In this document: positions 1 to 46,476 of the stretch, in pieces
How the letters are laid out: the number at the start of each line of letters is the position of its first letter
Numbering within the stretch: the stretch's first letter is position 1
Origin: an uncultured Clostridia bacterium
Lineage (GTDB): Bacteria > Bacillota > Clostridia > Peptostreptococcales > Anaerovoracaceae
DNA length: 46,476 nucleotides
Assembly: GCA_946006945.1 (NCBI GenBank)
Contig: CAMFZN010000004.1
Coordinates: forward strand, 1 to 46,476
Direction of reading: 5' to 3'
Program-made: the position numbers and the translations under genes
Notes under the pieces: model-generated
Told to the model about the DNA's origin: nothing
Database searches by the model: none
Seen by the model: only the letters and a program-made list of their open reading frames with translations

Positions 1-1
1 A

Positions 2-173
2 AAAAAATACTTCGCATTCAGCATCTTTTTTCCGAGCTGCTGCGTCACAGCTTTCACTCATGCTCAGTCATATACTTAAGTATGCTCCTTCGCATTCATT
101 CAGCGTTCCTTGTATCTCGAAAAAATACTTCGCATTCAGCATCTTTTTTCCGAGCTGCTGCGTCACAGCTTTC
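2..173. repeat. Direct repeat: 54-bp identical unit at 2-55 and 120-173 (period 118 bp), with a partial related unit (cttcgcattca) near 88-100
   Basis: Both copies read aaaaaatacttcgcattcagcatcttttttccgagctgctgcgtcacagctttc; sequence diverges just after each copy. Confidence 0.9.
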
Positions 174-221
174 TTCCCGGCTGCGGCCAGGAAGATGTTC
201 CAGTCTTTCAACTTGGAAAAT

Positions 222-298
222 TGGCGACCGAGAACGGGCTCGAACCGTCGACCTCCAGCGTGACAGGCTGGCATTCTAACCAACTGAACTACTCGGCC
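222..298 (-). tRNA. tRNA-Asp (anticodon GTC)
   Basis: Reverse complement GGCCGAGTAGTTCAGTTGGTTAGAATGCCAGCCTGTCACGCTGGAGGTCGACGGTTCGAGCCCGTTCTCGGTCGCCA folds as a cloverleaf with anticodon loop CTGTCAC and encoded CCA. Confidence 0.96.
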
Positions 299-307
299 AT
301 AAAATAA

Positions 308-383
308 TGGTGGGCGTAATAGGGCTCGAACCTATGACCCTCTGCTTGTAAGGCAGATGCTCTCCCAGCTGAGCTATACGCCC
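308..383 (-). tRNA. tRNA-Val (anticodon TAC)
   Basis: Reverse complement GGGCGTATAGCTCAGCTGGGAGAGCATCTGCCTTACAAGCAGAGGGTCATAGGTTCGAGCCCTATTACGCCCACCA; anticodon loop CTTACAA; encoded CCA. Confidence 0.96.
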
Positions 384-389
384 TTAACT

Positions 390-466
390 TGGTAGCGGCG
401 AGTGGACTTGAACCACTGACCTTCCGGGTATGAACCGGACGCTCTAGCCAGCTAAGCTACGCCGCC
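390..466 (-). tRNA. tRNA-Met (anticodon CAT)
   Basis: Reverse complement GGCGGCGTAGCTTAGCTGGCTAGAGCGTCCGGTTCATACCCGGAAGGTCAGTGGTTCAAGTCCACTCGCCGCTACCA; anticodon loop TTCATAC; encoded CCA. Could be an Ile2 (lysidine) CAT tRNA, not distinguished here. Confidence 0.93.
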
Positions 467-504
467 ACATTTCAAAGTGCAGCCGAATTTCAGACTGCTT
501 GATT

Positions 505-533
505 ATAATAACAAAACCAAAGTACATTGTCAA
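505..533 (-). promoter_or_regulatory. Candidate sigma70/sigmaA-type promoter for the tRNA cluster
   Basis: On the minus strand TTGACA (528-533), 17-nt spacer, TATTAT (505-510), about 40 nt upstream of tRNA-Met. Confidence 0.7.
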
Positions 534-551
534 CAACTATTTTTAAAAATA

Positions 552-560
552 TGATATAAT
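552..560 (+). promoter_or_regulatory. Candidate extended -10 promoter (TGATATAAT) for lgt
   Basis: TGnTATAAT at 552-560 upstream of lgt; no good -35 at 17 nt, consistent with an extended -10 promoter. Confidence 0.5.
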
Positions 561-649
561 GTTGAGTACGTTACGTCATGCTATTATTTCGAGATGTGCC
601 CAGGCACATCGTCATTGATGATATACTATTTCGAGGAGAAATACAAGAG

Positions 650-1399
650 ATGAATACACCTAATCCAATTGCTTTTACATTATTCGGTTTTGATGTCAGA
701 TGGTACGGCGTTCTGATAGCTTCTGCAATGTGTCTTGCTGTGCTCATATCCTCAAGGCGTTCTGCCAGGGTCGGAATTGAGCCGGACTCTATCCTGGACC
801 TCGCGATATGGATGCTTCCAATCGGCGTAATCGGTGCAAGAGCATACTATGTAATCTTTAACAGCAGCATCTACCACAGCTTCTATGATGTCATCAACAT
901 AAGAAACGGAGGTCTTGCGATTCACGGAGGTCTTATTGCCGGGCTTGTGGTCCTTCTTGTTTTCTGCAGAGCAAAAGGAATTAATCCTCTTAATATGTCA
1001 GACCTCATAATTCCATCTGTAGCGCTCGCACAGAGCATCGGCAGATGGGGCAACTACTTCAACAGCGAGGCTCACGGCGGACCGACAGACCTGCCTTGGG
1101 GAATAATGGTAGATGGCGTTAAAGTGCATCCTACTTTTTTGTACGAATCCATATGGTGCTTCATACTGTTTTTCGTTCTGTCGTATGTGTTCTCACACAG
1201 ACGCTTCGAGGGACAGGTTGTCTGTCTCTACGGAGTTCTGTACTCAGTGGAAAGATTCCTTGTTGAAGCACTCAGAACCGACTCTCTGATGATAGGTCCG
1301 TTCAAGCAGGCTCAGGTAATAAGCATCCTGTGCATCATAGTATCCGCCAGCCTTTATGTATATCTTAGAAGGGCGTCTCAATTGAAAGACAAGAGATAA
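650..1399 (+). CDS. lgt: Prolipoprotein diacylglyceryl transferase (ORF track opens at 578; the MNTPNPIAF start at 650 is preferred)
   Basis: MNTPNPIAFTLFGFDVRWYGVLIA N-terminus, GARAYYVIF, NGGLAIHGGLIAG and IGRWGNYFNSEAHGGPT motifs typical of Lgt; gaggag RBS upstream of 650. Confidence 0.95.
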   Translation: MNTPNPIAFTLFGFDVRWYGVLIASAMCLAVLISSRRSARVGIEPDSILDLAIWMLPIGVIGARAYYVIFNSSIYHSFYDVINIRNGGLAIHGGLIAGLVVLLVFCRAKGINPLNMSDLIIPSVALAQSIGRWGNYFNSEAHGGPTDLPWGIMVDGVKVHPTFLYESIWCFILFFVLSYVFSHRRFEGQVVCLYGVLYSVERFLVEALRTDSLMIGPFKQAQVISILCIIVSASLYVYLRRASQLKDKR

Positions 1400-1497
1400 T
1401 ATGATAGAATTATTAACCGATGTCAGAGCATTGCTTCGTGGCATCAATTCATTGTTACACCAGAATTATTACTTAAGATAAGGAGATTTCAATACAT

Positions 1498-2589
1498 ATG
1501 AAATTAGGTATCGTAGGTCTGCCTAACGTCGGCAAGAGTACACTGTTCAATGCGATTACAAAGGCCGGTGCAGAGGCTGCCAACTACCCTTTCTGCACAA
1601 TTGAACCTAATGTTGGTGTTGTTACAGTTCCGGATGAGAGAGTAACAAAGCTCAGCGAGGTTTATAACTCAAAGAAGACGATATATACAACAATCGAATT
1701 CTGCGATATCGCAGGACTTGTAAAGGGTGCATCGAGAGGCGAGGGTCTCGGCAACAAGTTCCTTGGACACATCAGAGAGGTTGAGGCAATTGTTCACGTC
1801 GTAAGATGCTTCGAGGACGAGAACATTGTTCATGTTGACGGAACAATAGATCCTGTTAATGACATCGAGACAATCAACACCGAGCTTATCATTGCGGATA
1901 CTGAAGTTCTCGAAAGAAGAATACAGAAAGCTGCAAAGCAGCTCAAGGCTGATAAGAGCATCCAGAAGGAGCTCGACCTTCTTAACAGAATCAATGATTT
2001 CCTCATGACAGGTCAGTCTGCAAGAATGATGGAGCTTGACGAGGAGGAGGCTGAATATGTAAAGAGTCTGGACCTTCTTTCATACAAGCCTGTTATCTAT
2101 GCTGCAAATGTATCAGAGGATGATGCGGCAAGCGAGACGAATGAATATGTTGAAAGAGTAAGAGAGTTCGCAGCCAAGGAGAATTCTGAGGTTGTAGTTG
2201 TATGCGCCAAGATAGAATCTGAACTGAGCGAGCTTGATGATGAGGAGAAGGCAATGTTTCTTGAGGAGCTTGGAATCGAAGAGTCAGGTCTCGACAAGCT
2301 TATCAAGTCATCATACTCACTTCTTAACCTCATCTCATTTATTACAACAGGAGAGGATGAGACAAGAGCCTGGACAATCAAGAGAGGAACACTTGCTCCA
2401 CAGGCAGCAGGAAGAATCCATACAGATTTCGAGAAGGGCTTCATCAGATCTGAGACAATAGCTTATGACAAGCTTATGGAGGCCGGCGGCAAGCTTTCAG
2501 TAGCCAAGGAGCATGGCTGGCTGAGATCCGAGGGTAAGGATTACGAGGTGAAGGACGGAGATATCTGTCACTTCCTTTTCAACGTATAA
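1498..2589 (+). CDS. ychF: Redox-regulated ATPase / Obg-like GTPase YchF
   Basis: [62 protein letters not shown] and C-terminal TGS-like region. Confidence 0.97.
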
Positions 2590-2599
2590 TCAGACTGAC

Positions 2600-3652
2600 A
2601 TGAAGGTATATACAAGAGATTACAGAACAGAACATATTTCAGGCAGAGCTTATTCCCGCTATTTTGGCGGGCTTAAGCCCTGCGTTTTTGATATTGAGAC
2701 AACCGGCCTTGACCCGTCAAGATGCAAGGTTATAATGACTGCCCTGCTGACAGAGATTGAAGACGGCGTCAGAATTACACAGTTTCTGGCTGAGAACCAC
2801 TACGAGGAGGAGAAGGTTATTGAGGCAACGATGGATTTCCTCAGAAGAGAAGGTATTGACTACCTTATCACCTTCAACGGAGCAGGCTTTGACATACCGT
2901 TTATGAACAGGAGAATGGAGAAGCTTATCATGGCAGAGCACATGTCCTGCTATAATCTTGATATCTACAGATTCATAAAGAGGCAGACTGTTCTTCCGAG
3001 AATAATGAAATCTCTTCGTCAGAAGATGGTCGAGGAATATTTCGGCATTGCAGGAAGCAGGAGGGATACCATATCGGGAAGAGAAAGCGTGCTTCTGTAT
3101 GAAAGATACGCTCTGAGCGGTGACAGCATAGCTGAGAAGACCATTCTCACGCACAACAGAGAGGATGTACTTCAGCTGTATAGGATAACCGAGCACATAT
3201 CTCGTGACGATTTCGAAGACTGCCTCAGAGACTCAAGCTTCGACAGTGCTATCGCATCGTACGGAATGCCTGTTGCATATTCGTCAAAGGGAATATGTCT
3301 GTCTGCTGCTTCTGAACTTAAGGCCGGATCTGTAGTCATTACGGGCACACAGCTTATAAGACCGATAAGTGCAGCAGTCTTTAGGGATTCAGAACGATCA
3401 ATTGATGCAGACTTCAGGGCAGCCTCCCAAAGCTATGAGATAAGAATTACCCCAAGATTGTATAAGGGTTCCATCTTCATTCCAATACCGGAACTTGGAA
3501 TCAGTACGCATGAGGCTGACTATCTCAGAAAGCTCAGCAGCTGTCTCGATGACTGTCTGGTTCTAAAGAATGGCGACATAATTGACCGAGAAGCGATTAA
3601 TACATTATCACTTTCGGTTGCACGCTCATACTACGAGGAGTATTCAAAATAG
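2600..3652 (+). CDS. Ribonuclease H-like 3'-5' exonuclease domain protein (YprB-like)
   Basis: FDIETTGLDP, LITFNGAGFDIPFMNRRM and HNREDVLQLYRI motifs. Confidence 0.75.
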   Translation: MKVYTRDYRTEHISGRAYSRYFGGLKPCVFDIETTGLDPSRCKVIMTALLTEIEDGVRITQFLAENHYEEEKVIEATMDFLRREGIDYLITFNGAGFDIPFMNRRMEKLIMAEHMSCYNLDIYRFIKRQTVLPRIMKSLRQKMVEEYFGIAGSRRDTISGRESVLLYERYALSGDSIAEKTILTHNREDVLQLYRITEHISRDDFEDCLRDSSFDSAIASYGMPVAYSSKGICLSAASELKAGSVVITGTQLIRPISAAVFRDSERSIDADFRAASQSYEIRITPRLYKGSIFIPIPELGISTHEADYLRKLSSCLDDCLVLKNGDIIDREAINTLSLSVARSYYEEYSK

Positions 3653-3684
3653 GGGCATTTTCTTTATCAGAAAATGCCCCTTTT
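3652..3684 (+). terminator. Rho-independent terminator, possibly bidirectional (convergent genes)
   Basis: ggggcattttct-ttatc-agaaaatgcccc followed by tttt, between convergent ORFs ending at 3652 and 3709. Confidence 0.85.
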
Positions 3685-3708
3685 GCACGCGTCCTGTTCT
3701 ATTCTGTC

Positions 3709-4608
3709 TTACATCTCAGTATCGTTCATATCGGTGAAGCCCTTGCCGTTACCCCATACAGCGCTGATGTTGCTTACTGATACGAAGGCCTGAGGATCAT
3801 GCTCTGCAAGATATCTCTTTATCTGGAAGCCTTCTCTTGGCGAGCATATTACCTTGAGCTGCTTCTTATGCTCTCCGGTATACTCTCCGACAGTATCTAT
3901 GCTTGTAACTCCTCTTACAATCTCATGCATGATGTATTCGGATACCTCAGACGGAATTGAGGTAATAATCGAAAGCTCAATAAGCTTCATTGTGAAGCCG
4001 TACATCACTGTCTCTGCAAGTTTCATTGCTGCATAGATTGAAACCATCGCATAGAGGGCAACATTTATTCCCATTGCAAAAGCCGAAATAACGATAATCA
4101 TGCAGTCAAGCATGAAGGTCAGCTTCGAGATTCCAATATAAGGGAAAATCTTCGCCTTTATAACCTTGGCAATCGAATCTGTTCCTCCGGATGAATATCC
4201 TCCAAGGAACATGCCTCCGTTAGCGATACCTATTACCGCACCGAAGAGAAGTGCCGCCATAAGCTTGTCTTCTCCGATTATTATCGCAACATTGTACCTT
4301 TCGAAGAGAGCCATGACTGCAGGAAGCACGAATGACATGGCGATTATCTTTCTTACTTCCTTGAATCCAAGAGTCACCCATACAAGCACTACGACAGCCA
4401 TTGCAAAGAAGTAGTACATGAGCGAGTAGCTGATTCCTACTACGTTCTGAACCAGTCTGGCAAGTCCCGCGATTCCTCCGTAGGTAAGACCGTTAGGAAT
4501 CATTATTGCCGAGAGACCTAACGCATTAAAGAAAGCCGCCCAGCATACAGTTGCGACCTCTATGAGAATCGCCTTTCTCTTGCTGTTCTTGTTTAAATCC
4601 TTATCCAT
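3709..4608 (-). CDS. YitT family membrane protein (DUF161/DUF2179 type)
   Basis: Multi-TM protein with NALGLSAIMIPNGLTYGGIAGLA, GGMFLGGYSSGGTDSIAKVI and C-terminal GVTSIDTVGEYTGEHKKQLKVICSPRE (DUF2179-like). Confidence 0.88.
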   Translation of the reverse strand: MDKDLNKNSKRKAILIEVATVCWAAFFNALGLSAIMIPNGLTYGGIAGLARLVQNVVGISYSLMYYFFAMAVVVLVWVTLGFKEVRKIIAMSFVLPAVMALFERYNVAIIIGEDKLMAALLFGAVIGIANGGMFLGGYSSGGTDSIAKVIKAKIFPYIGISKLTFMLDCMIIVISAFAMGINVALYAMVSIYAAMKLAETVMYGFTMKLIELSIITSIPSEVSEYIMHEIVRGVTSIDTVGEYTGEHKKQLKVICSPREGFQIKRYLAEHDPQAFVSVSNISAVWGNGKGFTDMNDTEM

Positions 4609-5971
4609 CTATCTTATCCATCCTATAAAAGTATTCTCTGCCAAAAACATCGACAGCTACAAAAGCCACGCTTCCGTTAGTAATAAACCTCATGTCATCG
4701 AAGTTATCAGTGAACAGTATTTCTGCCGAAAAGCTGCCATCGTATGCCGGATCTACCATAACATAGTCAATAAAGCTTCTCTGATCTCCTGATGCCGCCG
4801 AAGTGACCATGCCTCTTTCCTTCATCGGGACATGTCCTATGTCAAGCTCCGGTTCGAATTCAGTTATGCCGCAGCACACCATAAGCTTGCCGTTCTCAAG
4901 CATATCTGCATTATGAAATTCCGCCTTGAGCCTTTCATACAGTCTCAGATTGTCCTTGTTTGACATGAACACGAAATCAGATACTCTAACATCAAGTCTT
5001 TTTCTCGCAATTGATACAGCGAGCTGCTCGTTGTCACAGCCAAGCCAGCTTCGCCCCAGCTTAGAAGCTGCTTCAATCAGGGAGCCGGAACCACAGAAGA
5101 AATCTGCGCAGATATCGCCCTCCTCGGTTGATGCTCTGACTATCCTTTCCATCAGCTCAAGAGGCTTCTGTGTCGCATATCCGTTTCTTTCAGACGAGGT
5201 TCTTCCAACCATATCTATCGTCCATACATCCTTCATGTTTACGAGAGTATACCATCCGTATTCATCCTTATACTCACTTACACCCTTGAAATTATATGGT
5301 CTCAGATTCCTATTGTAAGACTTTTCCTTTGGCACATCAAGGTAGTATGAGCCGCTCTTGCCGTAGACGAGAATTGAGTCGTGCTTGCGGGCAAAATGTC
5401 TTTTGCCCGAGCCGCCGGATTTGTACTTCCAGATTATCTCGTTGACATGATTCTTCTCTCCGAATATCTCATCCATCACCACTCTGATGTAGTGCGAAGA
5501 ATGCCAGTCCAGGTGAACCCAGATAAGTCCATCCTCTCTGAGAAGATCCTTCATGAGCAGCAGCCTTCCGGTCATATTGGCGATATAGAATTCGAGATTT
5601 CGCTCGAACATGTCATTGTATGCAAGATGATGAACACTCTTGCTTTTGCCGTTTTCGTCTCTGACAGATAAGGTTGCATTGTAGCTTGCCTTGGTAAAAA
5701 ACGGCGGATCTATGTATATCATCTTAATGCTGCCCGCGTATCCGTTGGCAAGAAGCCACTTCATGTAATCGCGATTATCGCTGCAACTCAAATGACACCT
5801 CAAAGCATCCTTCTCACTGCTTGTGAAGTGTCTCTCATTAATGCTGAAGCCGAAAGCCCTTGCCCTTGCCTCCTGATCAGCATCCCGGTATTTCTCTATT
5901 TCAGCAATATCATTTCTGTATGCTTCTCTGCCAAGCTCCAGTCCGCTTGCGATATCCGATAATACACCCAT
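4601..5971 (-). CDS. Site-specific DNA methyltransferase (N4/N6 family; motif IV DPPF precedes motif I FCGSG, beta-class order)
   Basis: MIYIDPPFFTKASYNATL, GLIWVHLDWHSSHYIRVVMDEIFG, WKYKSGGSGKRHFARKHDSILVY, TQKPLELMERIVRASTEEGDICADFFCGSGSLIEAASKLGRSWLGCDNE. Confidence 0.9.
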   Translation of the reverse strand: MGVLSDIASGLELGREAYRNDIAEIEKYRDADQEARARAFGFSINERHFTSSEKDALRCHLSCSDNRDYMKWLLANGYAGSIKMIYIDPPFFTKASYNATLSVRDENGKSKSVHHLAYNDMFERNLEFYIANMTGRLLLMKDLLREDGLIWVHLDWHSSHYIRVVMDEIFGEKNHVNEIIWKYKSGGSGKRHFARKHDSILVYGKSGSYYLDVPKEKSYNRNLRPYNFKGVSEYKDEYGWYTLVNMKDVWTIDMVGRTSSERNGYATQKPLELMERIVRASTEEGDICADFFCGSGSLIEAASKLGRSWLGCDNEQLAVSIARKRLDVRVSDFVFMSNKDNLRLYERLKAEFHNADMLENGKLMVCCGITEFEPELDIGHVPMKERGMVTSAASGDQRSFIDYVMVDPAYDGSFSAEILFTDNFDDMRFITNGSVAFVAVDVFGREYFYRMDKIDG

Positions 5972-5984
5972 GAAATAATCTCCG

Positions 5985-6013
5985 AAAAAACCCCGAGCAA
6001 AAATTGCCCGGGA
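5985..6013 (-). terminator. Rho-independent terminator downstream of the small P-loop gene
   Basis: Minus strand cccgggcaa-tttt-tgctcgggg then tttttt. Confidence 0.8.
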
Positions 6014-6044
6014 TTAATATAAAAACTATATGCAAATTCAATTA

Positions 6045-6467
6045 TTAGTTAAGGCACTCGATTCCGTCGAAGTCAACTCCTACCATGTCCTCAAGCTCTG
6101 CGCTTACGCTCATGATTACCTCAATGTCATACTCCTTTGAGATAACCTTAAGCTTATTGATAAAGCTTGGAAGATCCTTAATCTCAACATCTCTGTGCTT
6201 AAGAACTCCGTCAAGGAAAATCTTCTCGATATCATTGTCTGAGCTGATGATACCAAAGAGGAATCCCATATACTCGTCCTCGTTAGTGATGTGAACGAAA
6301 TCCTCCATGCAAATTACTCTAATCTTGTAATCAAGGTCGTAGATAAGTCTTGCGTTCTTATTAATAAATACAATGCTGCCCTTAGCGTCCTCAACTGAAG
6401 TGTTAGCGAGCTCGATCATCTTCTTAGTCTTGCCGCTGCCCTTGTTGCCAACTAATAGTTTAACCAT
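6045..6467 (-). CDS. Small P-loop ATP-binding protein (~140 aa; ORF track opens at 6533 but MVKLLVGNKGSGKT at 6467 is the likely start)
   Basis: N-terminal Walker A GNKGSGKTKK; no other family signature recognised. A ggggg-rich RBS region precedes 6467. Confidence 0.75.
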   Translation of the reverse strand: MVKLLVGNKGSGKTKKMIELANTSVEDAKGSIVFINKNARLIYDLDYKIRVICMEDFVHITNEDEYMGFLFGIISSDNDIEKIFLDGVLKHRDVEIKDLPSFINKLKVISKEYDIEVIMSVSAELEDMVGVDFDGIECLN

Positions 6468-6504
6468 AGCAGTATCCCCCTTAGTTAAAATGTGATTGTC
6501 TTGA

Positions 6505-7122
6505 TTATACAACAAGACCGCATCTGTTTGCAATTACTTCGGCAAGCAACCTGCATAATAACGCCATAAACAGAGCCATCTTAACGTCTATTACCGAATG
6601 CTGCTTGGTGAACAAAGTCGATACCACTATCAAAGATGATAGCACAATAACGACCGCCTTAATACATCCGGGCAAAAGCACGGCCTGCACGGCCGACACC
6701 ATCATCAGAAAGCACATCGAGCAATGCATGCTGGGACAGCAGTTTAATCCTCTCGCGTCACATCTGTACACAAGCCTGAGAAGCTTGTCCGATATTCCAT
6801 CTCCTGTAACAGCAGGTCTCCTCATTGTTGTCGGATATGCAACATAAATAATGCAGCTTAAAACGATGTTTATCAGCACTGCGTATATATGAATGTTATA
6901 AACTTCCTGCGAATAGCCATACAGGACAACAGGAAACAGTGCTATCAGTGGAAACCAGGTAATATACGCAATAATCCAGCCCGATTTAAGAGGTATCCTT
7001 TCATCCCTCGGTCCTTCAACATTTCTCGGATTCTTCTGGATGTACTGGCATCCGAAATAGCATATGCTCTGGAATGCAAGCAACGCCGCCTGTATTAATA
7101 CTACCATTCTATAATTATCCAT
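6505..7122 (-). CDS. PAP2-superfamily (phosphatidic acid phosphatase-like) membrane protein
   Basis: CPSMHCSM (PSxH) and STLFTKQHSVIDV (Sx6HxxxD) motifs in a multi-TM protein. Confidence 0.78.
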   Translation of the reverse strand: MDNYRMVVLIQAALLAFQSICYFGCQYIQKNPRNVEGPRDERIPLKSGWIIAYITWFPLIALFPVVLYGYSQEVYNIHIYAVLINIVLSCIIYVAYPTTMRRPAVTGDGISDKLLRLVYRCDARGLNCCPSMHCSMCFLMMVSAVQAVLLPGCIKAVVIVLSSLIVVSTLFTKQHSVIDVKMALFMALLCRLLAEVIANRCGLVV

Positions 7123-7180
7123 GTATGAATACTAACACACCAAGGTGACATCTATATGAAGCATTCCAAAGCGGCAACAT

Positions 7181-7213
7181 TAAACCGCTCTTATGCTGGA
7201 TAAGAGCGGTTTA
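7181..7213 (-). terminator. Strong hairpin downstream of glyA (probable terminator, weak T-tract)
   Basis: Perfect 13-bp stem taaaccgctctta-tgctgga-taagagcggttta. Confidence 0.65.
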
Positions 7214-7252
7214 AATATTCATACTATTCTGTTATCATCCCAGACAAAACGC

Positions 7253-8512
7253 CTAGTTCTTGGCAATTGCCTTATCAGCATCGAGCTGCTTGATTACCTC
7301 ATCGATTCTGTGAGCAACCTTGATGAAATCCTCTTCCTTGTATCCTCTTGTAGTCATAGGAGCAGTTCCGATTCTTACACCTGAAGTCTGCATTGGTGAT
7401 CTCTTCTCGTTAGGAACGCAGTTCTTGTTGAGAGTGATTCCAACCTCATCAAGTGCGTTCTGAAGATCCTTTCCTGTGAACTCGTGATCTGAAAGATCGA
7501 GGAGGAATACGTGGTTATCTGTTCCGCCTGTAACTACATTGTATCCCATGCTTACGAACTCGTCAGCAAGAGCCTTGCAGTTAACTCTAACCTGGTGCTG
7601 ATACTCCTTGAACTCAGGCTTAAGAGCCTCCTCAGCACATACAGCCTTACCAGCGATTATGTGCTCGAGCGGACCACCCTGTGCATATGGGAATACTGCG
7701 CTGTCAACCTTCTTAGCAAGCTCAGGTCTTGCGAAGATCAGTCCGCCTCTTGGTCCTCTGAGTGTCTTGTGAGTAGTAGTAGTGATGATATCAGCATATC
7801 CGAATGGTGATGGATGCTCGCCTGCAGCAACTAGTCCTGCGATGTGAGCCATATCTACCATAAAGAGAGCTCCTACTTCCTTTGCTACCTCAGCAAAAGC
7901 AGCAAAGTCGATAATTCTTGAGTAAGCACTTGCTCCTGTAAGGATGAGCTTAGGCTGAAGCTCCTTAGCCTTTGCCTTCAGATCCTCCATGTCGATGAAT
8001 CCGTTCTCATCTACATCGTAGAAGTGAACATCATAAAGCTTACCGCTAAAGTTTACTGCAGAACCGTGAGTGAGATGTCCGCCGTTATCGAGGTTAAGTC
8101 CGAGAATAGTATCGCCCGGCTCAAGAACAGCCTTGTACGCTGCAAAGTTAGCCTGTGAACCTGAATGTGGCTGAACATTAACATGGTAGTCAGTGTTGAA
8201 TACCTCTCTCCACTTGTCACAGCAGTACTCCTCAAGCTCATCTACGAACTCTGTACCGCCGTAATATCTTCCCTTGTTACCTGATGTTCTCTTATATGGA
8301 TATCCCTCGGCATACTTCCATGAAAGGCAGCTTCCGCATGCAGCCATAACTGCCTCTGAGCAGTAATTCTCTGATGCGATAAGCTCAACATTATTCTTCT
8401 GACGATTGTACTCCTTCTCAATCATCTCCGCTACAGTAGGAGAAACCTTTGCGATTTCAGCAATAATCTGCTGATTGTAAGTGCTGTTGTCATTTCCGTT
8501 TCTGTCAAACAT
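7253..8512 (-). CDS. glyA: Serine hydroxymethyltransferase
   Basis: [63 protein letters not shown]. Confidence 0.98.
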
Positions 8513-8514
8513 AA

Positions 8515-9813
8515 TTAGAATTCCTTTCGTTTATAATTGCGTATTTCGCTTATTAAATAGATTGAACCGAGGACATATATTACATCTGCGAAGCTTTCTG
8601 ATGCTTCATGATACGCATCAAGCGAATTATGAATGCTTATGCATTCGCATTCCTTCTCCTCAAGTATCCGGCTGATAATATCAGAATCCAGAGCCCTATC
8701 ACCCTCTGGTTCGGTCGCAATAAAACTGCAGCCTCTGAACTCATCAGCCACCTCATTAATCATACCACGAAAATCCTTATCCTTAAAGCACCCAAACAAA
8801 ATAATTATTCTTTTGTTGTTGACATTGCCAAATATTTGTCTAAATGTCTTAATCGAAGCTTTTATTCCATTATCATTATGAGCTCCATCTATGACAAAGT
8901 CAGGTTTTCTTCCAAGAATCTCAAATCGGCCCGGATTCACAGCCTTTCTTAAACCCTCATAAAGACTGTCTTTGCTGACTGTGATACCGCTTGCCCTTAT
9001 GCATAGAATTGCCGCAAGAGCATTTCTTATCTGATGCTCGCCAAGCATCGAAAGCGTGATTGCCTTGTACTCCTCTCCCTCGATAAGCGCATCGAAGCTG
9101 AGCATAAGCTTTTCCCCGCTGTCATTGTATCTTGCATTTGAATACTCAATATCGTTTACGCTCAATACCCTCGCAGCCTTCTCATGTGCTTTTGCACGAA
9201 TAACAGTCTCGACCGATTCTTCGATTGATGATGTGATTACCGGTACACCGCATTTAATAATGCCGGCCTTCTCCGATGCCACCTCCTCAAGGGTATTTCC
9301 GAGCAGCTCGGTGTGATCAAGTCCTATCTGTGTTATTACGCAGCACACAGGCTTCTCAACCGTGTTGGTAGAATCAATTCTTCCTCCGATTCCGACCTCT
9401 GAAATCATGTATTCCACCCCCTGCTCGGCGAAATACTGATACGCAGTGGCCGTCAATATCTCAAACAGTGAAGGATATCCATATCCCTCATCTTCAAGGA
9501 TATCCCTAAAGCTCATTACATAGTCAGCAATTCTCTCGAAATCTTCATCGCTTATCATCCCATAGTTCACCTGGAATCTTTCATTGTAGGAATTGATGTG
9601 CGGAGATGTAAACATCCCTGTCCTGTATCCCGCTTCAACCAGAACAGACCTTAGGAAATGGGAGGTTGAGCCCTTGCCGTTAGTTCCTGCAACATGAATA
9701 ACCCCGAAATTTCTTTCGGGGTTACCCATAAGGTCAAGGAGCCTCCCGATCCTTGCAAGGCCGGGGGCTCCCTTCTTTGAATTCACTTCAAAAATTCTAT
9801 CTATTATGTCCAT
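8515..9813 (-). CDS. folC: Bifunctional folylpolyglutamate synthase/dihydrofolate synthase (start at 9813 preferred over the track start 9900)
   Basis: [62 protein letters not shown]. Confidence 0.94.
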
Positions 9814-9814
9814 T

Positions 9815-12493
9815 CTATTTTGCCTTGATTGCTTCAAGTCTTGAAGTAACTGTCTCGAGCATCTCGCGGTATTTCTCGCCCTTCTGACGCTCCTCCTCAA
9901 CTACTGCAGCAGGAGCCTTAGCCACGAAACCCTGGTTGGAGAGCTTCTTATCAACTCTCATAACCTCTCCCTCGAGTCTCTTCTTCTCCTTCTCAAGTCT
10001 CTCAATCTCTGCTGCGATATCAACAAGCTCATCGAGCGGAACAAGAATCTCAGCTCCGTCAATTACTGCTGACATTACGTCATCAGGAGCATCCCCCTCA
10101 AAACCGCTTACTGTGATTCCAATAACATTGGCAATTGACTTGATATAGTCCTCAATCTGAGGAATCATGTCTTCTATGCTGTCTGTTCTGATAACAAGGT
10201 TAAGCTTTCTGCTTGGTGCCGCATCTGCCTCAACCCTGATATTTCTTACTGCCTTGATGATATCCATAGCAGTATTAATTCTAAGCTCTGCATCAGAATA
10301 ATCGAGCGACTCATCATACTCAGGCCACTCAGCTCTGATAAGAAGTCCGTTAGGATTATCCTCAGTTGCTTCAACCTTAGGAAGAGCTCCCCAGATTTCC
10401 TCTGTGATGAAAGGCATGAATGGATGCAGCAGCTTAAGCTGATCTCTTAGAACCTTTACAAGAACGAATCTTGCGGTCTTCTTGTCTTCCTCGTCGTCGC
10501 TCCAAAGTCTTCTCTTAACGAGCTCAATGTACCAGTCGCAGAACTCGTCCCAGATAAGGTCATATACCTTCTGTCCCGCAAGTCCAAGCTCGAACTTCTC
10601 AAGAGAGTCAGTAATATCCTTAGCAGCCTCATTTACTCTTGAGATAATCCACTTATCCTCATCTCTCAGGCATGCTGAAGCCTCATCTGCCATCTCAAGG
10701 AAGTTTCCTTCATCATCAAGCAGGTTCATAAGTGTGAATCTTGATGCGTTCCAGAGCTTGTTAGCGAAGTTTCGTGCATTCTCAAGCTTACCCCTAATGA
10801 ATCTCATGTCATTACCAGGAGAGATTCCTGTGCAGAGCATGAACCTTAACGCATCAGCTCCAACCTCATCAATAACCTCAAGAGGATCAATTCCGTTGCC
10901 AAGCGACTTTGACATCTTTCTTCCCTGCTCATCTCTTACGAGACCGTGAAGGAATACATGCTTGAACGGAACCTCACCCATAGTCTCACATGAGCTGAAT
11001 ACCATTCTGATAACCCAGAAGAACAGAATGTCATATCCTGTTACCATTACTGAGTTAGGATAGAAATAGTCAAGCTCAGGTGTCTTGTCAGGCCATCCAA
11101 GTGTGGAGAACGGCCAAAGTGCTGAGCTGAACCATGTATCAAGTACATCCTCATCCTGTGTGAGATGAGTGCATCCGCACTTAGGACATACTGTCGGCAT
11201 CTCTCTTGCAACAACAGTCTCTCCACACTCATCGCAGTAATATGCAGGAATTCTGTGACCCCACCAGAGCTGTCTTGAGATGCACCAGTCTCTAATGTCA
11301 TTAAGCCAGTTTAGATATATCTTCTCAAACCTTGCAGGTACATGTATGAGCTTTCCTGATGTTGCAGCCTCAATTGCAGGCTTAGCAAGCTCCTTCATTG
11401 CAACAAACCACTGATCTGAAATCATAGGCTCTATTACAGTATGACATCTGTAGCACTTACCTGCAGGAATCACCATATCCTCTGTTTTTACAAGGAAGCC
11501 TGCCTCATCAAGTTCCTGAACCCAGAGCTTACGACACTCGTAACGATCCATTCCTGCATACTTTCCTGCCATCTCATTCATGTGAGCAGTCTTATCTATG
11601 CAGCAGATTCTCTCAAGATTATGTCTCTCTCCAACCTCAAAGTCGTTAGGGTCATGTGATGGAGTAATCTTTACCGCACCGGTACCCTTCTCAGGGTCTG
11701 CATGCTCATCTGTAATAACAGGAATCTCTCTCCCAACAATTGGAAGGATTACTGTTTTGCCGATAAGATGCTGATATCTTGGGTCATCCTCACTTACTGC
11801 AATAGCAGTATCTCCGAACATTGTCTCAGGACGTGATGTTGCGATTGTGATTCCCTCTGAGCCGTCTGCAGCAGGATAGTAGAAGTACCAGTATTTTCCG
11901 TTCAGGTCCTCGTGATCTACTTCTGCATCAGAAAGTGTAGTCTCACAGCTTGGACACCAGTTGATGATTCTGTTTCCTCTGTAGATAGCGCCCTTCTCAT
12001 AGAGTCTGATGAAGAATTCTGTAACAGCCTTGTTGCATCCCTCATCCATTGTAAAGCGCTCTCTTCTCCAGTCACAGGAGTCTCCGAGCTTTCTGCACTG
12101 CTTAGTTATTCTTCCGCCGTACTCTCTCTTCCACTCCCACGCATGCTCAAGGAATTCCTCACGTGTCATGTCGTGCTTGTCCTTGCCTGTTTCCTTCTTA
12201 AGCTTCTCAACTACCTTAACCTCTGTAGCAATTGAAGCGTGGTCACTTCCCGGAAGCCAGAGTGCACTGTAGCCCTGCATTCTTCTCCATCTTGTCAGGA
12301 CATCCTGAAGAGTCTGGTCAAGAGCATGTCCCATGTGAAGCTGGCCTGTGATGTTTGGAGGCGGCATAACAATCGTGTAAGGTTTCTTGTTCTCATCAAC
12401 CTCTGCATTGAATGCCCCTGTGGACTCCCACATCTCATAGATGCGGTCCTCGAAATCTTTAGGATTGTAAGTTTTAGAAAGATTCTTGTTCAA
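9815..12493 (-). CDS. valS: Valyl-tRNA synthetase
   Basis: PPPNITGQLHMGHALDQTLQD, PGSDHASIATE, KMSKSLGNGIDPLEVIDEVGADALRF, C-terminal coiled coil. Confidence 0.98.
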   Translation of the reverse strand: MNKNLSKTYNPKDFEDRIYEMWESTGAFNAEVDENKKPYTIVMPPPNITGQLHMGHALDQTLQDVLTRWRRMQGYSALWLPGSDHASIATEVKVVEKLKKETGKDKHDMTREEFLEHAWEWKREYGGRITKQCRKLGDSCDWRRERFTMDEGCNKAVTEFFIRLYEKGAIYRGNRIINWCPSCETTLSDAEVDHEDLNGKYWYFYYPAADGSEGITIATSRPETMFGDTAIAVSEDDPRYQHLIGKTVILPIVGREIPVITDEHADPEKGTGAVKITPSHDPNDFEVGERHNLERICCIDKTAHMNEMAGKYAGMDRYECRKLWVQELDEAGFLVKTEDMVIPAGKCYRCHTVIEPMISDQWFVAMKELAKPAIEAATSGKLIHVPARFEKIYLNWLNDIRDWCISRQLWWGHRIPAYYCDECGETVVAREMPTVCPKCGCTHLTQDEDVLDTWFSSALWPFSTLGWPDKTPELDYFYPNSVMVTGYDILFFWVIRMVFSSCETMGEVPFKHVFLHGLVRDEQGRKMSKSLGNGIDPLEVIDEVGADALRFMLCTGISPGNDMRFIRGKLENARNFANKLWNASRFTLMNLLDDEGNFLEMADEASACLRDEDKWIISRVNEAAKDITDSLEKFELGLAGQKVYDLIWDEFCDWYIELVKRRLWSDDEEDKKTARFVLVKVLRDQLKLLHPFMPFITEEIWGALPKVEATEDNPNGLLIRAEWPEYDESLDYSDAELRINTAMDIIKAVRNIRVEADAAPSRKLNLVIRTDSIEDMIPQIEDYIKSIANVIGITVSGFEGDAPDDVMSAVIDGAEILVPLDELVDIAAEIERLEKEKKRLEGEVMRVDKKLSNQGFVAKAPAAVVEEERQKGEKYREMLETVTSRLEAIKAK

Positions 12494-12526
12494 TGTTCCG
12501 CTCCTTAGTTAAAAATTATTAGTTAT

Positions 12527-13213
12527 CTAAATATCATCTGACAGCACCTTATGTCTTATCTGACTCATGCTCCTGTCGACCTCATGAAGTCTTGTTGCAC
12601 AGTCCTTAAGCTGCTTCTGGATATCCTCAGACAGCTCGCCTCGGTTTTTGTACCTCAGCTCATGCTCAAGACTTGCCCATGTGTCCATCGCTATACTTCT
12701 GAACTGTATCTCGACCGGAACAATCTCAGTGCTCTTTACCAGGAATACAGGAATAGCAACCACGACATGAAGACTTCTGTAACCGCTTTCCTTAGGATTC
12801 TTGCAGTAATCCTTCACCCTGATCAGTTCAATGTCAGAGTGCTGAAGCAAGAGTTCAGACATACTGTATATATCTTCCTCATAGTTGGTAATAACCCTGA
12901 TTCCTGCTATGTCATAAATCTCCTTCATGACAACATCTAGATTGTTGATAGGATCTTCAATTCCATATCTTTCTGCCTTATCCATAATGCTCTCGAATGT
13001 CTTCACTCTCGTCTTTACATGGTGAATAGGCATATATGAATGTTTCTTTCCAAAGTCATCAGACAGGATATCCAGCTTTGTCTCAAGCTCCTTTACAGCT
13101 GATCTGTACAGGAGATCAAGCTTGTCAAGCTGTGACTGAAGCTCCTCATCTGTACCCTTGAACTGAGGCATCTTATCTCTTACCCGGTCGGCTGAGTAAT
13201 ATCTGTATGTCAT
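12527..13213 (-). CDS. Small alarmone synthetase (GTP pyrophosphokinase family, RelQ/YjbM-like)
   Basis: DIAGIRVITNYEEDIY, GYRSLHVVVAIP, VPVEIQFRSIAMDTWASLEHELRYK; no HD hydrolase or TGS/ACT domains. Confidence 0.9.
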   Translation of the reverse strand: MTYRYYSADRVRDKMPQFKGTDEELQSQLDKLDLLYRSAVKELETKLDILSDDFGKKHSYMPIHHVKTRVKTFESIMDKAERYGIEDPINNLDVVMKEIYDIAGIRVITNYEEDIYSMSELLLQHSDIELIRVKDYCKNPKESGYRSLHVVVAIPVFLVKSTEIVPVEIQFRSIAMDTWASLEHELRYKNRGELSEDIQKQLKDCATRLHEVDRSMSQIRHKVLSDDI

Positions 13214-13231
13214 CTCATTCTCCTCTTTGTG

Positions 13232-14104
13232 CTATTTATTTGCTTTGCGCTTCGCAGAATTAACAACATTTCTCATAAGAAGTGTTGTAGTTACAACTCC
13301 GACGCCTCCCGGAACAGGTGTGTATGCAAGCTCTGTAATCTCGCCCTTTGCCTCGATATCCTCAATATCAAGGTCGCCTGCGATTGTGCCCTTTCGTCCG
13401 GTTCCTGTACCAACATCGAGAACAATATGACCGTTTCTGAAGTATTCTGAGCCATAGCTCTCCGTCTGACCGGTCGCAAGCACAACAATGTCTGCATTCC
13501 TGCATGCCGCAATCTGATCCTCCTTAGGAGTCCTTGAATGGCAGATTGTGACAGTTGCATGCTCATTAAGCATCATTATCGCAAGAGGCTTGCCCACCGT
13601 GAGACTTCTTCCAAGGACGGTAACCTTTCTTCCCTTAAGCTCAGGGCAGTAGTATCTGGCAATCTCCATGCACGCCTCTGCAGTGCAGGCATAGAATGAA
13701 TTACCCCTGCCTGAGAAAAGTCCTGCAATGGACATGTCAGTAATTGCATCAATATCCTTCTCGGGATCAAGCATCGCTGTAAGCTTATCAGAGTCTATGT
13801 GCTTAGGAAATGGTCTCAGCATGATGATTCCGTGAACATTATCGTCATCGTTAAGCTCTGTCAGCGCTGCCTCAAGCTCCTCCTGTGTGACGCTCTCAGG
13901 CAGATCCACCGCTCTTGTGCTGATGCCGTACTTCGCAGCATTCTTAAGAATTGACTGCTCATAATAAATCTGCCCTGAATCCTCGCCTGCTCTTAGAACA
14001 GCCAGCATAGGTTCAGTACCCGACTCCTTAAGAGTCTGTACCGTATCGGTTACATAGTTAATTATTTCATCTTTAACAGGTTTTCCTTTAAGTAAAGTAA
14101 ACAA
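13232..14104 (-). CDS. folD: Methylenetetrahydrofolate dehydrogenase/cyclohydrolase
   Basis: VTVLGRSLTVGKPLAIMMLNEHATVTICHSRT, VLDVGTGTGRKGTIAGD, YTPVPGGVGVVTTTLLMRN. Confidence 0.95.
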   Translation of the reverse strand: MFTLLKGKPVKDEIINYVTDTVQTLKESGTEPMLAVLRAGEDSGQIYYEQSILKNAAKYGISTRAVDLPESVTQEELEAALTELNDDDNVHGIIMLRPFPKHIDSDKLTAMLDPEKDIDAITDMSIAGLFSGRGNSFYACTAEACMEIARYYCPELKGRKVTVLGRSLTVGKPLAIMMLNEHATVTICHSRTPKEDQIAACRNADIVVLATGQTESYGSEYFRNGHIVLDVGTGTGRKGTIAGDLDIEDIEAKGEITELAYTPVPGGVGVVTTTLLMRNVVNSAKRKANK

Positions 14105-14159
14105 AACACTACCTCCTTACCTGCATATCTCTAATCGTTTAATTATATCACAACAGGCC

Positions 14160-15425
14160 TTATATGCCTAATGCCTTCTTCGCCAGTTCATCAGCTCGTT
14201 CGTTATATCTGTTGCCCGAGTGAGCCTTTACCTTTGCAAAGGTTATTCTGATGTGCTTACGAGCCTCTTTTACGAATTCCTTGTACTCCTTTGTCATATC
14301 AAGATTGGCTTTCCAGAGATTGTCTCCCCACTTTCCTATACCCTCGTAGTCATGACATATTACGACCTCTTCTATGCCGTTTTGCATGCAGTATTCTATC
14401 GCAAGTCTTGCCGCTGTAATCTCACCTGCGACATTTCTCAGATTGGCTGATGCTTCATCAGAATAAGCTTCACTGAACTCGTGCAAAACACCCTTGTGAA
14501 TCACTACTCCACCAGCCGAATACCGATGGCTCGCTGCATCATAGCTTCCGTCCACATATGCGTAAGCCTTGTCTGACATCTCACAAGGAGACTCAGAAAG
14601 TCCTGAAGCTGTATCTTCCGATTCTACTTCTGCGAACCTCTCAGCCTCTCCCCTCTGGGCGAAGCTCTTGTATTCTGCTCCGGAGAAGCCATCCACCTGC
14701 TCTTTGCATTCGTCCCAGGTCATATATACACCGGGCTTTCGCCCTTTTCTTACAGCATAGAATTTCTTTGCCACCTGATTCTCCTTTATGAAAGTTCTTC
14801 TGTGAATTGGCGTCATCCCGAGCTTCATGAGGCCCTCGTAGTGAGCCGCAGTTCCATAGCCCTTGTTGCTGGCAAAAGCATAACCCGGGTACATCTCATC
14901 CATTTCTATCATGAAGCTGTCTCTTGCAACCTTTGCTACTATTGATGCCGCTGCAATACAAAGATGCGTCGCATCTCCCTTTACCACAGACAATTGAGGT
15001 ATCTGTGTATCAAGCTTTACCGCGTCTATGAGAAGCACATCCGGCTCAGTGCCACCCGGAAGGTTTCTGCTGCAATCCTCTATTGCTCTCATCATGGCAA
15101 GCTTTGTTGCAGAAAGGATGTTCAGCGTATCAATTTCCTCAGGTGAGGCTGTACCAATACCTACCGAAACAGCTCTGTCTCTTATCTCCTTATCAAGTCT
15201 GATACGGTTCTTCTCTGTAACCTTCTTTGAATCCTTGACTCCTGTTACATCAAAATCCGGGGGAAGAACGACGCAGGCAGCATATACCGGACCTGCAAGA
15301 GGACCTCTTCCAACCTCATCTATTCCTGCAATAAGGCTGTAGCCCTGCTCCCTAAGCTTTATCTCGCCCTGCTTCATTTCCTCAAGAAGTGCTCTGTCCT
15401 TCGCCTGTCTTTCTTCTTTAGTCAT
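14160..15425 (-). CDS. Fusion protein: N-terminal RNase HII, then viroplasmin (Cauli_VI) domain, then C-terminal RNase HI
   Basis: RNase HII: SLIAGIDEVGRGPLAGPV, KDSKKVTEKNR, AAASIVAKVARD, SNKGYGTAAHYEGL. Viroplasmin: KFYAVRKGRKPGVYMTWDECKEQVDGFSGAEYKSFAQ. RNase HI: AYVDGSYD, NVAGEITAARLAIEY, VICHDYEGIGKWG, HSGNRYNERADELAKKA. One ORF with no internal stop. Confidence 0.92.
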   Translation of the reverse strand: MTKEERQAKDRALLEEMKQGEIKLREQGYSLIAGIDEVGRGPLAGPVYAACVVLPPDFDVTGVKDSKKVTEKNRIRLDKEIRDRAVSVGIGTASPEEIDTLNILSATKLAMMRAIEDCSRNLPGGTEPDVLLIDAVKLDTQIPQLSVVKGDATHLCIAAASIVAKVARDSFMIEMDEMYPGYAFASNKGYGTAAHYEGLMKLGMTPIHRRTFIKENQVAKKFYAVRKGRKPGVYMTWDECKEQVDGFSGAEYKSFAQRGEAERFAEVESEDTASGLSESPCEMSDKAYAYVDGSYDAASHRYSAGGVVIHKGVLHEFSEAYSDEASANLRNVAGEITAARLAIEYCMQNGIEEVVICHDYEGIGKWGDNLWKANLDMTKEYKEFVKEARKHIRITFAKVKAHSGNRYNERADELAKKALGI

Positions 15426-16266
15426 TCTGCACCTTCTCCAGCGTGATTCTGCCGAGCTTTCCTCCCCTGAACTCATCCAGGACGGTTCTTCCGGTTCTCT
15501 CGTAATCTATCCTTTTGCCCGACATGATAAAGCCTCGCTTCATTGCAATGGCATCCATATTATCAATGGTCTGCTCCCTGATTTCATCAAGTCCGTACCT
15601 TGCAATAAGCTTCTCTGGGTAGCTTTCTCCGAGCACTCTGATAAGCTCGTATGCAAGCTCATCCACCCCGAGAATGTCGTCCTTGATGCTTCCGCAGAAT
15701 GCAAGATTGAGTCCAACCTTATTGTCCTCGAACTTAGGCCACAGAATTCCCGGAGTATCTAGAAGCTGCATTCCGTTCTGCAGAGTAACCCACTGCTTTC
15801 CTGTAGTGACTCCCGGTCTGTCGCCTGTTCTTGCAGTCTTCTTGGCGGTAAGTCTGTTAATAAGTGATGATTTTCCTACGTTAGGCACACCGACAATCAT
15901 AAGCCTCAAAGGTCTTCTGTTACTCTTCTGCTTGTCTCTTAGCTGCTGTTCCTGCTCAAGTGCTCTGAACAGCTGTTTGATGTTATCACCTGTCTGAAGA
16001 TTGAGGGCAAGTGTCCTGTGACCCTCTGCCTCAAAATGCTTTCTCCACCTCTCGGTCTCCGTTTCATCAGCAAGGTCTGCCTTCGCAAGAATTATTATTC
16101 TCCTCTTGCCGGATACGATTTCATCAATAACAGGATTTCTGCTTGAGACCGGTATCCTGCTGTCCACCAGTTCAAGCACGACGTCCACCGCCTTAAGATT
16201 CTCTATTATCATCTCTCTGGTCTTCTTCATGTGACCCGGATACCAGTTGATATGCTCTAATGCCAT
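15418..16266 (-). CDS. rbgA: Ribosome biogenesis GTPase RbgA/YlqF (8-nt overlap with the downstream RNase H fusion)
   Basis: INWYPGHMKKTREMI N-terminus and circularly permuted GTPase motifs (AKADLAD, GVPNVGKSSLINRL, DTPGILWPKF). Confidence 0.94.
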   Translation of the reverse strand: MALEHINWYPGHMKKTREMIIENLKAVDVVLELVDSRIPVSSRNPVIDEIVSGKRRIIILAKADLADETETERWRKHFEAEGHRTLALNLQTGDNIKQLFRALEQEQQLRDKQKSNRRPLRLMIVGVPNVGKSSLINRLTAKKTARTGDRPGVTTGKQWVTLQNGMQLLDTPGILWPKFEDNKVGLNLAFCGSIKDDILGVDELAYELIRVLGESYPEKLIARYGLDEIREQTIDNMDAIAMKRGFIMSGKRIDYERTGRTVLDEFRGGKLGRITLEKVQND

Positions 16267-16294
16267 TACTCTACTCCAATCCGCAATTATACTT

Positions 16295-16334
16295 AAACAA
16301 AAAAGCATACCGTCCGCAGTCGCTTCGGGTATGC
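16295..16334 (-). terminator. Rho-independent terminator after rplS
   Basis: Minus strand gcataccc...ggtatgc stem followed by ttttttgttt. Confidence 0.82.
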
Positions 16335-16352
16335 GTTTTCGTATATGTCTTC

Positions 16353-16691
16353 TTACAGGCTCTTAATTCTAGCAGCCTTACCTGTTCTCTCACGCATGTA
16401 GTTAAGCTTAGCTCTTCTAACCTTACCGCGCTTAACAACCTCGATCTTCTCGATTCTTGGTGAGTGAAGTGGGAAAGTCTTCTCAACGCCAACTCCCTGT
16501 GAGAGCTTTCTTACAGTGAAAGTCTCATTGATTCCACCGTGCTGCATCTTAAGAACATATCCCTCGAAGATCTGAATTCTCTCTCTCTGACCCTCAACGA
16601 TCTTAACGTGTACCTTGAGTGTGTCACCGACGTTGAACTCAGGAATGTCAGTCTTCTTATAATCCATTGTAATCTGATCTAAAATGTTCAT
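16353..16691 (-). CDS. rplS: 50S ribosomal protein L19
   Basis: [92 protein letters not shown]. Confidence 0.98.
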
Positions 16692-16781
16692 TCTCGTTAT
16701 TCCTCCTCCCCTCAAAGACGTTCTTGGTTCCGTTATGCGTCCTTGGCATATCCCCAGAGGACCGTCCGTAATAACTATTGA

Positions 16782-16811
16782 ATTTTAACACATCAGTCAG
16801 TTTAAATGCAA
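16782..16811 (-). promoter_or_regulatory. Candidate promoter for rplS, implying a ~80-nt structured leader (possible L19-leader-like element)
   Basis: Minus strand TTGCAT (16806-16811), 18-nt spacer, TAAAAT (16782-16787). Confidence 0.5.
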
Positions 16812-16860
16812 GCATTTATTTGATTTTTTGTCAGGATTCAGTGGGATAGCTGATTATTGT

Positions 16861-17739
16861 TTATGCTCTCGGATGAGTCCTGTTATATACATCCTTGATA
16901 TGAATATCAATGCAGGACAGGTATGCCAGTCCCGCAGCAAGATCCTCAAAGCCCATAAGCTCCTGAAGCGTCCTGAGATCGCCTCCATTCTGGAGGATAT
17001 GCACAGCAAAGGTGTCCCTGAGTATCTGCGGCGTCATTCGGTCAGACAAGCCTATCCTGTCACCGTATTCCTTAAGAATCTTCCATACACCCTGTCTTGT
17101 AATGCACTTGCCATGCATGTTGACAAAGAGAGAATCCTCAGCCTCAATCTCCTTGTCAACGAATGTTCCATATGCCTTCTCCATGTAATCCTTAAGCGCA
17201 GAATATGCATAGCTTCCTATCGGAATTACTCTGCTGTTATCGTTTGCATCTCTGCAGGAAAGAAATCTCATCCTAAGATTAAGGTCGCTGTATTTAAGCC
17301 TTACAAGCTCACTGACCCTTATTCCGGTTCCATACATCAGCTCCATGATAGCTCTGTCCCTTAGACCCTTTGGAGTCTGATCCGGAAGCTCAAGCAGCGC
17401 TTCTACTTCCTCAAGCTCAAGGTAATCAATCTTTCTGATATCATTCTTCATTGTTTTGAGATGTGCAAAAGGATTAACTTCCATATCGCCCTGAGATATC
17501 CTGAAATCGTAGTATCCTCTAAGCGATGCGATATTTCTGTTAATTGTTGCTTTTGATTTCTTTCTTTTGCCAAGCTCAAGCATGTATGCGGTTGCATCGC
17601 TGTCATTACAGTCATCAAGCTGCTTGCCTCCGCGTTCTTCAAGGAATCGTTCAAAAGACTGAAGGTCTCTTCCATAGGCAAGAACAGTGTTGTCTGCCTT
17701 ATTCTGAACCTTCTTCAAATACTCGAGATAGTCGTTCAT
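16861..17739 (-). CDS. Tyrosine recombinase family protein, XerD-like (divergent active site)
   Basis: Core-binding-like N-terminus (YLEYLKKVQNKADNTVLAYGRDLQSFERFL), MELMYGTGIRVSELVRLKYSDL, TPQILRDTFAVHILQNGGDLRTLQELMGFEDLAAGLAYLS. Confidence 0.88.
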   Translation of the reverse strand: MNDYLEYLKKVQNKADNTVLAYGRDLQSFERFLEERGGKQLDDCNDSDATAYMLELGKRKKSKATINRNIASLRGYYDFRISQGDMEVNPFAHLKTMKNDIRKIDYLELEEVEALLELPDQTPKGLRDRAIMELMYGTGIRVSELVRLKYSDLNLRMRFLSCRDANDNSRVIPIGSYAYSALKDYMEKAYGTFVDKEIEAEDSLFVNMHGKCITRQGVWKILKEYGDRIGLSDRMTPQILRDTFAVHILQNGGDLRTLQELMGFEDLAAGLAYLSCIDIHIKDVYNRTHPRA

Positions 17740-18299
17740 TAAATCTCACCTGCCATTCTCGCAAATAGTACCCCGATAATGGTCTTTGCATCTTTTATTT
17801 CCTGGTTCATTATCTTACATATGAGCTCATCTGCAGTCATGTATATCAGCTCGATATCCTCGTCTGCATCAAGCTCTCGCTCTGATAGCGCAAGGTCTCT
17901 CATCACATAGATGTGAAGCATCTCCATCGCGTATCCACAGCTTGGATTAAATGATACAAGGTGCCTGGTATCTCCTGAAACCCAGCCGGTCTCTTCTCTC
18001 AGCTCTCTTTCTGCAGCAGCAAGCGGTTCCTCTCCCGGATCAATCTTTCCGGCAGGAAGCTCAAGCACTTCTCTTTCGAGAGCCTTTCTATACTGCCTCT
18101 CCATGATTATTCTGCCGTCATCAAAAACCGCGAGCATAACTGCGCCCCCGTTGTGTTCAACCACGTCCCTGTATGATTCTCCATTAACAGTCTCTACCAG
18201 GTGTTTTCTGATTTTAAACACAGGGCCTTCATACACTATTTCAGAGCTGATAGTTTTCTCCTCGAAAGCCAATTTCAGGTCACCTCCCTGCCCACTCAC
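17739..18299 (-). CDS. nudF: NUDIX hydrolase (ADP-ribose pyrophosphatase-like)
   Basis: Nudix box GKIDPGEEPLAAAERELREETGW. Confidence 0.88.
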   Translation of the reverse strand: MSGQGGDLKLAFEEKTISSEIVYEGPVFKIRKHLVETVNGESYRDVVEHNGGAVMLAVFDDGRIIMERQYRKALEREVLELPAGKIDPGEEPLAAAERELREETGWVSGDTRHLVSFNPSCGYAMEMLHIYVMRDLALSERELDADEDIELIYMTADELICKIMNQEIKDAKTIIGVLFARMAGEI

Positions 18300-18340
18300 A
18301 TTATCTTTGTTATTATTCTATCATTTTTTTACATATACGA

Positions 18341-18374
18341 ACAGACGCCATCTCAAATTAAGACGGCGTCTGTA
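18341..18374. terminator. Imperfect hairpin in the 240-bp intergenic region upstream of nudF (terminator candidate)
   Basis: acagacgccatc...gacggcgtctgt inverted repeat with one mismatch; no strong T-tract. Confidence 0.4.
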
Positions 18375-18540
18375 TCTGTGATTATGTGTACCGGAACGTT
18401 TTTGTGATGGCCTGACGACCACCTGCATAGATGGTAACATTCTGTACTCGATACAACAGCACAGTATCCAGTATTCAAGCACTCACAGAATTCATTCAAT
18501 CAGTTAGAGAATTCATTATGCCATGAACTCTTAACATCTT

Positions 18541-18846
18541 CTATATAAGCTTCAGTCTTCTGGCCAGCTCTGCAATATACTGTTTCTTCCATCGCTTCCA
18601 TGTATTCTCATGTGCACAATCATCATATCCGCTCCCATAGTATGCAATGCTCTCAAGCAGAGCCTGCCTGTACTCCTCAGGAACTACGCTTAACGCTCCG
18701 TATATTGCATCGAGTCTTTCTCCGGCGTATTCATTAACCTCGCTCATGACCTTTAGCCTGTCTATATCCCTTACAGTCCATATGCACTGGTAGTATACAG
18801 CCTTGGGAAGAGTGTCCCCATACGCATTTAAGCAAATATCATTCAT
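18541..18846 (-). CDS. Hypothetical protein, 101 aa (C-terminus resembles small phage-type regulators)
   Basis: ORF 3 nt downstream of the PHP gene; contains VPEEYRQALLESIAYYGSGYDDCAHENTWKRWKKQYIAELARRLKLI. Confidence 0.6.
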   Translation of the reverse strand: MNDICLNAYGDTLPKAVYYQCIWTVRDIDRLKVMSEVNEYAGERLDAIYGALSVVPEEYRQALLESIAYYGSGYDDCAHENTWKRWKKQYIAELARRLKLI

Positions 18847-18849
18847 ATG

Positions 18850-19674
18850 CTAATACACCCTCTTGTTCCTATCAGAATGAAAATCCGAGCCTCTGGTGAC
18901 TAAAAGCCCTTTCTGCTCTGCATAGTCTGCAAGCCAGGAAGCGTCCTCAGAATCCGCAGACGGATGATAACACTCTATTCCGTCAATTCCATATCCGACA
19001 AGCCTGTCCATTAGAACCTTCAGCCTGCTCATGAACGCCGTTTTGTCCTCGCCGCGCCTCATCTGCTCCATTGGATGCGCCATCACGGCTGCTCCGCCGG
19101 CTTCATGAATAAGTCTGACCACAGCCTCGCTTGAAAGAGTATGCTTGACAATCGACCTGATCTCGCTGCTTGTTTCAAGCAGTTTCTCAAACACCTCTGC
19201 AATCGAGCCGAAATATCCTCTGTTCACAAGAACACGGGCAAAAGTAGGCTTCCCTGTGAAGCGGCCGCCATTAACAGCCCGAAGCTCCTCCTCGGTTATG
19301 CTGTATCCCAGCCTCCGGATAGTATCAAATATCTTGCGATTTCTCTCGTTTCTCCACTCAATAACCTTAGAGAGAGTTCTATTAAGAGCTTCATTCTCAA
19401 GGTCAATATTATATCCGAGAATATGAATCTCCTCCGAAAGCTCGTCAGACGAATCAAACTCTATACCTGTGACAAAGCAAATACTGTGTCCGCTTCTGCG
19501 AACATATTCAAGTCCCTTCTTCGAGCCTCCGATTCCATCATGATCGGTTATTGCAATCATCCGGTATCCCAAAGAAGCCCATCTGTCTATTATTTCCTCC
19601 GGTTCTAACTCACCGTCGGAGAATCTGCTGTGGATATGAAGATCCACATCCTCAGGTATCATATTACTATGCAT
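18850..19674 (-). CDS. PHP-domain phosphoesterase (TrpH/YciV-like)
   Basis: [54 protein letters not shown]. Confidence 0.88.
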
Positions 19675-20228
19675 TAAAGAGCCTCTACATCCTCCTCTGT
19701 AAGGTAGCTGACATAAGGCAGATTTCTGAACCTCTGGTCGTAATCAAGCCCGTACCCAACAATGAAGAGATTCTCAACCTCAAAGCCGATATAATCTGCT
19801 TTGATATCGCTTACTCTTCTGGATGGCTTATCAAGCATTGTGCATATCTTAACTGACTTGGGGTTTCTCTCCTCAAGCTTCTTTACAATATAGGAAAGCG
19901 TGTTTCCTGTATCCACAATGTCTTCCATGATGATGACATTTCTGTTATACATGTTCTCCGAAGGTTCATATCCTACCTTGACTACACCGGAACTTATCGT
20001 TGATGAACCATAGCTGCTTGCCTGGATAAAATCCAGCTTTACATCGAGGTTTATGTTCTTCACAACATCAGACATCCACAGAAGAGAACCCTTTAGAGTT
20101 CCGAGCACAACAACCTCTTCTCCCTTGTAGTCTTTTGTAATCTGCTGTCCGATCTCGCGGGCACGCCTTAGAATCTCTTCCTCCGAAATAAGAATTCTTC
20201 CAACAGTATTAACCTTGCTCATGTGCAC
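19674..20228 (-). CDS. hpt: Hypoxanthine phosphoribosyltransferase
   Basis: [41 protein letters not shown]-like [25 protein letters not shown]. Confidence 0.94.
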
Positions 20229-20239
20229 CCCTCCTCGTT

Positions 20240-20836
20240 TTAGATTTCTGCTGAGCTGAGAAGCTCCTCCATAACGTCAAGGAGTTTGTCCTGGCCGGTT
20301 CTCTTAAGAGCTGATACCGGAACGATAATATCATCCTTGCTCATGCCAAGAGTTTCTCTGATAACCTTAAGATTCTTCTGTTTCTCGTTATTTGATATCT
20401 TATCAGCCTTAGTTGCTACAACAACTCCGTCGAGTCCGTAGTATTTTAGATAGTCATACATCTGAACATCCTGTGCTGACGGCTTATGCCTGATATCTAC
20501 GAGCTGAATTACCTTGACAAGATTGGGTCTCTTCTCAAGATATGATTCCATCATCTCTCCCCAGCTTCTGCTCTCACTCTTTGAGACTCTTGCATATCCA
20601 TATCCCGGGAGATCGACTATTCTGAACTCGTCGTTAATCAGATAGAAGTTGATTGTTCTTGTTTTGCCCGGACTGCCGGAGACTCTTGCGAGAGACTTTC
20701 TGCCCGTCAGCAGGTTAAGAAGCGAGCTTTTGCCCACATTTGACCTTCCTGCAAAGGCTATCTCAGGCTTGTCAGCTGCCGGATACTGGCTTGGCTTCAC
20801 AGCAACTGTCTCTATCTCGGATCTGTTAATCTTCAT
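20240..20836 (-). CDS. engB: Ribosome biogenesis GTP-binding protein EngB/YsxC
   Basis: EIAFAGRSNVGKSSLLNLLTGRKSLARVSGSPGKTRTINFYLIND, DLPGYGYARVSKSE, ATKADKI. Confidence 0.96.
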   Translation of the reverse strand: MKINRSEIETVAVKPSQYPAADKPEIAFAGRSNVGKSSLLNLLTGRKSLARVSGSPGKTRTINFYLINDEFRIVDLPGYGYARVSKSESRSWGEMMESYLEKRPNLVKVIQLVDIRHKPSAQDVQMYDYLKYYGLDGVVVATKADKISNNEKQKNLKVIRETLGMSKDDIIVPVSALKRTGQDKLLDVMEELLSSAEI

Positions 20837-20839
20837 GTT

Positions 20840-23152
20840 CTATTCCTCAATTATTATTTCAAATGCATCTGCTGCATCCTCAAGGAGTGTGAAATTAAGC
20901 TTTCTTCTGACAGGAGCAGGAATCTCATCAATATCAGGAGCATTGTCCTTAGGAATGAGTATTTCTGTAATACCCTGTCTGTATGCCGCAAGGGCCTTCT
21001 CCTTAAGCCCGCCAATTCTCGTAACCTTTCCTCTAAGCGTAATCTCTCCTGTCATTGCCACGTTCCTTCTCGCCTTCTTTCCTGTAAGAAGCGACAGAAG
21101 AGCGCAGCACATTGTAATACCTGCGGAAGGGCCGTCCTTAGGCGTTGCTCCCTCAGGAATATGAATCTGTATGTCGTAATCCTTAAACAGCTCAGGTGAG
21201 ATTCCATACTTCTCTGATACGGATTTAAGATATCCAAGAGCGGTCTGAGCGGACTCCTTCATGACATCTCCCATCTGTCCTGTAAGAATCAGCTTTCCCT
21301 GTCCCGGCATCTTTACAGTCTCAATTGACAGAGTAACACCTCCGACAGCAGTCCATGCCATTCCGGTTGTAACTCCTACCTCGGCTTCGAGCATTCCCAT
21401 GTCCTCAAGATATATCTTAGGTCCGAGATACTTCTCAAGGTTTCTTGGTGTTACAGAGTAGCTCTTTCTCTTCTCTGTAACAATCTTCTTTGCTGTCTTT
21501 CTGCAGATATCACCAATCTTTCTTTCGAGGTTTCTTACACCTGATTCTCTTGTGTAATAATTGATAATATCTCTTATTGCCGCCTCAGAGATTGTAAGAA
21601 GGTTTCTTCTTACAGCATACTCGTGCATCTTCTTTGGTACAAGATAGTCCTGTGCAATTCTTACTTTTTCTTCCTCAATATAGCTTGAAAGCTCGATTAC
21701 CTCCATTCTGTCAAGAAGAGGTCTTGGAATTGTCGATGTCTCGTTGGCAGTTGTAATGAACATTACCTTTGACAGGTCAAAAGGCACCTCAAGATAGTGA
21801 TCGACGAATGTCTTGTTCTGCTCAGGGTCAAGCACCTCAAGCAGAGCTGACGCAGGGTCTCCCTTGAAGTCAGAGCCGATCTTGTCAACCTCATCAAGAA
21901 GGAAGAGAGGGTTATTAGTTCCAACGTCCTTAATCGAGTTGATTATTCTTCCCGGTATTGCACCAACATAGGTTCTTCTGTGACCTCTTATCTCTGCCTC
22001 ATCTCTTACACCTCCAAGAGACATTCTTACGAACTCTCTTCCTGTTGCCCTTGCAATGGATCTGGCAATTGAAGTCTTTCCTACTCCCGGAGGGCCTACA
22101 AGGCATATGATAGGTCCCTTGATTGCCTTGGTAAGATGCATTACCGCAAGGTTCTCAAGTATTCTTTCCTTCACCTTCTCAAGGCCGTAGTGATCCTCAT
22201 TAAGAATCTTCTCTGCCTTTCTAATATTAATATTTGCCTTGGATGATGTATTCCATGGAAGCTCAAGTATTGTTTCAATATATGTTCTTGAAACATTTGC
22301 ATCAGGGCTCATGGCATTCATCTTTGCAAGCTTGTCAATTTCCTTTCTGACCTTGTCAGCGGTTTTCTTCTCGAGATTCAGTGCTTCGAGTTTGCTTCTC
22401 ATCTCCTGGATTTCTTCAAGAGGATCCTCAGTCTCTCCAAGCTCTTCCTTTATCACCTGAAGCTGCTCTCTTAGATAATACTCTCTCTGACCGCGATTCA
22501 TATTCTTTACAACGCGGTTGTTAATTCTCTTCGAAAGAGAGAGAATCTGATTCTCTCTTGTAAGAATCTCAACCAGATTCTCAATCCTTACCTGTACAGA
22601 ATCAATCTCAAGAAGAGTCTGCTTAAGCTCGAAATCAATATCTACCTCTCCGCAGATAATATTGCAGAGAAGTGAAGCATCCTCAATACCCTCAATAAGA
22701 GCTCTGGCTGCAGCCTCTCCCGAATTGCTAAGCTCAACATACTTAAGATAGGTCTGCTTAAGCACTCTAAGGAGAGCCTGAAGATTGATATCCTCAGGAT
22801 CATTATCTGAATCCGGTGCCTCTATATACTCGCACGACAGCATCTTGCCGTCATCGAATATCTCTGTAACTCTTACTCTTGTTTTGCACTCTACGAGAAC
22901 TCTGACATACTCCTCATGTCTCTTTACAACCTGTTTCATTCTGATCAGAACGCCTGTACGATAGCAGTCATCCGGACCCGGATCGTTTACAGATGCATCC
23001 TTCTGAGATGCAACTACAAGGTACTTGTCACCGTTCATTGCAGCATCAACAGCTGCAAGGGATTTGTCCCTTCCAATATCGAAGCCCACCATAGTGCCCG
23101 GGAGGAAGGTCTGTCCTCTTAGCGCAATAAAAGGTATTCTGTTTTCTTCCAT
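20840..23152 (-). CDS. lon: ATP-dependent protease La
   Basis: LVGPPGVGKTSIARSIA, DEVDKIGSDFKGDPASALLEVLDPEQN, HIPEGATPKDGPSAGITM (catalytic Ser). Confidence 0.98.
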   Translation of the reverse strand: MEENRIPFIALRGQTFLPGTMVGFDIGRDKSLAAVDAAMNGDKYLVVASQKDASVNDPGPDDCYRTGVLIRMKQVVKRHEEYVRVLVECKTRVRVTEIFDDGKMLSCEYIEAPDSDNDPEDINLQALLRVLKQTYLKYVELSNSGEAAARALIEGIEDASLLCNIICGEVDIDFELKQTLLEIDSVQVRIENLVEILTRENQILSLSKRINNRVVKNMNRGQREYYLREQLQVIKEELGETEDPLEEIQEMRSKLEALNLEKKTADKVRKEIDKLAKMNAMSPDANVSRTYIETILELPWNTSSKANINIRKAEKILNEDHYGLEKVKERILENLAVMHLTKAIKGPIICLVGPPGVGKTSIARSIARATGREFVRMSLGGVRDEAEIRGHRRTYVGAIPGRIINSIKDVGTNNPLFLLDEVDKIGSDFKGDPASALLEVLDPEQNKTFVDHYLEVPFDLSKVMFITTANETSTIPRPLLDRMEVIELSSYIEEEKVRIAQDYLVPKKMHEYAVRRNLLTISEAAIRDIINYYTRESGVRNLERKIGDICRKTAKKIVTEKRKSYSVTPRNLEKYLGPKIYLEDMGMLEAEVGVTTGMAWTAVGGVTLSIETVKMPGQGKLILTGQMGDVMKESAQTALGYLKSVSEKYGISPELFKDYDIQIHIPEGATPKDGPSAGITMCCALLSLLTGKKARRNVAMTGEITLRGKVTRIGGLKEKALAAYRQGITEILIPKDNAPDIDEIPAPVRRKLNFTLLEDAADAFEIIIEE

Positions 23153-23180
23153 ACTTTTACCTCTGTTAATATCAAAATCA

Positions 23181-23204
23181 GGCGGCTACGTCTCCGCTGC
23201 CGCC
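23181..23204 (-). terminator. GC-rich hairpin between clpX and lon (weak terminator/attenuator candidate)
   Basis: ggcggc...gccgcc stem; downstream minus-strand sequence tgattttgat is only weakly T-rich. Confidence 0.35.
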
Positions 23205-23217
23205 CATGCTTCTCCAA

Positions 23218-24465
23218 TTATGCAGATTCATATACCGGAGCTCCGCCCTGAACAGTATCTTTAGTGATTATACACTTTGTCACACCGTCCATGCCCGGAA
23301 GCTCGTACATTATATCTGTCATTATGCCCTCAAAGATTCCTCTGAGACCTCTTGCTCCGGTCTTTAACTCGATTGCCTTTGCGGCAATCTCCTGCATTGC
23401 CTCAGGGGTAACCTCGAACTCAACTCCATCCATACGAAGCAGCGTCTCGTACTGTCTGATTATTGAGTTCTTTGGTTCTTTAATAATTCTGATAAGAGCA
23501 TTCTCGCTTAGCTCACTGAGCGCCACTATCATCGGAAGTCTTCCGATAAGCTCCGGAATAAGTCCGAAGCGCAGCAGATCCTCAGGCTCAACCTTAAGGA
23601 GAATGTCCTGCTCATCTACATTGGCAAGACCATCCTCTGAGTTAAAGCCGATAACCTTATCTCCAAGTCTTCTCTTGATAATCTTGGAAAGTCCTGTGAA
23701 AGCACCGCCGCAGATGAACAATACGTCCTTTGTATCGAAGTGAATGAACTCCTGCATAGGATGCTTACGACCTCCCTGTGGAGGTACATTGGCAACAGTT
23801 CCTTCAATAATCTTGAGGAGAGCCTGCTGAACTCCCTCACCGCTTACATCTCTTGTAATCGAAGGATTCTCTGACTTTCTTGCAATCTTATCAATCTCAT
23901 CAATGTAAATGATGCCCTTCTGAGCCTTCTCAAGATCGCCGTCAGCAGCCTGATACAGTCTCAGCAGAATATTCTCGACATCTTCTCCGACATAGCCTGC
24001 CTCTGTGAGAGATGTAGCGTCTACTATTGCAAAAGGAACGTCGAGTATTCTTGCAAGTGTCTGAGCAAGAAGAGTCTTTCCGCTTCCTGTAGGTCCAAGC
24101 ATCAGAATATTGCTCTTCTGAAGCTCGATTGCAGATTCGTCTCTGCTGTTCTCATTCTCTTCAAGATATTTAATTCTCTTATAGTGATTATAAACTGCGA
24201 CAGCCAGAGATTTTTTGGCCGGTTCCTGTTCAATGACATACTGACCGAGCTCGTCAAAAATCTCTGCCGGCTTAGGCAGCCTTCTTACAGTTGAATCTCC
24301 GGAATATCCGTGGCTTGGCTCCTGCTCCGCAAGCATTGCGTAACAGGTCTCTATACAAGTGTCACAGATATATACATTAGGCCCAACTATTAACTTCTTT
24401 ACTTCAGAACCGCTTCTTCCGCAGAAGGAACAAACCGGTTCTCCATTGTTCTGCTTCTTTGCCAC
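23218..24465 (-). CDS. clpX: ATP-dependent Clp protease ATP-binding subunit ClpX
   Basis: [30 protein letters not shown] zinc finger, [51 protein letters not shown]. Confidence 0.98.
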
Positions 24466-24486
24466 TATTGATTCTCCTTATGACCT

Positions 24487-25065
24487 CTATCTTACAAGAA
24501 CCTTATCAACAAGGCCGTACTCTGCAGCCTCAGCTGCCGACATGAAGTTATCTCTATCTGTGTCAACCTCAATTCTGTCAAGCTCCTTGCCTGTGCACTC
24601 AGAAAGAATTCTGTTAAGCTTGGCCTTTGTCTTCATCATCCAGTCAGCCTGGATCTTGATATCTGACGCCTGGCCCTTTGCTCCTCCAAGAGGCTGATGT
24701 ATCATGATTTCTGCATTAGGAAGAGCGAACCTCTTGCCCTTTGTTCCTGCAGTAAGAAGAACTGCGCCCATGCTAGCTGCCATTCCCACGCATATTGTGC
24801 AGATATCCGGCCTGACATATCTCATGGTGTCATAGATTGCCATTCCTGCCGTAACAGAGCCTCCCGGTGAATTGATATATATGTTGATATCCTTCTCAGG
24901 GTCTTCAGCCTCAAGGAACAGAAGCTGTGCAACAACAAGGCTTGCGGTATTATCATCTATCTCTCTGTCTATGAAGATGATTCTGTCCTTCAGAAGTCTT
25001 GAGTATATATCATAGCTTCTCTCGCCCTGGCCGGTCTGTTCAATTACATAAGGTATATAATTCAT
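24487..25065 (-). CDS. clpP: ATP-dependent Clp protease proteolytic subunit
   Basis: [56 protein letters not shown]. Confidence 0.98.
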
Positions 25066-25099
25066 CCTGTTACCCCTCTGAATTATGTTTAGATGTACA

Positions 25100-25128
25100 A
25101 CAGGCTGAAGTAATACTTCAGCCTATTG
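25100..25128 (-). terminator. Hairpin between tig and clpP (terminator/attenuator candidate)
   Basis: aggctgaagt-aat-acttcagcct perfect stem with weak flanking T-tract. Confidence 0.55.
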
Positions 25129-25166
25129 TCGTTTATTATTGGTGTTCGATTGTAGGTTAGTGTGAA

Positions 25167-26453
25167 TTACTTCACTGTTGCTTCCTTGTAGATAAGCTCG
25201 ATTGCCTTCTTGGTCTGAACGTCCTCCTTGAAGTACTTGATGTTGCTTGCTCCAACAGCCTCAGTTACCTGCTCAGGAGTCTGTCCGTACTGCTTAGCGA
25301 ATGCAGCGATCTCATCTGCAACCTCTTCCTCAGTTGCATCGATGCTCTCAAGTCTGATGATGTTCTTAAGAAGGATTCTTGTATTTACTCTCTTGATTGC
25401 CTCAGGCTTTGCCTCTTCAGCGAACTCACTGATAGTCTTGCCTGTCCACTTGAGGTAGTCGTCAAGCTTGATGCCCTGATATCTGAGATTCTGCTCAAGA
25501 TCTCCAACCATATTGTTAATCTCACTGTTAATCATTGCAGCAGGTGCCTCAATTGGGTTCTCCTCATAAAGCTTCTGCATTACTCTGTCCTTCATGATTG
25601 ACTCGTCTCTGTCGTTTGCCTTCTCCTGGAGCTTTGCCGCAAGGTCTTTCTTGTACTCGTCGAGTGTCTCGAATTCACTTACATCGCTTGCAAGCTCGTC
25701 ATCAATCTCAGGAAGAATCTCTGTCTTGATCTCGTGAACCTTTGTCTCGAATACTGCCGGCTTGCCTGCAAGATCCTCAGCATGGTAATCCTCAGGGAAA
25801 GTAACCTCAACCTTAACATCTGCACCAGTCTCAGCGCCGATAAGCTGATCCTCAAAGCCAGGGATGAACTGTCCGCTTCCAAGCTTGAGCTCGAAGTTCT
25901 CTCCTGAGCCTCCCTTGAACTCAACTCCGTCGATTGTTCCCTTGAAGTCGATGATTACAGTGTCTCCATCCTGTGCAGCTCTGTCCTCAACAGTCTCCAT
26001 TCTCGCCTGGCTCTTCTGCACCCTCTTGAGCTCAGCCTCAATCTCCTCGTCTCCGATAACAGACTCAGCCTTCTCGATCTCAAGTCCCTTGTAGCTCTTA
26101 ACCTCAATCTCAGGGAATACAGCAACTGTTACAGTAAGAACAACGTCCTCTCCCTTCTTGATCTCGCCTGCCTCGATAAGAGGTCTGTCAATTACCTCAG
26201 CCTCAAGCTCATCAATTGCAGCAGGATATGCATCCTCAAGAAGATCGTTAAGTGCCTCCTCGTTGAATACATCAGCACCGTACATGTTCTCGATCATCTT
26301 TCTTGGAGCCTTTCCCTTACGGAAGCCATCGATTGTGATGTTCTTTCTAAGTCTCAGATAAGCCTTGTTTGATGCAGCATCGAACTCATCAGCTGCAAAT
26401 GTAATAGTGAACTTGATATTGTTGTTCTCCTTAGAAATAAGTGTAGCTTTCAT
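25167..26453 (-). CDS. tig: Trigger factor
   Basis: FDAASNKAYLRLRKNITIDGFRKGKAPRKMIE, GDTVIIDFKGTIDGVEFKGGSGENFELKLGSGQFIPGFEDQLIG. Confidence 0.97.
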   Translation of the reverse strand: MKATLISKENNNIKFTITFAADEFDAASNKAYLRLRKNITIDGFRKGKAPRKMIENMYGADVFNEEALNDLLEDAYPAAIDELEAEVIDRPLIEAGEIKKGEDVVLTVTVAVFPEIEVKSYKGLEIEKAESVIGDEEIEAELKRVQKSQARMETVEDRAAQDGDTVIIDFKGTIDGVEFKGGSGENFELKLGSGQFIPGFEDQLIGAETGADVKVEVTFPEDYHAEDLAGKPAVFETKVHEIKTEILPEIDDELASDVSEFETLDEYKKDLAAKLQEKANDRDESIMKDRVMQKLYEENPIEAPAAMINSEINNMVGDLEQNLRYQGIKLDDYLKWTGKTISEFAEEAKPEAIKRVNTRILLKNIIRLESIDATEEEVADEIAAFAKQYGQTPEQVTEAVGASNIKYFKEDVQTKKAIELIYKEATVK

Positions 26454-26493
26454 TGAAAAATATTCCTCCTAATATGCTTATGCATTTGTTAAC

Positions 26494-27111
26494 TTAATCT
26501 CTGAACGCCCTCTGAAGCTTCGATTCATTCTCTGCAACAAGGTTGTACTTCTCCGAAAGGTATTCGGCTATACCGTTGAAGTCATCTTCGTCTCCATAGT
26601 ACCATTCCAGCTCCATCTCACACACAGGAACCGGCTCGCCCTCATAATCCTGAATAATTCCCTGATCGATTGAGAGTGCACTTATTGACTTGCCTGTATC
26701 AATCTTGACAAGTCTTCTGTCGAAGTTCATCTCGACAGTCTTAACAAGCTTCTTGTCTCCTGCCGCTCTGTACAGAACATCATAAGCATCACTTGACTTG
26801 AACACTTCGATGTTCGGATTCTCAGCGAATCTCTCGTCATTGATTACAAGATTGAACTCCTCACGAACATGAAGTCCCTCTTCAACATTAATATCCCACT
26901 TAATGGTTGCTGTTATTCTGTCATTCTCATATCTGATTCGATATGCAATCCCAGCATCTCTCAGATCATTATCCTCAGTGTCGAAATAGACGGCATGCAT
27001 GTCAATCGTCTCAACAGCATCCTTGTTCAGATAATCTGACAGTTCATCAGAATTGACAATCGAGTCAAATACATCCGAGCTTTCCAGCTTATACTTGAAT
27101 TCAGTTTCCAT
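26494..27111 (-). CDS. CYTH-domain (triphosphate tunnel metalloenzyme) protein
   Basis: N-terminal ETEFK (ExExK) signature, YFDTEDNDLRDAGIAYRIRYEN, VCEMELEW. Confidence 0.82.
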   Translation of the reverse strand: METEFKYKLESSDVFDSIVNSDELSDYLNKDAVETIDMHAVYFDTEDNDLRDAGIAYRIRYENDRITATIKWDINVEEGLHVREEFNLVINDERFAENPNIEVFKSSDAYDVLYRAAGDKKLVKTVEMNFDRRLVKIDTGKSISALSIDQGIIQDYEGEPVPVCEMELEWYYGDEDDFNGIAEYLSEKYNLVAENESKLQRAFRD

Positions 27112-27318
27112 AGTTTCTCCAAAATATAATTTCCCAAATTAGCCTTTTGATTATACTTGAATTACCCGATAGTTGTCAAACTTTACAGAAAATCTCCATA
27201 TAACCACCACAAAACTACCCAATTCGTGCAAAAATCATATGTATTTGACGATAATATGCCTAATTACCCGCATATTCCGGCAGTCGCAGATTATTATTTA
27301 CACGATTATTTGTGAAAT

Positions 27319-28119
27319 CTATCCTTCGAACTTAACTAACTTAATCTTTGAGTCCCTGTCCTTAAAAAGAAGCTCAGTCATGTTGATGAAATTATCAGAA
27401 AGATCGCTTGCATAGTATCTGTCTATGTATTCATTTGCACCCGCAAGCATGTCATTCTCTGAGAGATAGTCTGACATCTCGTTTACAACCTCCGCTGATG
27501 AGCTGTAAAGCCGTAGCTCAGGATACAGCTTATGAATATGCTCTGAGATGAGAGGATAATGAGTGCAGCCCAGGATAAGGTTGTCAAAATCATTGTTTCT
27601 CACAAAATCATCCATATAGTATGCCACTGTCTTCTCCATAATCTCGGTATGGGTAAATCCTTCCTCAATCAGAGGTACAAGCGCAGGGCATGCAAGGCTG
27701 TATGTCTCAATGTCAGGATTAATTGCCTTAAGCTTCTTAGAGTACACACCGCTTGAAATTGTTGCCTTTGTTGCTATAATGCCGACCTTAGCGCATCCAT
27801 CCTTTGATACCTTTCTTACAGTCGGTCCGATTACACCATAAATCGGAACATCAGGATGACACTGCCTCAGGTAATCGAGCGCCATGGCAGTAACCGTATT
27901 ACATGCAATGATTATCATCTTTACGTTCTTTGAGACAAGATAATCCACTATCTGCGAAGCGAACTGTCTGATAGTCTCAGGAGACTTGGATCCATAAGGA
28001 GTCCTTGCCGTATCACCGAAGTAAATGACCTTCTCATGCGGCAGCTTCTCGTGGAGCTCAAGAACACTTGTCAATCCGCCGAGTCCCGAATCGAAGAAAC
28101 CGATAGGTCTGTTATCCAT
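27319..28119 (-). CDS. murI: Glutamate racemase
   Basis: IGFFDSGLGGLTSVLELHEKLPHEKVIYFGDTARTPYGSKS, IIACNTVTA, ILGCTHYPL. Confidence 0.97.
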   Translation of the reverse strand: MDNRPIGFFDSGLGGLTSVLELHEKLPHEKVIYFGDTARTPYGSKSPETIRQFASQIVDYLVSKNVKMIIIACNTVTAMALDYLRQCHPDVPIYGVIGPTVRKVSKDGCAKVGIIATKATISSGVYSKKLKAINPDIETYSLACPALVPLIEEGFTHTEIMEKTVAYYMDDFVRNNDFDNLILGCTHYPLISEHIHKLYPELRLYSSSAEVVNEMSDYLSENDMLAGANEYIDRYYASDLSDNFINMTELLFKDRDSKIKLVKFEG

Positions 28120-28209
28120 CTGTTAGTTACCTCTTGAATAATAATTAAAACTTTCAGAACATTATATCACAACAGGTGCAAGATAATGATTGAATTTTGA
28201 AAAGACCGA

Positions 28210-28238
28210 TTGATATTGACACGGAATCGTGATATAGT
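28210..28238 (+). promoter_or_regulatory. Candidate promoter upstream of the DUF1292 gene
   Basis: TTGATA (28210-28215), 17-nt spacer, TATAGT (28233-28238), then aaaggaggt RBS before ATG 28272. Confidence 0.55.
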
Positions 28239-28271
28239 TAGCAAGTATTATGACAGCAAAGGAGGTCTGAC

Positions 28272-28553
28272 ATGTCTGAGGAGATTAAGGATATTGCTAT
28301 CGAAGAAGAAGATGATATCATCACTCTTGAGTTTGATGATGATACAGCAGTTGATTGCGCAGTAATCGGTACATTTGATCTCGACGGTAAGGAGTATATT
28401 GCTCTTGCACCTGAAGATGGTACTGATGATGTATACATTTATGGTTATAAGGCAGTTAGCGACGACGAGTTTGAGATTCTCGAGATCGAGGATGACGCTG
28501 AGTTTAACGCAGCAGCTGCAGAGTTTGATGCTATCATGGCAGATGGCGAGTAA
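28272..28553 (+). CDS. Acidic DUF1292-type protein (YrzB-like)
   Basis: EDDIITLEFDDDTAVDCAVIGTFDLDGKEYIALAPEDGTDDVYIYGYKAVSDDEFEILEIEDDAEFNAAAAEFD; strong RBS. Confidence 0.88.
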   Translation: MSEEIKDIAIEEEDDIITLEFDDDTAVDCAVIGTFDLDGKEYIALAPEDGTDDVYIYGYKAVSDDEFEILEIEDDAEFNAAAAEFDAIMADGE

Positions 28554-28589
28554 TCAGAACTGAATACCGGAGAGTTTTCTCCGGATTAT

Positions 28590-28674
28590 GCGGATATGGC
28601 GGAATTGGCAGACGCGCACGGTTCAGGTCCGTGTGAGTAACATCGTGTAGGTTCGAATCCTATTATCCGCACCA
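28590..28674 (+). tRNA. tRNA-Leu (anticodon CAG)
   Basis: GCGGATATGGCGGAATTGGCAGACGCGCACGGTTCAGGTCCGTGTGAGTAACATCGTGTAGGTTCGAATCCTATTATCCGCACCA; long variable arm, anticodon loop TTCAGGT, encoded CCA. Confidence 0.95.
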
Positions 28675-28680
28675 GAAGAA

Positions 28681-28713
28681 AACCACTCATTTACGAATGA
28701 GTGGTTTTTGTTT
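28681..28713 (+). terminator. Rho-independent terminator after tRNA-Leu
   Basis: aaccactcatt-tacg-aatgagtggtt followed by tttgttt. Confidence 0.82.
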
Positions 28714-28757
28714 ACTCTTTTTTAACTATACATATTTCATATTTGGAGGGGAACATT

Positions 28758-29723
28758 ATGAAGATTGTATTTCTTGACTCACACGTTGCCAATCCGGGCG
28801 ATCTTTCATGGGACCGCCTTGAAGCAATCGGCGAGCTTACCGTCTACGAGAGAACCTCAACGACAGAGAGCCCTCTTATTGCAGAAAGAATCGGAAATGC
28901 CGAGATTGTAATTACCAACAAGACACCTATTTCTAGAGATACTCTTGACAAGTGTCCGAGCGTTCGCATAATTGCTGTAATTGCAACCGGATATAATGTA
29001 GTTGATGTAAATGCGGCAGCTGATAAGGGTATCCCGGTTGTAAATGTGCCGGGATATGCCACATCAAACGTCGCACAGTTCAACATCGCACTTCTTCTTG
29101 AGATATGCTCACATATCGGTGAGCATTCGAGAGGAGTATATGAAGGACGATGGGCATCCTGCCCTGACTTCTGCTACTGGGATTATCCTGCTATCTCTCT
29201 TCAGGGCAAGACAGCAGGCATCATTGGTCTTGGAAGCATCGGTCAGGCCACTGCAAGACTTCTCAAGGCCTTCGGCATGGATGTCCTTGGAAGCTCGAGG
29301 CATCAGAAGGATATCCCAGAGGATATTGTTACGCAGTGCAGCACCGAAAGAGTCCTTCAAGAATCAGACATCATTTACCTATGCTGTCCGATGACATCAG
29401 AAACTGAGGGAATAATATGCACTGAGAATATTTACCGCATGAAGGATGGAGTAATAATAATCAATACTGCAAGAGGTCAGCTCGTTAATGAGAATGATCT
29501 GAAAGACGCCCTTGTAAGCGGCAAGGTTCGTGCAGCTGCTGTAGATGTAGTATCCGCAGAGCCTATCAGAGAAGATAATCCTCTCCTAAGTGCGCCAAAC
29601 TGCATAATCACGCCTCACATCGCATGGCTTTCCGATGACGCAAGGCAGCTGATGCTAGACACAACCTGTTCAAACATTGAAGCATATCTTAGCGGCAGGA
29701 AACAGAATGTTGTTAATATGTAA
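28758..29723 (+). CDS. D-2-hydroxyacid dehydrogenase (NAD-binding; start at 28758 preferred over 28701)
   Basis: ggagggg RBS then MKIVFLDSHVANPGDLSWD; IIGLGSIGQATARLLKAFG, INTARGQLVNENDL, ITPHIAWLSDDAR. Confidence 0.9.
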   Translation: MKIVFLDSHVANPGDLSWDRLEAIGELTVYERTSTTESPLIAERIGNAEIVITNKTPISRDTLDKCPSVRIIAVIATGYNVVDVNAAADKGIPVVNVPGYATSNVAQFNIALLLEICSHIGEHSRGVYEGRWASCPDFCYWDYPAISLQGKTAGIIGLGSIGQATARLLKAFGMDVLGSSRHQKDIPEDIVTQCSTERVLQESDIIYLCCPMTSETEGIICTENIYRMKDGVIIINTARGQLVNENDLKDALVSGKVRAAAVDVVSAEPIREDNPLLSAPNCIITPHIAWLSDDARQLMLDTTCSNIEAYLSGRKQNVVNM

Positions 29724-29798
29724 GGCTTCAGATATTCCCAGACAATAACACTATAAAAGGCAAGGTCTGAAGAAGCCTTCCGGGTCGTCCCTGAATTG

Positions 29799-31733
29799 CT
29801 ACCTCTCTCCCTTGCCTTCTTTTGTTCCAAAGAATTCGATTATGCTGTCTGCCGCAGCGCCGTTCATGCCTTCTACAGACATAAGCTCGCTTCGGCTCGC
29901 AGCCTTTATCTCATTGATGCTTCCGAAATACTTTAGAAGTGCTGTTCTCCTTCTAGGTCCTATTCCCGGGATGTCCTCGAGCGCAGACCTTATTGTTCTT
30001 TTGCCCCTGACACCTTTCATGAAGCTGATTGCGAATCTGTGAACCTCCTCCTGGACAGTTCCGGTATAACTGAACAGAACAGGATCCTCTCTCAGGTTAA
30101 TCTCGCTTCCATCCTCAAACACAATCGCCCTTGTTCTGTGAGCGTCATCCTTCGCCATTCCTGCAACCGGGATAGACATGCCATAGGCTTCGATTATTTT
30201 AATAACAGCGTGCACCTGCCCAAGGCCTCCATCAATCAACATGAGATCCGGGTATGTGATAAAGCCCTCATCTCCATTTCTGGCCCTTTTGAGTCTCCTG
30301 TAGATTACCTCCTGAAGGCTTCCGTAGTCGTCACCTTTAGAAGCTGTCTTAACCTTGAACTTTCTGTAATCGCTCTTAACAGGTTTTCTTCCTTCATAGA
30401 CAACCATGGCTCCAACAGTATCAAGTCCGTTCATGTTGGATATGTCATATGCCTCAATTCTGTACTCTCGGTCCTCATCCTCAGAAATCACTCTTGGAAC
30501 GCTTCCGCTTATCTCGCAGCATCGCTCGATAATACTCGTAATTCTGCTTCTCAGGAGGCTTTGCTTCTCCTTCTCTCTTTCCAGCCTGTCATCGAGGGAT
30601 TTGGCAAGTTCTATTGAATCTGACGATGCCATGCTGACAAGACTCTTCTTATCTCCCCTTTCAGGAACAAGAATTCTGGTCTTATGAAGGTAGTCATTGC
30701 CGGATGCCGCATTATCCTCGTTCACTCCGTTAAGCATCTCCTCAAGGAGACTCTGGTCATCGACCGGTGCTGAAAGAAGAATCTCCTTAGGCAGCCTCAT
30801 GGCTGACGGATAGTGCTGCTTGATAAAAGCAGATACTATGCCCTCTGCCGCCTTCCTCTCCTCTAGTGCAAAACCATTATCCCTTACCGGAATCACCTCA
30901 CGTCCCGTCATCTTGCCGTCTCTTACGTGATATAACGAAACAATGGCGTTGTTTTCTGATACAACAGGGATGAGAATATCCATGTCGCTATGCGAGGTAA
31001 GTGTTGCTCTCTGTGTCTCGCCGATAGTTCTAAGAGAGGTGATGTAGTCTCTGTATCTGGCTGCCTCCTCGAATTCGAGTCTGTCAGATGCATCAAGCAT
31101 TTTCTTCTCAAGCTTCTTTATTAGCGCCTGATCCTTGCCTCCAAGTATGTCCATAACCTCGTCAATCAGAGCTCTGTACTCAAGTCTGTTGACGCTTCCG
31201 AGACATACACCGGGACACTTTCCGATGTGATAATTAAGACACGGCCTTATTCCTTCACGAAATGTTATCTGCCTGCATTTCTTTAGCATATACATCTCGT
31301 CAATCAGCTTCAGCGTCTGACTGACAGCACCTGCGTCGGTATAAGGTCCGAAATACTTGTCTCCGTCACGCTCCACCTGTCTTGTCTTGTATACCCTTGG
31401 ATAAGGTTCGCTTAGGGTAACCTTGATATATGGATAGCTTTTGTCATCTTTAAGAAGAATGTTATACTTCGGCTTGTATTTCTTTATGAGATTGCACTCC
31501 AAAACCAGCGCTTCCATCTCAGTGGCACACTTTATGTAGTCAAATTCTGCAACCACACTTACCATCGCCCTGACCTTAGGATCGAGTGCCTGAGTGTTTC
31601 TGAAGTACTGCCTTACCCTGTTTCTGAGATTAATCGCCTTGCCGACATATATTATTTCTCCAAGGCTGTCCTTGTGCATGTATACACCAGGACAGGTTGG
31701 AAGCTTCTTAAGTTCCTCCTCAATGACAAACAT
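29799..31733 (-). CDS. uvrC: Excinuclease ABC subunit C
   Basis: LKKLPTCPGVYMHKDSLGEIIYVGKAINLRNRVRQYF, YDISNMNGLDTVGAMVVYEGRKPVKSDYRKFKVK, DLMLIDGGLGQVHAV, C-terminal HhH. Confidence 0.97.
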   Translation of the reverse strand: MFVIEEELKKLPTCPGVYMHKDSLGEIIYVGKAINLRNRVRQYFRNTQALDPKVRAMVSVVAEFDYIKCATEMEALVLECNLIKKYKPKYNILLKDDKSYPYIKVTLSEPYPRVYKTRQVERDGDKYFGPYTDAGAVSQTLKLIDEMYMLKKCRQITFREGIRPCLNYHIGKCPGVCLGSVNRLEYRALIDEVMDILGGKDQALIKKLEKKMLDASDRLEFEEAARYRDYITSLRTIGETQRATLTSHSDMDILIPVVSENNAIVSLYHVRDGKMTGREVIPVRDNGFALEERKAAEGIVSAFIKQHYPSAMRLPKEILLSAPVDDQSLLEEMLNGVNEDNAASGNDYLHKTRILVPERGDKKSLVSMASSDSIELAKSLDDRLEREKEKQSLLRSRITSIIERCCEISGSVPRVISEDEDREYRIEAYDISNMNGLDTVGAMVVYEGRKPVKSDYRKFKVKTASKGDDYGSLQEVIYRRLKRARNGDEGFITYPDLMLIDGGLGQVHAVIKIIEAYGMSIPVAGMAKDDAHRTRAIVFEDGSEINLREDPVLFSYTGTVQEEVHRFAISFMKGVRGKRTIRSALEDIPGIGPRRRTALLKYFGSINEIKAASRSELMSVEGMNGAAADSIIEFFGTKEGKGER

Positions 31734-33058
31734 CAGTGATATGTCCAGTTTCTTCTGGCTCTATCCTCCTCTATCGCCTTCTGTTTCATTGCAAGCTCAC
31801 GAATTCTGGCCTGCCTCTGTCTTTCCTTAATTCTGCGACGTTTTGCCCTTCTGATTCTTCCTCTGATGAAAAGAAAGAGAAGTGCCGCTGCTGCAGCTGC
31901 AATTCCTACGAAAGCAGCATTCGAAATGTATATATATGACGGGAACCAGCCCGTATTGATATCCTCATTTGTCACAACATCTACTGTGCCCTTAAGCTCA
32001 TCGGCTACATATATTCTGAATTCACCGATTTTGGTTCCCTTGCTGATAGGAGCCTTAAGTCTGTCCTGCATTACTACACGAGTCTGAACAAGGCTGGTGC
32101 TTCCTTCAGGAGGAACATAGGCATATCCCTTTGTCTTTGTATAGCCGCTGACTCTCACCTTTGCGCCATGCTTTACCATGACACTTCCGACTTTTTTGCC
32201 CGCCTTTACAATAACATCCTTGGATGCATTCTCATGTCCGTAATCAGTCAGAAGTGAAGCCTCCTTTGAAACGCCTTCCTTTGTGGTTCCGAGAGAAACA
32301 GCTATTATCTGCATTCCGTCGCGACGCGATATCATAACCGACTGATATGTCTTGCCGGCATTGTTAAGAGTTCCGGTAAGCGCACCCTCAAAGCCGTCAA
32401 TGTTTCCGCCTCCGCTGCCTTGCCTAAGTGCTTCAGAGATAAAAGGGTATCTCATCGCATATTGAGCAATTACCGCTATGTCATATGCTGATGAATACTG
32501 ATTGTTGTCGCCCTTGCCCGTCGGATTCATGAACTGAGTGTTCATAAGCTCAAGCTCCATAGCCTTTGAATTCATCTCGCTGACGAAAATCTCTTCCTTT
32601 GTTGCAGAATAAAGACTGAGTGCATATGCAGCTTCATCAGAATCTCTGGTGAGCATCGCTGTAAGAAGGTCGGATACCTTAACCTCCTGCCCCTTCTTAT
32701 ATATATCCCCAAGCTTATCTGCCTTGCTGCTTATGGTTACAATGTTGTTGTATTCTTTATCATCGTGCATATTGTCAATTACAACCATTGCTGTCATAAG
32801 CTTGACAAGATCTCCCGGAGGAAGCTTCCTGTCCTCATGTAATCCGTATACCACCTGACTCGTGGATCCGGAGAAGGAGACTGCACCGCTTGAGTGAATG
32901 TCACTCTCCTTAATATCAGCCTTTGATGCGCCAAAAACCGCATCAAAACTGATGGTGACCATCAGCATCAGCATAATCAGTATTGCTGCTATTGTGGTCA
33001 CCATCTCTTTAATCCTTTGAGAATATTCAGTTGAGAAATGATGAGTACTATTTCTCAT
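31733..33058 (-). CDS. DacA-like (D-alanyl-D-alanine carboxypeptidase, S11 fold) membrane protein with degenerate catalytic motifs (probable pseudoenzyme)
   Basis: Overall DacA layout (N-terminal signal/TM, KLPPGDLVKLMTAMVVID, MNSKAMELELMNTQFMNPTGKGDNNQYSSAYDIAVIAQYAM, C-terminal beta domain, TM, basic tail), but SxxK, SxN and KTG read DLVK, DSD and LTG. Confidence 0.85.
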   Translation of the reverse strand: MRNSTHHFSTEYSQRIKEMVTTIAAILIMLMLMVTISFDAVFGASKADIKESDIHSSGAVSFSGSTSQVVYGLHEDRKLPPGDLVKLMTAMVVIDNMHDDKEYNNIVTISSKADKLGDIYKKGQEVKVSDLLTAMLTRDSDEAAYALSLYSATKEEIFVSEMNSKAMELELMNTQFMNPTGKGDNNQYSSAYDIAVIAQYAMRYPFISEALRQGSGGGNIDGFEGALTGTLNNAGKTYQSVMISRRDGMQIIAVSLGTTKEGVSKEASLLTDYGHENASKDVIVKAGKKVGSVMVKHGAKVRVSGYTKTKGYAYVPPEGSTSLVQTRVVMQDRLKAPISKGTKIGEFRIYVADELKGTVDVVTNEDINTGWFPSYIYISNAAFVGIAAAAAALLFLFIRGRIRRAKRRRIKERQRQARIRELAMKQKAIEEDRARRNWTYH

Positions 33059-33087
33059 TAGAATTCCTTCCCTATTGTTTCAGTCAA

Positions 33088-34221
33088 TTATCCGAGCACT
33101 CTTGTTCTGATAACGTAAGGAGCCTCAAATACGTTAGGGCATCCTGACTTAACTGCGCAGATAACATATCCGTAGTCGCCTCTCTTGCCAGAAGCCATAT
33201 CTACGAGGCAATCTCCATAGAATGCCTTGAACTCCTCAGCCTTATCCTCTGCATCCTTGTAGAGAGCGCAGATTCTCTTTGTACCCTCGATGCAGTCAAG
33301 TGATACTGCAGGATAGTTAACTGAGCATCTGATGTTACCGCATCCGAGGTAATCCATAAGCTCCTCAGCAGCCATAACTGCGCAGTTCTCCTCAGCCTCA
33401 GCAGTTGATGCTCCAAGGTGTGGAGTTGCAACGATTCCAGGCACTCCGATTGTCTCCTCGTTAGCAAGGTCAGTCATGTATTTTCTGATCTTTCCTGTCT
33501 CAAGAGCAGCCTTGATGTCATCTACAACTACAAGGTCAGGTCTTGCGAAGTTAAGGATGATAGCTCCGTCCTTCATGTTAGCGATGAGATCCTTGTTGAT
33601 CATACCCTTAGTTGCAGGAAGTGATGGAACGTGGATTGATACGAAGTCACACTCCTTAACCATCTCTGCTACATCATCAAACATCTTTACATCAGCAGTA
33701 AGACATGGATGAGGTCTGAATGCCTCGTATCCGCATACCTTCATGCCGAGAGCCTCACATGAGTTGGCAATCTTAGCTCCGATAGCACCAAGTCCGATAA
33801 TACCGATAGTCTTGCCGAGAATCTCAGTTCCTGCGTAATTCTTCTTACCCTTCTCAACGTCTGATGATACATCATCACCCTCGAGAGTATTAGCCCATGC
33901 GATACCCTCATACATGTTTCTTGCGCCCATGATAAGAGCTGCAAGCACAAGCTCCTTAACTGCGTTTGAGTTAGCTCCAGGTGCGTTGAATACTACGATT
34001 CCCTGATCAGCGCACTTGTCGAGCGGAATATTGTTAACTCCTGCACCTGCTCTTCCGATAGCGAGCAGATTCTCAGAGAAATCCATGTCGTGCATCTTGA
34101 ATGATCTTACGATGATACCGTTAGCCTGATCTACATCATCTGTAAGAACATAATTCTCAGTAAGCTTAGAAAGACCTACCTGTGAAATGTTGTTGAGAGT
34201 ACCGATATAATACTTCTCCAT
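33088..34221 (-). CDS. 3-phosphoglycerate dehydrogenase-like D-2-hydroxyacid dehydrogenase (start at 34221 preferred)
   Basis: IGRAGAGVNNIPLDKCADQGIVVFNAPGANSNAVKELVLAAL, IGIIGLGAIGAKIANSCEALGMKV, ILNFARPDLV, TPHLGASTAEAEENC. Confidence 0.88.
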   Translation of the reverse strand: MEKYYIGTLNNISQVGLSKLTENYVLTDDVDQANGIIVRSFKMHDMDFSENLLAIGRAGAGVNNIPLDKCADQGIVVFNAPGANSNAVKELVLAALIMGARNMYEGIAWANTLEGDDVSSDVEKGKKNYAGTEILGKTIGIIGLGAIGAKIANSCEALGMKVCGYEAFRPHPCLTADVKMFDDVAEMVKECDFVSIHVPSLPATKGMINKDLIANMKDGAIILNFARPDLVVVDDIKAALETGKIRKYMTDLANEETIGVPGIVATPHLGASTAEAEENCAVMAAEELMDYLGCGNIRCSVNYPAVSLDCIEGTKRICALYKDAEDKAEEFKAFYGDCLVDMASGKRGDYGYVICAVKSGCPNVFEAPYVIRTRVLG

Positions 34222-34281
34222 GTCTCTGTACCTCCTGTTTTTCAAGAAACTGTTACTAATTACGTATCTGTTAGTATATCA

Positions 34282-35472
34282 TTATTTAATATATTCTGCC
34301 ATAACTTCACCGAGAATCTTCATTCCCTCCTCCATCTGCTCGTCTGAGCTGTTGGAATAATTGATTCTCATTGTTCTTACATCTCTTTCATACTCATAGA
34401 AAGGATCTCCTGCAACTACAGCAACCTTCCTCTTAAGAGCTGCATTCTGAACATCTACCGCCTTTACTCCCTCAGGAAGAGTAACCCAGAGGAACATTCC
34501 GCCCTCAGGTCTTGTGAACTCAACACCCTCAGGAAGATACTTCTCCATGCATGCCATCATGCGGTTGGCCTTCTCTCCGTACACAGCAGCAGCCTTTCTG
34601 ATCTGCTCGTCGAGGTCGTTATCCTCAAGATACTGATCCATTAGCATCTGTCCGAAGATGTTGGTGTGAAGATCGAGAGCAGACTTGTACATTACAAGCT
34701 TGTCTCTAAGCTCCTTGTTAGGGCATGCAATCCAGCCTATTCTCATTCCCGGTGATACAATCTTTGAGAATGTTCCAAGAGCACAGCACTGCTCGCCGAG
34801 GTAGTATGCAAGGGAATTTCCCGACTTGCCTGTGAATCTCAGCTCTCCGTATGGATTGTCCTCCAGAAGAACTGTATCTGTTCCCTTAAGCGCCTCTGCA
34901 AGAGCCGCTCTTGTCTCTTCCTTGTATGTGAGTCCTGTAGGATTCTGGAAGTTAGGAATAATATACATGAACTTTGGATTATGATCCTTTAGAAGCTCCA
35001 CAAGCTGCTCGACGTCAAGTCCGTCCTCATTCAGATCTACTGTCAGAACCTTAGGATCATAGTGATGGAAAACCTGAAGTGCTGCAAGATAGCTTGGATT
35101 CTCAACAACTATCTCATCACCCGGATCAACCAGAGAAGCTGCTACAAGGTCAAGTGCCTGCTGCGAGCCTGCTGTGATGATGATGTCATCAGCACTGTAC
35201 TCGATTCCCATTGTCTTCTTATATCTGTCGGCAATCTTCTGTCTGAGAGGAAGAAATCCCTGTGCCTGGCTGTACTGAAGAGCCACATATCCGAACTTCT
35301 CAAACACCTTCTTTGATGCCTCTGATACCTCCTCAACAGGAAGTGTTGTCGGATTAGGAAGTCCGCCGGCGAACGAAATGGTCGATGGATCTGATGCAGC
35401 TGATAGTATTACCTCCAGGAATTCTCCGGGAAAATCTCTTTTCTTTACTCTTTCCGAAAGCTGTGGTTTCAT
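34282..35472 (-). CDS. PLP-dependent class I/II aminotransferase (2-aminoadipate aminotransferase/LysN-like)
   Basis: TISFAGGLPNPTTLPVEEV, IITAGSQQALDLVAASLVDPGDEIVVENPSYLAALQVF, YIIPNFQNPTGLT, LGTFSKIVSPGMRIGW. Confidence 0.88.
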   Translation of the reverse strand: MKPQLSERVKKRDFPGEFLEVILSAASDPSTISFAGGLPNPTTLPVEEVSEASKKVFEKFGYVALQYSQAQGFLPLRQKIADRYKKTMGIEYSADDIIITAGSQQALDLVAASLVDPGDEIVVENPSYLAALQVFHHYDPKVLTVDLNEDGLDVEQLVELLKDHNPKFMYIIPNFQNPTGLTYKEETRAALAEALKGTDTVLLEDNPYGELRFTGKSGNSLAYYLGEQCCALGTFSKIVSPGMRIGWIACPNKELRDKLVMYKSALDLHTNIFGQMLMDQYLEDNDLDEQIRKAAAVYGEKANRMMACMEKYLPEGVEFTRPEGGMFLWVTLPEGVKAVDVQNAALKRKVAVVAGDPFYEYERDVRTMRINYSNSSDEQMEEGMKILGEVMAEYIK

Positions 35473-35496
35473 TATTTGTTCCTCCTATTATTGGTA

Positions 35497-36798
35497 TTAT
35501 TCAGCCGATGCCAGATAGTCGACAAACTGTCTTGCCGTCCTGCATGACACTCCGCCGTGTCTTATCTCCCAGGCGTCCGCCTTGACAAGCAGTTCCTGCT
35601 CATCCATGTCTATTCCCTCCTCCTCTGCAAGGCTCCTTACTATCTCGTGATACTCTGCCCTGTCCGGTGAAGGGAAATATATTGTCACTCCGAACCTGCT
35701 CGAAAGAGATGTCTTCTCCTCGACAGTATCGGATCTGTGAATATCCTCGTTGTGAGTCATGTCGTTTTTGTCAGACCACGTCTCCCTTATAAGATGCCTT
35801 CTGTTCGATGTTGCATAAATCAGAATGTTATCCGACTTCACTTCCATGTCTCCTTCGATGACCGCCTTCAGGTACTTATACTCAATCTCAAATTCCTCGA
35901 AGGAAAGATCATCTATGAACAGGATGAACCTGTAATTCCTGTTCTTTATCGCTCCTATAATTTCACTGATATATTTGAACTGATGCTTGTGAACCTCTAT
36001 GATTCTAAGGCCCCTGTGTGCATATTCGTTAAGAAGTGCCTTTATGCTTGTGGACTTACCCGAGCCGCTGTCTCCATACAGAAGCACATTGTTGGCAGGT
36101 CTTCCTTCAATGAAGGCAAGGGTATTTCTAATCAGTGCACCCTTCTGAAGCTCATAGCCTACCATATCGGCAAATGTTACCTCATCAATAGCCCTTATTG
36201 GTTTGAACAGTCTATGGTCATTATCATCATCGGCAATTCTGAAAGCGTCATTATAAGCATATTCCCCGGTTCCACGGATGAAGTACTGTTCATCAAGCAC
36301 TTTCTTGAAAGCCTCATCACTCTTCACATCGTGAAGCTGTGACAGTACCTCACTTATTATTTCGCCTGCAGCACCTGCGTGCTCCGAGCTTCTCGCATCA
36401 TTTCTGAAATGCAGAATCTCCTCTATCAGACTGTCATCGACATGCTTTCTGAATTCCTCGAAGTCGTAATCCATCAGCCTTCTCATTATGGCAAAATCAT
36501 CTTTGGCCAGAATCGAGAATGAATCCTCAGATGGAATCTTTCTCTCTCTTGAGAGTGTATATGCATTCTCATCTGTAAGCATATGACTGACCAGATAGTT
36601 CTCCCAGAGGTTGCCGTCAATTCCCTTATCAAGAGAAAAGGCAATCAGCTCCTTCATTACCGAAAGAACGGCAGCCGCAGCCTCGCTCTCATCGAGCATT
36701 CCGCTTCGGCACCGTTCTTCAGCTTCAATCATTTCATTCAGAATGCTGCCCCGAGAAGGTCTGAAGAACAGAAGTCTGTTTGTTTCTTCTCTAAGCAT
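35497..36798 (-). CDS. DUF815-type AAA ATP-binding protein
   Basis: NVLLYGDSGSGKSTSIKALLNEYAHRGLRIIEVHKHQFKYISEII, FILFIDDLSFEEFEIEYKYLKAVIEGDMEVKSDNILIYATSNRRHLIRETW, SLSSRFGVTIYFPSPD. Confidence 0.88.
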   Translation of the reverse strand: MLREETNRLLFFRPSRGSILNEMIEAEERCRSGMLDESEAAAAVLSVMKELIAFSLDKGIDGNLWENYLVSHMLTDENAYTLSRERKIPSEDSFSILAKDDFAIMRRLMDYDFEEFRKHVDDSLIEEILHFRNDARSSEHAGAAGEIISEVLSQLHDVKSDEAFKKVLDEQYFIRGTGEYAYNDAFRIADDDNDHRLFKPIRAIDEVTFADMVGYELQKGALIRNTLAFIEGRPANNVLLYGDSGSGKSTSIKALLNEYAHRGLRIIEVHKHQFKYISEIIGAIKNRNYRFILFIDDLSFEEFEIEYKYLKAVIEGDMEVKSDNILIYATSNRRHLIRETWSDKNDMTHNEDIHRSDTVEEKTSLSSRFGVTIYFPSPDRAEYHEIVRSLAEEEGIDMDEQELLVKADAWEIRHGGVSCRTARQFVDYLASAE

Positions 36799-36825
36799 AT
36801 TCTCTCCTGTAATCTGTTTTCCGCT

Positions 36826-38490
36826 CTACGGCTCAAGTATTGCACCCTTGTCTGCAGAGGTTACCATCTTGGCGTATCTTGCAAGGTATCCTGTCTTGAT
36901 TCTTGGCTCAGGGCATACCCATGAAGCTCTTCTTCTCTCAAGCTCTTCATCTGATACCTTAAGCTCAATTGTGCATTCCTTAATGTTGATATGAATGAGG
37001 TCTCCCTCGTTAACAAGCGCAATGTTGCCTCCGGCAGCAGCCTCAGGACTGACATGTCCTATCGATGCGCCTCTTGTGGCACCGGAGAATCTTCCGTCAG
37101 TAATGAGAGCAACACTCTCGCCGAGTCCCATTCCGCAGATTGCGGAGGTAGGATTGAGCATCTCTCTCATTCCCGGTCCTCCCTTAGGACCCTCGTATCT
37201 GATTACAACAACATCACCGGGATTAATCTTCTTAGCATAAATTGCCTCGATAGCCTCATCCTCGCTGTCAAATACTCTCGCAGGACCCTCGTGCTCCATC
37301 ATCTTCGGAGATACTGCAGACTGCTTTACTACGCAGCCGTCTACAGCAAGATTGCCCTTTAGTACTGCAATTCCTCCGTTTTCTGAGTAAGGATTCTCAA
37401 CCGGTCTGATAATCTCAGTGTTTCTGTTAACAACACCCTTGAGGTTCTCCTCTACAGTTGATCCTGTTGCAGTGATAAGGTCTGTGTGGAGAAGGTTTCT
37501 CTTAGTAAGCTCCTTCATTACAGCATATACACCGCCTGCCGCATCGAGATCCTCCATGAATGTGTCTCCTGCAGGAGCGAGGTGGCAGAGGTTAGGTGTT
37601 TTTGCACTGATAGAATTTGATTTGTCGAGATCAATTGTTACGCCTGCCTCGTGAGCAATAGCAGGAAGGTGAAGCATTGTGTTGGTGCTGCATCCAAGAG
37701 CCATGTCTACGGTCTCGGCATTATCAAAGGCCTTCTCTGTAAGAATATCTCTTGGTCTTATATCCTTCTCAACAAGCTCCATGATCTTCATGCCTGTTTC
37801 CTTGGCAAGTCTTATTCTTGCAGAATATACTGCCGGTATTGTTCCATTGCCGCGAAGTGACATTCCGATTGCCTCTGTAAGGCAGTTCATTGAGTTCGCA
37901 GTATACATTCCAGAACAGCTTCCGCAGGTAGGACATGCATTCTTTGTATAATCGTCCACGCCCTCCTCGTCTAGGCTTCCAGCATGATAAGCTCCTACAG
38001 CCTCAAACATGTGGCTCAGGCAGGTTCTTCTTCCATCCTGAAGACGTCCCGCAAGCATAGGGCCGCCTGAACAGAAAATCGTAGGAATGTTAAGTCTTGC
38101 TGCCGCCATAAGAAGGCCCGGAACATTCTTGTCACAGTTAGGAACCATAACAAGGCCGTCGAACTGGTGAGCCATGACCATGGACTCAGTTGAATCGGCG
38201 ATAAGGTCTCTTGTAACAAGTGAATACTTCATTCCCTCGTGTCCCATGGCAATTCCGTCACATACAGCGATTGCAGGAAACATCACAGGTGTTCCTCCTG
38301 CAGCCCTGATTCCTGCCTTTACAGCCTCAGTAATCTTGTCGAGGTTCATATGGCCCGGAACTATTTCATTATATGAGCTTACTACACCGATAAGCGGTCT
38401 TGAAAGCTCCTCATCTGTATAACCGAGAGCGTAGAGAAGGCTCCTGTTAGGAGTCCTCTCTACACCCTTCTTAATTACGTCTGAACGCAT
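36826..38490 (-). CDS. ilvD: Dihydroxy-acid dehydratase
   Basis: [81 protein letters not shown]. Confidence 0.97.
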
Positions 38491-38516
38491 CTATTATCTC
38501 CTTCATCTTCCCTGGA

Positions 38517-39545
38517 TTAGTTAGAAGCATTATCGAGATCCTTGTCTCCGTCCTGAGTGTCCTTCCAGAGCATGTTGTCACGAAGCTCCTTACCTACTAC
38601 CTCCATTGGGTGCTTAGCAAGAAGGTTTCTCTTTGAGTTGAAGAATGTTCTTCCATTCTTGTTCTCAGCAATCCACTTTCCGGCAAAAGTTCCGTCCTGA
38701 ATGTCTGCAAGAACTTTTCTCATGTTAGCCTTGATCTCATCGTGAGGAAGAACTCTTGGTCCTGATACGTACTCACCGAACTCAGCTGTGTCTGAAATTG
38801 AGTAGTTCATTGCAGCAACTCCGCCCTTGTTGATAAGGTCGATGATGAGCTTCATCTCGTGGATGCACTCGAAGTAAGCATTCTCAGGCTGATATCCTGC
38901 CTCAACTAGAACCTCGAAGCCGCACTGCATGAGGTCAACAACTCCACCGCACAGAACTGTCTGCTCACCGAAGAGGTCTGTCTCAGTTTCCTCGTACATT
39001 GTAGTCTCCATGATTCCTGCACGAGCTCCGCCGATTCCTGCGATATAAGCAAGAGCGATATCCATGCACTTTCCTGTTGCATCCTGCTCACATGCTACGA
39101 GGCAAGGAACTCCCTTTCCTGCAACATACTGAGATCTTACAGTGTGTCCAGGTCCCTTTGGAGCAGCCATGAATACGTCGATGTCAGCTGCAGGCTGAAT
39201 CTGCTGGTAACGAATGTTGAAGCCGTGTGCAAAAGCAACTGCTGAACCAGGTCTGATGTTGCCGGCAACCTGCTCATTGTAGATGTCCGCTGCTCTCTCG
39301 TCGTTAACGAGCATCATCACGATATCAGCCTTTGCTGCTGCCTCTGCAACAGTGTATACATCAAAGCCATCCTCAACTGCCTTGTTCCAGCTCTTTCCAG
39401 GACGAAGTCCCATAATAACGTTGCAGCCTGAATCTCTAAGGTTCAAAGCATGAGCGTGTCCCTGTGAACCGTAACCGATAATTGCGATGGTCTTTCCATC
39501 AAGTGCGTTAAGATCACAATCCTTCTCATAATACATTTTTGCCAT
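38517..39545 (-). CDS. ilvC: Ketol-acid reductoisomerase (start at 39545 preferred)
   Basis: [85 protein letters not shown]. Confidence 0.97.
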
Positions 39546-40083
39546 AATCAAATTCTCCTTTTTCCTTAGTATCTTCATCAATGGTATTCATGCCTCTTTC
39601 GAGTGCAACAATGCCAGTACGAACAAGTTCAAGAATATTGCAGTGATCGAGCATCTCCTCAATCGCCGAATTCTTGTCATTATCTCCAACTACCGCGAGC
39701 GTAATCGACTGGGTTGATACATCTATCGTATTCGCTCTGAAGATGTTGGCTATCTGTACAACCTCGTTTCTTGCTGCGCTGTCAGGTGTTGCCACCTTGA
39801 TCAGCAGAAGCTCTCTCTTAATCGAGTTGTCCCTGTTAAGAAGCTTTACCGAGTGAACAGGCAGAAGCTTTCTCAGCTGATTGCAGAGAAGCTGCGCTCT
39901 CTCAAGATCGGTAAGAACCTCTATTGTAATTCTTGATATTGTAGAATCGTGTGTTACTCCTACAGCAAGTGACTCAATATTGTATCCTTTTCTTGTGAAC
40001 ATTCTGGATACCTGTGACAGTACACCCGCCTCATTATCTACAAGAACGGCAAGTGTATGAATTCTCTTCTCGCTATTATCCAT
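39526..40083 (-). CDS. ilvN: Acetolactate synthase small (regulatory) subunit
   Basis: [51 protein letters not shown] domain. Confidence 0.94.
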
Positions 40084-40094
40084 AAGTGCCCTCC

Positions 40095-41810
40095 TTAGTC
40101 TACGATGAAGCTTGTAATTGATCTTCCGCCAGGTACCATCGGTCTTACAAGCTCATTGGCATGAATTGCGCAGTCGATTACACAGCCCTTGTTGTTCTCC
40201 CTGACATCCTTAAGAGCTGCTGTCAGAGCAAGCCTAAGCTCTTCCTTTGTGCTTACTCTGATGCCGCTAACGCCATATGCCTCGGCAAGCTTTACGAAAT
40301 CAGGGCCTCTGTCAAGAGTAGTCTGTGAGTATCTCTTGTCATACATCAGAGTCTGCCACTGTCTTACCATTCCGAGTGCGGAGTTGTTGTAAAGCAGCGT
40401 GATGATAGGAAGCTTGTAATACTCCTCAGTGCAAAGCTCATTGCAGTTCATTCTGAAGCTTCCGTCTCCTGTGATATGAAGAACAACCTTGTCAGGATTT
40501 CCTATCTGGGCGCCTATTGCAGCTCCAAGTCCAAAGCCCATAGCACCAAAACCTCCGGATGTAAGAAGCTGGCCCGGATATGAATAGTGGAAATGCTGGA
40601 TTGCCCACATCTGGTGCTGTCCTACGTCAGTTGCAACGATAGTATCCTGAGGAAGAATCTCTGATGCAACATCTGAAATCTGCTTAGGAGTCAGAGTCTC
40701 ACCATCCTCCTCGTATCTTGTCTCAGTAGGGAATGAGAATACATACTCCTTCCACTTGCTATGATCCTGCTGCTCAAGCTTTCTGTTTATTATCTCAAGA
40801 ACTCTTTTGCAATCTCCAATAATGTGATGATCCGTCTTTACATTCTTGTCAATCTCTGAACGGTCGATATCAATCTGTACAATCTTCGCATTCCTTGCGA
40901 ACTGACTGACGTCAAGAGTTACTCTTTCTGCAAATCTGCATCCAATTGCAATCAGAAGATCACAAGAATCGATTCCCATGTTCGATGCCTGTGAACCATG
41001 CATTCCTATCATTCCTGTTGTCAGAGGATCGCGTCCGTTGAAGCCGCCACCGCCCATTACAGTGATAGCCACAGGTGAATCAACGAGGTGTGCAAAAGTC
41101 TTAAGCTCCTCATGAGCCCTCGCTCTTACCACTCCTCCGCCGCAGATTATCATCGGCTTCTTCGACTCGTTAATCATCTCAACGAGCTTGTCGATGTCGC
41201 CTTCCGGCTCATGCGGCTTCAGGTTGTGAGTAGGTCTCTTCATGAGAGTTGCCAGCTTGCCGTATTTGTAATGCTCCTCAAGAGGAATGTACTCATACTC
41301 TGCCTCCGCCTTCGTAATATCTGTGAGAATATCTATTACTACCGGACCAGGTCTTCCGGACCTTGCCATTGCAAATGCCGCTCTTATTATGCTTGCCAGA
41401 TCATTAATATCTGTAACTAGATAGTTGCACTTGGTAATCGGCATTGTTACTCCAACAGTGTCGCACTCCTGGAAGGAATCCTTGCCTATGTAAGCCTCTC
41501 CTACATTGCATGAGAAGAATACAACCGGCGATGAATCCATGAATGCAGTTGCTATTCCAGTTGTAAGATTGGTAGCTCCCGGTCCTGAGGTTGCGATGCA
41601 CACTCCTACCTTGCCTGTGCTTCTCGCATATCCGTCAGCTGCGTGAGATGCACCCTGCTCATGTGCAGTCAGGATGTGATTGATTCTGTCTGAGTACTTG
41701 TATAAAGAATCATAAAGATTGATAACAGTGCCGCCCGGGTAACCGAATACCGTATCAACACCCTGCTCAAGCAGGCATTCCATCATAATATCGGAACCTT
41801 TAAGTTTCAT
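40095..41810 (-). CDS. ilvB: Acetolactate synthase large subunit
   Basis: VDTVFGYPGGTVINLYDSLYKY, HEQGASHAADGYARSTGKVGVCIATSGPGATNLTTGIA, TPP-binding GDGSFRMNCNELCTEEYYKLPI. Confidence 0.97.
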   Translation of the reverse strand: MKLKGSDIMMECLLEQGVDTVFGYPGGTVINLYDSLYKYSDRINHILTAHEQGASHAADGYARSTGKVGVCIATSGPGATNLTTGIATAFMDSSPVVFFSCNVGEAYIGKDSFQECDTVGVTMPITKCNYLVTDINDLASIIRAAFAMARSGRPGPVVIDILTDITKAEAEYEYIPLEEHYKYGKLATLMKRPTHNLKPHEPEGDIDKLVEMINESKKPMIICGGGVVRARAHEELKTFAHLVDSPVAITVMGGGGFNGRDPLTTGMIGMHGSQASNMGIDSCDLLIAIGCRFAERVTLDVSQFARNAKIVQIDIDRSEIDKNVKTDHHIIGDCKRVLEIINRKLEQQDHSKWKEYVFSFPTETRYEEDGETLTPKQISDVASEILPQDTIVATDVGQHQMWAIQHFHYSYPGQLLTSGGFGAMGFGLGAAIGAQIGNPDKVVLHITGDGSFRMNCNELCTEEYYKLPIITLLYNNSALGMVRQWQTLMYDKRYSQTTLDRGPDFVKLAEAYGVSGIRVSTKEELRLALTAALKDVRENNKGCVIDCAIHANELVRPMVPGGRSITSFIVD

Positions 41811-41863
41811 TTATGTCTCCTGATTATTCATATTATTAACAGCGATAACGTACCAGTTGAAGG

Positions 41864-42937
41864 CTATCTGAGATATCCGATGATGACATCAGTCATCTCG
41901 TCACAGGAAAGAATTCTGTCACCCTCTCCCGCTATGTCTCCGGTTCTGTGGCCTTCGCACAGAGCCTTCTCTACAGCAGCCTCAATTGAATCAGCTTCTC
42001 TTTCGAGTCCGAAGGAGTATCTGAGCATCATTGCTGCTGATAGAATTGTCGCAATAGGGTTCGCCTTGCCGGTACCTGCAATGTCAGGCGCCGAGCCGTG
42101 AATCGGTTCATAGAGGCCTCTTGTTCCCTCACCGAGAGATGATGATGCAAGAAGTCCGATTGAGCCTGTAATCTGCGAAGCCTCATCTGATAGTATATCA
42201 CCAAACATGTTGCTTGTAACAATAACATCGAACTGAGAAGGATTTCTCACAAGCTGCATAGCTGCGTTATCAACAAGCATGTCGCTAAGCTCGACTTCGG
42301 GGTACTGCTCTCCTATTCTGTGAACGGTCTCCCTCCACAGCCTTGAGGTCTCAAGAACGTTGGCCTTATCGACGCTTGTAAGCTTCTTTCTTCTCTTCAT
42401 CGCAGTCTGAAAAGCAACATGTGCGATTCTTTCAATCTCCATGACACTGTAGCTCTCAGTATCATACGCCTCAGGTCCCTTGTCTCCGTCTCTCCTGCCT
42501 CTCTCGCCGAAGTAGATACCTCCTGTAAGTTCTCTTACAATCATGATGTCGAAGCCTTCGTCAACAATATCAGCTCTAAGAGGACTGTCTGCCTTAAGAG
42601 CATCATATATTCTTGCAGGTCTGAGATTTGTGAAAAGCTCCATTGATGCTCTCAGCTTAAGAAGAGCCTTCTCAGGTCTCTCGTCACCACCGAGATGATC
42701 CCACTTAGGTCCTCCCACAGCTCCGAAGAGCACGCTGTCACTCGCAAGACAGCCTTCTCTTGTCTCATCCGGAAGCGGAACTCCTGTTTCATCTATTGCC
42801 GCTCCGCCGGCAAGATATTCGTTGTATGAGAAGCTGTGCCCGTACTTCGATGCTATCTCATCGAGCACTCTTACAGCACTTCCAACAATCTCGGGGCCTA
42901 TTCCATCACCCTTGACCAATGCTATGTTAAAGTTCAT
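41864..42937 (-). CDS. leuB: 3-isopropylmalate dehydrogenase
   Basis: [103 protein letters not shown]. Confidence 0.97.
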
Positions 42938-43430
42938 TCTTCGCCTTACCTTCCTCTTTCCTGTAATTGATAAGACCGCCGGCCTTAATAATCTTCTGTA
43001 TGAATGGAGGGAAGGCCGCAGCCTTAAACTCCTGTCCGGTAGTCTCGTCGATGATTGTTCCGGTTTCGAAGTCCACGCTTACAGTATCACCGGCAGCTAT
43101 TTCCTCTGCAGCCTCCGGACATTCAAGAATCGGAAAGCCGATGTTAATCGCATTTCTGTAGAATATTCGTGCAAAAGAGGCTGCGATAACACATGATACC
43201 CCGCATGCCTTGATTGATACAGGCGCGTGCTCTCTAGATGAGCCGCAGCCGAAATTCCAGCCTCCGACCATGATATCACCTGTGTGATCCTGCTTCGGGA
43301 ACTCGGGATCTATATCCTCCATGCAATGCTTTGCCATGTTCTCAAGCGAAGGATCGTTAAGATATCTCGCGGGAATGATTACATCAGTATTGACGTCGTC
43401 ACCGAACTTAAAAACTCTGCCTTTTACCAT
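42927..43430 (-). CDS. leuD: 3-isopropylmalate dehydratase small subunit (start at 43430 preferred)
   Basis: [68 protein letters not shown]. Confidence 0.96.
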
Positions 43431-43440
43431 TACGTCCTCC

Positions 43441-44703
43441 TTACTCGATATCTTCCGGTCCGGCAACAAAGCCTGCAACCGCAGATGCCGCTGCGACAGC
43501 AGGGCTTGCGAGAATTATCTCACTCTCAACATGTCCCATTCTGCCTACGAAATTTCTGTTGGTTGTGGAGATTGTTCTTTCGCCCTCGCACATAACGCCC
43601 ATGTGGCCTCCCATGCACGGTCCGCAGCTTGGTGTGTTAACTGCACAGCCTGCCTTGACGAAAATCTCCATTATCCCTTCTTCAATGCACTGAAGATATA
43701 TTGCCTGAGTTGCAGGAACGATATTGCATCTTATTCCATCAGCAACTCTTCTATTCTCAAAGATTTCTGCAGCAATCCTCATGTCCTTCATTCTTCCGTT
43801 GGTGCATGAGCCGATTACTACTTGATCGATGTGTGTGCCCTTAACTTCATCAACAGTTCTTGTGTTGGAAGGAAGGCTTGGCATCGACACTGTATTCTTA
43901 AGCTCGCTGAGATTAATCTCAACTACTCTCTCGTACTCCGCATCCTCGTCCGGCTCAAACACCTGATATGGTCTTTCAACCCTTCCGCTGATGTACTCAA
44001 GAGTCTTCACATCTACAGGGAAGATTCCGTTCTTGCCGCCTGCCTCGATGGCCATGTTGGCTATTGTGAATCTGTCGTCCATCTCAAGCTCACTGACTCC
44101 CGGTCCTGTGAACTCTATGGATTTGTAAAGGGCGCCGTCAACACCTATCTCTCCGATAAGGTGAAGAATTACGTCCTTTCCTGTAACCCATCTTCCGGGC
44201 TTTCCTGTCAGGACTACCTTGATTGCAGAAGGAACCTTGAACCAGCTGTATCCCGAAGCCCAGCTTGCCGCAAGATCTGTCGAGCCGACTCCTGTAGAAA
44301 ATGCTCCAAGAGCACCATATGTACAGGTATGAGAATCTGCTCCGATGATAATCTCGCCAGGTGCGGCAAGTCCCTTCTCAGGAACGAGAGCATGCTCTAT
44401 TCCGACATTTCCTGTATCATAGAAATGTGTCAGCCCCTGCTTTCTTGCGAACTGTCTTGCTTTCTTCGAAAGTCTTGCAGAATCTATGTCCTTGCAGGGT
44501 GTATAGTGGTCAAGAATGATTGCCACCTTATCCTTGTTGAATACCTTGTCAAATCCGGCCTGCTCAAAAATATCCGCAGAAACAGGTGATGTTATATCGT
44601 TACTCATGCAGAGATCAAGTCTTGCCTCGACAAGCTCTCCTGCCTTAACGCTTTCTACTCCCACGTGCGCAGCAATAATCTTCTGCGTCATCGTCATTCC
44701 CAT
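43441..44703 (-). CDS. leuC: 3-isopropylmalate dehydratase large subunit (start at 44703 preferred)
   Basis: [80 protein letters not shown]. Confidence 0.96.
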
Positions 44704-44725
44704 ATCAATTCCTCCTAATCTGTTC

Positions 44726-46237
44726 CTACTTGAGCAGCTTGTTAACTGCATTGATGTATGCAACTATACTTGCCTGTATTACATCTGTTGAAAGACCATG
44801 TCCGTTGAACGACTTGCCATCTACGTTGAGCTTGATTGTTGCATCTCCGAGAGTATCCTTGCCCTCAGAAATCGAGTAGATTCTGAAGTCGGAGAAAATA
44901 TGCTCTGATGGTCTTACAATCTTGTTGATAGCTCCGAAGGCTGCATCGAGAGGTCCGTCTCCGAGAGCTACCTCTTCGAACTTCTCTCCGTCCTTCTCTA
45001 GGCTTACTGTGCATGTAGCAGTTGTGAAATTGCTTGTGTTAACTGAGAACCAGTCAAGCTTGTATCCCTTATCCTCGTCTGCAGCCATTGAGTTGTGACT
45101 TACGATTGCCTCAAGGTCCTCATCGTTAACTGTCTTCTTCTTGTCACACACAACCTTGAACTCCTCGAAGCACTTGATCAGCTCCTCCTTGTCAAGCTCG
45201 AAGCCGAGCTCCTTGAGTCTTGTCTCAAACGCATGCTTTCCTGAATGCTTTCCGAGAACCAGATTGTTGGTATGAACGCCTACAGACTCAGGTGTCAGAA
45301 TCTCGTATGTAGCCTTGTTGGCGAGAACTCCGTGCTGATGTATTCCTGCCTCGTGTGCAAAAGCGTTCTTTCCAACAATCGGCTTGTTCAGCGGAGCTGT
45401 CTGTCCGATGATGTTGTATACAGTCTTCGATGTTCTTGCAATCTGAGTAGTATCTAGTCTTGTAGTAGCACCATAGATATCAGGTCTTGTTCTCATTGCC
45501 ATAACAACCTCCTCGAGTGAGGTGTTTCCTGCTCTTTCTCCGAGTCCGTTGATTGTACATTCAATCTGTCCTGCTCCTCCGAGAACTCCTGCAAGTGAGT
45601 TAGCAGTTGCCATTCCAAGATCGTTGTGGCAGTGAACCGAGAAGGTTACTCCATCAGGTCTGTCGATATGGCTTTTAACGTATGAGATAAGCTGTCTCAT
45701 CTCGTCCGGTGTTGTATATCCTACTGTATCAGGAAGGTTGATTGTTGTTGCTCCATTTGCAACAGCCGCGTTTACAACCTTAACCATGAAATCATAATCA
45801 CTTCTTGTAGCGTCCTCGCATGAGAACTCGATGTTGCTGCAGAACTTGCGCGCATACTTTACAGCAGCCGCAGTGTTCTCGATAACCTGCTCAGGTGTCA
45901 TCTTAAGCTTGTATTCCATGTGGAGCGGTGAAGTTGCAAGAAAAACATGAATTCTTGGATCGACTCCGCATCTTACTGCCTCCCATGCTGCATCTATATC
46001 CTTCTCGACAGATCTTGCAAGTGATGCAACTGTGCACTCCTTAACTGTCTCTGCCACTGTCTTTACTGACTCAAAATCTCCCGGCGATGAAATTGCAAAA
46101 CCAGCCTCGATTATGTCAACCTTAAGTCGTTCCAGGCACTTAGCTATCTCAATCTTCTCCTTGAGGTTCATGCTGCATCCAGGTGACTGTTCTCCGTCTC
46201 TTAAAGTTGTGTCAAAAATCTTAATGTGGTTTTCCAT
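44726..46237 (-). CDS. leuA: 2-isopropylmalate synthase
   Basis: [83 protein letters not shown]-terminal regulatory domain. Confidence 0.97.
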
Positions 46238-46266
46238 TGTTCCCTCTCCTTATTAAAGTAAATCTG

Positions 46267-46297
46267 ATAATAACTGTGCGATAACTTATTCGTGCAA
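46267..46297 (-). promoter_or_regulatory. Candidate promoter for the leu/ilv gene run
   Basis: Minus strand TTGCAC (46292-46297) and TATTAT (46267-46272), 19-nt spacer (long), ~30 nt from leuA ATG. Confidence 0.4.
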
Positions 46298-46317
46298 AAG
46301 AGTAAGCTTTGGTTTTG

Positions 46318-46436
46318 CGCCGCTATTTTGGTGCTAGCTCAAGGCGCCGAGCCTCCGAGGCACGGAGCGTACTTGGGGGTACGTGAGTACCGAGGCAGGC
46401 GAGAGCAACGAAGAGATAGCCCAAAAGAGCAAGCAA
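46318..46436. repeat. ~115-bp imperfect palindromic intergenic element
   Basis: Edges gctattttggtgctagctc ... gagatagcccaaaagagc are imperfect inverted repeats; centre ggagcgtacttgggggtacgtgagtaccgaggc is rich in short inverted repeats. Confidence 0.5.
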
Positions 46437-46471
46437 AAAGCTGTATGACAGCGTCAAAAGTCATACAGCTT
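46433..46471 (-). terminator. Rho-independent terminator upstream of leuA (likely for a gene beyond the window)
   Basis: Perfect 12-bp stem aagctgtatgac-10 nt-gtcatacagctt; minus-strand continuation is tttttgcttgctcttttg. Confidence 0.75.
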
Positions 46472-46476
46472 GAATT

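Follow-up and report, generated by a model that had tools for sequence, protein, structure and literature searches.

Repeated loss of the catalytic motifs in a tail-bearing family of PBP5-type (S11) proteins of the Anaerovoracaceae

Non-catalytic regulators are well known among the LytM metallopeptidases. LytM proteins of the DipM/EnvC type act as non-catalytic regulators of wall hydrolases (PMC10336132), and in H. pylori Csd1/Csd2 the active site of Csd2 is degenerate (PMC5053510). The literature searched, which is poor in subscription journals, yielded no description of a conserved S11 (PBP5-type) family without catalysis. The protein analyzed here resembles the D,D-carboxypeptidases of the DacA/PBP5 type (MEROPS S11, PF00768 and PF07943) in its probable fold, domain order, secretion signal and attachment to the membrane at the C-terminus. 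In contrast to these enzymes, it lacks all three catalytic motifs, and a transmembrane helix followed by a basic cytoplasmic tail is present where DacA/PBP5 has an amphipathic anchor helix. It is encoded in a stretch of 46,476 nucleotides (the window), which is part of a 1.26-Mb draft genome that is 81% complete, belongs to NCBI family Anaerovoracaceae and has Mogibacterium among its named relatives.

Locus and protein architecture

The gene, the parts of its product and its two neighbours are located in the window as follows.

29799..31733, minus strand: uvrC, the downstream neighbour, overlapping the S11 gene by one base and conserved across the family (ORF list, neighbourhood comparison)
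31733..33058, minus strand: S11 (DacA/PBP5-type) protein of 441 aa, very likely catalytically dead (Pfam, PDB comparison, orthologue alignment)
31736..31864, minus strand: basic cytoplasmic tail, residues 399-441, ending EEDRARRNWTYH (profile searches, alignment)
31865..31918, minus strand: C-terminal transmembrane helix, residues 381-398 (model, sequence)
31919..31954, minus strand: conserved juxtamembrane segment GW.PS.YISN, residues 369-380 (alignments)
31955..32212, minus strand: PBP5 C-terminal domain (PBP5_C), residues 283-368 (Pfam, identity comparison)
32273..32887, minus strand: former catalytic (S11) domain, residues 58-262 (Pfam, PDB, Foldseek)
32927..33016, minus strand: N-terminal hydrophobic signal segment, approximately residues 15-44 (orthologue alignment, sequence)
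33065..33073, minus strand: ribosome-binding-like AGGGAAGGA, 6 nt 5' of the ATG (read from sequence)
33088..34245, minus strand: serA-like 2-hydroxyacid dehydrogenase, the upstream neighbour, conserved across the family (ORF list, neighbourhood comparison)

The open reading frame at 31733-33058 on the minus strand starts with an ATG at 33058 and encodes 441 amino acids without interruption. Both the S11 domain (E=7e-32, 111.2 bits against a curated cut-off of 27.6) and PBP5_C (PF07943; E=7e-13, 48.9 bits against a cut-off of 21.2) were detected by Pfam, in agreement with the full-length DacA layout without stops described in the initial annotation. The signal segment, the C-terminal transmembrane helix and the polybasic tail it had also described were likewise recovered. 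An Ala or Gly at the likely signal-peptidase site is conserved in the orthologue alignment. The tail of the window protein (RGRIRRAKRRR...IEEDRARRNWTYH) consists of 43 residues, with 18 K/R and 5 D/E. In the PDB comparison, residues 59-371 form the span related to solved PBP5 structures, with P. aeruginosa PBP5 (2.7e-28), E. coli DacD and B. subtilis DacB as the top relatives. An AF2 model was built from three sequences and, because of the resulting low confidence (pLDDT 53.6), served as a fold check only; with this weak model as the query, the top Foldseek matches were DacB, PBP5 and PBP6 (E down to 5e-14). A match to PDB entry 9a4z prompted a search for work on DacA with YxkC, and no such paper was found in the literature searched.

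Most of the 20 regions compared (approximately 20 genera) show the gene order serA - serC - (iPGM-like PF10143) - S11 - uvrC - DUF1292 in recognisable form, whether the S11 copy is living or dead, dead referring here to copies that have lost the motifs. These copies are therefore positional orthologues in which catalysis was lost in place. The uvrC gene adjoins the S11 gene in nearly all genera examined, in some relatives with a gap; in the window, the S11 stop and the uvrC start share one base (TGATG). The window gene, too, is flanked by serA and uvrC, but serA (33088-34245) lies directly upstream on the same strand and is not divergent; no serC was detected in the window. Most relatives have a divergent serA, with serC in between. 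Many other genera carry the gene of an iPGM-like metalloenzyme (PF10143; e.g. L194:6286-7506) between serC and the S11 gene, a place from which it is absent in the window's genus. A second D-2-hydroxyacid dehydrogenase is encoded at 28701-29723 of the window, on the opposite strand just beyond uvrC.

The three former catalytic motifs and their fate in the orthologues

The positions of the catalytic motifs are occupied in the window protein by the following residues.

32801..32812, minus strand: former SxxK, now D83-L-V-K86 (orthologue and 107-sequence alignments)
32636..32644, minus strand: former SxN, now D139-S-D141 (orthologue and 107-sequence alignments)
32372..32380, minus strand: former KTG, now L227-T-G229 (alignments)

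The initial annotation had reported all three motifs as altered, and its reading proved exact in residues and coordinates. Asp83 (GAT, 32810-32812) occupies the position of the SxxK serine, the nucleophile, while Asp139-Ser140-Asp141 replaces SxN and Leu227 (32378-32380) turns KTG into LTG; the PDB alignments and the 107-sequence alignment agree in placing D83, DSD and LTG opposite the three motifs. Its statement that Ser and Lys are both missing holds for the serine and for the lysine of KTG and has to be corrected for the SxxK lysine, which is retained as K86. Neither SxN nor KTG was found anywhere in the 441-aa protein by a whole-sequence motif check, and an intact SxxK/SxN/KTG set is not present elsewhere in the frame. 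The only candidate was a chance S151-A-T-K154, which is misplaced after the SxN helix and not conserved. Most relatives have a stretch of approximately 28 residues immediately ahead of the KTG strand that is missing in the window protein as well as in L005 and L008; in L006/L007, approximately 38 residues are missing there. In serine PBPs, no acyl-enzyme can form without the nucleophile, and by this established chemistry its formation would therefore not be possible in the window protein. Judged from the sequences, D,D-carboxypeptidase activity or the usual penicillin binding is very likely not to be expected of the window protein and its orthologues.

A first alignment of 31 sequences comprised the window protein and the orthologues of 28 congeners, M. 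timidum and M. pumilum; one further, truncated row (L028) stood beside these. SxxK, SxN and KTG are all absent in 31 of 31 of these orthologues from the window's genus and Mogibacterium. A congener found later (G252, L073) retains SxxK alone. Across the orthologues, eight different residues (D, S, G, A, K, N, R or C) occur where the serine would be, and K, M, Q, L or I where the SxxK lysine would be; SxN and KTG are likewise variable. Thus, the question of whether D/DSD/LTG are conserved among orthologues was answered in the negative by the 31-sequence alignment, and because the former motif positions are free to vary, a new active site made of these residues is ruled out. The core positions A90, M91, L136 and L147 near the old sites are invariant in the dead clade; taken together with the variable motif sites, this indicates that the fold was kept and the active site was not.

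Selection was assessed by pairwise Nei-Gojobori estimates of omega for the dead-clade orthologues with our own script. Most close pairs gave values of approximately 0.04-0.13 over residues 58-441, and values in the former catalytic domain of close pairs were approximately 0.04-0.16; omega reached 0.25 in more divergent, near-saturated pairs. The dead-clade fold is thus under strong purifying selection, and the genes are not decaying. The low dN/dS across relatives, the absence of the motifs in all 31 sequences and the conserved gene order uphold the initial view of a maintained non-catalytic protein, and a strain-specific decaying copy is ruled out by orthologues that share the dead state at low omega. 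In six dead orthologues (L012, L019, L020, L024, L031, L032), the signal peptide is followed by long insertions of low complexity, and the cytoplasmic tail has long extra stretches that contain PRTxDxR-like segments.

The tail-bearing family and repeated loss of catalysis

A profile of residues 300-441 (A1) matches tail-bearing S11 proteins across the Anaerovoracaceae at nearly full length. At E<=1e-12, 291 genomes sampled from the class gave matches in 6, each of which belongs to the window's family (f1), and no tail-bearing S11 protein was detected outside this family among these genomes. By its transmembrane helix and basic tail, the window protein is a member of the tail-bearing DacA family defined by this profile. 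The family tail ending ...EEDRRRRNWxY is conserved, and the tail of the window protein has D432, R433, R436 and W438 as invariant positions. In 60 genomes, the tail profile matched only at the end of S11-sized frames, which rules out a tail common to other kinds of protein. The tail-bearing DacAs of other Anaerovoracaceae genera (L083, L088, L090, L094, L081) are, like the window protein, positional orthologues and share with it GW.PS...ISN, the transmembrane helix and a basic tail ending in RxWx(F/Y); unlike it, they have kept SxxK, SxN and mostly KTG. SxxK and SxN are retained in most other genera, in nearly all of these together with KTG. What is seen is therefore a repeated loss of catalysis, in an enzyme whose cytoplasmic tail is conserved.

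Within the dead clade, PBP5_C and the tail have become the more conserved parts, in place of the catalytic domain. Mean pairwise identities of the catalytic domain, PBP5_C and the tail are 0.44, 0.39 and 0.29 among 44 tail-bearing proteins scored as intact, and 0.49, 0.61 and 0.52 in the dead clade; of the folded parts there, PBP5_C is the best conserved. For the tail-less paralogues of the genus, the values are 0.56 for the catalytic domain and 0.40 for PBP5_C.

Trees for the analysis of losses were computed without the motif columns; they are quick trees in which the place of the long rows L113 and L123 is uncertain. Loss requires six changes on the 106-sequence tree, four of them forced by well-supported branches, and four changes on a 51-sequence subset tree. 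A single clade of all dead sequences was rejected (p-AU 4.4e-12), ruling out one loss common to all dead copies. The catalytic motifs were thus lost at least four separate times in the family. The first dead lineage is the Mogibacterium-type clade with the window protein, whose sister L081 is intact; its 12 rows in the 51-sequence subset form one branch with a support of about 85, which is not decisive. The others are found in g28 (L119, L120, L129), in g25 (L089, L098, L101, L110; L088 is intact) and in g21 (L086 and L095, with L105 partial and L113 of uncertain place; L090-L092 are intact).

In two g28 proteins (L120 and L129, from G256 and G185), the former catalytic domain is eroded almost past recognition by Pfam, and the transmembrane helix and the tail (EEKRRRNWPY) are still present. 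In g25, the serine is changed to threonine (TTTK) or kept in L101, L098 and L089, SxN reads NSS or NSD and KTG is lost; their congener G124 (L088), with no other S11 gene detected, has kept all motifs. L093 and L106 (g21) read KNG and L107 and L108 (g24) KLG with intact SxxK and SxN. These four, which a lenient KTG pattern had scored as intact and which are treated here as intact at SxxK and SxN only, are possible intermediate stages of loss.

Another S11 gene is present in 24 of 25 dead-copy genomes that are at least 90% complete. Among 20 further S11 loci read from congeners, 17 encode tail-less DacAs with the motifs PYS.TK / S[AG]N / K[TS]G and the same GW.PS.YISN and transmembrane anchor, and three encode another S11 type. 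Tail-less paralogues with intact motifs also occur in g26 and g52 (L150, L146, L149). All these tail-less copies group as one clade inside the tail-bearing family (98% SH-aLRT), the pattern expected from duplication. Outside the window's genus, 13 of 14 dead-copy genomes carry another S11 gene, in most cases with the three motifs intact or nearly so; that of G256 reads KPG, and in that of G185 (L147) the SxxK lysine is changed in the alignment. In nine genomes, the tail-bearing copy is the only S11 detected, and it is intact in all nine; the exception is G307, with a dead copy and no other S11 detected. The association of loss with a second S11 gene (Fisher p=0.20 without the window's genus group, 0.043 with it) is suggestive only, because the genomes are not independent, and the same holds for a second S11 as the explanation of loss. 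No second S11 gene, including the canonical DacA that the initial annotation had considered, was found in the 81% complete window genome. In relatives where both genes share a contig, the canonical paralogue lies approximately 17-44 kb upstream of the dead gene, and the window's contig ends 13 kb upstream, short of that place. The combination of a tail-less intact paralogue and a dead tail-bearing copy in Mogibacterium-type genera suggests a division of labour.

A proposed adaptor or sensor and its competing explanations

Since the active site was lost and the rest, above all the anchor region and the tail, was kept, the protein is probably a structural adaptor or sensor. We favour, with moderate confidence, a pseudoenzyme that is the positional orthologue of a tail-bearing DacA and would now act as a non-catalytic, membrane-spanning adaptor or sensor of wall remodelling; this role, with its partner and peptidoglycan binding, is what we infer from the sequence comparisons. 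The parts that were kept point to docking, outside via the PBP5_C or S11 surface and inside via the tail. The ancestral gene probably did both jobs, i.e. catalysis and the function of the tail, and a duplication in Mogibacterium-type genera would have resulted in a tail-less catalytic copy and a tail-bearing dead copy. In the proposed arrangement, a cleavable signal would be followed by the extracellular S11/PBP5_C fold, GW.PS.YISN, the transmembrane helix and the basic helical cytoplasmic tail. The secreted S11/PBP5_C part may be located at wall-remodelling sites, where it would perhaps dock on the tail-less DacA paralogue that is still active, or on a different wall enzyme. On the other side of the membrane, the helical, basic tail with its end (D/E)EDRRRRxWx(Y/F) may bind a cytoplasmic partner or the inner face of the membrane. 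The adaptor would thereby link the state or position of the wall to the cell interior.

Against the adaptor or sensor stand the link between loss and a second S11, which loses significance once the window's genus group is left out (Fisher p=0.20), the weak AF2 model (pLDDT 53.6), the lack of a second S11 in the window genome (81% complete) and the conservation of the tail in intact enzymes too, so that the tail may serve anchoring or placement only. The chief rival builds on such an anchor: a regulatory subunit acting only outside the cell would form a heterodimer with an active DacA paralogue or another wall hydrolase via S11/PBP5_C. Active tail-less paralogues co-occurring with dead copies, PBP5_C as the best conserved folded part and precedents in another fold, Csd1/Csd2 (PMC5053510) and DipM/EnvC-type LytM regulators (PMC10336132), are consistent with this subunit, which we consider possible but rather unlikely: in the dead clade, the tail and the ectodomain are conserved to about the same degree, and the invariant D432, R433, R436 and W438 exceed the needs of plain anchoring.

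Retention of the gene for operon reasons, with its translation coupled to that of uvrC, or as a spacer that binds the wall without signalling, could draw on the one-base overlap and on the adjacency to uvrC in nearly all genera examined. However, coupling needs no conserved 441-aa protein, the amino-acid sequence is under purifying selection and some relatives have a gap between S11 and uvrC, which makes this reading improbable. That the protein is still an enzyme, with a new chemistry such as an Asp nucleophile or a shifted active site, appears very improbable even though K86 is kept in the window protein and some orthologues and the pocket walls are conserved, as the Ser and Lys sites (D/S/G/A/K/N/R/C and K/M/Q/L/I), SxN and KTG vary, several lineages, that of the window protein among them, have lost the loop ahead of KTG and no new conserved set of polar residues was seen. 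A decaying pseudogene or an assembly artefact might be suspected from a draft genome (81% complete) with no other S11 found, and would be the least credible explanation given the full-length frame with its ribosome-binding site, the dead state of 31 of 31 aligned orthologues, the low omega and the conserved gene order; at clade level, it is already refuted. On the broader claim of a new class of S11 pseudoenzymes, in which catalysis was repeatedly lost and moved to a tail-less duplicate or another S11 while the tail and PBP5_C were kept for an adaptor from wall to cytoplasm, our judgement is evenly balanced.

Catalysis has been lost repeatedly in nature while other orthologues at this locus stayed intact, and this amounts to a ready-made natural experiment. 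Part of the function of a low-molecular-weight PBP would accordingly be independent of its active site, with the tail and PBP5_C indicated as the key parts; if true, a 'housekeeping' carboxypeptidase has a second, catalysis-independent function. Such genes get named 'D-alanyl-D-alanine carboxypeptidase', very likely wrongly. As known counterparts, EnvC, NlpD and DipM (PMC10336132) and H. pylori Csd2 (PMC5053510) are likewise wall-hydrolase folds without catalysis that were kept as regulators or scaffolds; they differ from the protein described here in having an unrelated metallopeptidase fold and no such cytoplasmic tail.
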